Assembly (NCBI GenBank): GCA_947574255.1
Contig: CANPJT010000006.1
Location: forward strand, 1-43,145
Source of the DNA: an uncultured Mycoplasmatota bacterium
GTDB taxonomy: Bacteria > Bacillota_I > Bacilli_A > RF39 > UBA660
Direction of reading: 5' to 3'
DNA length: 43,145 nucleotides
Part shown: piece by piece, positions 1-43,145 of the stretch
Layout: every line of letters starts with the position of its first letter
Position numbering within the stretch: the stretch's first letter is position 1
Translations under genes and position numbers: made by a program
The notes under the pieces: model-generated
Seen by the model: only the letters and a program-made list of their open reading frames with translations
Told to the model about the DNA's origin: nothing
Database searches by the model: none

Positions 1-170
1 CCATAATAAAAACCACACAATTTCTTATGTAGTTTCCTTAAACTGATGACATTGGTTCCTGGCTTATAACACCATGCAGCTTTTATTCCACTATATATAA
101 AAGCCTCTTTTAAATCTACCAAACCATCACTCGTTAAAAACCTGTTTTCCTTATCTAATGTTACTTTCAC
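1..170 (-). CDS. Partial unknown protein (N-terminal part only)
   Basis: An open frame runs off the left edge of the window. It begins with GTG at 168-170, preceded by an AGGAAAGAGG-type ribosome binding site 8 bases upstream on the minus strand. The 56 visible residues start VKVTLDKENR, with a Trp-Cys pair near residue 38, and match no family I recognise. It lies 80 bases downstream of recA in the same direction, so it may be co-transcribed. In Bacillus rny often follows recA, but this sequence does not look like RNase Y. Confidence 0.55.
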   Translation of the reverse strand, partial: MKVTLDKENRFLTSDGLVDLKEAFIYSGIKAAWCYKPGTNVISLRKLHKKLCGFYY

Positions 171-249
171 TAAAAAAACCTCTTTCCTATCCCCCTTATT
201 CTTATAACAATAATTATAAACTACAACTCAAAAAAAAGAAAGATTTAAT

Positions 250-1290
250 TTAATTTGATTTCTTTTCATCTTTCTTTTTTTCAATTTTTATAAAACCATA
301 GTGTTCTCTAATTTTTTGTTCAATTTCATCTTTTATAGAAGAATTTTCTTTTAAAAATATTTTAACATTTTCTTTCCCTTGACCAATTTTATCTCCATTA
401 TAGGCATACCAAGAACCACTTTTTTCCATAATATTTAATTCACTAGCAATATCAATAATTTCTCCTTCTCGACTTACTCCTTCTCCATACATAATATCTA
501 CACTAGCTGTTTTAAAAGGTGGAGCAACTTTATTTTTAACTACTTTAATATTGGTTTTATTTCCAATCACTTGGTCTCCTTGTTTTATTTGTTCAGCCCG
601 ACGAATATCTAAGCGAATTGTGGAATAAAACTTTAAAGCTCGACCACCTGGAGTAGTTTCTGGATTACCAAACATAATTCCTACTTTTTCTCTTAATTGA
701 TTAATAAAAATTGCTGTTGTTTTTGTTTTATTAATTGTTCCCGAAAGCTTTCGTAAAGCTTGACTCATCAACCTTGCTTGAAGTCCTACATGACTATCTC
801 CCATCTCTCCATCAATCTCTGCTTGAGGAACCAAAGCGGCAACAGAATCAATTACCACAATATTAACTGCTTCACTACGTACTAACGCTTCACATATTTC
901 TAGTGCTTGCTCTCCTGTATCAGGTTGAGAAAGCAATAAATCACTAATATTTACTCCTAAATTTTTAGCATATATTGGATCTAATGCATGTTCAGCATCA
1001 ATAAAAGCTGCTCTTCCACCTTCTTTTTGAACCTCAGCAATAGCTTGTAAAGCAAAAGTTGTTTTACCAGAAGACTCAGGTCCGTATATTTCAATAATTC
1101 TTCCCTTAGGAAATCCTCCAACACCAAGAGCTACATCAAGAGTTAAAGACCCACTACTAGTTACATCAATTTCCATATGAGAATCTTCTCCAAGTTTCAT
1201 AATAGCACCTTTGCCAAATTGCTTTTCAATATCTGCTAAAACAGCCTCCAAAGCTTTATCTTTGTCTTTTATATCTTTTGTTGTTTTCAT
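250..1290 (-). CDS. recA: RecA recombinase
   Basis: RecA forms ATP-dependent filaments on single-stranded DNA, carries out strand exchange in homologous recombination and activates the SOS response. The 346 residues are the normal family length. The Walker A motif GPESSGKT is at residues 70-77. The DNA-binding loop regions follow, including [20 protein letters not shown] around residues 198-217. The C-terminus is the usual short, charged, Lys/Glu-rich tail. The ATG start has AGGAGA 4 bases upstream. The gene has its own promoter and an adjacent palindrome at 1357-1372. Upstream, in the same direction, come a Lys/Glu-rich protein, pgsA and a RodZ-like gene, which is the Bacilli arrangement. 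Confidence 0.98.
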
Positions 1291-1319
1291 ATTTTCTCCT
1301 AACTTTTAAGTACAACTTC

Positions 1320-1348
1320 ATTTTATTATATCTAAAATTGTTTGTCAA
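1320..1348 (-). promoter_or_regulatory. recA promoter (-35/-10)
   Basis: On the minus strand TTGACA (1343-1348) is followed after exactly 17 bases by TAAAAT (1320-1325), about 30 bases upstream of the recA start. The match to the housekeeping sigma consensus is near-perfect. The -35 overlaps one copy of the AATTGTTTGT half-site described in the operator entry. Confidence 0.8.
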
Positions 1349-1356
1349 CATTTTTA

Positions 1357-1372
1357 ACAAACAATTGTTTGT
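1357..1372. promoter_or_regulatory. Candidate recA operator palindrome
   Basis: ACAAACAATTGTTTGT is a perfect 16-bp palindrome located 8 bases upstream of the recA -35. Its half AATTGTTTGT (1363-1372) recurs in direct orientation at 1336-1345, where it overlaps the -35 hexamer. Position and symmetry fit a repressor site. It is not the Bacillus SOS box (CGAAC-N4-GTTCG), so the cognate repressor is unknown. Confidence 0.5.
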
Positions 1373-1482
1373 GGTGGCATTTAACTACAAATATTAAAAA
1401 TATTAATACCACATTTATAAAAAATTCAAGAATATAAAAACAAATTTTAAAAATTAAAAAATAACCAAATAAACTTTAGTTA

Positions 1483-1755
1483 TCATTTTAAAACAAAATG
1501 ATTTGTACTTGTTCCTTCATTTAAACCTTGCAATTCTATTTTTATTTTAAATTTAAATACACTGATAGAAAAATATCTTTGGAAAAACGTACATAATCTA
1601 TTTAATAAATATCCATTAGTAATAATAAAAAATGCATAATTAAAATAAACCAAGCTAGCTAATAAACTACCACCACTAGAAGAAGTAGTATATCTATAAT
1701 TTGAAAGATATATTAAGCCAACATTACCAATTATACAGGACTCATAAATAACCAT
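1483..1755 (-). CDS. Doubtful small hypothetical protein
   Basis: This is a 90-codon open frame with mixed hydrophobic and Ser/Tyr/Phe-rich composition, a possible membrane stretch around residues 30-50, and no recognisable domain. The ATG has no well-placed ribosome binding site; the nearest AAAGGAT is about 20 bases away. It occupies an otherwise empty 500-base stretch between recA and the gene upstream. It could be a lineage-specific small protein, a decayed gene or chance. The rest of 1291-1803 holds only the recA promoter region and AT-rich DNA. Confidence 0.25.
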   Translation of the reverse strand: MVIYESCIIGNVGLIYLSNYRYTTSSSGGSLLASLVYFNYAFFIITNGYLLNRLCTFFQRYFSISVFKFKIKIELQGLNEGTSTNHFVLK

Positions 1756-1803
1756 GCTTTTTTAACGCTTTCTATCCTTTTAATTATAATATTTCTTTAT
1801 CTC

Positions 1804-3642
1804 TTATGCTACTTTTTTCTTTCTTACTAAAACTTTAGATTTATTAAAATACTTTTTTACAACTTTATCTTGCTTTAATAACTTTTCATATCTTTTTTGT
1901 AATTTTTTTTCTAAATTATCTATATAAATTAAAAACTCTTCATCCCTTTCTAATTCTGGATATTTTAATAGTGTTATTTTCTTTAACTCTTCAAAAGTAG
2001 TAATATTCTTCTCCATTATTACAATTGCTTCATTTAAAGCATCATTACCTCTTTTTATATATGATAAATCAATAGTTTTTTCAGCACTAATAGTTCCAAA
2101 TAAAATATTCTTTATAAAACCAAATGTTCGAAAAACAAATAAACCAGAAACAAACTTCCTAAAAAAACTATTTTTAATAAAAGGAAAACTTAAAAATAAG
2201 GGCACTTCCAGACTTTTTATAGATTTTCTTAAAGCTTCTTTTATCAATAATTTTTCCATATTTTTAATTTCTTGCTCGGATTTATTTTGCATACTTTGAA
2301 TTAAAATTTCTTTTTGCTTTAATTCAGCGTCTTCTTCTAATGTTTTAAACTTCAAAGTAATCTTTTCTAGCTCTTCAGGAGTAATTGACTCTTCTAAAGA
2401 TATTCGTAAAGCTTCTAGATCTTTCTCTTTATATAAAAAAACTTTTTCTTTTATAGTTTTTAATCGTTTCAATTCTGATAATACTTTATTCTTTTCTTCT
2501 TCTTTTAACTTTTTTAACAATAAACTTTCTAAACTACTTATTCTTTCATTTAATAAACTTTCTACAAAATCATATTCCTTTTCCATAAAGTCTTCTTTAG
2601 ATATTTCTTGTTCTGCCTTTTCAATAACTTGATCATTTTCTTTTTTTATCTTTGAAAAACCTATTACAATTACAGAAAGTTTTTCTTCCTTTTTATCAAC
2701 TTTTTTTAATTCCTCTGGATTTATTTTTTTCTTATTTTCAAAATTATCTTTCATTTGATTATTAATTTCTTTTAGTTCTTTTTCTTCCCCATCTTTCTCC
2801 ACTACCTCTTCTTTATTTAATTGTATATTTGAAATAAATATCTCATCTAATAAATCGGTTTCTTTATCTTCTATTACTTCTTTGATAACTTCTTGTGATT
2901 TTACATCTTCTCCTGTTTTTGGTAAATCAAAAACAGGAAAAATAATTCTTTCTTCGCTTTTATTATCTTTTTTTAAATAACTAGGTTTTATCTCTACTAA
3001 ATCCTTTCTCTCCTTAAAAATCTTTTCATCAAAAATATCATCAGCTTTTTTTACTTCAATAAATTCTTTCTCCTTAGGTAATTCAGTTACTAAAACATTT
3101 AATTTTTGCTTATCATTTTGCTCCTTTTTAGCACCAGATGATAAAATCACTTTTTTTTCTTCTATTTTAAATTCTTTTAGTTTAAAAATGTTTTCAACTT
3201 CACTATTTTTTTCTTCAACATCCTTTTTTACATTTGTCTTTATAAACATATTCAATGCTTCTATAGATTTAATTCTGTTTTTATTTTTTTCTACTTTAAC
3301 AATCATCTTTTTAGTATATTTTTTTAAACTAACTTTTTCTTCATTAGGTAAATCTTTTATTTTTAATTTAAACATTTTTTCTAGTACTTTATTTAATTCA
3401 TTTTCAATATTTTCTTTTGTAATAATTTTTTTATTAAGACTTATATATTCTTTAAATAAGTTCCTCGTTCCATCACCCGTAGAACTTGTACTATTCTCAT
3501 CATATTCTTTCTTTATTAGTTCCTTTGAATTATAAAAATTATCCCTTTTATCTTCCTTTTGTATCTCTCTTTTTGTTGAATTAAACAATAATTTTAAAAT
3601 ACTACTTATAAAATCAATTATTAACTGTAAAACATGTTTCAT
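1804..3642 (-). CDS. Lys/Glu-rich coiled-coil protein of unknown function
   Basis: This 612-residue protein is dominated by Lys, Glu, Ile and Leu. The start chosen is ATG at 3642 because GGTGAT sits 4 bases upstream; an in-frame TTG at 3654 would overlap that site. The first 25 residues form a hydrophobic/amphipathic helix (LQLIIDFISSILKLLF), followed by a long charged, probably disordered and coiled-coil region. A more structured C-terminal part (about residues 470-612) has a hydrophobic block rich in Phe (FLSFPFIKNSFFRKF) and then an ordered-looking helical tail. I recognise no domain. It sits between pgsA and recA, where cinA is found in many Bacilli, but shows no CinA features. Membrane attachment through either hydrophobic block is inference. 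Confidence 0.75.
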   Translation of the reverse strand: MKHVLQLIIDFISSILKLLFNSTKREIQKEDKRDNFYNSKELIKKEYDENSTSSTGDGTRNLFKEYISLNKKIITKENIENELNKVLEKMFKLKIKDLPNEEKVSLKKYTKKMIVKVEKNKNRIKSIEALNMFIKTNVKKDVEEKNSEVENIFKLKEFKIEEKKVILSSGAKKEQNDKQKLNVLVTELPKEKEFIEVKKADDIFDEKIFKERKDLVEIKPSYLKKDNKSEERIIFPVFDLPKTGEDVKSQEVIKEVIEDKETDLLDEIFISNIQLNKEEVVEKDGEEKELKEINNQMKDNFENKKKINPEELKKVDKKEEKLSVIVIGFSKIKKENDQVIEKAEQEISKEDFMEKEYDFVESLLNERISSLESLLLKKLKEEEKNKVLSELKRLKTIKEKVFLYKEKDLEALRISLEESITPEELEKITLKFKTLEEDAELKQKEILIQSMQNKSEQEIKNMEKLLIKEALRKSIKSLEVPLFLSFPFIKNSFFRKFVSGLFVFRTFGFIKNILFGTISAEKTIDLSYIKRGNDALNEAIVIMEKNITTFEELKKITLLKYPELERDEEFLIYIDNLEKKLQKRYEKLLKQDKVVKKYFNKSKVLVRKKKVA

Positions 3643-3680
3643 TAGTATCACCAAACTTAAATCTATTTTACCACAAATAA

Positions 3681-3708
3681 AAAGAAACCTAAAATCTTAA
3701 GTTTCTTT
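3681..3708 (-). terminator. Terminator after pgsA
   Basis: The arms AAAGAAAC (3681-3688) and GTTTCTTT (3701-3708) pair. On the minus strand they are followed by a T-rich stretch, and they overlap the pgsA stop codon at 3707. This should separate the pgsA transcript from the gene downstream. Confidence 0.6.
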
Positions 3709-4303
3709 ATTTTTCCTTAAAAATTAAATCTTTAGCCTTGTAATAATATTGACAACCAGATATTACTGATAAAATACACGCAATAATAATTAAAACATCT
3801 GCAAAAGGCACGCCAACAAGCTCAAAAGGAATATTATAAAATAACATAAAAGATACTCCTATCATCATACAAATTGTTTTTAATTTTCCTAAAACACTAG
3901 CTGCAACTACTTTTCCCTTATTTCCACTAGCCATTTTAATAGAATCAACAAACGTATCTCTCAAAATAATTACTACTGGCACTAGGACACTTATAAAACC
4001 TTGACAAGCTAAAATAATCAATATGCCATTTACAAGTATTTTATCAGCAATCGCATCCATAACTTTACCAAAATCTGTTACCAAATTTTTACTTCTAGCC
4101 AAATAACCATCTAAAAAATCAGTAAAAGACGCAACTATAAAGAAAACTCCTGCAATTAAATACTTTGAATCAACAATAACTTTACCAGCTATTGTAAATA
4201 TAGGAAAATTAATTCCTAATTGATACCAAGGAACCATCAATAAAATCAATGTTATAATTGACAATATAATCCTTGAAATTGTTATTTTATTTGGTAAATT
4301 CAT
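3707..4303 (-). CDS. pgsA: CDP-diacylglycerol--glycerol-3-phosphate phosphatidyltransferase
   Basis: PgsA transfers a phosphatidyl group from CDP-diacylglycerol to glycerol-3-phosphate, the committed step to phosphatidylglycerol and cardiolipin, at the cytoplasmic membrane. The 198 residues include several membrane helices. The CDP-alcohol phosphotransferase signature is complete: D62-x2-D65-G66-x2-A69-R70-x8-G79-x3-D83-x3-D87. It follows the RodZ-like gene by 11 bases, so the two are probably co-transcribed, as in Bacillus (ymfM-pgsA). A terminator overlaps its stop codon. Confidence 0.95.
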   Translation of the reverse strand: MNLPNKITISRIILSIITLILLMVPWYQLGINFPIFTIAGKVIVDSKYLIAGVFFIVASFTDFLDGYLARSKNLVTDFGKVMDAIADKILVNGILIILACQGFISVLVPVVIILRDTFVDSIKMASGNKGKVVAASVLGKLKTICMMIGVSFMLFYNIPFELVGVPFADVLIIIACILSVISGCQYYYKAKDLIFKEK

Positions 4304-4314
4304 AAATTACACTC

Positions 4315-4785
4315 CTATTTTACATAACTAATAACAGAGGCACTATCTTTATTTAATGTTATTTGTTTTACACTCCAAAAAATAATACCTACTATCACAA
4401 ATAAAATAAACAAATAAACAAATATAAAAATATTTTTATTGTATCTTTTTCTTTCAATGGTATATGGTGATAAAACTTCCTTTTTTTCAATTTTAGCTTC
4501 TTCTTCCTGAATTTTTTTTTCAATTTCTTTTACTGGAATTTTTGAAGTATATTCAAACATATACTCATTAAAATCATCTACCATTTTGTCAGGATTTATC
4601 CCTAAATATTTAGCATAATTATAGATATTATCCTTTAATACAAATATATCTTTAAAACATCCAATGTTTCCATCTTCAATATTTTCTAAAATAACCTCTT
4701 TTATATCCAAATCTTTGCTAGCTTCTCCAATAGTTACGCCAGCTTCCTCCCTGGTCACTCTAAAGAGCTCACCAATTTCGTTCAA
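4315..4785 (-). CDS. RodZ-like membrane-anchored helix-turn-helix protein
   Basis: The protein has 156 residues. An N-terminal HTH of the RodZ/YmfM type (about residues 1-75, with GVTIGEASKDLDI and the following recognition helix) is followed by a charged linker and one membrane helix near residues 122-144. Only about 12 residues follow the membrane, so the extracellular beta domain of E. coli RodZ is missing, as in many short Firmicute versions. RodZ links MreB to the wall-elongation machinery. The start is TTG at 4785, supported by AAAGGAGTG 7 bases upstream. It begins 33 bases from the 3' end of rnpB and leads directly into pgsA. Confidence 0.8.
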   Translation of the reverse strand: MNEIGELFRVTREEAGVTIGEASKDLDIKEVILENIEDGNIGCFKDIFVLKDNIYNYAKYLGINPDKMVDDFNEYMFEYTSKIPVKEIEKKIQEEEAKIEKKEVLSPYTIERKRYNKNIFIFVYLFILFVIVGIIFWSVKQITLNKDSASVISYVK

Positions 4786-4817
4786 GATTTTTCACTCCTT
4801 TGTAATTTTAAAAATAA

Positions 4818-5161
4818 ATAACACTAATAAGCCATGTTCTGTACACTAAAAGTGTGGCAAATATTTATCTAGATTTCTCTTCCTAATCTCATTCTTATTA
4901 TCGATTAAGGACTCCCCTACCATATTTTGGGTTTCTCACTCATGGGGTTTACCTCGTTCCACCAGTCTCGTTTCCAAGACTACTCGTCTCTTTGGCACTT
5001 TACGAATACTAAAACCATTTAAGGTAATTTCTTCGCCGTCAAGATTTTAAATCTTGCCTTAGGTTATTTTTTCCCTAAGCATGAACACTACTATCAATCA
5101 CAGATAGTGTGAGCATGGACTTTCCTCTACATTTTAATAATGCAGCATTTGCCTAAGTATT
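4818..5161 (-). ncRNA. rnpB: RNase P RNA (bacterial, probably type B)
   Basis: This is the catalytic RNA that removes tRNA 5' leaders. The conserved core is directly visible: GAGGAAAGTCCATGCTC (complement of 5111-5127) near the 5' end, then the segment reading GTGGAACG...GGTAAACCCC and GAGAAACCC...GGTAGGGG (about 4910-4970), and ACAGAACATGGCTTA at the 3' end. The terminal P1 helix can be formed by AATACT (complement of 5156-5161) and AGTGTT (complement of 4820-4825), which sets the ends to within a few bases. It lies immediately downstream of gpsB and overlaps its stop codon by about 2 bases; gpsB-rnpB is the Bacillus order. Confidence 0.95.
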
Positions 5162-5474
5162 ATTCATTTCTTCCAAATACTGTTTTTTCTAACTGACTAA
5201 GTCTTCTTAAAATATCAACATTACTAACTGACCCTTGAGAGCTTTCTCCATCATTTAAAGCCTCATATCTACTACGTAACTTTTGATATTCTTGTTTCAT
5301 CTTCATGTTTCTTTCAGTCAGAACTTGTATTTCTTTCTCTTGCTTTTTTAGAAGAGTTGAAAATTCTGTATAATCAGCAATAATTATATCCAAAAATTTA
5401 TCAACTTCTTGAGGCCGATACCCTCTTGCATCTATTTTAAAATCCTTATTTAAAATATCTTGAGTTGTCAACAT
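5160..5474 (-). CDS. gpsB: Cell division regulator GpsB
   Basis: GpsB is a DivIVA-family adaptor that shuttles penicillin-binding proteins between the side wall and the septum. The chosen ATG at 5474 gives MLTTQDILNKDFKIDARGYRP with GGTGAG 6 bases upstream; ten extra residues are possible from 5504 but would begin within the leader. Of 104 residues, 1-65 are the DivIVA N-terminal domain (YRPQEVDKFLD membrane-binding/PBP-groove region and coiled coil), and the C-terminal trimerisation helix reads NVDILRRLSQLEKTVFG, typical of GpsB. Its known partner class, a class A PBP, is encoded at 6420. It is driven by a consensus promoter. Confidence 0.95.
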   Translation of the reverse strand: MLTTQDILNKDFKIDARGYRPQEVDKFLDIIIADYTEFSTLLKKQEKEIQVLTERNMKMKQEYQKLRSRYEALNDGESSQGSVSNVDILRRLSQLEKTVFGRNE

Positions 5475-5518
5475 AATTTTCTCACCACTATACAAAATTA
5501 CCACCTTCTTACGCCCTA

Positions 5519-5547
5519 ATTATAATAATATTAGTACTTATTGTCAA
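5519..5547 (-). promoter_or_regulatory. Consensus promoter of gpsB-rnpB
   Basis: On the minus strand there is a perfect TTGACA (5542-5547), a 17-base spacer and a perfect TATAAT (5519-5524). This is the strongest promoter seen in the window, fitting the need for abundant RNase P RNA downstream. Confidence 0.88.
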
Positions 5548-5614
5548 GTAGCCAAAAAATCGTTAAATATACTAATATCTATTATATATTTTATGATTTG
5601 TTCTTTATTTTTGA

Positions 5615-5707
5615 CTACTTAACACGTATTCTACTTTCATCTAACATAATCTTAGCTTTTTCTATCTTTTCAAGCATTTCATCAAAAAATACTTCTACTC
5701 GAAACAT
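5615..5707 (-). CDS. Possible 30-residue small protein upstream of gpsB
   Basis: A short frame (MFRVEVFFDEMLEKIEKAKI...) opens at ATG 5707, with a strong AAGGTGAG ribosome binding site 8 bases upstream (5716-5723), and ends with TAG at 5615. It is predicted to be a single charged amphipathic helix. The good ribosome binding site and coding-like composition argue for a real microprotein, or a translated leader. It lies between the divergent recU and gpsB genes. The remainder of 5475-5856 contains the gpsB promoter and the recU -10. Confidence 0.5.
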   Translation of the reverse strand: MFRVEVFFDEMLEKIEKAKIMLDESRIRVK

Positions 5708-5856
5708 TAAAATCACTCACCTTAATCTAAATAGTACTTAAAAATAATAAAAAAGAAAGCTATTCGACAAAATATATCAAAAAAAATATTGTAAACTCCT
5801 TTTTCAACTTATAGTAAAATTTAGATATTTATAGTATAATTTAACTAGGTGGTTTC

Positions 5857-6420
5857 ATGAAGTACCCAAACAGCATAAAAAAGAATTATCAAAACCCCTT
5901 AACTTACAAAAATCGTGGAATGGATTTAGAAGATGAACTTAACTTAAGTAATGAATATTATCTTGAAATAGATAAAGCCTTAATTTTCAAAAAACCTACA
6001 CCTATTGGTATCTCTAAAGTTACATATAATAATAAAGGCAAAATAATTGAAAAAGCTTATTTTAAGGAACCATCAACCTTAGACTATAATGGATTATACC
6101 GAGGAAAATATATTGAATATGAAGCTAAAGTTACTAAAAATAAAACATCTTTTCCTCTTCAAAATATTCATAATCATCAAATTGAACATATTAAGAAAAT
6201 CTTAATCCATCAAGGAATAGTATTTTTAATAATTAAAATCAATGAACATGTATATCTATTAAAAGGAGAAGATTTTATTAATTATTTAAATAATAGTATT
6301 AGAAAAAGTATTCCTTTTGATTTTATTAAAAACAAAGGTTATCTAATAAAATATGGATTTAATCCACCACTAGATTATTTAAAAATTGTAGATAAAATTT
6401 ATTTCAAGGAGGATAAATAA
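5857..6420 (+). CDS. recU: Holliday junction resolvase RecU
   Basis: RecU cleaves and remodels Holliday junctions during recombinational repair. The 187 residues match the family along the whole length: NRGMDLEDELNLSNEYYL near the N-terminus, KKPTPIGI, and the nuclease core LDYNGLYRGKYIEYEAK with the acidic residues and Lys of the active site, followed by KNKTSFPLQNIHNHQ. ATG 5857 is preceded by AGGTGG. A TATAAT at 5835-5840 may be its -10, but no good -35 is evident. The stop shares one base with the ponA start (TAATG), so the two are translationally coupled, as in Bacillus recU-ponA. Confidence 0.96.
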   Translation: MKYPNSIKKNYQNPLTYKNRGMDLEDELNLSNEYYLEIDKALIFKKPTPIGISKVTYNNKGKIIEKAYFKEPSTLDYNGLYRGKYIEYEAKVTKNKTSFPLQNIHNHQIEHIKKILIHQGIVFLIIKINEHVYLLKGEDFINYLNNSIRKSIPFDFIKNKGYLIKYGFNPPLDYLKIVDKIYFKEDK

Positions 6421-8981
6421 TGGCTAATATCAAAAAACAAATGAAAGGAACGCTTAATAAAGCAAAAAACTCTGTACAAAAAGGAACAAAAAAAATAAAA
6501 GAAAAAGCTAAAAATAAAAATAAATTTTTAATATTTTTTGTTTCTTTAGGCATTATAGCAGCATTAGTTGTTTTAACCTTTGCTTTATATATTATTATAT
6601 CTGCCCCAGATTTTAACACTACTAAGCTATATAATAAAGAAGCAACTGTTCTTTATTATGCTGATGGTGAAGAATTAGCTCGTGTAGGATCAGAAAATCG
6701 AGTTCTAATAACTTATGATGACTTACCTCAGGTATTTGTTGATGCCTTAGTAGCTACTGAAGATTCAAGATTTTTCCAACATAATGGTTTTGATGCTGCA
6801 AGATTTCTAAAAGCTAGTATAAATCAAGCTTTGGGTAAAAATGCTGGTGGTGCCTCTACTCTAACAATGCAAGTAGTCAAAAACACTTATACTAGTAGTG
6901 CTGTTAGTATCATTAGAAAATTTACTGATATTTATATGGCTGTTTTTAAAATTGAAAGAGTTTATACTAAAGAAGAAATTATTGAATTTTATGTTAACTC
7001 TTTATGGCTTGGCTATGGTGGAGCTAATTATGATAGTATTAATGGCGTTGAACAAGCTAGTCAAAACTATTTTGGAAAATCAGTTAGTGATTTATCACTT
7101 CCAGAAGCGTCTCTTTTAGTTGGTATGTTTAATAATCCTGCTTATTATAATCCAATAAAAAATCCTGAAAATGCTAAAAAGCGTCAAAAAACTGTTTTAT
7201 CGTTAATGGTAAAACATGGATATATTACTGAAGAAGAAGCAAAAAATGCTGGTGATATTCCAATCGAATCTTTAATTAAAAATAATACTAATGAAACAAC
7301 AACTGTAGATAATGGTAATCAAGCATTTATTGAATATGTATTAGAAGATGTTGAGAAAAAAACTAGTGTTGATCCTACTAAAACACCAATGGCTATTTAC
7401 ACTACTTTAGATAAAAATATTCAAAATGTTGTAACTTCCTTAGAAAAAGGTGAAATTTATACTTTTGTTGATGATTTAGTTCAAAATGGTATTGCTGTTA
7501 CTTCAACTAAAGATGGCTCAATTTTAGCCTTAGGTGGTGGTAGAAACTTTATTAAAACTGGTACAAATCGGGCAACAGATATCAAACGTCAACCTGGATC
7601 TACTGCTAAACCAATATTTGATTATGGACCATTCATTGAATATAACAATGGTTCAACTGGAACAACGTTCTACGATCAACCATATACTTATTCAAACGGT
7701 ATACCAATAACTAACTACGACAATCGATATAAAGGTACTATAACCATGCGTGATGCCTTAATAGATAGTAGAAATGTTCCTGCTCTTCAAGCTTTTCAAG
7801 CTGTTGACAAAGATAAAATAGCTGAATTTGCCCATAATCTTGGGATTGATTATGGTGAAAACTTATATGAATCCGCTTCAATTGGAGGATTTGATGGTGT
7901 AAATCCATTACAAATGAGTGCTGCTTATGCTGCCTTTGGTCGAGGTGGATACTTTATTGAACCTTATTCTTTTACAAAAATTATTTACTTAGAAAATGAT
8001 GAAGAATTTAATTACAAATATACTAAAGTTAGAGTTATGAGTGAAGAAACAGCTTATATGATAACTGATATGTTAGTTGATGGTGGTGCTAGTGGTGTTG
8101 GTGGTTCTATTAAAGTTAGTGGAACTGACGTTGCTGCCAAAGGTGGTACCACAACAATAGATAGTGATAAAGCAAAAAAATTAGGAATTCCTAATTATGC
8201 TACTCCTGATCATTGGAATAACGTTTATACACCTGATTATTCTATATCCCTTTGGTATGGATATGATGACTATTATAAATCTGGTGGAAAATACATTACC
8301 TCATCTAGCGGTGGAACAGCAAGACGAAAAATTATGGCTGCTATAGCCAATAAAATTTTAAAAACTAATTCTAAATTTACTAAACCAAGTGGTGTAGTCG
8401 AAGCAGTTATAGAATTTGGATCTAACCCATTAAAACTAGCTGGTCCTTACACACCTGAACATTTAAAAAGAACTGAATTATTTAAGAAAGGTACTGAACC
8501 TGCTGAAGCATCAGTAAGACAAAGTAATTTAGCTAATCCAACAAATGGAAATGCTATTGTAAATGGTTCATCAATTACCTTAACTTGGGATCCTATCACA
8601 CCACCAGAAACTAGTGAAGAAGCATGGGGACAATTAGGATATCAAGTCTATCTAGAAAATAGTGATGGTTCTCTTACAGATTTAGGATTTACAAGCCAAA
8701 CTAGTTATAACTACATTGCCACATCACCAACAAATTCCTATAAATTCATTATTAAGTCAACCTATAATATGTATCAAGATTTAATGAGTAGTGGTCTCCC
8801 AATAACTATTACTACATCATCTTCAACAACATCTAAACCAGATGATAATACTGATAATGATGACAATAATGAAAATGATAATTCTGATTCTAATAATAAT
8901 AATTCAAATAACAACAATAACGATAATAGTTCTACTACCTCTGGAACTACTAAACCAAATCAAACGAAACCAACAAATTAA
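6420..8981 (+). CDS. ponA: Class A penicillin-binding protein (PBP1-type)
   Basis: This is a bifunctional murein synthase: glycan polymerisation and peptide cross-linking outside the membrane. Residues 1-35 are basic and cytoplasmic, and 36-60 form the membrane anchor. The GT51 domain has the catalytic Glu in VATEDSRFF (E114) and GGASTLTMQ (143-151). The transpeptidase has S394-T-A-K397, S450-R-N452 and, in place of KTG, K574-G-G-T577. A fibronectin-III-like module covers about 705-800, followed by a tail of about 55 residues made almost entirely of Asn, Asp, Ser and Thr. AAGGAGG precedes the start. It is coupled to recU and ends in a shared terminator. The KGG motif is unusual but the rest of the active site is intact. 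Confidence 0.96.
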   Translation: MANIKKQMKGTLNKAKNSVQKGTKKIKEKAKNKNKFLIFFVSLGIIAALVVLTFALYIIISAPDFNTTKLYNKEATVLYYADGEELARVGSENRVLITYDDLPQVFVDALVATEDSRFFQHNGFDAARFLKASINQALGKNAGGASTLTMQVVKNTYTSSAVSIIRKFTDIYMAVFKIERVYTKEEIIEFYVNSLWLGYGGANYDSINGVEQASQNYFGKSVSDLSLPEASLLVGMFNNPAYYNPIKNPENAKKRQKTVLSLMVKHGYITEEEAKNAGDIPIESLIKNNTNETTTVDNGNQAFIEYVLEDVEKKTSVDPTKTPMAIYTTLDKNIQNVVTSLEKGEIYTFVDDLVQNGIAVTSTKDGSILALGGGRNFIKTGTNRATDIKRQPGSTAKPIFDYGPFIEYNNGSTGTTFYDQPYTYSNGIPITNYDNRYKGTITMRDALIDSRNVPALQAFQAVDKDKIAEFAHNLGIDYGENLYESASIGGFDGVNPLQMSAAYAAFGRGGYFIEPYSFTKIIYLENDEEFNYKYTKVRVMSEETAYMITDMLVDGGASGVGGSIKVSGTDVAAKGGTTTIDSDKAKKLGIPNYATPDHWNNVYTPDYSISLWYGYDDYYKSGGKYITSSSGGTARRKIMAAIANKILKTNSKFTKPSGVVEAVIEFGSNPLKLAGPYTPEHLKRTELFKKGTEPAEASVRQSNLANPTNGNAIVNGSSITLTWDPITPPETSEEAWGQLGYQVYLENSDGSLTDLGFTSQTSYNYIATSPTNSYKFIIKSTYNMYQDLMSSGLPITITTSSSTTSKPDDNTDNDDNNENDNSDSNNNNSNNNNNDNSSTTSGTTKPNQTKPTN

Positions 8982-9008
8982 AAAAGATAACTTTTTTGTT
9001 ATCTTTTT
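8981..9008. terminator. Bidirectional terminator between ponA and nth
   Basis: AAAAAGATAAC (8981-8991) and GTTATCTTTTT (8998-9008) form an 11-bp stem around a T6 loop, with A and T tracts on either side, so it can work in both directions. It overlaps the final codons of nth. Confidence 0.8.
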
Positions 9009-9625
9009 TCTTTATAAAATTTACATTCTTTCTGAAACTGACAATCTCCACAATTAGGATTTAAACTTTTACATTTATATCTCCCAAATAAAACTAATTG
9101 ATGATGAATTCTACTCCAATTTTTTTTAGGAAAAAAAGCCATTAGTTTATTTTCTACTTTTAATACTGAATCATTATCTAAAGCAAGCTTGAGTCTTTTA
9201 GAAACCCTATTAACATGAGTATCAACAGCAATAGTTGGAATATCATAAAGATTAGATAAAACAACATTACAAGTTTTTCTCCCTACTCCTGGTAAACTTT
9301 CTAAATAATCACGATTATTAGGTACAGTCCCCTGATAATTTTGAATTAAATCTTGTGCAATACTTTTTAAATAATATGCTTTTTTTGTAAAAGATCCAAC
9401 TGGTCTAATAATTGCTTCAATTTCTTTTAAATCAGCTTCTGCCAAACCTTGTAAATCATATTTAGAAAACAACTCTTTCGTCACCACATTAACTCTTTTA
9501 TCTGTACACTGAGCACTCAAAACAGTCGCAATTAAAAGTTCATAATCCTTATTATATAAGAGTTCACAATGAGCATCTGGGTATAATAAATCTAAATAAT
9601 TAATAATCTTTTTACTCGTTATCAT
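8999..9625 (-). CDS. nth: Endonuclease III (DNA glycosylase/AP lyase)
   Basis: Nth excises oxidised pyrimidines and nicks abasic sites in base excision repair. The 208 residues hold the helix-hairpin-helix LPGVGRKT with catalytic K117, the catalytic Asp in VDTHVNR (D135), and a complete [4Fe-4S] motif C185-x6-C192-x2-C195-x5-C201 near the C-terminus. ATG overlaps the end of dnaD by 14 bases, giving the conserved dnaD-nth pair with coupled translation. The 3' end lies in the shared terminator with ponA. Confidence 0.97.
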   Translation of the reverse strand: MITSKKIINYLDLLYPDAHCELLYNKDYELLIATVLSAQCTDKRVNVVTKELFSKYDLQGLAEADLKEIEAIIRPVGSFTKKAYYLKSIAQDLIQNYQGTVPNNRDYLESLPGVGRKTCNVVLSNLYDIPTIAVDTHVNRVSKRLKLALDNDSVLKVENKLMAFFPKKNWSRIHHQLVLFGRYKCKSLNPNCGDCQFQKECKFYKEKR

Positions 9626-10235
9626 CTAACCAATTGTAATCAAATAACTCTTTTGCTTCTCCATTACTTTTCATGTTTCGATTACTAACCTCTTTCATTG
9701 TTTTATACCCTTTTCTTTGCCATTCATATAAAATTTTATCAATATAACGTAAATTACTAACACCATTATAAACTGCTTCTTTTAATGCACCTAAAATAAT
9801 TTCTTCACTAAATCCTTTCTCTAACCAAGCTCTTATTATCTCATATTCCATTGAAGAGATAGGACGCCCAAATTCTGTTTGAAAAACTGTATAAATATCG
9901 ACTTCTTCTGCCTTTTTCTCTTGTTTTTTCAAATTTTCATCAATCAACATATAAAATTTATCTAAATTAATAACTTCCGTTCTTTTACCATTTCCATCTT
10001 TAAAAGAATCCAAAGTAATTAATCCTTTACTAAGCAAAGCATTAAAAGCACTTAAAACCTCATTTTCCTTTATCTTAATAACTTTTGAAATCTCTGAAAC
10101 ATCAAAAGAAACACTTAAATAATTCCAAAAATATATAACTAATAAAAATTCATCAAGTGTTAAATTTAATTGTTTTACTACATCTAATATATAAGATGGA
10201 AAAACTAACATTTTTTCTTTCATTAATTGTTTCAT
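9612..10235 (-). CDS. dnaD: Primosome protein DnaD
   Basis: DnaD is the Firmicute primosome factor that helps load the replicative helicase at origins and restart sites. ATG 10235 is chosen because AGGTGG (10244-10249) lies 8 bases upstream; a GTG at 10247 would place the ribosome binding site over the start. The 207 residues comprise an N-terminal winged helix (to about 110) and the DnaD/DnaB_2 domain, with FGRPISSMEYEIIRAWLEKGF and the signature YIDKILYEWQRKGYKT. It overlaps cca by 4 bases and nth by 14, forming the cca-dnaD-nth operon. Confidence 0.93.
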   Translation of the reverse strand: MKQLMKEKMLVFPSYILDVVKQLNLTLDEFLLVIYFWNYLSVSFDVSEISKVIKIKENEVLSAFNALLSKGLITLDSFKDGNGKRTEVINLDKFYMLIDENLKKQEKKAEEVDIYTVFQTEFGRPISSMEYEIIRAWLEKGFSEEIILGALKEAVYNGVSNLRYIDKILYEWQRKGYKTMKEVSNRNMKSNGEAKELFDYNWLDDNE

Positions 10236-11323
10236 TCTTTTATCCACCTTTCCTTATTATCAACAAGAAATTCCCTAATCTCTTCAAAAGAATTATTAAT
10301 TCTTTCATTTAAAACTTCACATACTAAATCATTTTCAATTTCCTTAACAAAACTTGATGGTTCAACATTAAGTATATCAACTATTTCTAAATAAGTAATA
10401 TTTAAATCTTTCCGTACATTTATTGGCATGTTATGATGTAAACTATAAATAAAATTTACATCTATCCCTAATATTTCCCCTGCCACTAAAGACAAATACA
10501 AACCATATTTATAAATAATTTCTTTATTAATAAATCCAGTATTTAAAATTTCACGCAATTTAACTATAGTATTTTTTTCATTTTTTGTAAATGGAAAACA
10601 ATCTGGATAATCTATTTGAGCCCACATTCCACACAAATCTTTTGTATATACCAAATGTTTATATGAAATATTTAAATAATCAGTAAGTTGATATTTTTTT
10701 AATAAATCCAAACCAATTTGATAATTAACAGATAATAAAATTTTTGATATTTCATTTTTTATTCGATAATAACTCAAACTTTTTATTAAACTAGCTACTT
10801 CAAATATAGCTTTATTCAAAGATTCATCAATATCAAAATTTAAAATAGTAGCAAAACGAATTGCTCTTAATATTCGCAATGGATCATCTTTTAATTTTTT
10901 TAAAGGATCCCCTATAGCTTTAACAACACCCTTATGTAAGTCATTTACTCCATTCAAATAATCAATTATTTTACCTTCTTTGTTCATACAAATAGCATTT
11001 ATTGTAAAATCTCTTCTTTTTAAATCATTCTCTAAATCTTCAATATAAATAATATTTGTAGGACGTCTATTTTTATAAGAACTTTCTTCTCTGAAAGTTG
11101 TAATATCAATATTAAAATCATTCACCTTTAAATTAAGAGAACCGCAATCATTTACTTTTCCATTAAAAATATTTAAAAGCTCTTTTATTGTTCCATTTGT
11201 ACAAATATCAATATCATTACTAAAATCTCCAAGAAGAAAATCTCTTACATATCCCCCAACAATATATGCCTCATAACCTGCCTCATTTATTTTTTTTAAT
11301 ACTTCTTTAATAACATTATTCAT
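10232..11323 (-). CDS. cca: CCA-adding tRNA nucleotidyltransferase / poly(A) polymerase family
   Basis: This enzyme adds or repairs the 3' CCA of tRNAs. It is a class II nucleotidyltransferase of 363 residues: GGYVRD at 23-28 with the catalytic D37-I-D39, the RRDFTINA motif at 103-110, and the RNA-binding DDPLRILRAIRFA motif at 146-158. No HD domain is obvious. The ribosome binding site is weak (GGTG). Both complete tRNA genes in the window already encode CCA, so it may act mostly in repair here. A poly(A) polymerase role cannot be excluded from sequence alone. Confidence 0.92.
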   Translation of the reverse strand: MNNVIKEVLKKINEAGYEAYIVGGYVRDFLLGDFSNDIDICTNGTIKELLNIFNGKVNDCGSLNLKVNDFNIDITTFREESSYKNRRPTNIIYIEDLENDLKRRDFTINAICMNKEGKIIDYLNGVNDLHKGVVKAIGDPLKKLKDDPLRILRAIRFATILNFDIDESLNKAIFEVASLIKSLSYYRIKNEISKILLSVNYQIGLDLLKKYQLTDYLNISYKHLVYTKDLCGMWAQIDYPDCFPFTKNEKNTIVKLREILNTGFINKEIIYKYGLYLSLVAGEILGIDVNFIYSLHHNMPINVRKDLNITYLEIVDILNVEPSSFVKEIENDLVCEVLNERINNSFEEIREFLVDNKERWIKE

Positions 11324-11395
11324 ATATACACCAATATAAGTATAACATTTTTTATCTTATTTTAAGTACTAAACTATTATTTAAAAGTATATAAT

Positions 11396-11423
11396 TTGAC
11401 ATAATCAAAATATGGTGTATAAT
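11396..11423 (+). promoter_or_regulatory. rpsD promoter
   Basis: TTGACA (11396-11401), a 16-base spacer ending in TG-G-TG, then TATAAT (11418-11423). Transcription should start near 11430, leaving a leader of about 150 bases before rpsD. The stretch 11324-11395 holds nothing else that I can identify. Confidence 0.82.
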
Positions 11424-11429
11424 TATTAG

Positions 11430-11580
11430 TGCTGAAGTTGGCAGCGGAAAAAGAAAGTGTTAACGTGTTTATAAAAAAAACAAAGTAGCAAAACTGCCTT
11501 TTTGTGAAATGAAAAAATAAACTCCCTAATAAAATTATTTTTCCAAATAACTTAAAGCAATATAAAGAAAGGAGATTGTT
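11430..11580 (+). promoter_or_regulatory. Structured 5' leader of rpsD, probable S4 autoregulatory element
   Basis: About 150 transcribed bases precede the start codon. They can pair internally, for example GGCAG around 11434-11440 with CTGCC around 11497-11501, and end in the strong site AAAGGAG just before the ATG. In B. subtilis, free ribosomal protein S4 represses translation of its own rpsD through such a leader. No T-box GGTGG element is present. The assignment rests on position and length plus the family precedent, not on a covariance match. Confidence 0.5.
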
Positions 11581-12183
11581 ATGGCAAGATACACAGGACC
11601 TGCTTATAAAAAAGCAAGAAGGTTAAATTTTTCACTTTTAGAAAATGGTAAAGAATTAGCTCGTCGTCCTTATGCTCCTGGTGCTCATGGAGCTGATAGA
11701 CGTAAAAAATTAAGTGAATATGGTATTCAATTACAAGAAAAACAAAAAGTTCGTCTAATGTATGGTTTAACAGAAAAACAATTTAGAAAAGTGTTTGAAC
11801 GTGCATCTCGTATGAAAGGTGTAGCTGGTGAAAACTTGCTTAAACTATTAGAAAGTCGTTTAGATAATTTGGTTTATCGTATGGGACTTGCTAAAACTAG
11901 ACGTGGAGCCAGACAAGTTGTTAATCATGGTCATATTATGGTTAATGGCATAAAAGTTGATATTCCATCTTATCAAGTAAAACCTGGTGATATTATAAGT
12001 GTTAAAGAGAATTCATTAAATCACAAAGCAATTAAAGAAGCTTTAGAAAACACTTTAAATCGTCCAGCATTTGTTGAATTCGATGATAAAAAAATGACTG
12101 GTTCTTATATAAGAATTCCTGATCGAAGTGAACTTAATAGTGAAATTAATGAAAGTCTAATTGTTGAATATTACAATAGATAA
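11581..12183 (+). CDS. rpsD: 30S ribosomal protein S4
   Basis: S4 is a primary 16S rRNA-binding protein that starts assembly of the 30S body. The 200 residues match the family throughout: [28 protein letters not shown], and the S4 RNA-binding domain [35 protein letters not shown]. The N-terminal Cys residues of zinc-binding S4 are absent, so this is the Cys-free form. It is transcribed alone between its leader and a 27-bp terminator. Confidence 0.98.
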
Positions 12184-12240
12184 AATTAACTAATTAAAAA
12201 AGAGAAAATTTATTTTTCTCTTTTTTAATTAGTTAATTTT
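12182..12240. terminator. 27-bp bidirectional terminator between rpsD and the ferredoxin reductase
   Basis: Positions 12182-12208 and 12214-12240 are perfect reverse complements (27 bp) around the loop TTTAT. The stem contains A6/T6 tracts, so it can terminate transcription from both sides. It includes the last base pairs of the rpsD stop codon and the last codons of the minus-strand gene. Confidence 0.9.
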
Positions 12241-13385
12241 ATCGTAATATCACTCAAAGGAAAAGAACAACAAGGATGAATATAATTATGAATCTCATTA
12301 GCCGCTCTTATATTTTCATCAAATGTTTTAATTTTACCACTAATAAGTTTACTTCGACAATAACCACATTCTCCTACATGACATTTATTTGGAACAATTA
12401 TTCCACTTTCTTCCATAGTTTGAAGAAGCGTTTTTTTCTCATTACATTTTAAATGAAATTCTTCTGAATCAGTTAATACTGTCAACTTATATTCATTATA
12501 ATTATCTAATTCTATCTCTCCCATAAATAATCCATGTCTAATATATTTCTTAGGCAAATTAAATTCCTTTAAAATTTCATTAATATAAGCATAGAAATTC
12601 AAAGAACCACATACAAAGAAAGAATTATATTCTTTCTTATACTGTTCTATAATTTCTTTATCAATTAAACCATTTAAAAATTCATTATCATTTTCTTCAC
12701 TAAGAATATAAATTACATTTACTTTTTCTAATTTACATATTATATTATCTAATTTTTCTCGAAAAATTAAATCATTTTTTGTCTTACCAGCATAAATAAT
12801 TGTTAGATTAAAATCTTCTATTCCATCATAAATTGCTTCTGCCATCGAAACAAAAGGTATTATTCCACTATCTTCTGCAAGAGCAATAACATGATTTTCA
12901 TCTCTAATAGAAGAATAGCAAAAATCACCAAAAGGAGCACTTACTGAAAATGAATATCCCTTATCTACTTCATCAAAAAAATAATTTGATACAATACCAT
13001 TATCTCTTCTTTTAATTGTAATTGTATATTTATTATCTAAAGCATTTTTAGGACTACAACTAATTGTGTATGGTCGTTGATAAATACCTACTCCAATTTT
13101 TACACAAGCACTAATACATTGTCCAGCTTTAAAATAAGCTAAGTTATTAGTTCCTTTATCAATGTCTGGCCCTATCACAAAAGTTTTTACATCATCACTT
13201 TCTTTAATAACTTCTAAAACTTTAACAAATTGAATATCTGGATGTAATTTATAAACAAGATCATTTACAAAATAATCTGTTACAATAGGTTTTAAATTAA
13301 AATCATGAATTACTTTTTGTCGTTCTAGTTCGAGCTTTTTAAAATTCATTATATCTTTTTTACTAATTTTTTTCATCTCACTCAT
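12225..13385 (-). CDS. FAD-dependent ferredoxin reductase fused to a plant-type [2Fe-2S] domain
   Basis: The protein should pass electrons between NAD(P)H and a partner enzyme. Of three in-frame ATGs, 13385 has GAGG at 6-base spacing, giving 386 residues. After about 50 leading residues come the FNR-type FAD domain with RPYTIS (104-109), a nucleotide-binding domain in which the usual GGSGITP loop reads EDSGIIPF, and a C-terminal ferredoxin domain with C335-x4-C340-x2-C343 and a distal Cys pair at 373/374. The start overlaps the stop of the FAD oxidoreductase upstream (ATGAGTGA), so the two are made together, and this is probably that enzyme's dedicated reductase. The preferred nucleotide (NADH or NADPH) is unclear. 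Confidence 0.88.
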   Translation of the reverse strand: MSEMKKISKKDIMNFKKLELERQKVIHDFNLKPIVTDYFVNDLVYKLHPDIQFVKVLEVIKESDDVKTFVIGPDIDKGTNNLAYFKAGQCISACVKIGVGIYQRPYTISCSPKNALDNKYTITIKRRDNGIVSNYFFDEVDKGYSFSVSAPFGDFCYSSIRDENHVIALAEDSGIIPFVSMAEAIYDGIEDFNLTIIYAGKTKNDLIFREKLDNIICKLEKVNVIYILSEENDNEFLNGLIDKEIIEQYKKEYNSFFVCGSLNFYAYINEILKEFNLPKKYIRHGLFMGEIELDNYNEYKLTVLTDSEEFHLKCNEKKTLLQTMEESGIIVPNKCHVGECGYCRSKLISGKIKTFDENIRAANEIHNYIHPCCSFPLSDITIKLTN

Positions 13386-14913
13386 TTTCTCCCTCATGTT
13401 CCATCTCTTTTAATACATCTAATGCTGCTCTATTACCAGATAAATAAGCGGAACCACAACCAGATAAATACATCCCAAAACTTCCACAAAACCTTAAACC
13501 TTTAATATAATTTTCATTGACACTATTTCTAATTCGGGGAATCAAATTATCAGGTCCTGTTGCTTTATAACCATGAATAACCCCATCTGGATATCCACAA
13601 TATCTTGCAAATGTAATAGGTGTGGCAATAACTATTTCTTCAATATATTCTCTTATCAAAATACCAGTAGTTCTTTCAAATGAATTGATAATATTTTCCG
13701 CTATTTCCTCTTTTAAATCAAAATAATTTTCTACTGAAACAGCACTATCAAAACAATCTCCTGTAAACAAAGTCATTAATTGCATTACACATGTTCCTTT
13801 TGGCGAACAAGTCGGATTAGCATTATTAACAACTACTGCTGTACAATTATTATTTTTAATACTATTCATATTTTCATATTCTTTATTACTATTTAATGTA
13901 TGATAAATAAAATAATTAAAATCATTTAATCCTATTTCTTCAGCACTTTGATTCAAACCTAAATAAATTGAAAATCCTCTAGACCCTAAAACTCTTGAAT
14001 TAGTAAGTTTAATTGCATCTTGAGGTAAAATTTTCTCAGGAATCATTTTACCATAAACAACATGAGGTGAAATATCGCAAATTATATAATTAGCATAATA
14101 TTCTTCTCCATTAACAAGTTTAACTCCAGAAACCTGATTATTTTCAAACAATATCTCTTTAACAGTCGATAAATATTGAACTTTACCTCCTTTTTTTTCT
14201 ATAGCTTCTGCTAGTATTAAGCTTATTTCATAACTAGTTTTTCTAGGAATCTGAGCGCCTTTAGCAATATAAGAATAAAACATACAAGCAAAATGTACAA
14301 AAGAAAGTGTATTAGATGGACTACCAAAATAAGACCAATTAGCAGTCAATATTTCTTGAGCCTTTAATGGCATTCTCAAAAGTTGTAAACCTTTAGAAAG
14401 TGTTAAAATTGCAAATTTTATAAAATTAGGATATAACTCCGCTAAAATTTCATCACTAATCTCTTCTTCATTAGTTTCTAAATAAGTAATAGCTTCATAA
14501 CACTCACGTGATATCTTAAAAAAAATCTCTAAAGAATTTTTACTACCTGGAACATACTTCTCCATTTTATCAATATAACTCTCTACACCAAAAGGCATAA
14601 TATAATCACTTTTGCTATTTCTAGAATAAACATGATAAGCATCTTTTATTTCTACAAATTTTATTTTATCAATAATATTTAAATCTTCAAACAACTTATA
14701 AACTATACCTGGATTATCTTTAGTTCCAAATTCATGTAAAGAATTCATGGAAGCATCAAATTCAAATCTTCCTCTCATAAAACTCGTAGAAAATCCCCCA
14801 GGAGCAATATTTTTATCCAAAACTAATACTTTTTTACCATTATTTGCTAATCTTAATGCCGCAACAAGTCCACCATTTCCAGCCCCAATAACTATTGCAT
14901 CATACTTTTTCAT
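13378..14913 (-). CDS. FAD-dependent oxidoreductase of the carotenoid isomerase / retinol saturase / phytoene desaturase group
   Basis: The 511 residues begin with a Rossmann FAD site (IVIGAGNGGLVAALRLANNGKKVLVLDKN), followed by the family segment PGGFSTSFMRGRFEFDASMNSLHEFG. The C-terminal FAD-binding end reads GLRFCGSFGMYLSGCGSAYLSGNRAA. Family members isomerise or saturate polyene carbon chains. The natural substrate here is unknown, since no carotenoid pathway gene is nearby. The downstream ferredoxin reductase overlaps its 3' end, suggesting a reductive reaction. ATG 14913 has GAGGG 7 bases upstream, and TGTTATAAT (14938-14946) forms an extended -10. Confidence 0.85.
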   Translation of the reverse strand: MKKYDAIVIGAGNGGLVAALRLANNGKKVLVLDKNIAPGGFSTSFMRGRFEFDASMNSLHEFGTKDNPGIVYKLFEDLNIIDKIKFVEIKDAYHVYSRNSKSDYIMPFGVESYIDKMEKYVPGSKNSLEIFFKISRECYEAITYLETNEEEISDEILAELYPNFIKFAILTLSKGLQLLRMPLKAQEILTANWSYFGSPSNTLSFVHFACMFYSYIAKGAQIPRKTSYEISLILAEAIEKKGGKVQYLSTVKEILFENNQVSGVKLVNGEEYYANYIICDISPHVVYGKMIPEKILPQDAIKLTNSRVLGSRGFSIYLGLNQSAEEIGLNDFNYFIYHTLNSNKEYENMNSIKNNNCTAVVVNNANPTCSPKGTCVMQLMTLFTGDCFDSAVSVENYFDLKEEIAENIINSFERTTGILIREYIEEIVIATPITFARYCGYPDGVIHGYKATGPDNLIPRIRNSVNENYIKGLRFCGSFGMYLSGCGSAYLSGNRAALDVLKEMEHEGENE

Positions 14914-14937
14914 TGTTTACCCTCTCTATCTTATTTA

Positions 14938-14946
14938 ATTATAACA
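14938..14946 (-). promoter_or_regulatory. Extended -10 promoter for the FAD oxidoreductase/ferredoxin reductase operon
   Basis: TGTTATAAT on the minus strand is a perfect -10 with a TG extension, 25 bases before the gene start. The -35 region is only T-rich. Downstream toward 15145 the DNA is AT-rich with no feature I can identify. Confidence 0.5.
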
Positions 14947-15145
14947 TGGTTATAAACGATAAAAAAGCAATTTTTTTCTAAACTAGTTATTTAATATTCA
15001 TTAAACTTATTTCTTTTAAATAAATATTATATGCAAAATTTTATAGAAAAAAGAAATCATTAACATTAGTTACAATTACAGTAAATAAACAAATTATGTT
15101 TACATCTTTATAACTTCATTTGGTGATACTTTATAATTCATCATA

Positions 15146-15182
15146 AAAATTAAAAAAGCAATTTTTTTAACTATAATTGCTT
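15146..15182 (-). terminator. Terminator of the ferritin-like gene
   Basis: AATTGCTT (15175-15182) pairs with AAGCAATT (15156-15163). On the minus strand the hairpin is followed by a run of T. It overlaps the last two codons and stop of the gene. A partial copy (AAAAAAGCAATTTTTTT) occurs at 14961-14977 without its other arm. Confidence 0.75.
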
Positions 15183-15659
15183 ATAAATTTTTTCAAAAAT
15201 TTCGATATGTAGTCTTTCATCTAATATAATTCTCTTAATTAAATGAATTATATATATATCACTTGTTTCTTTTAAAATATTTTCGTAATTACTAATTGCT
15301 TTTTTTTCTAATGCTATATTATTTAATAATAATTCTTTTAAATCTCTTTCATAATTAATATATTTACCACTAAACCATTTAATTTTTTCTTTCTCTACAC
15401 TTGCGAAAAAAGGTATTAAACCTAAGTTTTTTATAAGCAACCCTAACAGATCTAAATGATGCATTTCGACAATACCAATATTTTTTAAAATTTTGCTTAT
15501 TTCTTTATCTTCAACTATTAAACTCTGAAAAATATAAGTATGTGCACTTGTATCTTCACTTACCTCACCTGCATAAACATTAAGTAATTTCTTAGCTAAA
15601 TTTAAATCTCTTTTAGAAACCTTAACACTTGGATAAGGCATGTCCACACAATATTTCAT
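15171..15659 (-). CDS. Ferritin-like diiron/dimetal four-helix protein
   Basis: The ATG at 15659 is selected by GGTGAT 4 bases upstream, giving 162 residues. The sequence suits a four-helix bundle with the expected metal ligands: Glu in helix 1 (E32/E35), E65-x2-H68 in helix 2, Glu in helix 3 (E118/E126) and E148-x2-H151 in helix 4. This pattern fits the rubrerythrin/Mn-catalase/CotJC superfamily; without the rubredoxin Cys motif it is not a classic rubrerythrin. A role in peroxide or iron handling is likely by family. It stands between two terminators, although it is close to the pseudouridine synthase. Confidence 0.7.
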   Translation of the reverse strand: MKYCVDMPYPSVKVSKRDLNLAKKLLNVYAGEVSEDTSAHTYIFQSLIVEDKEISKILKNIGIVEMHHLDLLGLLIKNLGLIPFFASVEKEKIKWFSGKYINYERDLKELLLNNIALEKKAISNYENILKETSDIYIIHLIKRIILDERLHIEIFEKIYKQL

Positions 15660-15688
15660 ATTAATCACCAATAAATAATATGAAACAC

Positions 15689-15715
15689 AAAAAAAAATAT
15701 TAGAAAATTCTAATA
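15689..15715 (-). terminator. Terminator of the pseudouridine synthase operon
   Basis: TATTAGAA (15698-15705) and TTCTAATA (15708-15715) form a perfect stem, and nine T residues follow on the minus strand (15689-15697). It lies 2 bases beyond the pseudouridine synthase stop. Confidence 0.8.
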
Positions 15716-15717
15716 CT

Positions 15718-16371
15718 TTAAAATTCAAACATTGTATAAGGATAACAATTTGGAAGTTCCAACGAAAATGTTAATAATTCTTTAGTAATTGGATGATAAA
15801 ATGATAACTCTTTAGCAAATAAAGCTATCTGTTCTCCATTTTTATAGTTTTTATTATATCTGGCATCTCCATATAAAGGAAATCCTAAATGACTAAATTG
15901 TACTCTTATTTGATGATGTCTACCAGTCTCTAAATTAATTTTTACCAATGAATAATTATTTTTTATATCTAAAACTTGATAATTTAAAACTGCTAATTTC
16001 CCTTTATCAGAAACTATTGAAGTATTAGTTTTTTCATTCTTTAACAAGTAATTTTCTAATTTTCCACCTTTCTTTAAAGAACCACATACAACTGCATAAT
16101 AAGTTTTTTTTACTTGATGATTAGATATTTGTTTAGACAAGCGAGAAGCTGATTTACTGGTTTTAGCAAATACCATAACTCCACCTACAACTCGATCAAG
16201 ACGATGAACTAAACCTAAATAAACATTACCAGGTTTATTATAAGCTTCTTTTAAATAATTCTTCAAAATTGTAAGTAAATCTAAATCTTTTGTATTATCC
16301 TCTTGAACTAAAATATTGATTGGTTTTTCTACAACTAATAGATGATTATCTTCATATAAAATATTAATCAT
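15718..16371 (-). CDS. RluA-family 23S/tRNA pseudouridine synthase
   Basis: Converts uridine to pseudouridine in structured RNA. The 217 residues start MINILYEDNHLLVVEKP, with the catalytic motif HRLDR at 56-60 (D59) and the conserved LETGRHHQIRVQFSHLG segment. There is no N-terminal S4 domain, so it is a short RluA-type enzyme whose exact RNA site cannot be told from sequence. ATG 16371 overlaps the upstream methyltransferase stop (ATGA), with GGGAAG upstream, indicating coupled expression of two RNA-modification genes. Confidence 0.9.
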   Translation of the reverse strand: MINILYEDNHLLVVEKPINILVQEDNTKDLDLLTILKNYLKEAYNKPGNVYLGLVHRLDRVVGGVMVFAKTSKSASRLSKQISNHQVKKTYYAVVCGSLKKGGKLENYLLKNEKTNTSIVSDKGKLAVLNYQVLDIKNNYSLVKINLETGRHHQIRVQFSHLGFPLYGDARYNKNYKNGEQIALFAKELSFYHPITKELLTFSLELPNCYPYTMFEF

Positions 16372-17231
16372 TCTTCCCAATATCCATAAATACCACATGG
16401 TAAAACTAAATTATCACGAGTTATAGGAAGTCCTATCTCTCCTGAAGTAACTTTTCCATAAGGATACTTTTTTAACATAGTTGTTTTTAAAATATTATTA
16501 AGAACAATACTAGAAATTCCTGTTGTATAAGAATTAATCAGAAAAAACAAAGGCTGATCAGATAAAACTTGCATACATAAATCAATTAAATAATAAATAT
16601 TTTTTTCAAATTTCCAAACTTCCTTTTTAGGTCCTCTTCCATAACTTGGCGGATCCATTAAAATTGCATCATACTTATTACCTCTTCTAATTTCACGACT
16701 CACAAACTTTACACAATCATCAACAATAAAATGAATTTCGTTATTTTCTAAATGAGATAAACGCATATTTTCCTTAGCCCATTCTGTCATTCCTCTTGAT
16801 GCATCAACATGTACCACTTTAGCTCCAGCACTAGATACAGCCATGCTAGCACATCCCGTATAAGCAAAAAGATTTAAAACTTTTATTTCTCGTTTACTAT
16901 TTTTAATTTTATCCATCATAAAATCCCAATTAACTGCTTGTTCTGGAAATATTCCTGTATGTTTAAAATTAGTAGGACTAATTTTAAAAGTTAAATGTTT
17001 ATAATTAATGGTCCAAAAATCTGGGAGTTTATTTTTAAACTCCCATTTTCCTCCACCTTCTTGACTCCTGTGGTAATACCCATCTATTGTTTCCCAATCA
17101 TGATAATTATTAACATTCCATATAGCTTGAGGGTCTGGTCTTCTAAATATAAAACTACCAAAACGTTCTAATTTTTCTCCTCCACCAGCATCTAAACATT
17201 CATAATCTTTCCACTCTGTACTTAAACGCAT
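16368..17231 (-). CDS. SAM-dependent methyltransferase, RlmI/RlmK-like catalytic domain
   Basis: The 287 residues contain a Rossmann methyltransferase core. The SAM loop LNLFAYTGCASMAVSSAGA starts at residue 119, the acidic end of strand 2 is VDASRGM, and motif IV DPPSYGRG is at 193-200. The sequence resembles COG1092 rRNA cytosine methyltransferases but lacks the N-terminal PUA domain of RlmI. An N-terminal beta-rich region (FGSFIFRRPDPQAIW) replaces it. A strong AGGAGG precedes ATG 17231. It overlaps the pseudouridine synthase by 4 bases, so an RNA target is likely. Confidence 0.85.
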   Translation of the reverse strand: MRLSTEWKDYECLDAGGGEKLERFGSFIFRRPDPQAIWNVNNYHDWETIDGYYHRSQEGGGKWEFKNKLPDFWTINYKHLTFKISPTNFKHTGIFPEQAVNWDFMMDKIKNSKREIKVLNLFAYTGCASMAVSSAGAKVVHVDASRGMTEWAKENMRLSHLENNEIHFIVDDCVKFVSREIRRGNKYDAILMDPPSYGRGPKKEVWKFEKNIYYLIDLCMQVLSDQPLFFLINSYTTGISSIVLNNILKTTMLKKYPYGKVTSGEIGLPITRDNLVLPCGIYGYWEE

Positions 17232-17412
17232 GATGTACTCCTCCTACATTATTTATCATCTAAATATTTTTTTTATATAAAACTCAGTAATTTTTTCTAA
17301 TTTATTTTATAAAACAACATTATTATAATATTAATTAGATAAAAATAAAAGCCTATTTTTTACAAGATTTTTAACCACAAACATAAATTTTATAAAATAT
17401 AAAAAAAATAAT

Positions 17413-18849
17413 TTATTTTTTAAATGAAATATCATATTTACTTGGTCCTTTTATACATTTTCCATCAAGCGAAAATCTAGAACTATGACATGGGCAATCC
17501 CAAGTTTTTTCTAATTCATTAAATATTAAACTACATTTTAAATGCGGACAAGTTGTATAAACAATATATTTTTTACCTAAATTATCAGTATAAATAGCAA
17601 CACTTTTACCTTTAATTTTTTTAAACTTTATCTTTTCAGTATACCAATTTTTTTTTATTTTTTTACTCCCTAAAAAAGCAACTATACTAGTTAATGTATT
17701 ACTAAAAAAGCTTTTAAATTTATATAAATTAACTCTTTTAATTTGAAATAAATCAGCATACAAATTCCTTTTATTTAATAAACTATCTGAAATAATTTTA
17801 GCTGCTAAAATTCCATTCGTCATTCCCCAAGTATTAAATCCAGTAGCAATATATAGATTCTTTTTAATTTCACCAATGTATGGCATTTTATCATCTGTAA
17901 TAATATCAACATTACTCCACATCGCTACTATATCTTCATTGGAAATTTGGAACATATCTTTTACTTTTTGAAAATTCTCTTTAACATTTGGCTTAAAAGC
18001 TGTCAAATGTGATTCTCCCAAATAAATTTTATAAATATTATCACCATCTTGATAATAACGCCAAGAGAATCCAGGATTAGAAACTGTAATACCCGATGTA
18101 TGTTTATTTTTCTCAGTTTTACACGCAATTAAATATGATTTTTCAATATGAGATTTCAAAGGAAGACAGAAAGGAAAAATAAAAAATGGATAATGACAAG
18201 CAATAATAACATTTTTAGCAATAATTCTTTGACTATGAGTATAACAAATAAACTTTTTATTCATATAATTTATTTTTTCTACTTTTGTATTTTCATAAAT
18301 CTGATTGTTTTTTAATATTCTTTTTAAAGAATTTAAATATTTTACTGGATTAAAAACATATGTTTCTTTAACTGATATATTATAAAAACTTTTATCATAC
18401 TCATTTTCTGCTACTATAATATTATTTTCCTTTAAAAAATCCTTTTCAAACTTTAACTTTTTAACATCTTTATCATTTAAAGCATAAACAAAAGAAGTAG
18501 CATAATCTAAATCGCAATCTATTTTCTCTTGATTAATAATTTCTTTTATTAAAGAAATAGCATACTTTTGAGATTGTAAATACTTTATAGCTGTCTTTTT
18601 TCCAACATTTTTTACTAAATCAGTATAAACTGCACCTTGTAAAAAAGTTAATTTTCCTGTTGTATTTTTAGTAATTCCTAATCCTATTTGGCTAGCATCT
18701 ACTAAGGCAATAGAAAAATTAAAATTTCTTAAATAATACAATGTTGTTAACCCTGTTATTCCTCCTCCAATAATTAAAGTATCTACTTTTATATCTTTTT
18801 CCAAACTTTTAAATGTTTTTTTATCTATATATTTTTCCCATAAGCTCAA
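17413..18849 (-). CDS. FAD-dependent oxidoreductase with C-terminal Rieske [2Fe-2S] domain (YhfW type)
   Basis: The 478 residues have a DAO-type FAD domain with IIGGGITGLTTLYYL at 26-40 and a closing segment YIATGFNTWGMTNG. After a linker comes a Rieske domain with C434-P-H436 and C452-P-C-H455, the two Cys and two His that hold a [2Fe-2S] cluster. This architecture equals B. subtilis YhfW, whose substrate is not established. The start is TTG at 18849, supported by GGTGAG 5 bases upstream. It is separated by 44 bases from the next flavoprotein gene, so the three flavoprotein genes 17413-21711 probably form one operon. Confidence 0.85.
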   Translation of the reverse strand: MSLWEKYIDKKTFKSLEKDIKVDTLIIGGGITGLTTLYYLRNFNFSIALVDASQIGLGITKNTTGKLTFLQGAVYTDLVKNVGKKTAIKYLQSQKYAISLIKEIINQEKIDCDLDYATSFVYALNDKDVKKLKFEKDFLKENNIIVAENEYDKSFYNISVKETYVFNPVKYLNSLKRILKNNQIYENTKVEKINYMNKKFICYTHSQRIIAKNVIIACHYPFFIFPFCLPLKSHIEKSYLIACKTEKNKHTSGITVSNPGFSWRYYQDGDNIYKIYLGESHLTAFKPNVKENFQKVKDMFQISNEDIVAMWSNVDIITDDKMPYIGEIKKNLYIATGFNTWGMTNGILAAKIISDSLLNKRNLYADLFQIKRVNLYKFKSFFSNTLTSIVAFLGSKKIKKNWYTEKIKFKKIKGKSVAIYTDNLGKKYIVYTTCPHLKCSLIFNELEKTWDCPCHSSRFSLDGKCIKGPSKYDISFKK

Positions 18850-18893
18850 TATATCTCACCAGTAATATTGTGCTTTATAAATAAAAAAATATT

Positions 18894-20483
18894 CTATTCA
18901 AAACTAGAATACTTTTTTATCAAAGCTTCAGCTACCTTAATCCCATCAATAGCAGCTGTCATTATACCTCCAGCATATCCAGCACCTTCTCCACTTGGAT
19001 AAATTCCCTTAATATTAGACTCAAAATTTGCATCTCTTAAAATTCTAACAGGAGATGAAGTTCTACTTTCAATCCCAGTTAAAATAGTATCATCATTATC
19101 AAACCCTTTAATCTTTTTTCCAAATACTAAAATTGCCTCTTTTAAAGAATTATTTATATAATCTGGAAATATTTCATTTAAATTAGAAAAATGATAATCA
19201 CCTTTCATTTCTGTTTTAAAAGAACCAAAATTATTTGAAATCTTATTATTTACATAATCCTTATAAAGTTGTAACGGAATCTTCCCTTTCCCAATTAAAT
19301 ATGCTTTCTCCTCTAATTTTCTTTGAAATTCTATTCCATCTAAAGGTCTAGTGCCAAAATCATTTGGTGTAATAGATACAACTAAAGCACTATTGGCATT
19401 TAAACTATCTCTCTTATAATTACTCATTCCATTAATAGCTAATCTTTTTTCTTCACTTGAGGCATTAACAACATATCCTCCAGGACACATACAAAAAGAA
19501 TAAATTCCTCTTCCACTTTTAGTAGTATATGTTAACTTATAACTAGCTGGAGATAAAAACTTAGCAAAATCACCATATTGAGAATAACTAATCTTTTCTT
19601 GAAGATGTTCAATTCTAATTCCTACGGCAAATGATTTTGAACTCATTTCTATACTTTTTCTAAAAAGCATTTCAAAAGTATCTCTTGCACTATGGCCAAT
19701 TGCCAAAATTAAATTAGAACAATCAATCTTTTTATAATTATTTATTTCAATTGCTTTCAACTTATTATCCTCAATTATTAAATCAGTTAAACAATTATTA
19801 TAAAAAAACTCTCCCCCCATTTTAATTATATCTTTTCTCATATTTACAATGACCTGACGCAAAATATCTGTTCCCACATGAGGCTTTTGTAAATACAAAA
19901 TATCCTTTGGAGCTCCATACTTTACAAAAGTTTCTAATATTTTTTTACCTCTGAAAAACTTATCATTTACCAATGTATTTAACTTTCCATCCGAAAATGT
20001 TCCAGCACCACCTTCACCAAATTGAACATTACTATTAAGATTTAAATCTCCATTTTCCCAAAAACTTTCAACTCTTAAAACACGATCTTCAATTTTTTCA
20101 CCCCGTTCAATTATTACAGGTTTATAACCATTTTCTGCCAATAAAAGTGCAGCAAACAATCCAGCTGGACCACTTCCTACAATAACTATTTGCTCATTTA
20201 ATTTTTCTTTCCCTTTAACAGGATCTTTGTATTCTTCTTTCTCATATTTTAAAATATTAGCACTTTCAAATTTCTTTAATATTTTTTCTTCACAATCCAG
20301 ACTAACAATAATCTCATAAATAAATAATACATTTTTCTTATCACGAGCATCAACAGATTGTCTACTTATTGTAAAATTTTTAACATCCTTAATTTGAATA
20401 TGCAACTTTTTAGCTATACATTCCTTTAAATACTCTTCACTATTTCTTAAAACTGGAACTTTTAATTGTCTAACTTTAAGCAT
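18894..20483 (-). CDS. NAD(P)/FAD-dependent oxidoreductase, COG2509 type
   Basis: A 529-residue flavoprotein with an N-terminal domain of about 95 residues, an FAD site IVIVGSGPAGLFAALLLAENG around residue 100, the family segment VQFGEGGAGTFSDGKLNT, and a C-terminal PSGEGAGYAGGIMTAAIDG. This group is widespread in anaerobes and called an uncharacterised FAD-dependent dehydrogenase; no reaction is assigned. ATG 20483 follows AGGTGAT by 5 bases and lies inside the end of the previous gene (ATGCTTAA overlap), so it is translationally coupled to the BaiN-like protein. Confidence 0.88.
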   Translation of the reverse strand: MLKVRQLKVPVLRNSEEYLKECIAKKLHIQIKDVKNFTISRQSVDARDKKNVLFIYEIIVSLDCEEKILKKFESANILKYEKEEYKDPVKGKEKLNEQIVIVGSGPAGLFAALLLAENGYKPVIIERGEKIEDRVLRVESFWENGDLNLNSNVQFGEGGAGTFSDGKLNTLVNDKFFRGKKILETFVKYGAPKDILYLQKPHVGTDILRQVIVNMRKDIIKMGGEFFYNNCLTDLIIEDNKLKAIEINNYKKIDCSNLILAIGHSARDTFEMLFRKSIEMSSKSFAVGIRIEHLQEKISYSQYGDFAKFLSPASYKLTYTTKSGRGIYSFCMCPGGYVVNASSEEKRLAINGMSNYKRDSLNANSALVVSITPNDFGTRPLDGIEFQRKLEEKAYLIGKGKIPLQLYKDYVNNKISNNFGSFKTEMKGDYHFSNLNEIFPDYINNSLKEAILVFGKKIKGFDNDDTILTGIESRTSSPVRILRDANFESNIKGIYPSGEGAGYAGGIMTAAIDGIKVAEALIKKYSSFE

Positions 20484-21711
20484 TATTATCACCTATATCT
20501 TCTCCAGCTAATATACCACTAATCCAAGCAAAAGAAAGATTATAACCACCACAATCACCATCAACATCCAATATTTCACCAGTAAAATACAAATTCTTTA
20601 CTTTAAATGATTCCATTGTTTTAGGATTTATCTCAGATAAATTAACTCCACCACTACAAACTTGAGCTTTTAAAAAATCATTTACTTTTAAAACATTCAA
20701 TTTATGATTAATAATAATATCAGCAAGTAGAAGCTTTTTTTCATCACTTATGTCTTGCCATAATAAATTAGGATTTATTTGAACCAACTTTAAAAATAAA
20801 TAAACCAACTTATAATTAATAAATCCATCAAATAACTTAGCAATTGTTCTATTATTTAAATTTCTATTTCTTTTATCTAACCATTTAACAAAATCAGTAC
20901 AGTTATTAAAACATAAATCTGGAACAAAATTAATTAATACAATCTCTTTTCTTTTCTTAGCTAAACCTTTAGCAGCCAATCCACTCAAATTAAATATACA
21001 AATCCCACTAACACCATAATCAGTCAAATGTATTTCTCCAGTTTCTTCTTTAATTAATTTGTCATCTTCATATAAAGAAACTTTTGCCTCTAAACGTATT
21101 CCATTCCATTCTTTATAATAAAAAGAATCTCCATAAATCTGTGTTAATGATGGTAAAATAGGAACAATTTTATGACCAAATTTTTTAGCTAGTAAATAAC
21201 CATTACCATCAGAACCAGTTTTAGGTGCTGCTTTAGATCCTGTAGCTATTATAACTGAATCACTACTAAAAGTTTTATTCTTAGTAAATACTAAAAACTT
21301 ATCATTTTCTTTTTCTATTTTCTCAACAAACATATTATTAAGAACTTCTATTTTTAAATTTTCAATTTCATTAATCAACGCTGCTTTTATTGCAACCGCT
21401 TGATTAGAATAAGGATAATAATAACCATTTTTAATTTTAGGAATAATTCCTAACTCATCAAAAAAATTTAAAACTTTCTTTTGATTTTCTAAAGTTATGA
21501 TATCCTTTAACAACTCTTCACTAGAAGAATGATAATGATTTAAATTTTGATCTTCATTCCAATAATTACATTTTCCATTACCAGTAATTAAAATCTTTTT
21601 AGCTAAAGTATCATTTCTTTCTAATACAATTACCTCTGCACCACTTCTTTTTGCACTAATTGCAGCAACTAAACCAGAAGCTCCTCCGCCAACTACAATA
21701 ATCTTTGTCAT
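20476..21711 (-). CDS. BaiN/HI0933-family flavoprotein
   Basis: The protein belongs to the family with fold and motifs of HI0933/YtfP/BaiN (COG2081). ATG 21711 is chosen by GGTGAA upstream, giving 411 residues that begin MTKIIVVGGGASGLVAAISAKRSG. Other marks are KKILITGNGKCN near residue 43 and the closing segment YFTGEILDVDGDCGGYNLSFAWISG. BaiN is a bile-acid dehydroxylation flavoenzyme in some gut clostridia, but the family is broad and there are no other bai genes here, so bile-acid activity should not be assumed. Confidence 0.88.
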   Translation of the reverse strand: MTKIIVVGGGASGLVAAISAKRSGAEVIVLERNDTLAKKILITGNGKCNYWNEDQNLNHYHSSSEELLKDIITLENQKKVLNFFDELGIIPKIKNGYYYPYSNQAVAIKAALINEIENLKIEVLNNMFVEKIEKENDKFLVFTKNKTFSSDSVIIATGSKAAPKTGSDGNGYLLAKKFGHKIVPILPSLTQIYGDSFYYKEWNGIRLEAKVSLYEDDKLIKEETGEIHLTDYGVSGICIFNLSGLAAKGLAKKRKEIVLINFVPDLCFNNCTDFVKWLDKRNRNLNNRTIAKLFDGFINYKLVYLFLKLVQINPNLLWQDISDEKKLLLADIIINHKLNVLKVNDFLKAQVCSGGVNLSEINPKTMESFKVKNLYFTGEILDVDGDCGGYNLSFAWISGILAGEDIGDNNA

Positions 21712-21802
21712 AAAATTCACCAAGTTTATTATAGCTAAAAAAATCACTAAATACAAATTTACTAATTATGAAAAAAATACTAACGACTTCACAATCAAAT
21801 TA

Positions 21803-22819
21803 TTACAGTTTTAGCATAAAATCATTGTAATCAATTCGATATTCGTAATCAGTTAAACAAAATAGATTTTCTAAAACTCTAATTCTGTTTTCTTTATCTC
21901 TTTCTTTTAAAGCATTCTTATAACATTTTATAAAATCAATACTTTCTTGACTGTATATTTGGTTATAAATGCTTTTAAGCTCTCCTATAAGGATAAAATA
22001 TAGTACATTTGCATAAGGATGATTTTCTAATAACATTGTTTCACATTTTATTACTGCATTATTTAGTATTACTAATTTTTTCATAATTTCATTTTTATTT
22101 AAAAAATCATTATTGGCTATTACACTTCTTATATTTTCAGTTTCAAAACTTTTAAGAAATTTCATAAGATACTCTTTTCGCTTATTATAATCATTTTCTT
22201 TTAAAGCACTTAAATAATTTTTAATAAAGTCCTCATCTGGAAGCTTTGCCATATATTTCTCTTTTGCTCTATCTTTATCCTTATATAAATCATAAACTTT
22301 AGTAACATGAATATTACTACAATTATTTTGAGCATGATATAACCTTCTTAAAAATTCTAAAGCAGTAAAATAATTGACATCTTTATTAAAAGTATTAGAC
22401 ATAAAATCTGTTATATGATTCAAAGCTAATTCAAACAATTTAGGATTTAATAATCTATTTCTTTTAACTTGATAATTCAATTCATTTAATAAATTATTAT
22501 ATGTGTCATACCTATCTAAAACAATTTGCCCCGTCTTTAAAACTGATTTAAAAAAAGATGATCCAGTAGCTTTTGACATAATTATTTCCCTTTGTGCATC
22601 ATCTATTGAAGCAATTGTCATATCAATTGGAATTCCATCAATTAATCTAGAAGCTTTATAACTCCCAACTTCTGAAGTAATTATTAATATATCTAAATCG
22701 CTATTTTTCGTACTATTATTTGTAATACGACTCCCATAAACCATCAATAACATAACCCTTTTATCTTTTAAAATATTAGTTTCTTCTAAAAACCTTTTTA
22801 ATAATTTATTTAATTTCAT
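21803..22819 (-). CDS. Nucleotidyltransferase-domain protein
   Basis: The 338 residues begin with a polymerase-beta-like nucleotidyltransferase fold: GS at 29-30, the metal-binding pair D41-L-D43 and a third acidic residue in PIDMTI (D66). All three carboxylates needed for nucleotidyl transfer are present. The remaining 230 residues are helical with no domain I recognise. Family members modify tRNA, antibiotics or proteins, or act as MNT-type antitoxins; no HEPN partner gene is adjacent. ATG 22819 is favoured over an ATG at 22837 because a G-rich site (GGGGGATG) precedes it. Confidence 0.75.
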   Translation of the reverse strand: MKLNKLLKRFLEETNILKDKRVMLLMVYGSRITNNSTKNSDLDILIITSEVGSYKASRLIDGIPIDMTIASIDDAQREIIMSKATGSSFFKSVLKTGQIVLDRYDTYNNLLNELNYQVKRNRLLNPKLFELALNHITDFMSNTFNKDVNYFTALEFLRRLYHAQNNCSNIHVTKVYDLYKDKDRAKEKYMAKLPDEDFIKNYLSALKENDYNKRKEYLMKFLKSFETENIRSVIANNDFLNKNEIMKKLVILNNAVIKCETMLLENHPYANVLYFILIGELKSIYNQIYSQESIDFIKCYKNALKERDKENRIRVLENLFCLTDYEYRIDYNDFMLKL

Positions 22820-22967
22820 CAACATCCCCCACTGCATTGTACTATTCTATAATTTTTAATAATTAAATATCTACTAAAAAAAATTAATTACTTACTTTTT
22901 CTAAAAATTATAATTTACAATAACCATCTTTTAATTTAAAATTACTATTTTATCTTCAATCATTTAT

Positions 22968-23513
22968 CTATAATTTTGGCTTTATCTCATCATTTTCTAT
23001 ATATGACTCTAAAAAATTTATAAACTCTTTTTTATTTAATTTATTTTCTTCTTTTTGTTCATAAATTTCTAATAATATTTTTTCACTATTTCCAAATATA
23101 GATTTATTAGAATCTAATAAAACTTTAGTTGATTTTCTTTGCTCATTAGTCATTACATCCAAATAGTTTTTAGGTAAAATAAGCAAGCCAAAACCTCCCG
23201 TATTACCCCCTCTATTCTCATAAACATTATTAATAACTTGAGGTTTTATTCCATAATAAACAATATGATTGATTTTAATTAAAGCATTTAACGCTTCATT
23301 ACTACTATAACTAGCTAATGGATTGTTTTCTAAATATTTATTTAAATAATTTGTAAAAACATCTTTATGATACTCATCATCATTGACAGGAATAAAATCT
23401 CCTTCTGGTGTTATTATGTAACCAGCTTGTAAAACACTAATTATTTCTTCGGCTAAATTACAAACTTCAAATTCAAAATCATTACCTTTAATACTTTTTA
23501 AAATTTTCTTCAT
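22968..23513 (-). CDS. Hypothetical protein
   Basis: An acidic 181-residue protein with no recognised motif. AGGAGG 6 bases before ATG 23513 and a TATAAT further upstream (GCGTATAATTG) support a real, independently transcribed gene. It contains a glycine patch RGGNTGGFGLL near residue 106 and ends in a helical acidic region. The segment 22820-22967 downstream has no feature I can identify. Confidence 0.65.
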   Translation of the reverse strand: MKKILKSIKGNDFEFEVCNLAEEIISVLQAGYIITPEGDFIPVNDDEYHKDVFTNYLNKYLENNPLASYSSNEALNALIKINHIVYYGIKPQVINNVYENRGGNTGGFGLLILPKNYLDVMTNEQRKSTKVLLDSNKSIFGNSEKILLEIYEQKEENKLNKKEFINFLESYIENDEIKPKL

Positions 23514-23679
23514 TTAATACCTCCTACTAGTCAATTACAATTATACGCCAAAAAAGCATCTAATAAAATAGATACTTTAATTTTTATTTGATAAATCTTT
23601 TTTCAAAATTTAAAAAATAGTTTTCTCTTAATTAAATGAGTCAATCATATACTAAATATCCTAATTAAATATTTTTAAT

Positions 23680-24507
23680 TTATGAACATTTTGTATATAA
23701 TGAACTTGCCTTTACATAACCCTCACTTATTTTATAAGGTGCTTCTTCATTTATTTCTATTTCTTCTATCATAAATTCTGTATCACAAATACCTTTTAAA
23801 ACAACTTCCGCATCACTATCCATATAAACATCTCCTGTTACAAATACCTTATCACCAACCTTATATTTCAATGTATCATTATTTTCTATATCTTCTAAAT
23901 GATTTAAACCAGCATCACGAATTATTTTGGGATAATTATAAAAAGCTACATCTCCATCTACACGATCTCTTATTCCAGATATTTCTTCATAAGATGTATT
24001 TTGCCACATTCCTGCTTTTCCTTTATATGTAAATTCATCATTCCACTCTGCAACCCATTTATCAAAAATATCTAAATCTCTAGAATCCAGATTATTACGA
24101 AAACGATTTAAACTTGAATAAATTCCTACATAATAACCAGCTTTTTGAATTTCTTCACAATAATATTTGACAATTTCTATTAATGTTTCTTTAGGAAGTC
24201 CCATTTGTCTTTTACTTTCAACATCTAAAAAAACTGGATATTCTAATTTTTTATCCTTAATTAAACGTAAAGTATGATTAACCTCACTTCTAGCTTCATC
24301 TAAATTAGTCGCATAACTATATAAATAAACACCAAAAGGAATATTTAACTCTTTACACATCAAAGCATTTCTCTCAAAATAAACATCATCTTGTCTTCTA
24401 ATATCATTTCCCCATCCACAACGAATAATGACAAAATCTATATAAGGTTTAACACGTGTCCAATCAATTTTTCCTTGATATGACGAAACATCAATTCCTT
24501 TTATCAT
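23680..24507 (-). CDS. GH25-family muramidase (lysozyme)
   Basis: GH25 enzymes cut the MurNAc-GlcNAc bond of peptidoglycan. The 275 residues start directly with the catalytic barrel: D6 in GIDVSSYQG and the D95-x-E97 pair of FLDVES, both active-site elements, with WQNTSYEEISGI near the end of the barrel. A C-terminal module of about 70 residues (KYKVGDKVFVTGDVY) resembles an SH3-like wall-binding domain. No signal peptide is visible, so export must rely on lysis, a holin or a non-classical route. AGGAG precedes ATG 24507. No phage genes surround it. Confidence 0.9.
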   Translation of the reverse strand: MIKGIDVSSYQGKIDWTRVKPYIDFVIIRCGWGNDIRRQDDVYFERNALMCKELNIPFGVYLYSYATNLDEARSEVNHTLRLIKDKKLEYPVFLDVESKRQMGLPKETLIEIVKYYCEEIQKAGYYVGIYSSLNRFRNNLDSRDLDIFDKWVAEWNDEFTYKGKAGMWQNTSYEEISGIRDRVDGDVAFYNYPKIIRDAGLNHLEDIENNDTLKYKVGDKVFVTGDVYMDSDAEVVLKGICDTEFMIEEIEINEEAPYKISEGYVKASSLYTKCS

Positions 24508-24619
24508 ACTATCAACTCCTATTTTATCATATGAAAAAGAAAAAAATAGGTGTTTTTCCTATTAAGCTTTTTTATTCTATTTTTTTAATATTTTAATAAT
24601 ATATCTGTAAATAATATTA

Positions 24620-24826
24620 CTATAATTCATTGGCCATACAATCAAATTTTTTCATTATTGCTTTTTATGCTTCAATATTTTCACTATCATCAATTAATTC
24701 ACAATCTATTCTTATCCAATTTTCATTATCATATGAAATATTTTTTCGATTATTAGTTAAAACATATATTTTATCTTCAAATAATTTTTATTTTTTAAAA
24801 TTAAAAATCTCCTTCATTTTCTCCAT
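24620..24826 (-). pseudogene. Decayed small gene with two in-frame TAA codons
   Basis: On the minus strand one reading frame continues from ATG 24826 (after a good AAGAGGA site) to TAG at 24620, interrupted by only two TAA codons, after residues 12 and 53. The segments read MEKMKEIFNFKK, then KLFEDKIYVLTNN...IDDSENIEA, then KAIMKKFDCMANEL. Their composition is protein-like, and single base changes (for example GAA to TAA) explain both stops. The family is unknown. It lies divergent to the DUF4474 gene. Confidence 0.5.
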
Positions 24827-24866
24827 TCCTCTTACCTATCATACTTTATAATATAATAGTATATGA

Positions 24867-24892
24867 AGTGGTTAAAAAACCGCTCCTCTTTT
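24867..24892 (+). terminator. Leader hairpin with T tract before the DUF4474 gene
   Basis: AGTGGTT (24867-24873) pairs with AACCGCT (24878-24884) apart from one G-T wobble, followed by CCTC and eight T. It lies just after TATAAT sequences at 24847-24857 and 35 bases before the gene's ribosome binding site, so it would be a very early terminator or attenuator in the leader. Confidence 0.5.
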
Positions 24893-24928
24893 TTTTCTTT
24901 TTTATATTATATATTAAGGAGGTTAATT

Positions 24929-25789
24929 ATGATATACTTTTCCTTTATATTTTTTCTAATAGTAATAATATATTTTTTCCATCTAAGAAGAAAAAAATGT
25001 ACTATAAAAAAAGTAAAATGTATGAATGAAGAAGAAAAATTACATAAAGTTAATAAAGTTTTAAGTCCATTTGGTTTTGAATTTGACCTTGAACAAGATA
25101 TAGTCATTTCTAAAAATAATCCTTGGCAAAGAAATATTGGATATAGTGATTTTTTTGATTTAAAGTCTCCTCTTTTTAATATCATTATGGATTGTGAACC
25201 TATTTATTTTGAATATAATCAAAAAAAGTATCGTTTAGAATTTTGGAAAGGTCAATATGGAATTACAACCGGTGCTGAAATAGGCTTATATATTTTTGAT
25301 GAAAAACATCAAAAATATCGCAGCGCAAATGATAACGAACGTTTAAAAATGGGCTTTATCCTTTTTAAAAATTGCTTTCTTTTTTCTCGATTTAAATTAA
25401 GTTGGTGGCTTACAGGATTTGATGTTGGTTTATTTTCTAGACCAAAAGATTTGAAACTTCGTGCATGTGTAGTTTTTCCTAATACTGAAATGCAAATTGC
25501 TTTCGTAGAAGGTTTATTGAGAGCAGGATACACTAAAAATAAAATCGATATATGTGATAAACGCGTTTGCTTCAACATTTGTAAACCATTAAATTATAAA
25601 TTAAATAGTGGACATAAAATACTAAAATTTTTCATTCAAATTATTAACTATATAAACTGTTCCATTTATAATTTCATTACTCGCTATTTTAATCGTACAA
25701 TTGATAAACTTACTTACCTAAGTCTTATGGCTCCATTCCTTTATAAATGCATGATTCATTTAAATATACCTAGAAAAAAACATAAATAA
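24929..25789 (+). CDS. DUF4474-like membrane-anchored protein
   Basis: ATG 24929 is selected by AAGGAGG 8 bases upstream, giving 286 residues; an upstream ATG at 24863 would run through the leader hairpin. The N-terminus is one membrane helix (IYFSFIFFLIVIIYFF), followed by a basic stretch. The conserved block NPWQRNIGYSDFFDLKSPLFNIIMDCEP...EFWKGQYGITTGAEIGLY matches what I recall of DUF4474, a Bacillota family of unknown function. The C-terminus is basic. It stands alone between an attenuator-like hairpin and a terminator. Confidence 0.75.
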   Translation: MIYFSFIFFLIVIIYFFHLRRKKCTIKKVKCMNEEEKLHKVNKVLSPFGFEFDLEQDIVISKNNPWQRNIGYSDFFDLKSPLFNIIMDCEPIYFEYNQKKYRLEFWKGQYGITTGAEIGLYIFDEKHQKYRSANDNERLKMGFILFKNCFLFSRFKLSWWLTGFDVGLFSRPKDLKLRACVVFPNTEMQIAFVEGLLRAGYTKNKIDICDKRVCFNICKPLNYKLNSGHKILKFFIQIINYINCSIYNFITRYFNRTIDKLTYLSLMAPFLYKCMIHLNIPRKKHK

Positions 25790-25827
25790 AAGCTTAACAA
25801 AAATAATATAAGCTTTTTATTTTTTCA
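25788..25827 (+). terminator. Terminator of the DUF4474 gene
   Basis: AAAAGCTTA (25788-25796) pairs with TAAGCTTTT (25809-25817), followed by TATTTTTTC. It overlaps the stop codon region. Confidence 0.8.
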
Positions 25828-25878
25828 TTAATAAAATCTTAATATTTTCATGATATAATATGATTAGGATGTGAACTA

Positions 25879-26460
25879 ATGAAAAAAAATGAAAACTGGT
25901 ATTTAAATAATTTATATAATAAAGATACTCCGCTAATTTTTTCTGATGGTAAAGAAATTTATAATAAATTAAAAAAAGAATATGTTACCCATCAAAATGG
26001 ATATTTTATATATGGACCTTCTGGAATTGGAAAAACCTACTTTGTAAAAAATCAAAAAGAAAAAAATTGGATTGATGGGGATGAACTATGGTATTCAACT
26101 AAAGCTTTTCCTAAAGGAGATTGGTGGAACCTGCCTGGTAAAGAAATTGATGAAATTGAAAGAAGAGCTGATGTTATAACTGAACAAGCTAAAAAATTAG
26201 GTTTTTGGATAATTGGGGCTAGCTCTGTAAACATAATTCCTGATGCAATCGTTATACCAGATTTTGAAACTCATCTAAAATATATTAAATACCGTGAAAA
26301 TAATAATTATGATGGCGGTATAAAAAGTAATAATTTAAAAAAAATCAAAAAAAATAGAGAATATTACTCTAGATTTCAAAAAAATGGCGTTCCTATTTTT
26401 AAAAACGTCGATGAAGCTGTTTCTTATATTGAAAATCAACTGGATAATCAAAACCATTAA
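25879..26460 (+). CDS. P-loop kinase-like NTPase
   Basis: The 193 residues carry a Walker A motif GPSGIGKT at 46-53 preceded by the beta strand GYFIY. A DGDELW segment (about 66-71) is reminiscent of the substrate-binding acidic residue of small P-loop kinases. The C-terminal half has basic residues like the lid region of nucleoside- or shikimate-type kinases. The substrate is not deducible. TGATATAAT (25851-25859) is an extended -10 and AGGATG precedes the start. Its last 62 bases overlap the convergent histidine phosphatase gene. Confidence 0.7.
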   Translation: MKKNENWYLNNLYNKDTPLIFSDGKEIYNKLKKEYVTHQNGYFIYGPSGIGKTYFVKNQKEKNWIDGDELWYSTKAFPKGDWWNLPGKEIDEIERRADVITEQAKKLGFWIIGASSVNIIPDAIVIPDFETHLKYIKYRENNNYDGGIKSNNLKKIKKNREYYSRFQKNGVPIFKNVDEAVSYIENQLDNQNH

Positions 26461-27226
26461 CATTTGCTATTATTTCATTCTCATTATTTAATATAAAAGA
26501 AAAACCTCCACAATAATTTACCTCTACTATATCGGTTTTATTAAAATTAAAAATATCTTTTTTAATTAACGGACTTATCAAATCATAATGTGTACCGCAC
26601 CAAATTATCAATTTTGAATTTGGATTTTTTTGATGAAAATAATTAGAATACCTTTGTAACAAATAAATATACTTATTAGCTCTTTCAACAATTTGATCAG
26701 GGCCTTCAGCTTTTAATTCTTCTCTTTTCTGCTTTGATAAATCACTTTCAAAATCAATCCAAAATTCTTTATTTATACCACCATATTTATTTTTTAAATA
26801 TTCCAAATATCCTGTATTATCAATGAACATTTGTGGTTCAGATAGGCTTTTAGCTTCATGAATACTATTTTTATAATTCAACAAATCATTCATATTTATT
26901 ACATGACTTAAAGAAATATTATTTTCATTAAAAAAATATTTTACTAAATTCATTGCAATATTTGTAGTTTCAACACATCTTTTAAAATTTTTCTCTCCAC
27001 TTGTATTACTCGATATAAAAAGAAAATAAGTATTATCTAAATCTCTAATATTTAAATTATTTAAAAATGTATTTACAATTTCCTGTTGTCTAATTACAGA
27101 ATCCTCAATAAGTCCTCCATCTTTTCTATTATAATCACAATGCCTTTGAAAAATTATTTGACTTTGCTCATTAACAATTAAAGGTGTTATTGAAAAAGAA
27201 TTAATTGTTATTTTTTTACTTTTCAT
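26399..27226 (-). CDS. Histidine phosphatase superfamily protein
   Basis: The 275 residues keep the branch-1/2 catalytic elements: R28-H29 in FQRHCDY (the phosphate-accepting His of the RHG motif, here RHC), a second Arg in FKRCVETTNIAM, and H213 in WCGTHYDL. A Glu-containing region (PDQIVERAN) lies between them. Such proteins dephosphorylate sugars, nucleotides or proteins; the substrate is not clear. AGAAAGG precedes the start. The end overlaps the convergent P-loop kinase gene, so the two transcripts are antisense to each other at their 3' ends. Confidence 0.75.
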   Translation of the reverse strand: MKSKKITINSFSITPLIVNEQSQIIFQRHCDYNRKDGGLIEDSVIRQQEIVNTFLNNLNIRDLDNTYFLFISSNTSGEKNFKRCVETTNIAMNLVKYFFNENNISLSHVINMNDLLNYKNSIHEAKSLSEPQMFIDNTGYLEYLKNKYGGINKEFWIDFESDLSKQKREELKAEGPDQIVERANKYIYLLQRYSNYFHQKNPNSKLIIWCGTHYDLISPLIKKDIFNFNKTDIVEVNYCGGFSFILNNENEIIANVNGFDYPVDFQYKKQLHRRF

Positions 27227-27283
27227 ATAGATTGCCTTTCTAAAATATTAAATTTTTAATATTCTACAATTTTTCTAATTAAA

Positions 27284-27307
27284 AATCAATCATATTTCAG
27301 ATTGATT
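27284..27307 (-). terminator. Terminator of the PH-like gene
   Basis: GATTGATT (27300-27307) pairs with AATCAATC (27284-27291). On the minus strand the stem is followed by TTTTTAATT. It lies 9 bases beyond the stop codon at 27317. Confidence 0.7.
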
Positions 27308-27316
27308 ATTTATAAC

Positions 27317-27712
27317 TTAAATTGTCATTTCCATCATCAGTTTATATACTTTTTTCAAATTTTCTTTTTTATCATGATTCATTCCTACAAAATTTATATG
27401 TAATTGATATCCACTATCAAAACTAAATAACAACTCCACTTTACTAGGCATATAATTTATTGCACTTGTTGATATAGATTTATAAGGTACAATATGAATT
27501 TTTTTATAATATGCAGCTAGAGGATCTCTATCAAATAAAATCATTCTCTTATCAGTAAATAAAACATAATCCTTACTATTTTTATATGCCATTAAAATTT
27601 TTTCAATATCACTCACATATTCTTTTGTATAATCAGGAAGTGATTCAATATCAAGTATTTCTTTTTTAAAATCAAAATACTTTGTAAGCTCTTTAAATTT
27701 CATATAAGCCAT
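27317..27712 (-). CDS. Small protein with bacterial PH-like domain
   Basis: The 131 residues have a helical start, then a beta-rich core: ILMAYKNSKDYVLFTDKRMILFDRDP, IHIVPYKSISTSAIN, KVELLFSFDSGYQLHINFVG. A C-terminal helix follows, which is the pattern of bacterial pleckstrin-homology (bPH) proteins, including the typical FTDKRMI strand. The function of bacterial PH proteins is mostly unknown. The first ATG (27712) has AGGGGTG upstream; a second ATG three codons in is also possible. It follows the surface-protein gene by 18 bases and may be co-transcribed with it. Confidence 0.75.
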   Translation of the reverse strand: MAYMKFKELTKYFDFKKEILDIESLPDYTKEYVSDIEKILMAYKNSKDYVLFTDKRMILFDRDPLAAYYKKIHIVPYKSISTSAINYMPSKVELLFSFDSGYQLHINFVGMNHDKKENLKKVYKLMMEMTI

Positions 27713-27730
27713 ATTAAAACACCCCTACTA

Positions 27731-30085
27731 TTATAAACCGAATACAGATAAAATAGCAGAAAAGAAACTTTTTTCTTTTATTGAAAATTTAATACTAGAT
27801 TCATTTCCCGCTCTGTCAACAACTACGATATTGTAAGTACCATTATCTTTAAGAGATAAATCATATTTATTTTTATCGTTATCATATTTATTATATTCTT
27901 TTATTACTTCTTCATGCCCATCATCAAATACTCTCTTAATAATATGTAAATCATTATCAGTAATAGTTAAATTAACACTATCATAAACACCTTCACTTAT
28001 AATTTCTGATGTTCCATTTCCAATTTTTCCTTGTCCAATTATTTTAGGATTTATATTATCATATATCATTTTAGCTTGTTCTATAATATTATTATTCTTA
28101 TCATAAAGAGTAAATGTATACATCGTATTATCACTTACAGTATAAGTATTTTGTTCGGTTCTATCAGTTTCTTTAGTTTGCCAATTATATACTGTCATAT
28201 AAGCATAATTAGGATTTTTAATTATAATATTACTTGTGTTAAATGACGCACCATTTACAAAATCAAAACTAGCCGCTAAAACCACTTTAACTTGTCTATA
28301 AATTGAATGATTAATATTATTATTATTTAAATTCACTCCAATATTACCTGCTTCATCCGCATAATCCTTTACAACTACTTGAATTTCTCCTTCATCTGTA
28401 TCTGTTACAATATATTTTGCTACATAAACAAAATCATTATCAGTAGAATGCTCATTATCCAAATAACTATCAAATTCTTTTCCATTAATTATTATTTTAG
28501 GATTTACAGCTAATCTTTCATTAAAAGTAATAAATACTGTGACTTCATCTAAAGCTTTAGCTACACTAACATCTTTTTCTGTTCCAAAATTACTTAAATT
28601 AAGAATACCAAAATTTTTATATACTGGAACTTCCTTATCTATATTAGTTACCTTTGCAATTATTTTTTCTTTATTTCCAGCTAAATCTTCAATTTCAAAT
28701 ACAAATTCTCCATTATCCATAAAAACATATTCATTGCTTCCATTATTATTTAGTATTTTTATTGTTTCACTAGCCTTTTCAAGTTTTGCCACTACAAAAC
28801 CATTAGTTAAAGCTTTTGTACTATATGTAATAATTGCCGTTGGCTTAATTGTATCTATTGTAAATGTTATTGTTTCTGATACATTTCCCGCTTTATCTTC
28901 CACATATACTTTATATATTCCATCTTCTTTTATTGTATCTCCTATTTTATAGTTATCTACTTTTATCCCATCTTTTTCTAAATATACTTCTACCTCTTCA
29001 TTACTGTTGATAACTACTTCTTTATTATAATATGCATTATTTTCTATTCCTATTATAATTGGATTTTTCATATCTATTGTAAATATAATAGAAGTTTCAT
29101 TAAATGCCTTATCAATTACTTTCAATTCATAAATTCCATCTTCATTAATATTTTCAAGTTCACTTTTTGAAACAATTTGTCCATTTAAAATTATACTAAC
29201 TTCATTTATATCATTTATAGCTATAGAAACAACTTTATTAGTTATATCACCATTATTTATGCCTGTTATTACTGGTGCATCCGTATCATCTAAAACTTCT
29301 GATAATTTTTTTAAAATATCAACCAATTCATCTTTTCTAGTACTATCTGATAAACTATTTACCTTATTAATAATTTTTTCATTATTTCTAAAATTTCTTG
29401 CATCATCCATATCATTTTTATTAGTCGCATTATTAACTTTATTAGCTAATTGTTCAACTAAATACGATATATCTATAATTTCTTGAATACTATCAAGTAT
29501 ATTTTGTAATTCATTTTTTTTATTCTCATCTAAAACATTATCTACTAATCTTTGAGCTTCGTCTACATCAATTTGTTTTAATGAATCACGAGCCTTTTCT
29601 ACTGCTGCTAAAGCTAATTCATAAGAATTATCTACTGATGGTTTATTATTGCTTTCATTATCATTTGGATTATTAGAATTATCTTCACCTGAACCATTAT
29701 TATTAGTTGAATTATTTCCATCTACATTACCCTGATTATCTTGTGAATTATTAGTTCCAATATTCCCTACACTAACTCCCGCACCATTAGAAATATATCT
29801 TCTATTTGTAATACTCGTAGAATTATTTTGATTGCTATTTATAACAGTATCTGTATTATTATCTTCGATATCATTTAAAGAATTATTTATATTATCATTA
29901 TTTTCATTATAATTATAATCTTCATCTGAATCATTAGTTGTTTGAGAAGAATCTCCATTTCTCATATTTCCTGTACCACTAATATCTTCTTCACTTGGAT
30001 TGGCAAAAACAAATGATCCTGTCCCTAAAAGTAGCAACAATACTATTACTATTATTAAGTTCCTTTTCTTATTCATACTCTCCAC
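27731..30085 (-). CDS. Large secreted surface protein with Ig-like repeats
   Basis: The 784 residues (GTG 30085; an ATG three codons later is equally possible) begin with a signal peptide (NKKRNLIIVIVLLLLLGTGSFVFA, cleavage near 29). Residues 30-150 are very rich in Asn, Ser, Asp and Gly and probably disordered. A helical segment follows at 155-265. Tandem bacterial Ig-like modules start near 270, 340 and 412, each with a proline-led strand (DAPVITGI, NPIIIGIEN, KPTAIITYS) and an AGN turn, with further beta modules after that. No LPXTG motif or sorting tail; the C-terminus is SFFSAILSVFGL, possibly weakly membrane-associated. Adhesion or matrix function is inferred. It has its own promoter. 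Confidence 0.88.
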   Translation of the reverse strand: MESMNKKRNLIIVIVLLLLLGTGSFVFANPSEEDISGTGNMRNGDSSQTTNDSDEDYNYNENNDNINNSLNDIEDNNTDTVINSNQNNSTSITNRRYISNGAGVSVGNIGTNNSQDNQGNVDGNNSTNNNGSGEDNSNNPNDNESNNKPSVDNSYELALAAVEKARDSLKQIDVDEAQRLVDNVLDENKKNELQNILDSIQEIIDISYLVEQLANKVNNATNKNDMDDARNFRNNEKIINKVNSLSDSTRKDELVDILKKLSEVLDDTDAPVITGINNGDITNKVVSIAINDINEVSIILNGQIVSKSELENINEDGIYELKVIDKAFNETSIIFTIDMKNPIIIGIENNAYYNKEVVINSNEEVEVYLEKDGIKVDNYKIGDTIKEDGIYKVYVEDKAGNVSETITFTIDTIKPTAIITYSTKALTNGFVVAKLEKASETIKILNNNGSNEYVFMDNGEFVFEIEDLAGNKEKIIAKVTNIDKEVPVYKNFGILNLSNFGTEKDVSVAKALDEVTVFITFNERLAVNPKIIINGKEFDSYLDNEHSTDNDFVYVAKYIVTDTDEGEIQVVVKDYADEAGNIGVNLNNNNINHSIYRQVKVVLAASFDFVNGASFNTSNIIIKNPNYAYMTVYNWQTKETDRTEQNTYTVSDNTMYTFTLYDKNNNIIEQAKMIYDNINPKIIGQGKIGNGTSEIISEGVYDSVNLTITDNDLHIIKRVFDDGHEEVIKEYNKYDNDKNKYDLSLKDNGTYNIVVVDRAGNESSIKFSIKEKSFFSAILSVFGL

Positions 30086-30104
30086 ATACCTTCCTATTAT
30101 ATTA

Positions 30105-30134
30105 ATAATACACTTAAGTTGATTTAGCTGTCAA
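30105..30134 (-). promoter_or_regulatory. Promoter of the Ig-like surface protein
   Basis: TTGACA (30129-30134) and TATTAT (30105-30110) are separated by 18 bases, with a TG just before the -10. The -35 forms part of an arm (30123-30134) that is repeated inverted, 11 of 12 bases, at 30175-30186. Confidence 0.72.
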
Positions 30135-30270
30135 TAAAAATTTACTAAATTTAAATATTTTTAAACTTTATATCTTGACAGCCAAAAACACTTATTTTAC
30201 AGAGAAAAAAACAATATATATTATTAAATAATGTTAAATTAAATAACAAGACACGTCTAAAAATGTAAAC

Positions 30271-30304
30271 AAAAAAACTTACAATTTATTTTATGTAAGT
30301 TTTT
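30271..30304 (-). terminator. Terminator of the signal peptidase operon
   Basis: AAAAACTTAC (30273-30282) and GTAAGTTTTT (30295-30304) form a 10-bp stem. The T tract continues on the minus strand. The rest of 30135-30270 holds the inverted-repeat arm and AT-rich DNA. Confidence 0.8.
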
Positions 30305-30320
30305 ATAATATTTTCATAAT

Positions 30321-30848
30321 TTATAAAAATTTAATCCTATTTAAAGGCCAAAAACGAAACGAAATCTTTCCTATAACGTCCTCTTTTTTAATTAAACCAA
30401 TTTCTCGACTATCTAGAGAATCTACTCTATTATCACCTAAAACTAAATACATATCATCAGGTATCTTATCATATTTTAAATCTCTTAAAGTAAAATCTTT
30501 ATATATTAAATCATCTGAAATGTAAGATTCCTTATATTCCTCATCATTTATATACAAAGTACTATCTTTAATATAAATATTTTCTCCAGGTAATCCAATC
30601 ACTCTTTTAATTAAATATTTAGTATCAGCATACTTTAAAGATATAATATCTCCTCTTTTAATTTCTTTAAAACGATACTTAAATTTATTTAAAATTAATA
30701 TCTCCTCATCACGTAAAGTAGGATACATTGAGCTTCCAACTACTTTTGTAACAGAAAATACATATTGTATTAAAAATAATATTACTACAATAGCAATAAT
30801 AACTTTTATAGCATCTTTTAAAAACTCTTTAATTTCTAGCCAATCCAT
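30321..30848 (-). CDS. lepB: Signal peptidase I
   Basis: A membrane serine protease that removes signal peptides from exported proteins. The 175 residues have one N-terminal membrane helix (IKVIIAIVVILFLIQYVF), the catalytic Ser in GSSMYPT (S40), the general-base Lys in YLIKRVIG (K81), and GDNRVDSLDSRE. Because it has the Ser-Lys dyad it is a P-type enzyme, not the Ser-His SipW type. It lies 19 bases downstream of a protein with a SipW-class signal sequence and may process it, although this pairing with a P-type peptidase is unusual. GGGG precedes the start. Confidence 0.92.
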   Translation of the reverse strand: MDWLEIKEFLKDAIKVIIAIVVILFLIQYVFSVTKVVGSSMYPTLRDEEILILNKFKYRFKEIKRGDIISLKYADTKYLIKRVIGLPGENIYIKDSTLYINDEEYKESYISDDLIYKDFTLRDLKYDKIPDDMYLVLGDNRVDSLDSREIGLIKKEDVIGKISFRFWPLNRIKFL

Positions 30849-30867
30849 TTTTAATTCCCCAATTCAA

Positions 30868-31551
30868 CTATTTTGTTGCTCGATCTGTTGTTTGCTCTGC
30901 AGTTACTCTTACTGATAGTTTAACTTTTGATTGATCATTATAACCAAATTCATCTTCATTAATCACTGCAGAACTACCCTTTTCTGTATCTTTCTTATCT
31001 TCATCATCACTTTTATAAAAATCCCACTTCCAACTAATTGTATGATATATATCAGTTGGTCTAGTTGCTGGAAATACATCATCAATACTATAAAGACTTT
31101 CAATACACCAAGCAAGTTCATTAATATCATCAGTAGGACACATTCCATCTAAATTATAAGTTATTCTTCCCACAGTATCAGTTTTTTCTAAAACTTTTAA
31201 TTTTATCCTATAATTGGTTTCTGGAGTTCCTGAAATAGTAAACTTATACTCTCCTGATGTACCAGGTGCAATAACATTATCACAAACTTCCTGTGCATTT
31301 CCTTCTTCATCATCTATACTTTTACATCCTAATGACTTAACATAATAATCTTTTTCTCCATTTTCATTTACTACAAAATACGAATCTCTAAATAAATCTA
31401 CATCTTTTGTTATATCTATATCCCAGAGTGCAACACGTGCTTCATCAGACAAGTCAATACTAGAAATATATTTAGCAAAAGTCCGACTAACCGAAAATGA
31501 TGTCATAACTGTTGCCAGTATTATTAAAAAAACTAAAACTTTCTTTTTCAT
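30868..31551 (-). CDS. TasA/camelysin-like secreted protein with SipW-type signal peptide
   Basis: ATG 31551 (AAGGTGGG upstream) gives 227 residues. The N-terminus MKKKVLVFLIILATVMTSFSVSRTFAKYIS matches the SipW-dependent signal class, where cleavage falls before a conserved Lys-Tyr, and is followed by ARVALWDIDI as in TasA-like proteins. Two Cys pairs (GCKS/VCDN and MCPT/WCIE) could form disulfides. TasA-type proteins build biofilm fibres, and related camelysins are cell-surface metalloproteases; neither activity can be assigned. It shares an operon with the signal peptidase and is driven by its own promoter. Confidence 0.75.
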   Translation of the reverse strand: MKKKVLVFLIILATVMTSFSVSRTFAKYISSIDLSDEARVALWDIDITKDVDLFRDSYFVVNENGEKDYYVKSLGCKSIDDEEGNAQEVCDNVIAPGTSGEYKFTISGTPETNYRIKLKVLEKTDTVGRITYNLDGMCPTDDINELAWCIESLYSIDDVFPATRPTDIYHTISWKWDFYKSDDEDKKDTEKGSSAVINEDEFGYNDQSKVKLSVRVTAEQTTDRATK

Positions 31552-31608
31552 ACCATCCCACCTTATTAAGTTTTTAAATATCAAGAAGCTTTAATAACTT
31601 CATAGAAT

Positions 31609-31639
31609 ATTATAACATATAATTTAATTTTTTTGTCAA
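31609..31639 (-). promoter_or_regulatory. Promoter of the TasA-like/signal peptidase operon
   Basis: A perfect TATAAT (31609-31614) carries a TG extension, with TTGACA (31634-31639) upstream at a rather long 19-base spacing. The extended -10 probably compensates. Confidence 0.68.
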
Positions 31640-31657
31640 TATTTACTAAATAAAAAA

Positions 31658-31734
31658 TGGCGTCCTTGGACAGATTCGAACTGTCGGCTTTCTGCTTAGG
31701 AGGCAGATACTCTATCCAACTGAGTTACAAGGAC
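31658..31734 (-). tRNA. tRNA-Arg (anticodon CCT)
   Basis: A complete 77-base cloverleaf. The acceptor strands GTCCTTG (31728-31734) and CAAGGAC (31662-31668) pair, with discriminator G and encoded CCA (31658-31660). The anticodon stem TCTGC/GCAGA closes the loop CTCCTAA, so the anticodon is CCT and it reads AGG. The T loop is TTCGAAT. A T-rich tract follows at once. Confidence 0.95.
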
Positions 31735-31739
31735 AAAAT

Positions 31740-31765
31740 TTAGTATGAAAAAATTTACATACTAA
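31740..31765 (-). promoter_or_regulatory. Hairpin in the pre-tRNA-Arg leader
   Basis: TTAGTATG (31740-31747) and CATACTAA (31758-31765) form a perfect 8-bp stem ending 5 bases from the tRNA. A TATACT (31778-31783) upstream could be the tRNA -10. There is no T tract, so it is more likely a leader structure than a terminator. Confidence 0.35.
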
Positions 31766-31836
31766 GTTAATACAATAAGTATACCACTTGTTAATAAAAT
31801 ATAAAATAAAAAAATATCTAAAACCTTATCTTAGTT

Positions 31837-32064
31837 TCATTTACTTTTCATCTGATTTTTTATAAAAAATTTTGCCTTTTTTAAATTATTTATTATTAAA
31901 TTTATATTATCTTCTTCTACAATATCATTATCTATTTTTAAAGTTTCATTTAAAACATTTTTTATATTTCGTAATTCTTCTTTTAAATTATCTATATCAT
32001 TTATAATATTCATTAATTCTGCATTTAATTGTCTATACTTTTGCTCAAGTTCTAAATTTTCCAT
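31837..32064 (-). CDS. Small coiled-coil protein, last gene of the type VII operon
   Basis: The 75 residues are nearly all helical, with a heptad-like middle (LMNIINDIDNLKEELRNIKNVLNETL) and a basic end. It overlaps the preceding gene by 20 bases and has AGGAG inside that gene, so translation is coupled. By position and size it resembles the small helical accessory proteins of type VIIb substrate operons, but no family is recognised. Confidence 0.65.
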   Translation of the reverse strand: MENLELEQKYRQLNAELMNIINDIDNLKEELRNIKNVLNETLKIDNDIVEEDNINLIINNLKKAKFFIKNQMKSK

Positions 32065-32353
32065 TTGTTTCTCCTAATTTTTCTAAAGACGCTGCTACCA
32101 TTTCAGAAGTATTCTGATAGCCTTTTAAGACTTCATTTAATTTATTTATATTAATGTCATAATTTTTGTTAATAATATTAAATTTTTTCTCTAATTTAAA
32201 ATTAATATTTTCTAAATTAATAGTATTATTTGTATTATAATTACTTTTAATTTTTCTTAATTGTTCATTTAATTCATTAAAAACTCTATTTTCTTCTGTT
32301 ACAAACATTTTTAACTTTTTTAAAAGATTATTAACTTCCACACTATTAATCAT
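32045..32353 (-). CDS. Small helical protein of WXG100 size, without the W-x-G turn
   Basis: A Lys/Asn/Glu-rich protein of 102 residues. Two predicted helices are separated by an Asn/Thr stretch (NYNTNNTINLENI), the overall shape of a WXG100 hairpin, but there is no Trp. It shares one base with the stop of the upstream gene (TAATG). It may be a heterodimer partner or chaperone for the larger WXG-like proteins of the operon, as in LXG operons with DUF3130/DUF3958 proteins. That role is inference. Confidence 0.65.
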   Translation of the reverse strand: MINSVEVNNLLKKLKMFVTEENRVFNELNEQLRKIKSNYNTNNTINLENINFKLEKKFNIINKNYDININKLNEVLKGYQNTSEMVAASLEKLGETNGKFRT

Positions 32354-32898
32354 TACAAATCATCCTCTTTTAAAATATTAATATCAATATTATCTATTTT
32401 TCTATACACTTTTTTTTCTATCTCTTCAATAATCTCCATGCTATTTTTAATTTTATATTTTATATTTTTACTTATTAAATTGCTTTCTTTCAAAATTTGC
32501 TCAGCATTATAAAAATTTTCTTTACTTTGACAAAAACTAACATCAATTTGATTAATTTTATTATTTATTCTTTCTAAAATATTTAAACAATAATCAAACT
32601 TATCTAAAACTTTATCTTTATAATCCAGATTAAATTCTAACTTTTCTCCAAAAGTTTCATAATTTTCAATTATAAACTTATAAATATTATATATTGAAAT
32701 AAGTTCTTGATAATTAGCTATTATTTTATTTTTATTTTCAGCAATATCATCAAAAAATACTTTTGAATTACCATCAATCCAATAATTTGTTAATTCATTA
32801 AAAATAGTATAAATATTTTGATAATTATTTTCATAATCAGAAATTAGTTTTTCTAGTATTTGTGCCTCTAATTTTAAATTTGCTACATTCACTTTCAT
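32353..32898 (-). CDS. WXG100-like helical protein with W-x-x-G turn
   Basis: ATG 32898 is set by AAGGATG upstream, giving 181 residues. Residues 1-80 have a WXG100-like pattern, with a Trp at the hairpin turn in NYW40-I-D-G43-NSKVFFDDI and helices on each side. The remainder is a long helical region rich in Lys, Ile, Asn and Glu with one Cys pair spaced along it. Candidate type VII substrate or partner. It starts just after a perfect 20-bp palindrome that separates it from the upstream WXG-like gene. Confidence 0.7.
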   Translation of the reverse strand: MKVNVANLKLEAQILEKLISDYENNYQNIYTIFNELTNYWIDGNSKVFFDDIAENKNKIIANYQELISIYNIYKFIIENYETFGEKLEFNLDYKDKVLDKFDYCLNILERINNKINQIDVSFCQSKENFYNAEQILKESNLISKNIKYKIKNSMEIIEEIEKKVYRKIDNIDINILKEDDL

Positions 32899-32922
32899 TA
32901 AAATCATCCTTAACAATAAAAC

Positions 32923-32942
32923 ACATGGTTTATAAACCATGT
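32923..32942 (-). terminator. Intra-operon hairpin (20-bp perfect palindrome)
   Basis: ACATGGTTTATAAACCATGT can form an 8-bp stem around TATA in RNA. It sits 13 bases after the stop of the 210-residue WXG-like gene and is followed by GTTTTATTGTT on the minus strand. The T tract is imperfect, suggesting partial termination or 3'-end protection rather than a full stop. Confidence 0.55.
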
Positions 32943-32954
32943 ATTTTTAAATTT

Positions 32955-33587
32955 CTATTTTGCTGTAAAAGCTGATGCAACTTTAGAAGCAGTATCTTTG
33001 TGTGCTTCTGTAGTATTAGAAATCGCTTTAGAAACAGTATTTGTTAATTCAGTAATTGCTTTATTTGCTTGATTTTTTATATTAGTTAATGATTGTAATA
33101 AATTCTCTTGCTGTCCACTACCAACAAATCCACAATTTCTAACTGCATTTTCTGCACTTGTCAAAGCATTATCAGAAGCCGAAGCTATTTCACTTAAAGC
33201 ATTAGTAGCAACAGTTCCTGCATCATCCATTGCTCCACTAACACCATTAATATTTTCTTGTATACTTGATACATCTACACTACGAGAAGCTCCTTTAAAA
33301 CCAATCTTAGAATAATCAACACCTGTTCTTTCGGCCCAAGCAACAGCTGCTGAATCCATAACATCTACAACATTTTGAAAAGTAGAATATGAATCAGTTA
33401 ATAACTTATTAGCTACACTATTAAACTCTGCAAAAAATTTTTGAGCAATTGGTGATGCCCATCTAGTAGATAATTCTCCAATAAATTTAGATTGCATATT
33501 ATCTGCTAAAGGAATCATTAAAGCTTCATAAGCATTATTAACAGCATTAATTGATACTCTAACCTCATCATCATTAAATCCATTCAT
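32955..33587 (-). CDS. WXG100-like type VII secretion substrate candidate, double length
   Basis: The 210 residues are strongly helical and rich in Ala, Ser, Asn and Val, unlike the Lys/Ile-rich neighbours. Residues 1-95 look like a WXG100 domain with the turn at TRW43-A-S-PIAQKFFAEF, i.e. W-x-S instead of W-x-G. Residues 110-210 may be a second helical hairpin around GFVGSGQQ (about 152-159). The C-terminus EAHKDTASKVASAF has aromatic/acidic spacing loosely like the YxxxD/E export signal, but with His. GAAGG precedes the start, and the 67-base gap upstream may hold a promoter (TTTACA-17-TATCTT). Likely the abundant secreted protein of the locus. Confidence 0.75.
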   Translation of the reverse strand: MNGFNDDEVRVSINAVNNAYEALMIPLADNMQSKFIGELSTRWASPIAQKFFAEFNSVANKLLTDSYSTFQNVVDVMDSAAVAWAERTGVDYSKIGFKGASRSVDVSSIQENINGVSGAMDDAGTVATNALSEIASASDNALTSAENAVRNCGFVGSGQQENLLQSLTNIKNQANKAITELTNTVSKAISNTTEAHKDTASKVASAFTAK

Positions 33588-33654
33588 TTATATACCTTCT
33601 TTCTATAATAAGATAACATATGATTTTATTAATGTAAATAATATTAACATTATT

Positions 33655-33918
33655 TTACAGTTTTCTTAAAAATAATAATTCGCTACCATTCCTGATATTT
33701 GTGTTAATAATTATATCATTATTAACATAAACTTCACAAGTATCTTTATTTAAAAGCAAATAATCAATATTTTGATTTAAACTAATATTAGTTAAATCAG
33801 AAATAGACTTTATAAATAACCTTTTAATTTTCCAAACTAATTCATTAACTGGAATATATACATCAAAGCTTTTATCCAATTCTGGAATAATTAATTTAAT
33901 CATTACTTTATTTTCCAT
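33655..33918 (-). CDS. YukD/EsaB-like ubiquitin-fold protein
   Basis: ATG 33918 has GGTGATGATA upstream and gives 87 residues; it overlaps the end of essC by 11 bases. The pattern MIKLIIPELDKSFDVYIPVNELVWKIKRLFIK...NGSELLFLRKL fits the small ubiquitin-like YukD/EsaB proteins that accompany EssC in type VIIb systems, where they act as cytosolic regulators. The match rests on size, beta-alpha-beta pattern and context. Confidence 0.8.
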   Translation of the reverse strand: MENKVMIKLIIPELDKSFDVYIPVNELVWKIKRLFIKSISDLTNISLNQNIDYLLLNKDTCEVYVNNDIIINTNIRNGSELLFLRKL

Positions 33919-36900
33919 TATCATCACCATCTTTACTAACAAAATCAATTAATTTAACTAATGAGGCAAGTCCTTCATTAACGACCCAACCCATATTATT
34001 TTTATAGTCATAAGTCATTTCTCGATTGACATTAGATAATCTAAATACATTTTGATCAGAAAGACCTCTACCAATCCAAATACCTTCATTATTATTAAAT
34101 ATTTGTGTAAACCAAGACTCAAATGAATATTTCTTCATTTTTAATGCTGCATCTACAGCAATTATACTAACTTTTTCATATTTTTTAACTAAATTTATAA
34201 AATCTGTAATAGTTGTACTATCAATTGCATCTACAAATTTAGCCATAGAATAAATCATAATAACAACATTAATATCTCTTTTTTCCTCTATTAATTTATT
34301 TAAATAATTTGATAGATTTTCAAGATATTGTTTTATATTAGTTTGAACATAATTGGGATATTCCTTTTTATGTAACAAAAGTTCACTAACTGGATCTATT
34401 ACAATTAAATTTGTGTTAGGCATTCTTCTTAATTCAAAAATTAAACTTAATATAAAATTCTTTGTATTTTCTAATTTATTAGAAGTAATAATATTTCCTA
34501 TATTGGCTAAATAATCCACCAGAACTACTTCAAGTTCTTTTTTATCTATTCCTACAGGAACACTATTTAAATTATTAATCTTTTCTCTTATCAGACTGTA
34601 ATCAACTATTTCTGGTAAAACTGGAACTTTATTAGCACTATATTTATTTTTATTAATTTGTTCATTAACAAAATTTAGAATAAAGTCATTTAGTTTATTT
34701 TCATCTTCAATTATTGAAGCCGTTTGAAACTCATGGATACCATCATTAAGCAATAATCCTCTTCCTAAATCTTCACGAGGCATTATTTTAGTTCTTGTTC
34801 CAAAAATCGTCCCATAATCACTTATATCTTTTAATTTAAAAGCATAAAAATTATGACATAACTGCGTAATTTTGCTATTTATTGAATTAATACCATTTCC
34901 CGTAATAATAAATATTATTCCATAACGTTCAGAATCCCTAACAACTTCTGGCAATTCATCATAAATATTTTGATGGGAATCATAAACAGATGAATAATTA
35001 TTAATAATAATAACTTTCAAGGGAATTTTTGTATCATTATTCTTAATATAATTTTTATAATCTCCACCATAATTTGAAAATAATTTTTTTCTTTTTACAA
35101 TTTCTTCTTTAATTAATTTAATTAGATTATTAAACTCTTCTTCCTCTGATGCAAATACAACGCCACCAACATGAGGTAGATTTTCAAATTTCCGAAACGA
35201 TTCAGAACCATAATCAATAATATAAAAATTTATCTCACTAGCCGAAAAATTTTTACAAGAAGAATAAACTAATGTATTAAGAAACATTTCCATTTCTGCT
35301 CCATTATTCCCATAGATAACTGTATTACCATCCTCTAAATAATTATAAATAACGGCCCCTTGCTCTTGTTTTTCTGGAGCATCATATTCTCCTAATAATA
35401 CTTTTATATCATATGGATTATATTCTATTTGATATTTTTCATTTAAATCATCAACAACAATTATTGATGGAATATTATCAAGCCATAATTTTCTAGCTTT
35501 CTTATTATCTATTTTGGCTGTTTCAACAATAAAATTTAAAACAGCAGCTAATTGTTCTCCTTGAGGTGCAACTTTTATTACTTTAGAGCCTTGAACATTT
35601 TTAATAAAATATCCAATATTATTAATAAAATTAACACTCTTATCAACTTGTTTTATTATTTCATTATATGGATAATATTTTGCACCACACCATGCTGATT
35701 GCCCTAAAGCAAAATACTCATCATATCCAACTTGTAAATAAAATCTACCAGTTTGCTTTATACTAGCAGCTTCTGGTCTTTTTAACATTTCACGACTATC
35801 AGAAACATCTTGAACTTTTAAACAAACTCTAAACTTAGTATTAGACCATATTTGATCATTAACTACCCCACTTGGCTTTTGAGTCGCTAAAATTAAATGT
35901 ATACCTAAACTTCGGCCAATTCTCGCTACACTAATTAAATTATCCATAAATTCTGGTTGTTGACTTTTTAATTCTGCAAACTCATCAGAAATAATAAATA
36001 AATGTGGTAAGGGCTCATTTAATTTTCCATTTTTATAAAAACTTTGATATTTATAAATATCAATTGTACTTTCTCCTAATTTATCACGAGCTTCATTAAA
36101 CATTTGTTGTCTTCTTTTTACCTCACTATCAATACTTACTAAAGTACGATTCATTTCAGCTTTATCTAAATTAGTAATCGTTCCTGCTAAATGTGGTAAA
36201 ACAACATTATTTGTTTTATTTTCAAAAGCCCCAGCAAGACCCCCCCCTTTATAATCAATTAAAATAAAAGCTACATCATCTGGACTATAATTTATCGCCA
36301 TTGACAAAATATAAGTAATAATAAACTCTGATTTCCCACTTCCTGTCATACCTGCAATTAAACCATGTGGACCATGAAATTTTTCATGTAAATCTAAATA
36401 CATCAAACTTCCTGTATCATCAACACCAACTTCTGCTTTTAAACTACTTGTTGAATCATTCATATTCCAACGATTTAATATATTTAATTGTTCTACTTTA
36501 CCAACATTTTCCATTTCCAAAAAAGAAAGAGCATTGGGTAAATTTCGAGTATCATTTTCAAATTCAATTGGAACATTAGATAAAACTTTTGCTAAATCCA
36601 TCATATTTATATTATACTTAATTTCCGTTTTAAAAACTGATTTTTCTTGTTTTTCAAAAGAATTTTTTAAAATAACTGATTTATCTCCATCTAACATAAT
36701 AAAATTATTACATTTACTTGGTAATTTACTTAATTTATTTTCTATTATAATAAACGAGAAACCTAAATCATTTTCTATCTCTGTTATTTCTTTTATAAAT
36801 TCAAAACCTTTAACTACATCGAATCCGTCAATAATAATAAGATAATGTGGTTTTAATTCACTATTTTTATCGCTATCTACTTGACTTTTTCTTATATTCA

Positions 36901-38464
36901 TTTCTAAATTTAAATAATTAGTAACATTTTTAGCGTCTTCAAAATTAGTAGAAAAAAAACGAAAAGACTTATTATCATTTAAAGAATGATTTAAATATTT
37001 CATAAAATCCCAATGTTTTTCGTGTTTGAAATTTGTAAATAAAACTAATTTTAATTCTTCATAATTATAAAAAGTAGTTAATTGTAAAATAATATTATTA
37101 ACAAAATTTAACGAATCATTTTCTCCACCCATTATAGCAGTAATTTTGCTTTTATAAAATGAATAACCAACTGGAACATTGTCTATATATTGATAACGTT
37201 CTGATAATTCGTCAGCTTTTTTTCTTAATTCATCTTCATCAATTGAAAAATCCTCTTCCGAATATGATAATTTTAATTTTAATTTTTCTCTACCTACACC
37301 AATTCTAGCTACTAAAAAATCATTTTGATCAATTCTTTTAGCCCAGAAATTAATATTTTTTCGCTTTATAATATCTACACATGTATCATTAGTAATCAAG
37401 TTTTCATATAAAATAACTGCTTGTTCATTAGCTATTACTTTTAGCTCTTTTTCTTTTTCTAATAAATAATTATTATATTTATCTTCCAATTCCTTTCTTT
37501 TTTTCTTTTTCATATATTTATTATAAATTTGAGTTACTAAAGGAAATATCAACATCGAAATAAGCATAACTCCACTTATAATTAATTGAGAATAAGAGCT
37601 TTGTAAAGTGGTTTCTCCTGAATTAATTTTTAAAATAATATTTGTAAAAGAAACAATAGAAGAAACTCCCATTGCAAGCATTGGTCCAATCACCAAAATT
37701 AAAGGCATTTCTCCACTATTACTATCTTTTGGTGGTGGACTTAACTTTATTTCTTTCTCTTCAATAGTCCTTTGAATTCTGGGGGTTTTAGAAAAATAAT
37801 CATCTTTTTTATATAAATCAATATCTTTTACTTCAATATCTTGTGAAGAAATATCCCCTTTAAATAAATATCTAACAATATTAGAAGAATTAGTATCAAT
37901 TGTAACCATTTTTTCATTATTAGAAATAAATAAATATTTTTCTAAAAATAACATTTTTATTCCATATAACTCAACTTCATCACCACAGTTTATTATTTGA
38001 GTTTTATTTTTTACAACAAATCCATTTACATACACAATTGTATTATCATCTTTTTCTAAAAATAAATTATTATCATTAAATTTTATTTTAGCTAACATAT
38101 TTTTCAAATGAAAATTATTAACTTTTATATTAGCATTTTCCATTCCAATAAGTAAATTAATATTTGAATTATACGTATAAGGAACAATGCTATTGTGTTC
38201 TATATCGTTAATAAAAATCAAATAATTCTTTTTATCTTTATTTAATACATAAAAGGTATTAGGAGTCAAATTAACGAAAGCAACTGGAGAAGAATTAAAA
38301 ATAATTCCAACATCAGCTGTAGAATACAAACACCATTCTCCATTTCTTGCCTCAACATTGATTAAAGTATTTCCATCAACATCTCCAAATGTATAACTAC
38401 CTATCTTTTCTGTTGGTAACTGAAATTTTAAAACTTTATCACTTAAATACAATGTTATTATCAC
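33908..38464 (-). CDS. essC: Type VIIb secretion ATPase EssC
   Basis: EssC is the membrane motor that recognises and moves WXG100 substrates. GTG 38464 (GGGG 8 bases upstream) gives 1518 residues. Two N-terminal FHA-like modules (to about 190) are followed by two membrane helices (about 255-277 and 291-317). A non-canonical ATPase-like domain lies near 400-620. The first FtsK/SpoIIIE domain has a full Walker A GMTGSGKS (705-712) and Walker B LFIISDE. Module 2 has YGNNGAEM (about 1051-1058) where GxxGxGKS is expected, and module 3 has ITSNKLENT, so both lack the P-loop Lys. It starts the operon and overlaps the YukD-like gene. Confidence 0.95.
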   Translation of the reverse strand: MIITLYLSDKVLKFQLPTEKIGSYTFGDVDGNTLINVEARNGEWCLYSTADVGIIFNSSPVAFVNLTPNTFYVLNKDKKNYLIFINDIEHNSIVPYTYNSNINLLIGMENANIKVNNFHLKNMLAKIKFNDNNLFLEKDDNTIVYVNGFVVKNKTQIINCGDEVELYGIKMLFLEKYLFISNNEKMVTIDTNSSNIVRYLFKGDISSQDIEVKDIDLYKKDDYFSKTPRIQRTIEEKEIKLSPPPKDSNSGEMPLILVIGPMLAMGVSSIVSFTNIILKINSGETTLQSSYSQLIISGVMLISMLIFPLVTQIYNKYMKKKKRKELEDKYNNYLLEKEKELKVIANEQAVILYENLITNDTCVDIIKRKNINFWAKRIDQNDFLVARIGVGREKLKLKLSYSEEDFSIDEDELRKKADELSERYQYIDNVPVGYSFYKSKITAIMGGENDSLNFVNNIILQLTTFYNYEELKLVLFTNFKHEKHWDFMKYLNHSLNDNKSFRFFSTNFEDAKNVTNYLNLEMNIRKSQVDSDKNSELKPHYLIIIDGFDVVKGFEFIKEITEIENDLGFSFIIIENKLSKLPSKCNNFIMLDGDKSVILKNSFEKQEKSVFKTEIKYNINMMDLAKVLSNVPIEFENDTRNLPNALSFLEMENVGKVEQLNILNRWNMNDSTSSLKAEVGVDDTGSLMYLDLHEKFHGPHGLIAGMTGSGKSEFIITYILSMAINYSPDDVAFILIDYKGGGLAGAFENKTNNVVLPHLAGTITNLDKAEMNRTLVSIDSEVKRRQQMFNEARDKLGESTIDIYKYQSFYKNGKLNEPLPHLFIISDEFAELKSQQPEFMDNLISVARIGRSLGIHLILATQKPSGVVNDQIWSNTKFRVCLKVQDVSDSREMLKRPEAASIKQTGRFYLQVGYDEYFALGQSAWCGAKYYPYNEIIKQVDKSVNFINNIGYFIKNVQGSKVIKVAPQGEQLAAVLNFIVETAKIDNKKARKLWLDNIPSIIVVDDLNEKYQIEYNPYDIKVLLGEYDAPEKQEQGAVIYNYLEDGNTVIYGNNGAEMEMFLNTLVYSSCKNFSASEINFYIIDYGSESFRKFENLPHVGGVVFASEEEEFNNLIKLIKEEIVKRKKLFSNYGGDYKNYIKNNDTKIPLKVIIINNYSSVYDSHQNIYDELPEVVRDSERYGIIFIITGNGINSINSKITQLCHNFYAFKLKDISDYGTIFGTRTKIMPREDLGRGLLLNDGIHEFQTASIIEDENKLNDFILNFVNEQINKNKYSANKVPVLPEIVDYSLIREKINNLNSVPVGIDKKELEVVLVDYLANIGNIITSNKLENTKNFILSLIFELRRMPNTNLIVIDPVSELLLHKKEYPNYVQTNIKQYLENLSNYLNKLIEEKRDINVVIMIYSMAKFVDAIDSTTITDFINLVKKYEKVSIIAVDAALKMKKYSFESWFTQIFNNNEGIWIGRGLSDQNVFRLSNVNREMTYDYKNNMGWVVNEGLASLVKLIDFVSKDGDDNGK

Positions 38465-38498
38465 TTTATTCACCCCATTTTAATTACCAAGTATCCTT

Positions 38499-38520
38499 TA
38501 TGATAATAAATTATATCATA
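38499..38520 (-). promoter_or_regulatory. essC promoter region with inverted repeat over the -10
   Basis: TATAAT (complement of 38510-38515) lies within the inverted repeat TATGATA (38499-38505) / TATCATA (38514-38520). Symmetry over the -10 is suggestive of an operator. The -35 position holds only TTTAAA within the terminator of the previous gene. Confidence 0.45.
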
Positions 38521-38544
38521 AAAAAAAACAGTTTTAAACTGTTT
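38521..38544 (-). terminator. Terminator of the DUF362 operon
   Basis: AAACAGTT and AACTGTTT (within 38526-38544) form a short stem with a run of eight T on the minus strand (38521-38528). It isolates essC from the genes upstream. Confidence 0.75.
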
Positions 38545-38563
38545 AATCAATATCAAAAAAAAA

Positions 38564-39442
38564 TTAATCTATACTTACAAGTTCATATTCCTTGCAGCCT
38601 ATACCTTGCTTAACTGCACTATCAATGATTAATAATCCATTTCTAGATTCTATTCTCTCTATTAAAGTATCTTTTCCTGGATCACTAGAATTATACACTA
38701 AATCTATACAAGCTTGATCAAGAGCAACAGGATCGGTTGATGCAAGTACACCAACATCTTTCATACAAGGTTCTTCTGCAACACTACAGCAATCACAATC
38801 TACTGACATATTAACCATCACATTTATATAAACAATTTTACCATCATAAAAATCTGTTATTGTTTTAGCTGAATCTGCCATTGCCTTTAAAAAAGCATCA
38901 CGATCTGCATTCATTAACTCTTCAAAAGAAGCATTTTCATTACCTCCAGTATGAATATAACTCTTACCTTTGCTTGATGCAAGACCTATAGAAATATTTT
39001 TTAAAGCTCCTCCAAAACCACCCATTGGATGTCCTTTAAAATGTGATAAAACTAACATTGAATCATAATTTTTCATTTTAGAGCCAACAAAATTCTTTTT
39101 AATAACATCTCCATTCGGATTTTCTATTACTTCATCACTATCGCTATCTAAAATATCTACATTAAAATATTTACTCCAACCATGACTTTCCAACAGTTTA
39201 ACATGCTTATCAGTTGTATTTCTAGCTCCTTCATATGCAGTATTACACTCAACAACCGTTCCATTAACACGTTTAATAATGTCATAAACAAATTCTGGTT
39301 TTAAATAATTTTGATTCCCTTTTTCTCCAGAATGAAGTTTTACTGCAACACTACCAGATAAATTAACTCCTAACTTATCATATAATTTAACTAAACTTTC
39401 TTTCTCTATTTTATTAGTAAAATAAACTTTAACATTTTCCAT
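38564..39442 (-). CDS. DUF362-domain protein
   Basis: The 292 residues show the DUF362 pattern: VAVKLHSGEKGNQNYLKPEFV, CNTAYEGARNTTDKH, and a central LSHFKGHPMGGFGGALKNISIGLASSKGK. Cys residues cluster in DCDCCSVAEEPC (about 214-225) and could bind metal. There is no C-terminal 4Fe-4S ferredoxin pair as in some relatives. The family is common in anaerobes and of unknown function, though often linked to iron-sulfur or redox chemistry. GGAG precedes the ATG. It is last in a three-gene operon with DUF1653 and an HD protein. Confidence 0.85.
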   Translation of the reverse strand: MENVKVYFTNKIEKESLVKLYDKLGVNLSGSVAVKLHSGEKGNQNYLKPEFVYDIIKRVNGTVVECNTAYEGARNTTDKHVKLLESHGWSKYFNVDILDSDSDEVIENPNGDVIKKNFVGSKMKNYDSMLVLSHFKGHPMGGFGGALKNISIGLASSKGKSYIHTGGNENASFEELMNADRDAFLKAMADSAKTITDFYDGKIVYINVMVNMSVDCDCCSVAEEPCMKDVGVLASTDPVALDQACIDLVYNSSDPGKDTLIERIESRNGLLIIDSAVKQGIGCKEYELVSID

Positions 39443-39457
39443 ATAATCTCCACTCTT

Positions 39458-39718
39458 TTATTTTTTATTAAATTTATCCATAACACTTGGTATTTCTTGT
39501 AATTCAAAGCGATATTTTTGTTCTACATTAGGATATTTTTCATAATCTACTTTACTTAAAAAATCACTAAGAGGTCTAACACAAACAGAACCATCTCCAT
39601 ATAAATGACGATAAATTACAACATCTTCCTGTGTTTCACTATCTTTTCCTATTTCTTCAACCAAATAATAGTCTCCTTTAAAATGCTTATAAATACCTTT
39701 AATTTTTAATTCTCTCAT
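39458..39718 (-). CDS. DUF1653 protein
   Basis: The 86 residues follow the DUF1653 pattern closely: [51 protein letters not shown]. It is a small beta-rich fold of unknown function often found as a stand-alone gene. The ribosome binding site is weak. It begins 16 bases after the HD protein stop and ends 15 bases before DUF362, so co-transcription is likely. Confidence 0.85.
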
Positions 39719-39734
39719 ATTTCTACAATCTCAT

Positions 39735-40235
39735 TTATTTTTGCAATGTAATCATATTAAATACAAATAATAAATAAACTCCTAATTTCGTTACTAATTT
39801 ATACCTTTGCATTTCATATATAGCAACCAACTTATCTACTAAAGTTAAACAAATACTTTCTTTATATTTAGGTAATTTTTTACAAGTTGGAAACATATGT
39901 GATTCAATCATATTTTCTTGCATATCATTTAATTCATAATACTTACTAGCATTTAACAAAGCAAGTGATGGATGTTCAATAAATTGTTTTCGTTTATTTT
40001 TATTTTCTAGTTGATAATCAAAATAAAAATCATGCATTAAAGCTGCTCTTGTTGCCTCTATATAACTAGAAAACCCTAAACTTTTTGTCAGAATATAAAC
40101 TCCTCTTGCCACTCTATAAGAATGACCATATCTAGAAATACCATGATGAAGTTCTTTATCAAGTTCTTTAAAACTAGTATTATTTTCAATATCTCTAATA
40201 ATAAAATCAAATTCCTCTTTTTGTGATTTTGTCAA
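39735..40235 (-). CDS. HD-domain phosphohydrolase-like protein
   Basis: The start is TTG at 40235, chosen because AGGTGG is exactly 6 bases upstream; an ATG at 40268 lacks a site. The 166 residues contain the HD metal-site pattern: H38 in RYGHSYRVAR, the H68-D69 pair in ALMHDFYFD, then a His in IEHPSLAL and another in MIESHMFP, with a late Asp in TLVDKL. HD proteins hydrolyse nucleotides or cyclic nucleotides; the substrate is not clear. First gene of the small operon. Confidence 0.8.
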   Translation of the reverse strand: MTKSQKEEFDFIIRDIENNTSFKELDKELHHGISRYGHSYRVARGVYILTKSLGFSSYIEATRAALMHDFYFDYQLENKNKRKQFIEHPSLALLNASKYYELNDMQENMIESHMFPTCKKLPKYKESICLTLVDKLVAIYEMQRYKLVTKLGVYLLFVFNMITLQK

Positions 40236-40323
40236 AATATTCCACCTCGACTTATAAAAGTTTATCATATATTATAAAATATATCTACTATTTATCATAT
40301 GACATTTTTTACCATTAAATTAA

Positions 40324-41178
40324 TTAATTACACTCAATCTCTTTACAATTTTCATATTCAATTTCTATAGTTGAATGCTTTATATTAAATTCTGCTAAAC
40401 ACGCTTTTATATCTTTCTTCACTAATTCATAATTTTTTTTTGTTACATTTTTTACTAAAACATGAATTGTCAAAAAGGCTTCTTCCCCATCTATACTCCA
40501 GACATGAATGTGATGGACATCCAATATATGATTTATTTTTTTAATATGATCTTTTATAACATCAATATCTATAAAAGACGGAGATTTTTCTAAAATAACG
40601 CCTAATGATTTCCATAAATTTTTTATTGATTCATAACCTATAAATAAAGCGATAAAAATCGATAATAAAGGATCAATAATGTACCATCCTGTTACTTTAA
40701 TAAATAACGATCCAATTAAAACAGCAAGCCAACCCAAAACATCTTCAAGCATATGTAAATTTACACTTTTTTCATTTAAATTTTCTCCTTTACTAGTTTT
40801 ATATGTAGCATATCCATTAATAATTAACCCAAAAATAGCAAAAATAAACATCCCAGTTACATTAATATCTCCAGGAATAAATAAACGAATAAAAGCATTA
40901 AATATAATAATTAAAGAACCAAAAAGTAAAATTACAGAAGTAAGTATGGCACTTAATACTGAATATCTTTTATACCCATATGTATATTTTTTATCCCTTT
41001 CTTTATTTGAAATATTCTCTAATAAATAAGATATTCCAATTGCTAAGGAATCGCCAAAATCATGAATAGCATCAGAAAAAATTGAAACACTATGTGTAAA
41101 TAACCCTCCAATTAATTCAAAAATCGAAAAACCTAAATTCAAAAAAAAGGCTAATTTTATATTATCTTTTTCTTCCAT
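40324..41178 (-). CDS. Cation diffusion facilitator (Zn/Co/Cd-type metal exporter)
   Basis: CDF proteins exchange divalent metal for protons to export it. The 284 residues have six membrane segments and the transport-site pairs D36/D40 in SDAIHDFGDS and H142/D146 in HMLEDVLGW. This His-Asp arrangement is typical of zinc-type CDFs. A cytoplasmic C-terminal domain with HHIHVWSIDGEEAFLTIHV follows. The C-terminus carries two Cys (NCKEIECN). AGGTGAG precedes the start. It is 11 bases downstream of the glycosyltransferase. Confidence 0.92.
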   Translation of the reverse strand: MEEKDNIKLAFFLNLGFSIFELIGGLFTHSVSIFSDAIHDFGDSLAIGISYLLENISNKERDKKYTYGYKRYSVLSAILTSVILLFGSLIIIFNAFIRLFIPGDINVTGMFIFAIFGLIINGYATYKTSKGENLNEKSVNLHMLEDVLGWLAVLIGSLFIKVTGWYIIDPLLSIFIALFIGYESIKNLWKSLGVILEKSPSFIDIDVIKDHIKKINHILDVHHIHVWSIDGEEAFLTIHVLVKNVTKKNYELVKKDIKACLAEFNIKHSTIEIEYENCKEIECN

Positions 41179-41188
41179 TATTACTCAC

Positions 41189-42214
41189 CTAATTAAACTT
41201 ATATATTTTTTGAGCAAGTTTATATCCTTTTAAAGTAATATAACTACCTACTTTACCTGGAAAAATATACGTTGCTCCTGATAATCTAGTAAAACGTAAT
41301 TTTTTATATAACTTCTCATCTACTCTTTTTACATATCCCCATAATTCTTTTCTTTTATTAAAGGACTCTTCATCACCTTTCATTAAAAGATAAATTGACG
41401 AAATAGTTATCATCATTGAAATATATTTAATCAAATATTTATATAACTTGGGATAAGTATCTTTTACAACTTTCAAATCTAAACAAGAAATAATTATTTT
41501 TGTAACTTTCAATTGTTGATCTACTCTATTAATCATAACACACTCATTAACTGATTGATCTTCTCTTCCAATAAAATAATGATATAAATCTAAATCTAAA
41601 TACACAATCTTTTTTACAAAAGGCAATGGTTGATAAGCTACTATATTATCAACATAAAAAGTATGTTCTGGTAAATTAATTTTACTTTGTTTCAAAACAG
41701 CTGTTTTATATATCAACGAATGCATTATCATATACTGACTTGTATTAAAATGTCCTAAATCATTCCACTCACATATTTTATTTGGCTTAAAAACATTATT
41801 AAAATTCATTACCTTATGCTCATTATCATACAAATGATCATAAACATAATTACATATAATTAAATCTATTTCTTCTTTATTTTTTTCTAATTCTTTAATT
41901 TTTTCTAACAACTTCTTTAAAGCATCTTTATCTAACCAATCATCACTATCAACTACTTTAAAATATTTTCCTGCAGCATTCTTAATACCTGCATTTACCC
42001 CACTTCCATGACCACCATTTTCTTTATGAACTACTTTAACTATTTTAGGATATTTTTTTTGATACTGATTAGCAATGTCTTTAGTTTTATCCTTACTTCC
42101 ATCATTTACAATAATTATTTCAACATCTTCACCACCAATTAATAAAGAGTCTATACATCTTTCCATATATTCTTCTGAATTATAACAAGGAACTATAAAA
42201 CTAATTTTTTTCAT
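41189..42214 (-). CDS. Family 2 glycosyltransferase
   Basis: Transfers sugar from a nucleotide sugar to an acceptor, probably a cell-wall or lipid-linked glycan. ATG 42214 (AGGTGAG upstream) gives 341 residues. The GT-A core has IVPCYNSEEYMERCIDSLL, V-N37-D-G-S40 and the metal-binding D89-S-D-D-W93. The remainder is helical with no clear membrane helix. The glycan product is unknown, as no other glycan genes are adjacent. Confidence 0.9.
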   Translation of the reverse strand: MKKISFIVPCYNSEEYMERCIDSLLIGGEDVEIIIVNDGSKDKTKDIANQYQKKYPKIVKVVHKENGGHGSGVNAGIKNAAGKYFKVVDSDDWLDKDALKKLLEKIKELEKNKEEIDLIICNYVYDHLYDNEHKVMNFNNVFKPNKICEWNDLGHFNTSQYMIMHSLIYKTAVLKQSKINLPEHTFYVDNIVAYQPLPFVKKIVYLDLDLYHYFIGREDQSVNECVMINRVDQQLKVTKIIISCLDLKVVKDTYPKLYKYLIKYISMMITISSIYLLMKGDEESFNKRKELWGYVKRVDEKLYKKLRFTRLSGATYIFPGKVGSYITLKGYKLAQKIYKFN

Positions 42215-42325
42215 ACTGCTCACCTATTCTTAATAAATTTATTGTATCAAATCATTAAGTTTAAGTCTAGTTTACTATAATTAATTTAATATATAAAAAA
42301 TATCAATTAAATATTGATACTTTTA

Positions 42326-42730
42326 TTAAATTTGATTTTTTTCTAAAATTAATAGTCTTTTATATTCTGAAAATGATAAATAATTTAATATTTCTTCTAC
42401 AAAAATTTTTTATTAAAAAATGACATATTTCAAGTTAAAGAATACATTTTTATCATTTATTCTTTTTCTAACTTTTCAAAGTCATTTTCTTTTAAATTGA
42501 TACCCTAAGGAAAAAAGTTCAATAACTATTTCTAATCATTCATTTCCGCCAGACATTATTCTAAATTTATCTTTACTATTCCATATTTCTAATAGTTTAT
42601 CAAAATTTTTATCAGAATCTAGCATCAATTTTGCTAATTTATCTAATTCAGCATATTCTTCTTCTGATAAGTTAAATTTTCTATCAACTATATACTTAGG
42701 TAAATGTAAAAATGTAATCTCATTATTCAA
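42326..42730 (-). pseudogene. Gene remnant in several frames
   Basis: Coding-like pieces lie end to end on the minus strand. The first is a 64-codon frame from TTG 42730 (NNEITFLHLPKYIVDRKFNLSEEEYAEL...) ending in TGA at 42536, without a ribosome binding site and with readable frame continuing upstream of the TTG. After that TGA the same frame reads LEIVIELFSLG, another frame gives INLKENDFEKLEKE, and at 42326-42412 a further piece reads KIFVEEILNYLSFSEYKRLLILEKNQI. Composition suggests one damaged helical protein, family unknown. The 64-codon frame could still be a functional small gene. Confidence 0.45.
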
Positions 42731-42810
42731 GACATATACAAGTGTGTTTACTAACTTGACATTATCAATTTAGTTTCTACAAATATTTTATCTCAAAGTT
42801 AAGTATATTA

Positions 42811-42836
42811 AAACTCGAAACAAAGAGTTCGAGTTT
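42811..42836 (-). terminator. Hairpin after tRNA-Met
   Basis: AAACTCGAA (42811-42819) and TTCGAGTTT (42828-42836) are perfectly complementary, 11 bases past the tRNA 3' end. The T tract on the minus side is short (TTTTAAT). Confidence 0.65.
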
Positions 42837-42846
42837 ATTGTCAATC

Positions 42847-42923
42847 TGGTAGCGCCGGGGAGATTCGAACTCCCGACCTACCGGGTATGAACCGGTTGCT
42901 CTAGCCAACTGAGCTACAGCGCT
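42847..42923 (-). tRNA. tRNA-Met (anticodon CAT), elongator type
   Basis: A full 77-base cloverleaf. The acceptor AGCGCTG pairs with CGGCGCT (one G-T), with discriminator A and encoded CCA (42847-42849). The anticodon stem ACCGG/CCGGT encloses TTCATAC, so the anticodon is CAT. The overall sequence resembles Bacillus elongator Met tRNA. A tRNA-Ile2 with modified C34 is not wholly excluded, but the sequence lacks its usual look. Confidence 0.92.
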
Positions 42924-43062
42924 ATAAACAATATAATAATAACATAAATGAATAATAATGACAATACTATAATTAATTAATAAATAACTAAAATATTAAA
43001 TAAATCCTGTAAAAAAGGAAAAAAATACGATATAATTGCAAATAGTAAACGGAGGGAGAATA

Positions 43063-43145
43063 ATGATAAAAATAGTAATAGTAGAAGACAATAAAGAAAC
43101 ACAAAAACAACTAAAAAACATAATAAGAGAAGTAAAAGCAGAAAA
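43063..43145 (+). CDS. Response regulator receiver domain, partial
   Basis: Only the first 27 codons are in the window: MIKIVIVEDNKETQKQLKNIIREVKAE. The beta strand followed by the acidic pair E-D is the start of a CheY-like receiver; the phosphorylated Asp lies beyond the edge. LytTR-type regulators often begin this way, but the output domain cannot be seen. GGAGGGAG lies directly upstream and a TATAAT is at 43031-43036. Confidence 0.75.
   Translation, partial: MIKIVIVEDNKETQKQLKNIIREVKAE

Follow-up and report, generated by a model that had tools for sequence, protein, structure and literature searches.

Gene content and boundaries of the locus

The window, i.e., the whole stretch of 43,145 nucleotides that was analysed, carries on its minus strand, from 38464 to 31837, essC, an EsaB-like gene and four genes encoding small helical proteins, most of which lie close together or overlap. 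The features of the locus and its flanks are:

33908..38464, minus strand: EssC/TsxC motor ATPase, 1518 aa from the GTG at 38464
33655..33918, minus strand: EsaB/YukD/TsxB-like ubiquitin-fold protein; start set by relatives, start codon overlapping the end of essC
32955..33587, minus strand: P8, 210 aa, tandem helical-hairpin WXG100-like protein (AF2 model and hhalign)
32353..32898, minus strand: P7, ~181 aa, WXG100-like N-terminal half and helical C-terminal half (hhalign; conserved family)
32045..32353, minus strand: P9, 102 aa, helical, likely a WXG100-like partner (Lap-like; hhalign; position kept in relatives)
31837..32064, minus strand: P22, 75 aa, helical, likely a small partner protein; overlaps P9 (alignment of nine syntenic members)
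38510..38538, minus strand: promoter-like site, extended TG and TATAAT (10/12 match), overlapping the hairpin in part
about 38526..38544, minus strand: hairpin AAACAG-TTTAAAA-CTGTTT followed by a T-run, read from the sequence
31658..31734, minus strand: tRNA-Arg (CCT), found by ARAGORN; downstream boundary, outside the system

The mechanical open reading frame of essC spans 33908-38473 on the minus strand (1521 aa), and the start used by its relatives corresponds to the GTG at 38464, the coordinate given in the earlier note. The start of P7 was likewise taken from relatives, its mechanical frame reaching 32940. The hairpin, absent from the list of a terminator scanner that requires three G-C pairs, is likely the terminator of the DUF362 gene and the upstream boundary of the EssC operon. 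Promoter-like sites such as the one at 38510..38538 arise at chance frequency in this AT-rich DNA.

An earlier note on this DNA had described an operon of essC, a YukD/EsaB-like gene and four helical proteins, set between a terminator and a tRNA-Arg, and it proved accurate on these points: the ATPase matched TIGR03928, the EsaB-like protein matched the EsaB profile, the helical ORFs are conserved in order, and a T-tailed hairpin and tRNA-Arg(CCT) lie upstream and downstream, respectively. The membrane partners EssB, EsaA and EssA, which it had reported as missing from the locus, were not found anywhere in the window, either at 31837-38464 or in the surroundings. Its proposal of a 612-residue membrane protein as a partner, presumably meaning the 616-aa ORF at 1804-3654, found no support, as this ORF lies 28 kb away, has no Pfam match and is tied to the locus by nothing.

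EsaA is a wall-spanning protein. A class A penicillin-binding protein is encoded in the window, which points to the probable presence of a wall; the absence of EsaA is therefore not explained simply by there being no wall to span. Past the tRNA, the region 27731-31584 encodes a 238-aa exported protein that resembles, by eye, SipW-processed surface proteins. It also contains genes for a Pfam S26 type I signal peptidase and for a surface protein of 784 aa that carries a signal at its N-terminus.

The EssC motor and the small proteins

EssC scored 947.6 bits against the NCBIfam model TIGR03928 (T7_EssCb_Firm; cut-off 778.4, E=1.1e-284), and its best matches are EssC proteins, not FtsK, which was seen separately as 740-aa matches below the cut-off. 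The protein consists of two FHA-like domains (about residues 1-200), two TM helices (about 255-320) and the ATPase domains D1 and D2. The AF2 model of the N-terminus (pLDDT 82.8) likewise shows two TM-length helices after the FHA pair, and the closest structures found by Foldseek were the FHA domains of S. aureus EssC (5fwh/1wv3) and B. subtilis YukB (9qks), with E<=3.5e-7. An N-terminal FHA pair is a trait of T7SSb EssC.

The Walker A motif of D1 is intact in the window EssC (GMTGSGKS) and in all sequences examined, and that of D2 is degenerate (GNNGAEME). Within family f1, to which the source genome belongs, the D2 motif is lost in 34 of 37 EssC proteins and intact in three (one of them from locus L046); it is intact in all seven EssC proteins from EssB-bearing loci.

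As a single sequence, the EsaB-like protein had no Pfam match; the profile of its family, compared with that of annotated EsaB/YukD proteins, gave a probability of 91.8% (E=7.2e-7). The AF2 model of P8 (pLDDT 88.9) contains helices at 6-40, 46-88, 123-150 and 159-209, which form two helical hairpins in one chain, with an invariant W43 in the first turn, where distant members carry WVG. In hhalign comparisons with the WXG100 profile of the family, the first hairpin of P8 (residues 1-87) reached 88.6%, P7, which has an invariant W in its N-terminal half, 96.1% (E=3.6e-9) and P9 88.5%; P22 did not match (12%) and acts as a negative control for helical bias. Single-sequence Pfam/NCBIfam searches with the small proteins returned nothing useful, profile searches of the PDB yielded chance matches for EsaB, P8 and P7, apart from a weak ESAT-6 match for P8, and Foldseek with the P8 model found generic helical bundles without a specific match. 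The profile comparisons indicate that P7, P8 and P9 are a divergent form of WXG100, which single-sequence Pfam searches miss. The general traits of type VII secretion, an FtsK-like EssC motor, WXG100-type proteins and EsaB/YukD, are all present at the locus.

Related genomes, EssC phylogeny and cargo

A gene missing from a single incomplete genome says little, and the source genome (838 kb, 39 contigs) is 74% complete; 146 genomes of the same order, all belonging to family f1, were therefore searched. EssC exceeded the cut-off in 67 of them, i.e., in the source genome and 66 relatives, of which nearly all reach a completeness of 90% or more. None of these 67 genomes contained EssB over the Pfam cut-off or EsaA over its cut-off. 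Our own EssB profile, made from six EssB sequences of this class, reached 450-468 bits with two of these six but gave nothing convincing in the 67 genomes (best E=0.001 over 38 positions). The few sub-threshold EsaA matches were YhgE/Pip proteins, which the YhgE/Pip models fit better and which lie on other contigs. The EssA profile PF10661 returned TM noise, and it misses EssA in canonical loci too. As a control, the five canonical loci of this class (four other genomes of the class sample with EssC over the cut-off, and G346 just under it) all have EssB next to EssC; where no contig end cuts the locus, EsaA-like genes, small EssA-like genes with 2 TM helices, or both are seen as well. Since the same EssB profile finds EssB beside EssC in all five, the absence of EssB and EsaA is a family-wide state and not an assembly gap. 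EssB or EsaA genes elsewhere in the same genome, which by the earlier note would have refuted its reading, were detected by profile searches neither there nor in the 66 EssC-bearing relatives. Another locus of the sample, L148 (G168, a complete 2.5-Mb genome), carries EssA-like, EsaB and EssB genes followed by a 69-aa stub for EssC and a transposase-like ORF, and is apparently a T7SSb broken by an insertion.

In the EssC tree, the f1 sequences form one clade, which is grouped with the EssB-less systems of family f19 of the same class (96-99% SH-aLRT), and T7SSb EssC stands apart, with 24-27% identity to f1. A grouping of f1 with T7SSb to the exclusion of f19 was rejected (AU p = 1.7e-6). The tree contains long branches and support from quick searches; its reference sequences, used in place of the published TsxC of T7SSc-T7SSj, are plasmid-borne. 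Because the f1 clade is separate and its union with T7SSb is rejected, the phylogeny indicates that the window system is not a decayed T7SSb; with respect to the root, EssB may have been lost or may never have been present.

The genes around 105 EssC loci of family f1 were clustered. In 87 loci EsaB is found no more than 5 kb from EssC, and in 73 of 100 it is the gene directly downstream; in the remaining 18 of the 105, affected by contig ends or divergence, no gene of the EsaB cluster occurs within 5 kb. The next commonest neighbours were WXG100 clusters, DUF4176, the P7 and P8 families and large cargo. The comparison of locus composition in relatives, which the earlier note had suggested, showed that the order EssC-EsaB-P8-P7-P9-P22 is conserved, recurring in gut MAGs that carry the name Bacilli, Tenericutes or Mycoplasmatota bacterium. 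The most frequent TM-protein family near EssC occurs in only 8 of the 105 loci, all in one syntenic block, and no small 2-TM gene recurs beside EssC in this set. There is therefore no dedicated membrane partner linked to EssC. The source genome contains a second EssC-EsaB locus (L045:7312-13750, contig C8 of G000), with an upstream gene for a 236-aa protein with a WSG motif and with a gene for a HerA-like (DUF87) ATPase; a HerA-like gene is found within 5 kb of EssC in 8 of the 105 loci.

In relatives, the conserved block is usually followed by a large protein with a variable C-terminal part, ending in a transglutaminase core, an ADP-ribosyltransferase or, by eye, a cysteine-peptidase-like domain, and DUF4176 genes are present at their loci. 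No cargo-module protein was found in the 74% of the source genome that is available, and none is linked to the window locus. WXG100 genes are present in 40 of 67 EssC-positive and 4 of 79 EssC-negative genomes (p = 2e-13) and the cargo module in 20 of 67 and 1 of 79, respectively, figures inflated by close kinship within genera. Given the co-occurrence of WXG100 genes with EssC, the EssC systems of family f1 look maintained and functional. In the disordered N-terminus (residues about 30-70) of 11 of 21 cargo proteins, compared with 9% of other 100-aa stretches, a motif E-x-[VIML]-[DN]-[LVIFM] was recognised post hoc (loci L098, L097, L112, L160, L165, L166, L168, L178 and L109); it is a candidate export signal replacing LXG.

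Interpretation and comparison with known systems

The most probable explanation, offered with some reservation, is a reduced form of type VII secretion at this locus, with only EssC, EsaB and helical proteins of the WXG100 superfamily as dedicated linked parts. The minimal or divergent type VII system proposed in the earlier note is supported by the lack of EssB and EsaA profile matches in the source genome and its EssC-positive relatives, an absence that is not unprecedented (PMC11217815). EssC would be anchored in the membrane through its pair of TM helices, multimerise and alone form the membrane passage. EsaB may dock near D1, and ATP hydrolysis is expected at the D1 site only, so that D1 alone would power export. 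P8, as a one-chain double hairpin, would stand in for the EsxA/TsxA dimer, and P7, P9 and P22 may be Lap-like co-export partners that bundle with large cargo proteins lacking an LXG domain of their own; in relatives the cargo has variable enzymatic ends, as antibacterial polymorphic toxins do. We infer secretion, the multimerisation of EssC, the role of each helical protein and the dispensability of another membrane partner. In T7SSb, the FHA pair of EssC binds EssB; here the cytoplasmic pair could be structural or bound to an unlinked partner, and its retention suggests that some partner still binds there.

To our knowledge, the channel-forming part of type VII systems has yet to be told apart from the accessory ones. 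A family that keeps motor, EsaB and WXG partners, with none of EssB, EsaA and EssA linked to them, offers a natural minimal set to reconstitute. It is possible, though we propose it tentatively, that EssC, EsaB and WXG100-type partners suffice as a translocon across the membrane. They would then form a minimal type VII core in which a single ATPase domain works in each chain, a double hairpin in one polypeptide stands in for the EsxA dimer, and the cargo is recognised by a short N-terminal motif instead of LXG. The findings also suggest a possible contact or export weapon in uncultured gut bacteria with genomes of about 1 Mb, a group for which we know of no secretion biology.

The alternative that membrane partners exist but are encoded elsewhere and too diverged to recognise, for instance a kinase-like or envelope protein binding the FHA domains of EssC, as TsxD or TsxJ may in other subtypes, is rather unlikely but has to be weighed, as profile searches would miss a membrane protein that evolves fast or is encoded away from the locus. 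The FHA domains are kept, and some relatives (L179 type) retain the SxxH and KFGTYVN residues; however, the window FHA domains are, by eye, without the usual phosphothreonine-binding residues. Related f19 loci carry a DUF6382-FHA protein upstream of EssC, and parts vary among the published subtypes, T7SSd being without EsaB (PMC11217815), but no TM family recurs near EssC in f1, and elsewhere in the class, in other families, EssB is readily picked up by profiles.

It is improbable that the system belongs among the published T7SSc-T7SSj, with a reduced T7SSe/f/j type as the likeliest choice, instead of being a new subtype. The f1 EssC groups with f19, with which it shares the EssC-EsaB order, and two f19 systems carry the DUF6382-FHA architecture that characterises TsxJ in T7SSe, T7SSf and T7SSj (PMC11217815). 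Against this, f1 loci show no recurrent gene for any of the T7SSc-T7SSj parts D, F, G, H, I, J, K, L, M, N and V, a DUF6382-FHA gene is not recurrent near EssC in the 105 loci, and the 2024 study drew on RefSeq sequences (PMC11217815), whereas the f1 loci come from uncultured gut MAGs.

There is very little to commend an EssC that is not a secretion motor but, e.g., a DNA translocase or part of a relic locus: the degenerate D2 motif and the lack of linked cargo in the window would fit, but EssC is open over its full length with an intact D1, resembles EssC and not the separate FtsK, co-occurs with WXG100 genes and has syntenic cargo and DUF4176 genes in relatives. Least tenable is a canonical T7SSb that lacks EssB, EsaA and EssA through an incomplete genome or recent strain loss, since, despite the 74% completeness of the source genome, both the assembly-gap and the strain-specific-loss readings are refuted by the absence of EssB and EsaA in the 66 relatives, almost all of them 90% complete or more, and EssC lies phylogenetically outside T7SSb in a locus that is complete on both sides.

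The reduced type VII system preferred here shares with T7SSb (EsxA-EsaA-EssA-EsaB-EssB-EssC; Staphylococcus, Bacillus and the Limosilactobacillus plasmid pSNU175-4) the FHA-FHA-2TM-ATPases architecture of EssC, EsaB, WXG100-type helical partners and variable toxin-like cargo. It differs in having no EssB or EsaA and no EssA at the locus, in the position of EsaB downstream of EssC, in the loss of the D2 Walker A motif and in its separate EssC clade. Likewise, the LXG toxins of T7SSb and their Lap partners are encoded as cargo with small helical proteins, two to four in number, alongside, and DUF4176 occurs in family f1 too, but cargo of the window subtype has, as recognised post hoc, a disordered N-terminus with a short motif and no LXG domain.

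The systems T7SSc-T7SSj share TsxA, TsxB and TsxC without EssA, EssB and EsaA (Garrett, Higginson and Palmer 2024, PMC11217815), and the absence of these three is therefore already known. The window system resembles them in this core and in small WXG100-related partners beside cargo, but the further components of their cores, among them a kinase, a phosphatase, an FHA protein, an Ig-like envelope protein, an EspG-like chaperone and a beta-propeller, are not recurrent in f1 loci. T7SSc, T7SSg and T7SSh have an EssC without FHA domains, whereas the FHA fold is present in the window EssC. T7SSg (Acetivibrio, Paenibacillus) is nearest in bareness, with two WXG100 proteins, an EsaB-like protein, an ATPase and one propeller protein; however, TsgC is without FHA domains and lies beside Tad pilus genes, neither of which is true of the window system. 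An FHA-less EssC beside a separate FHA protein and EsaB, with no EssB annotated within 8 kb, was also observed on an Agathobacter rectalis plasmid (L229), which is another reduced arrangement.

Sister to f1 in the tree are the f19 systems (L149-L154), which have no EssB and carry EssC followed by EsaB. Two of them (L149 and L152, EssC-EsaB-WXG100) have the DUF6382-FHA protein upstream of EssC, and L150, L151 and L153 a ~700-aa lipoprotein-like gene in which a Big_2 domain was found in L150. No relevant paper pairing RF39 with type VII secretion was found in the open-licence literature, and no system in Garrett 2024 (PMC11217815) combines an FHA-bearing ATPase, EsaB and WXG proteins without a further conserved component. 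Compared by published part lists, the predicted gene content of the window system matches none of T7SSc-T7SSj, and among the type VII machines seen so far it seems to be the barest, related to the reduced versions described in 2024.
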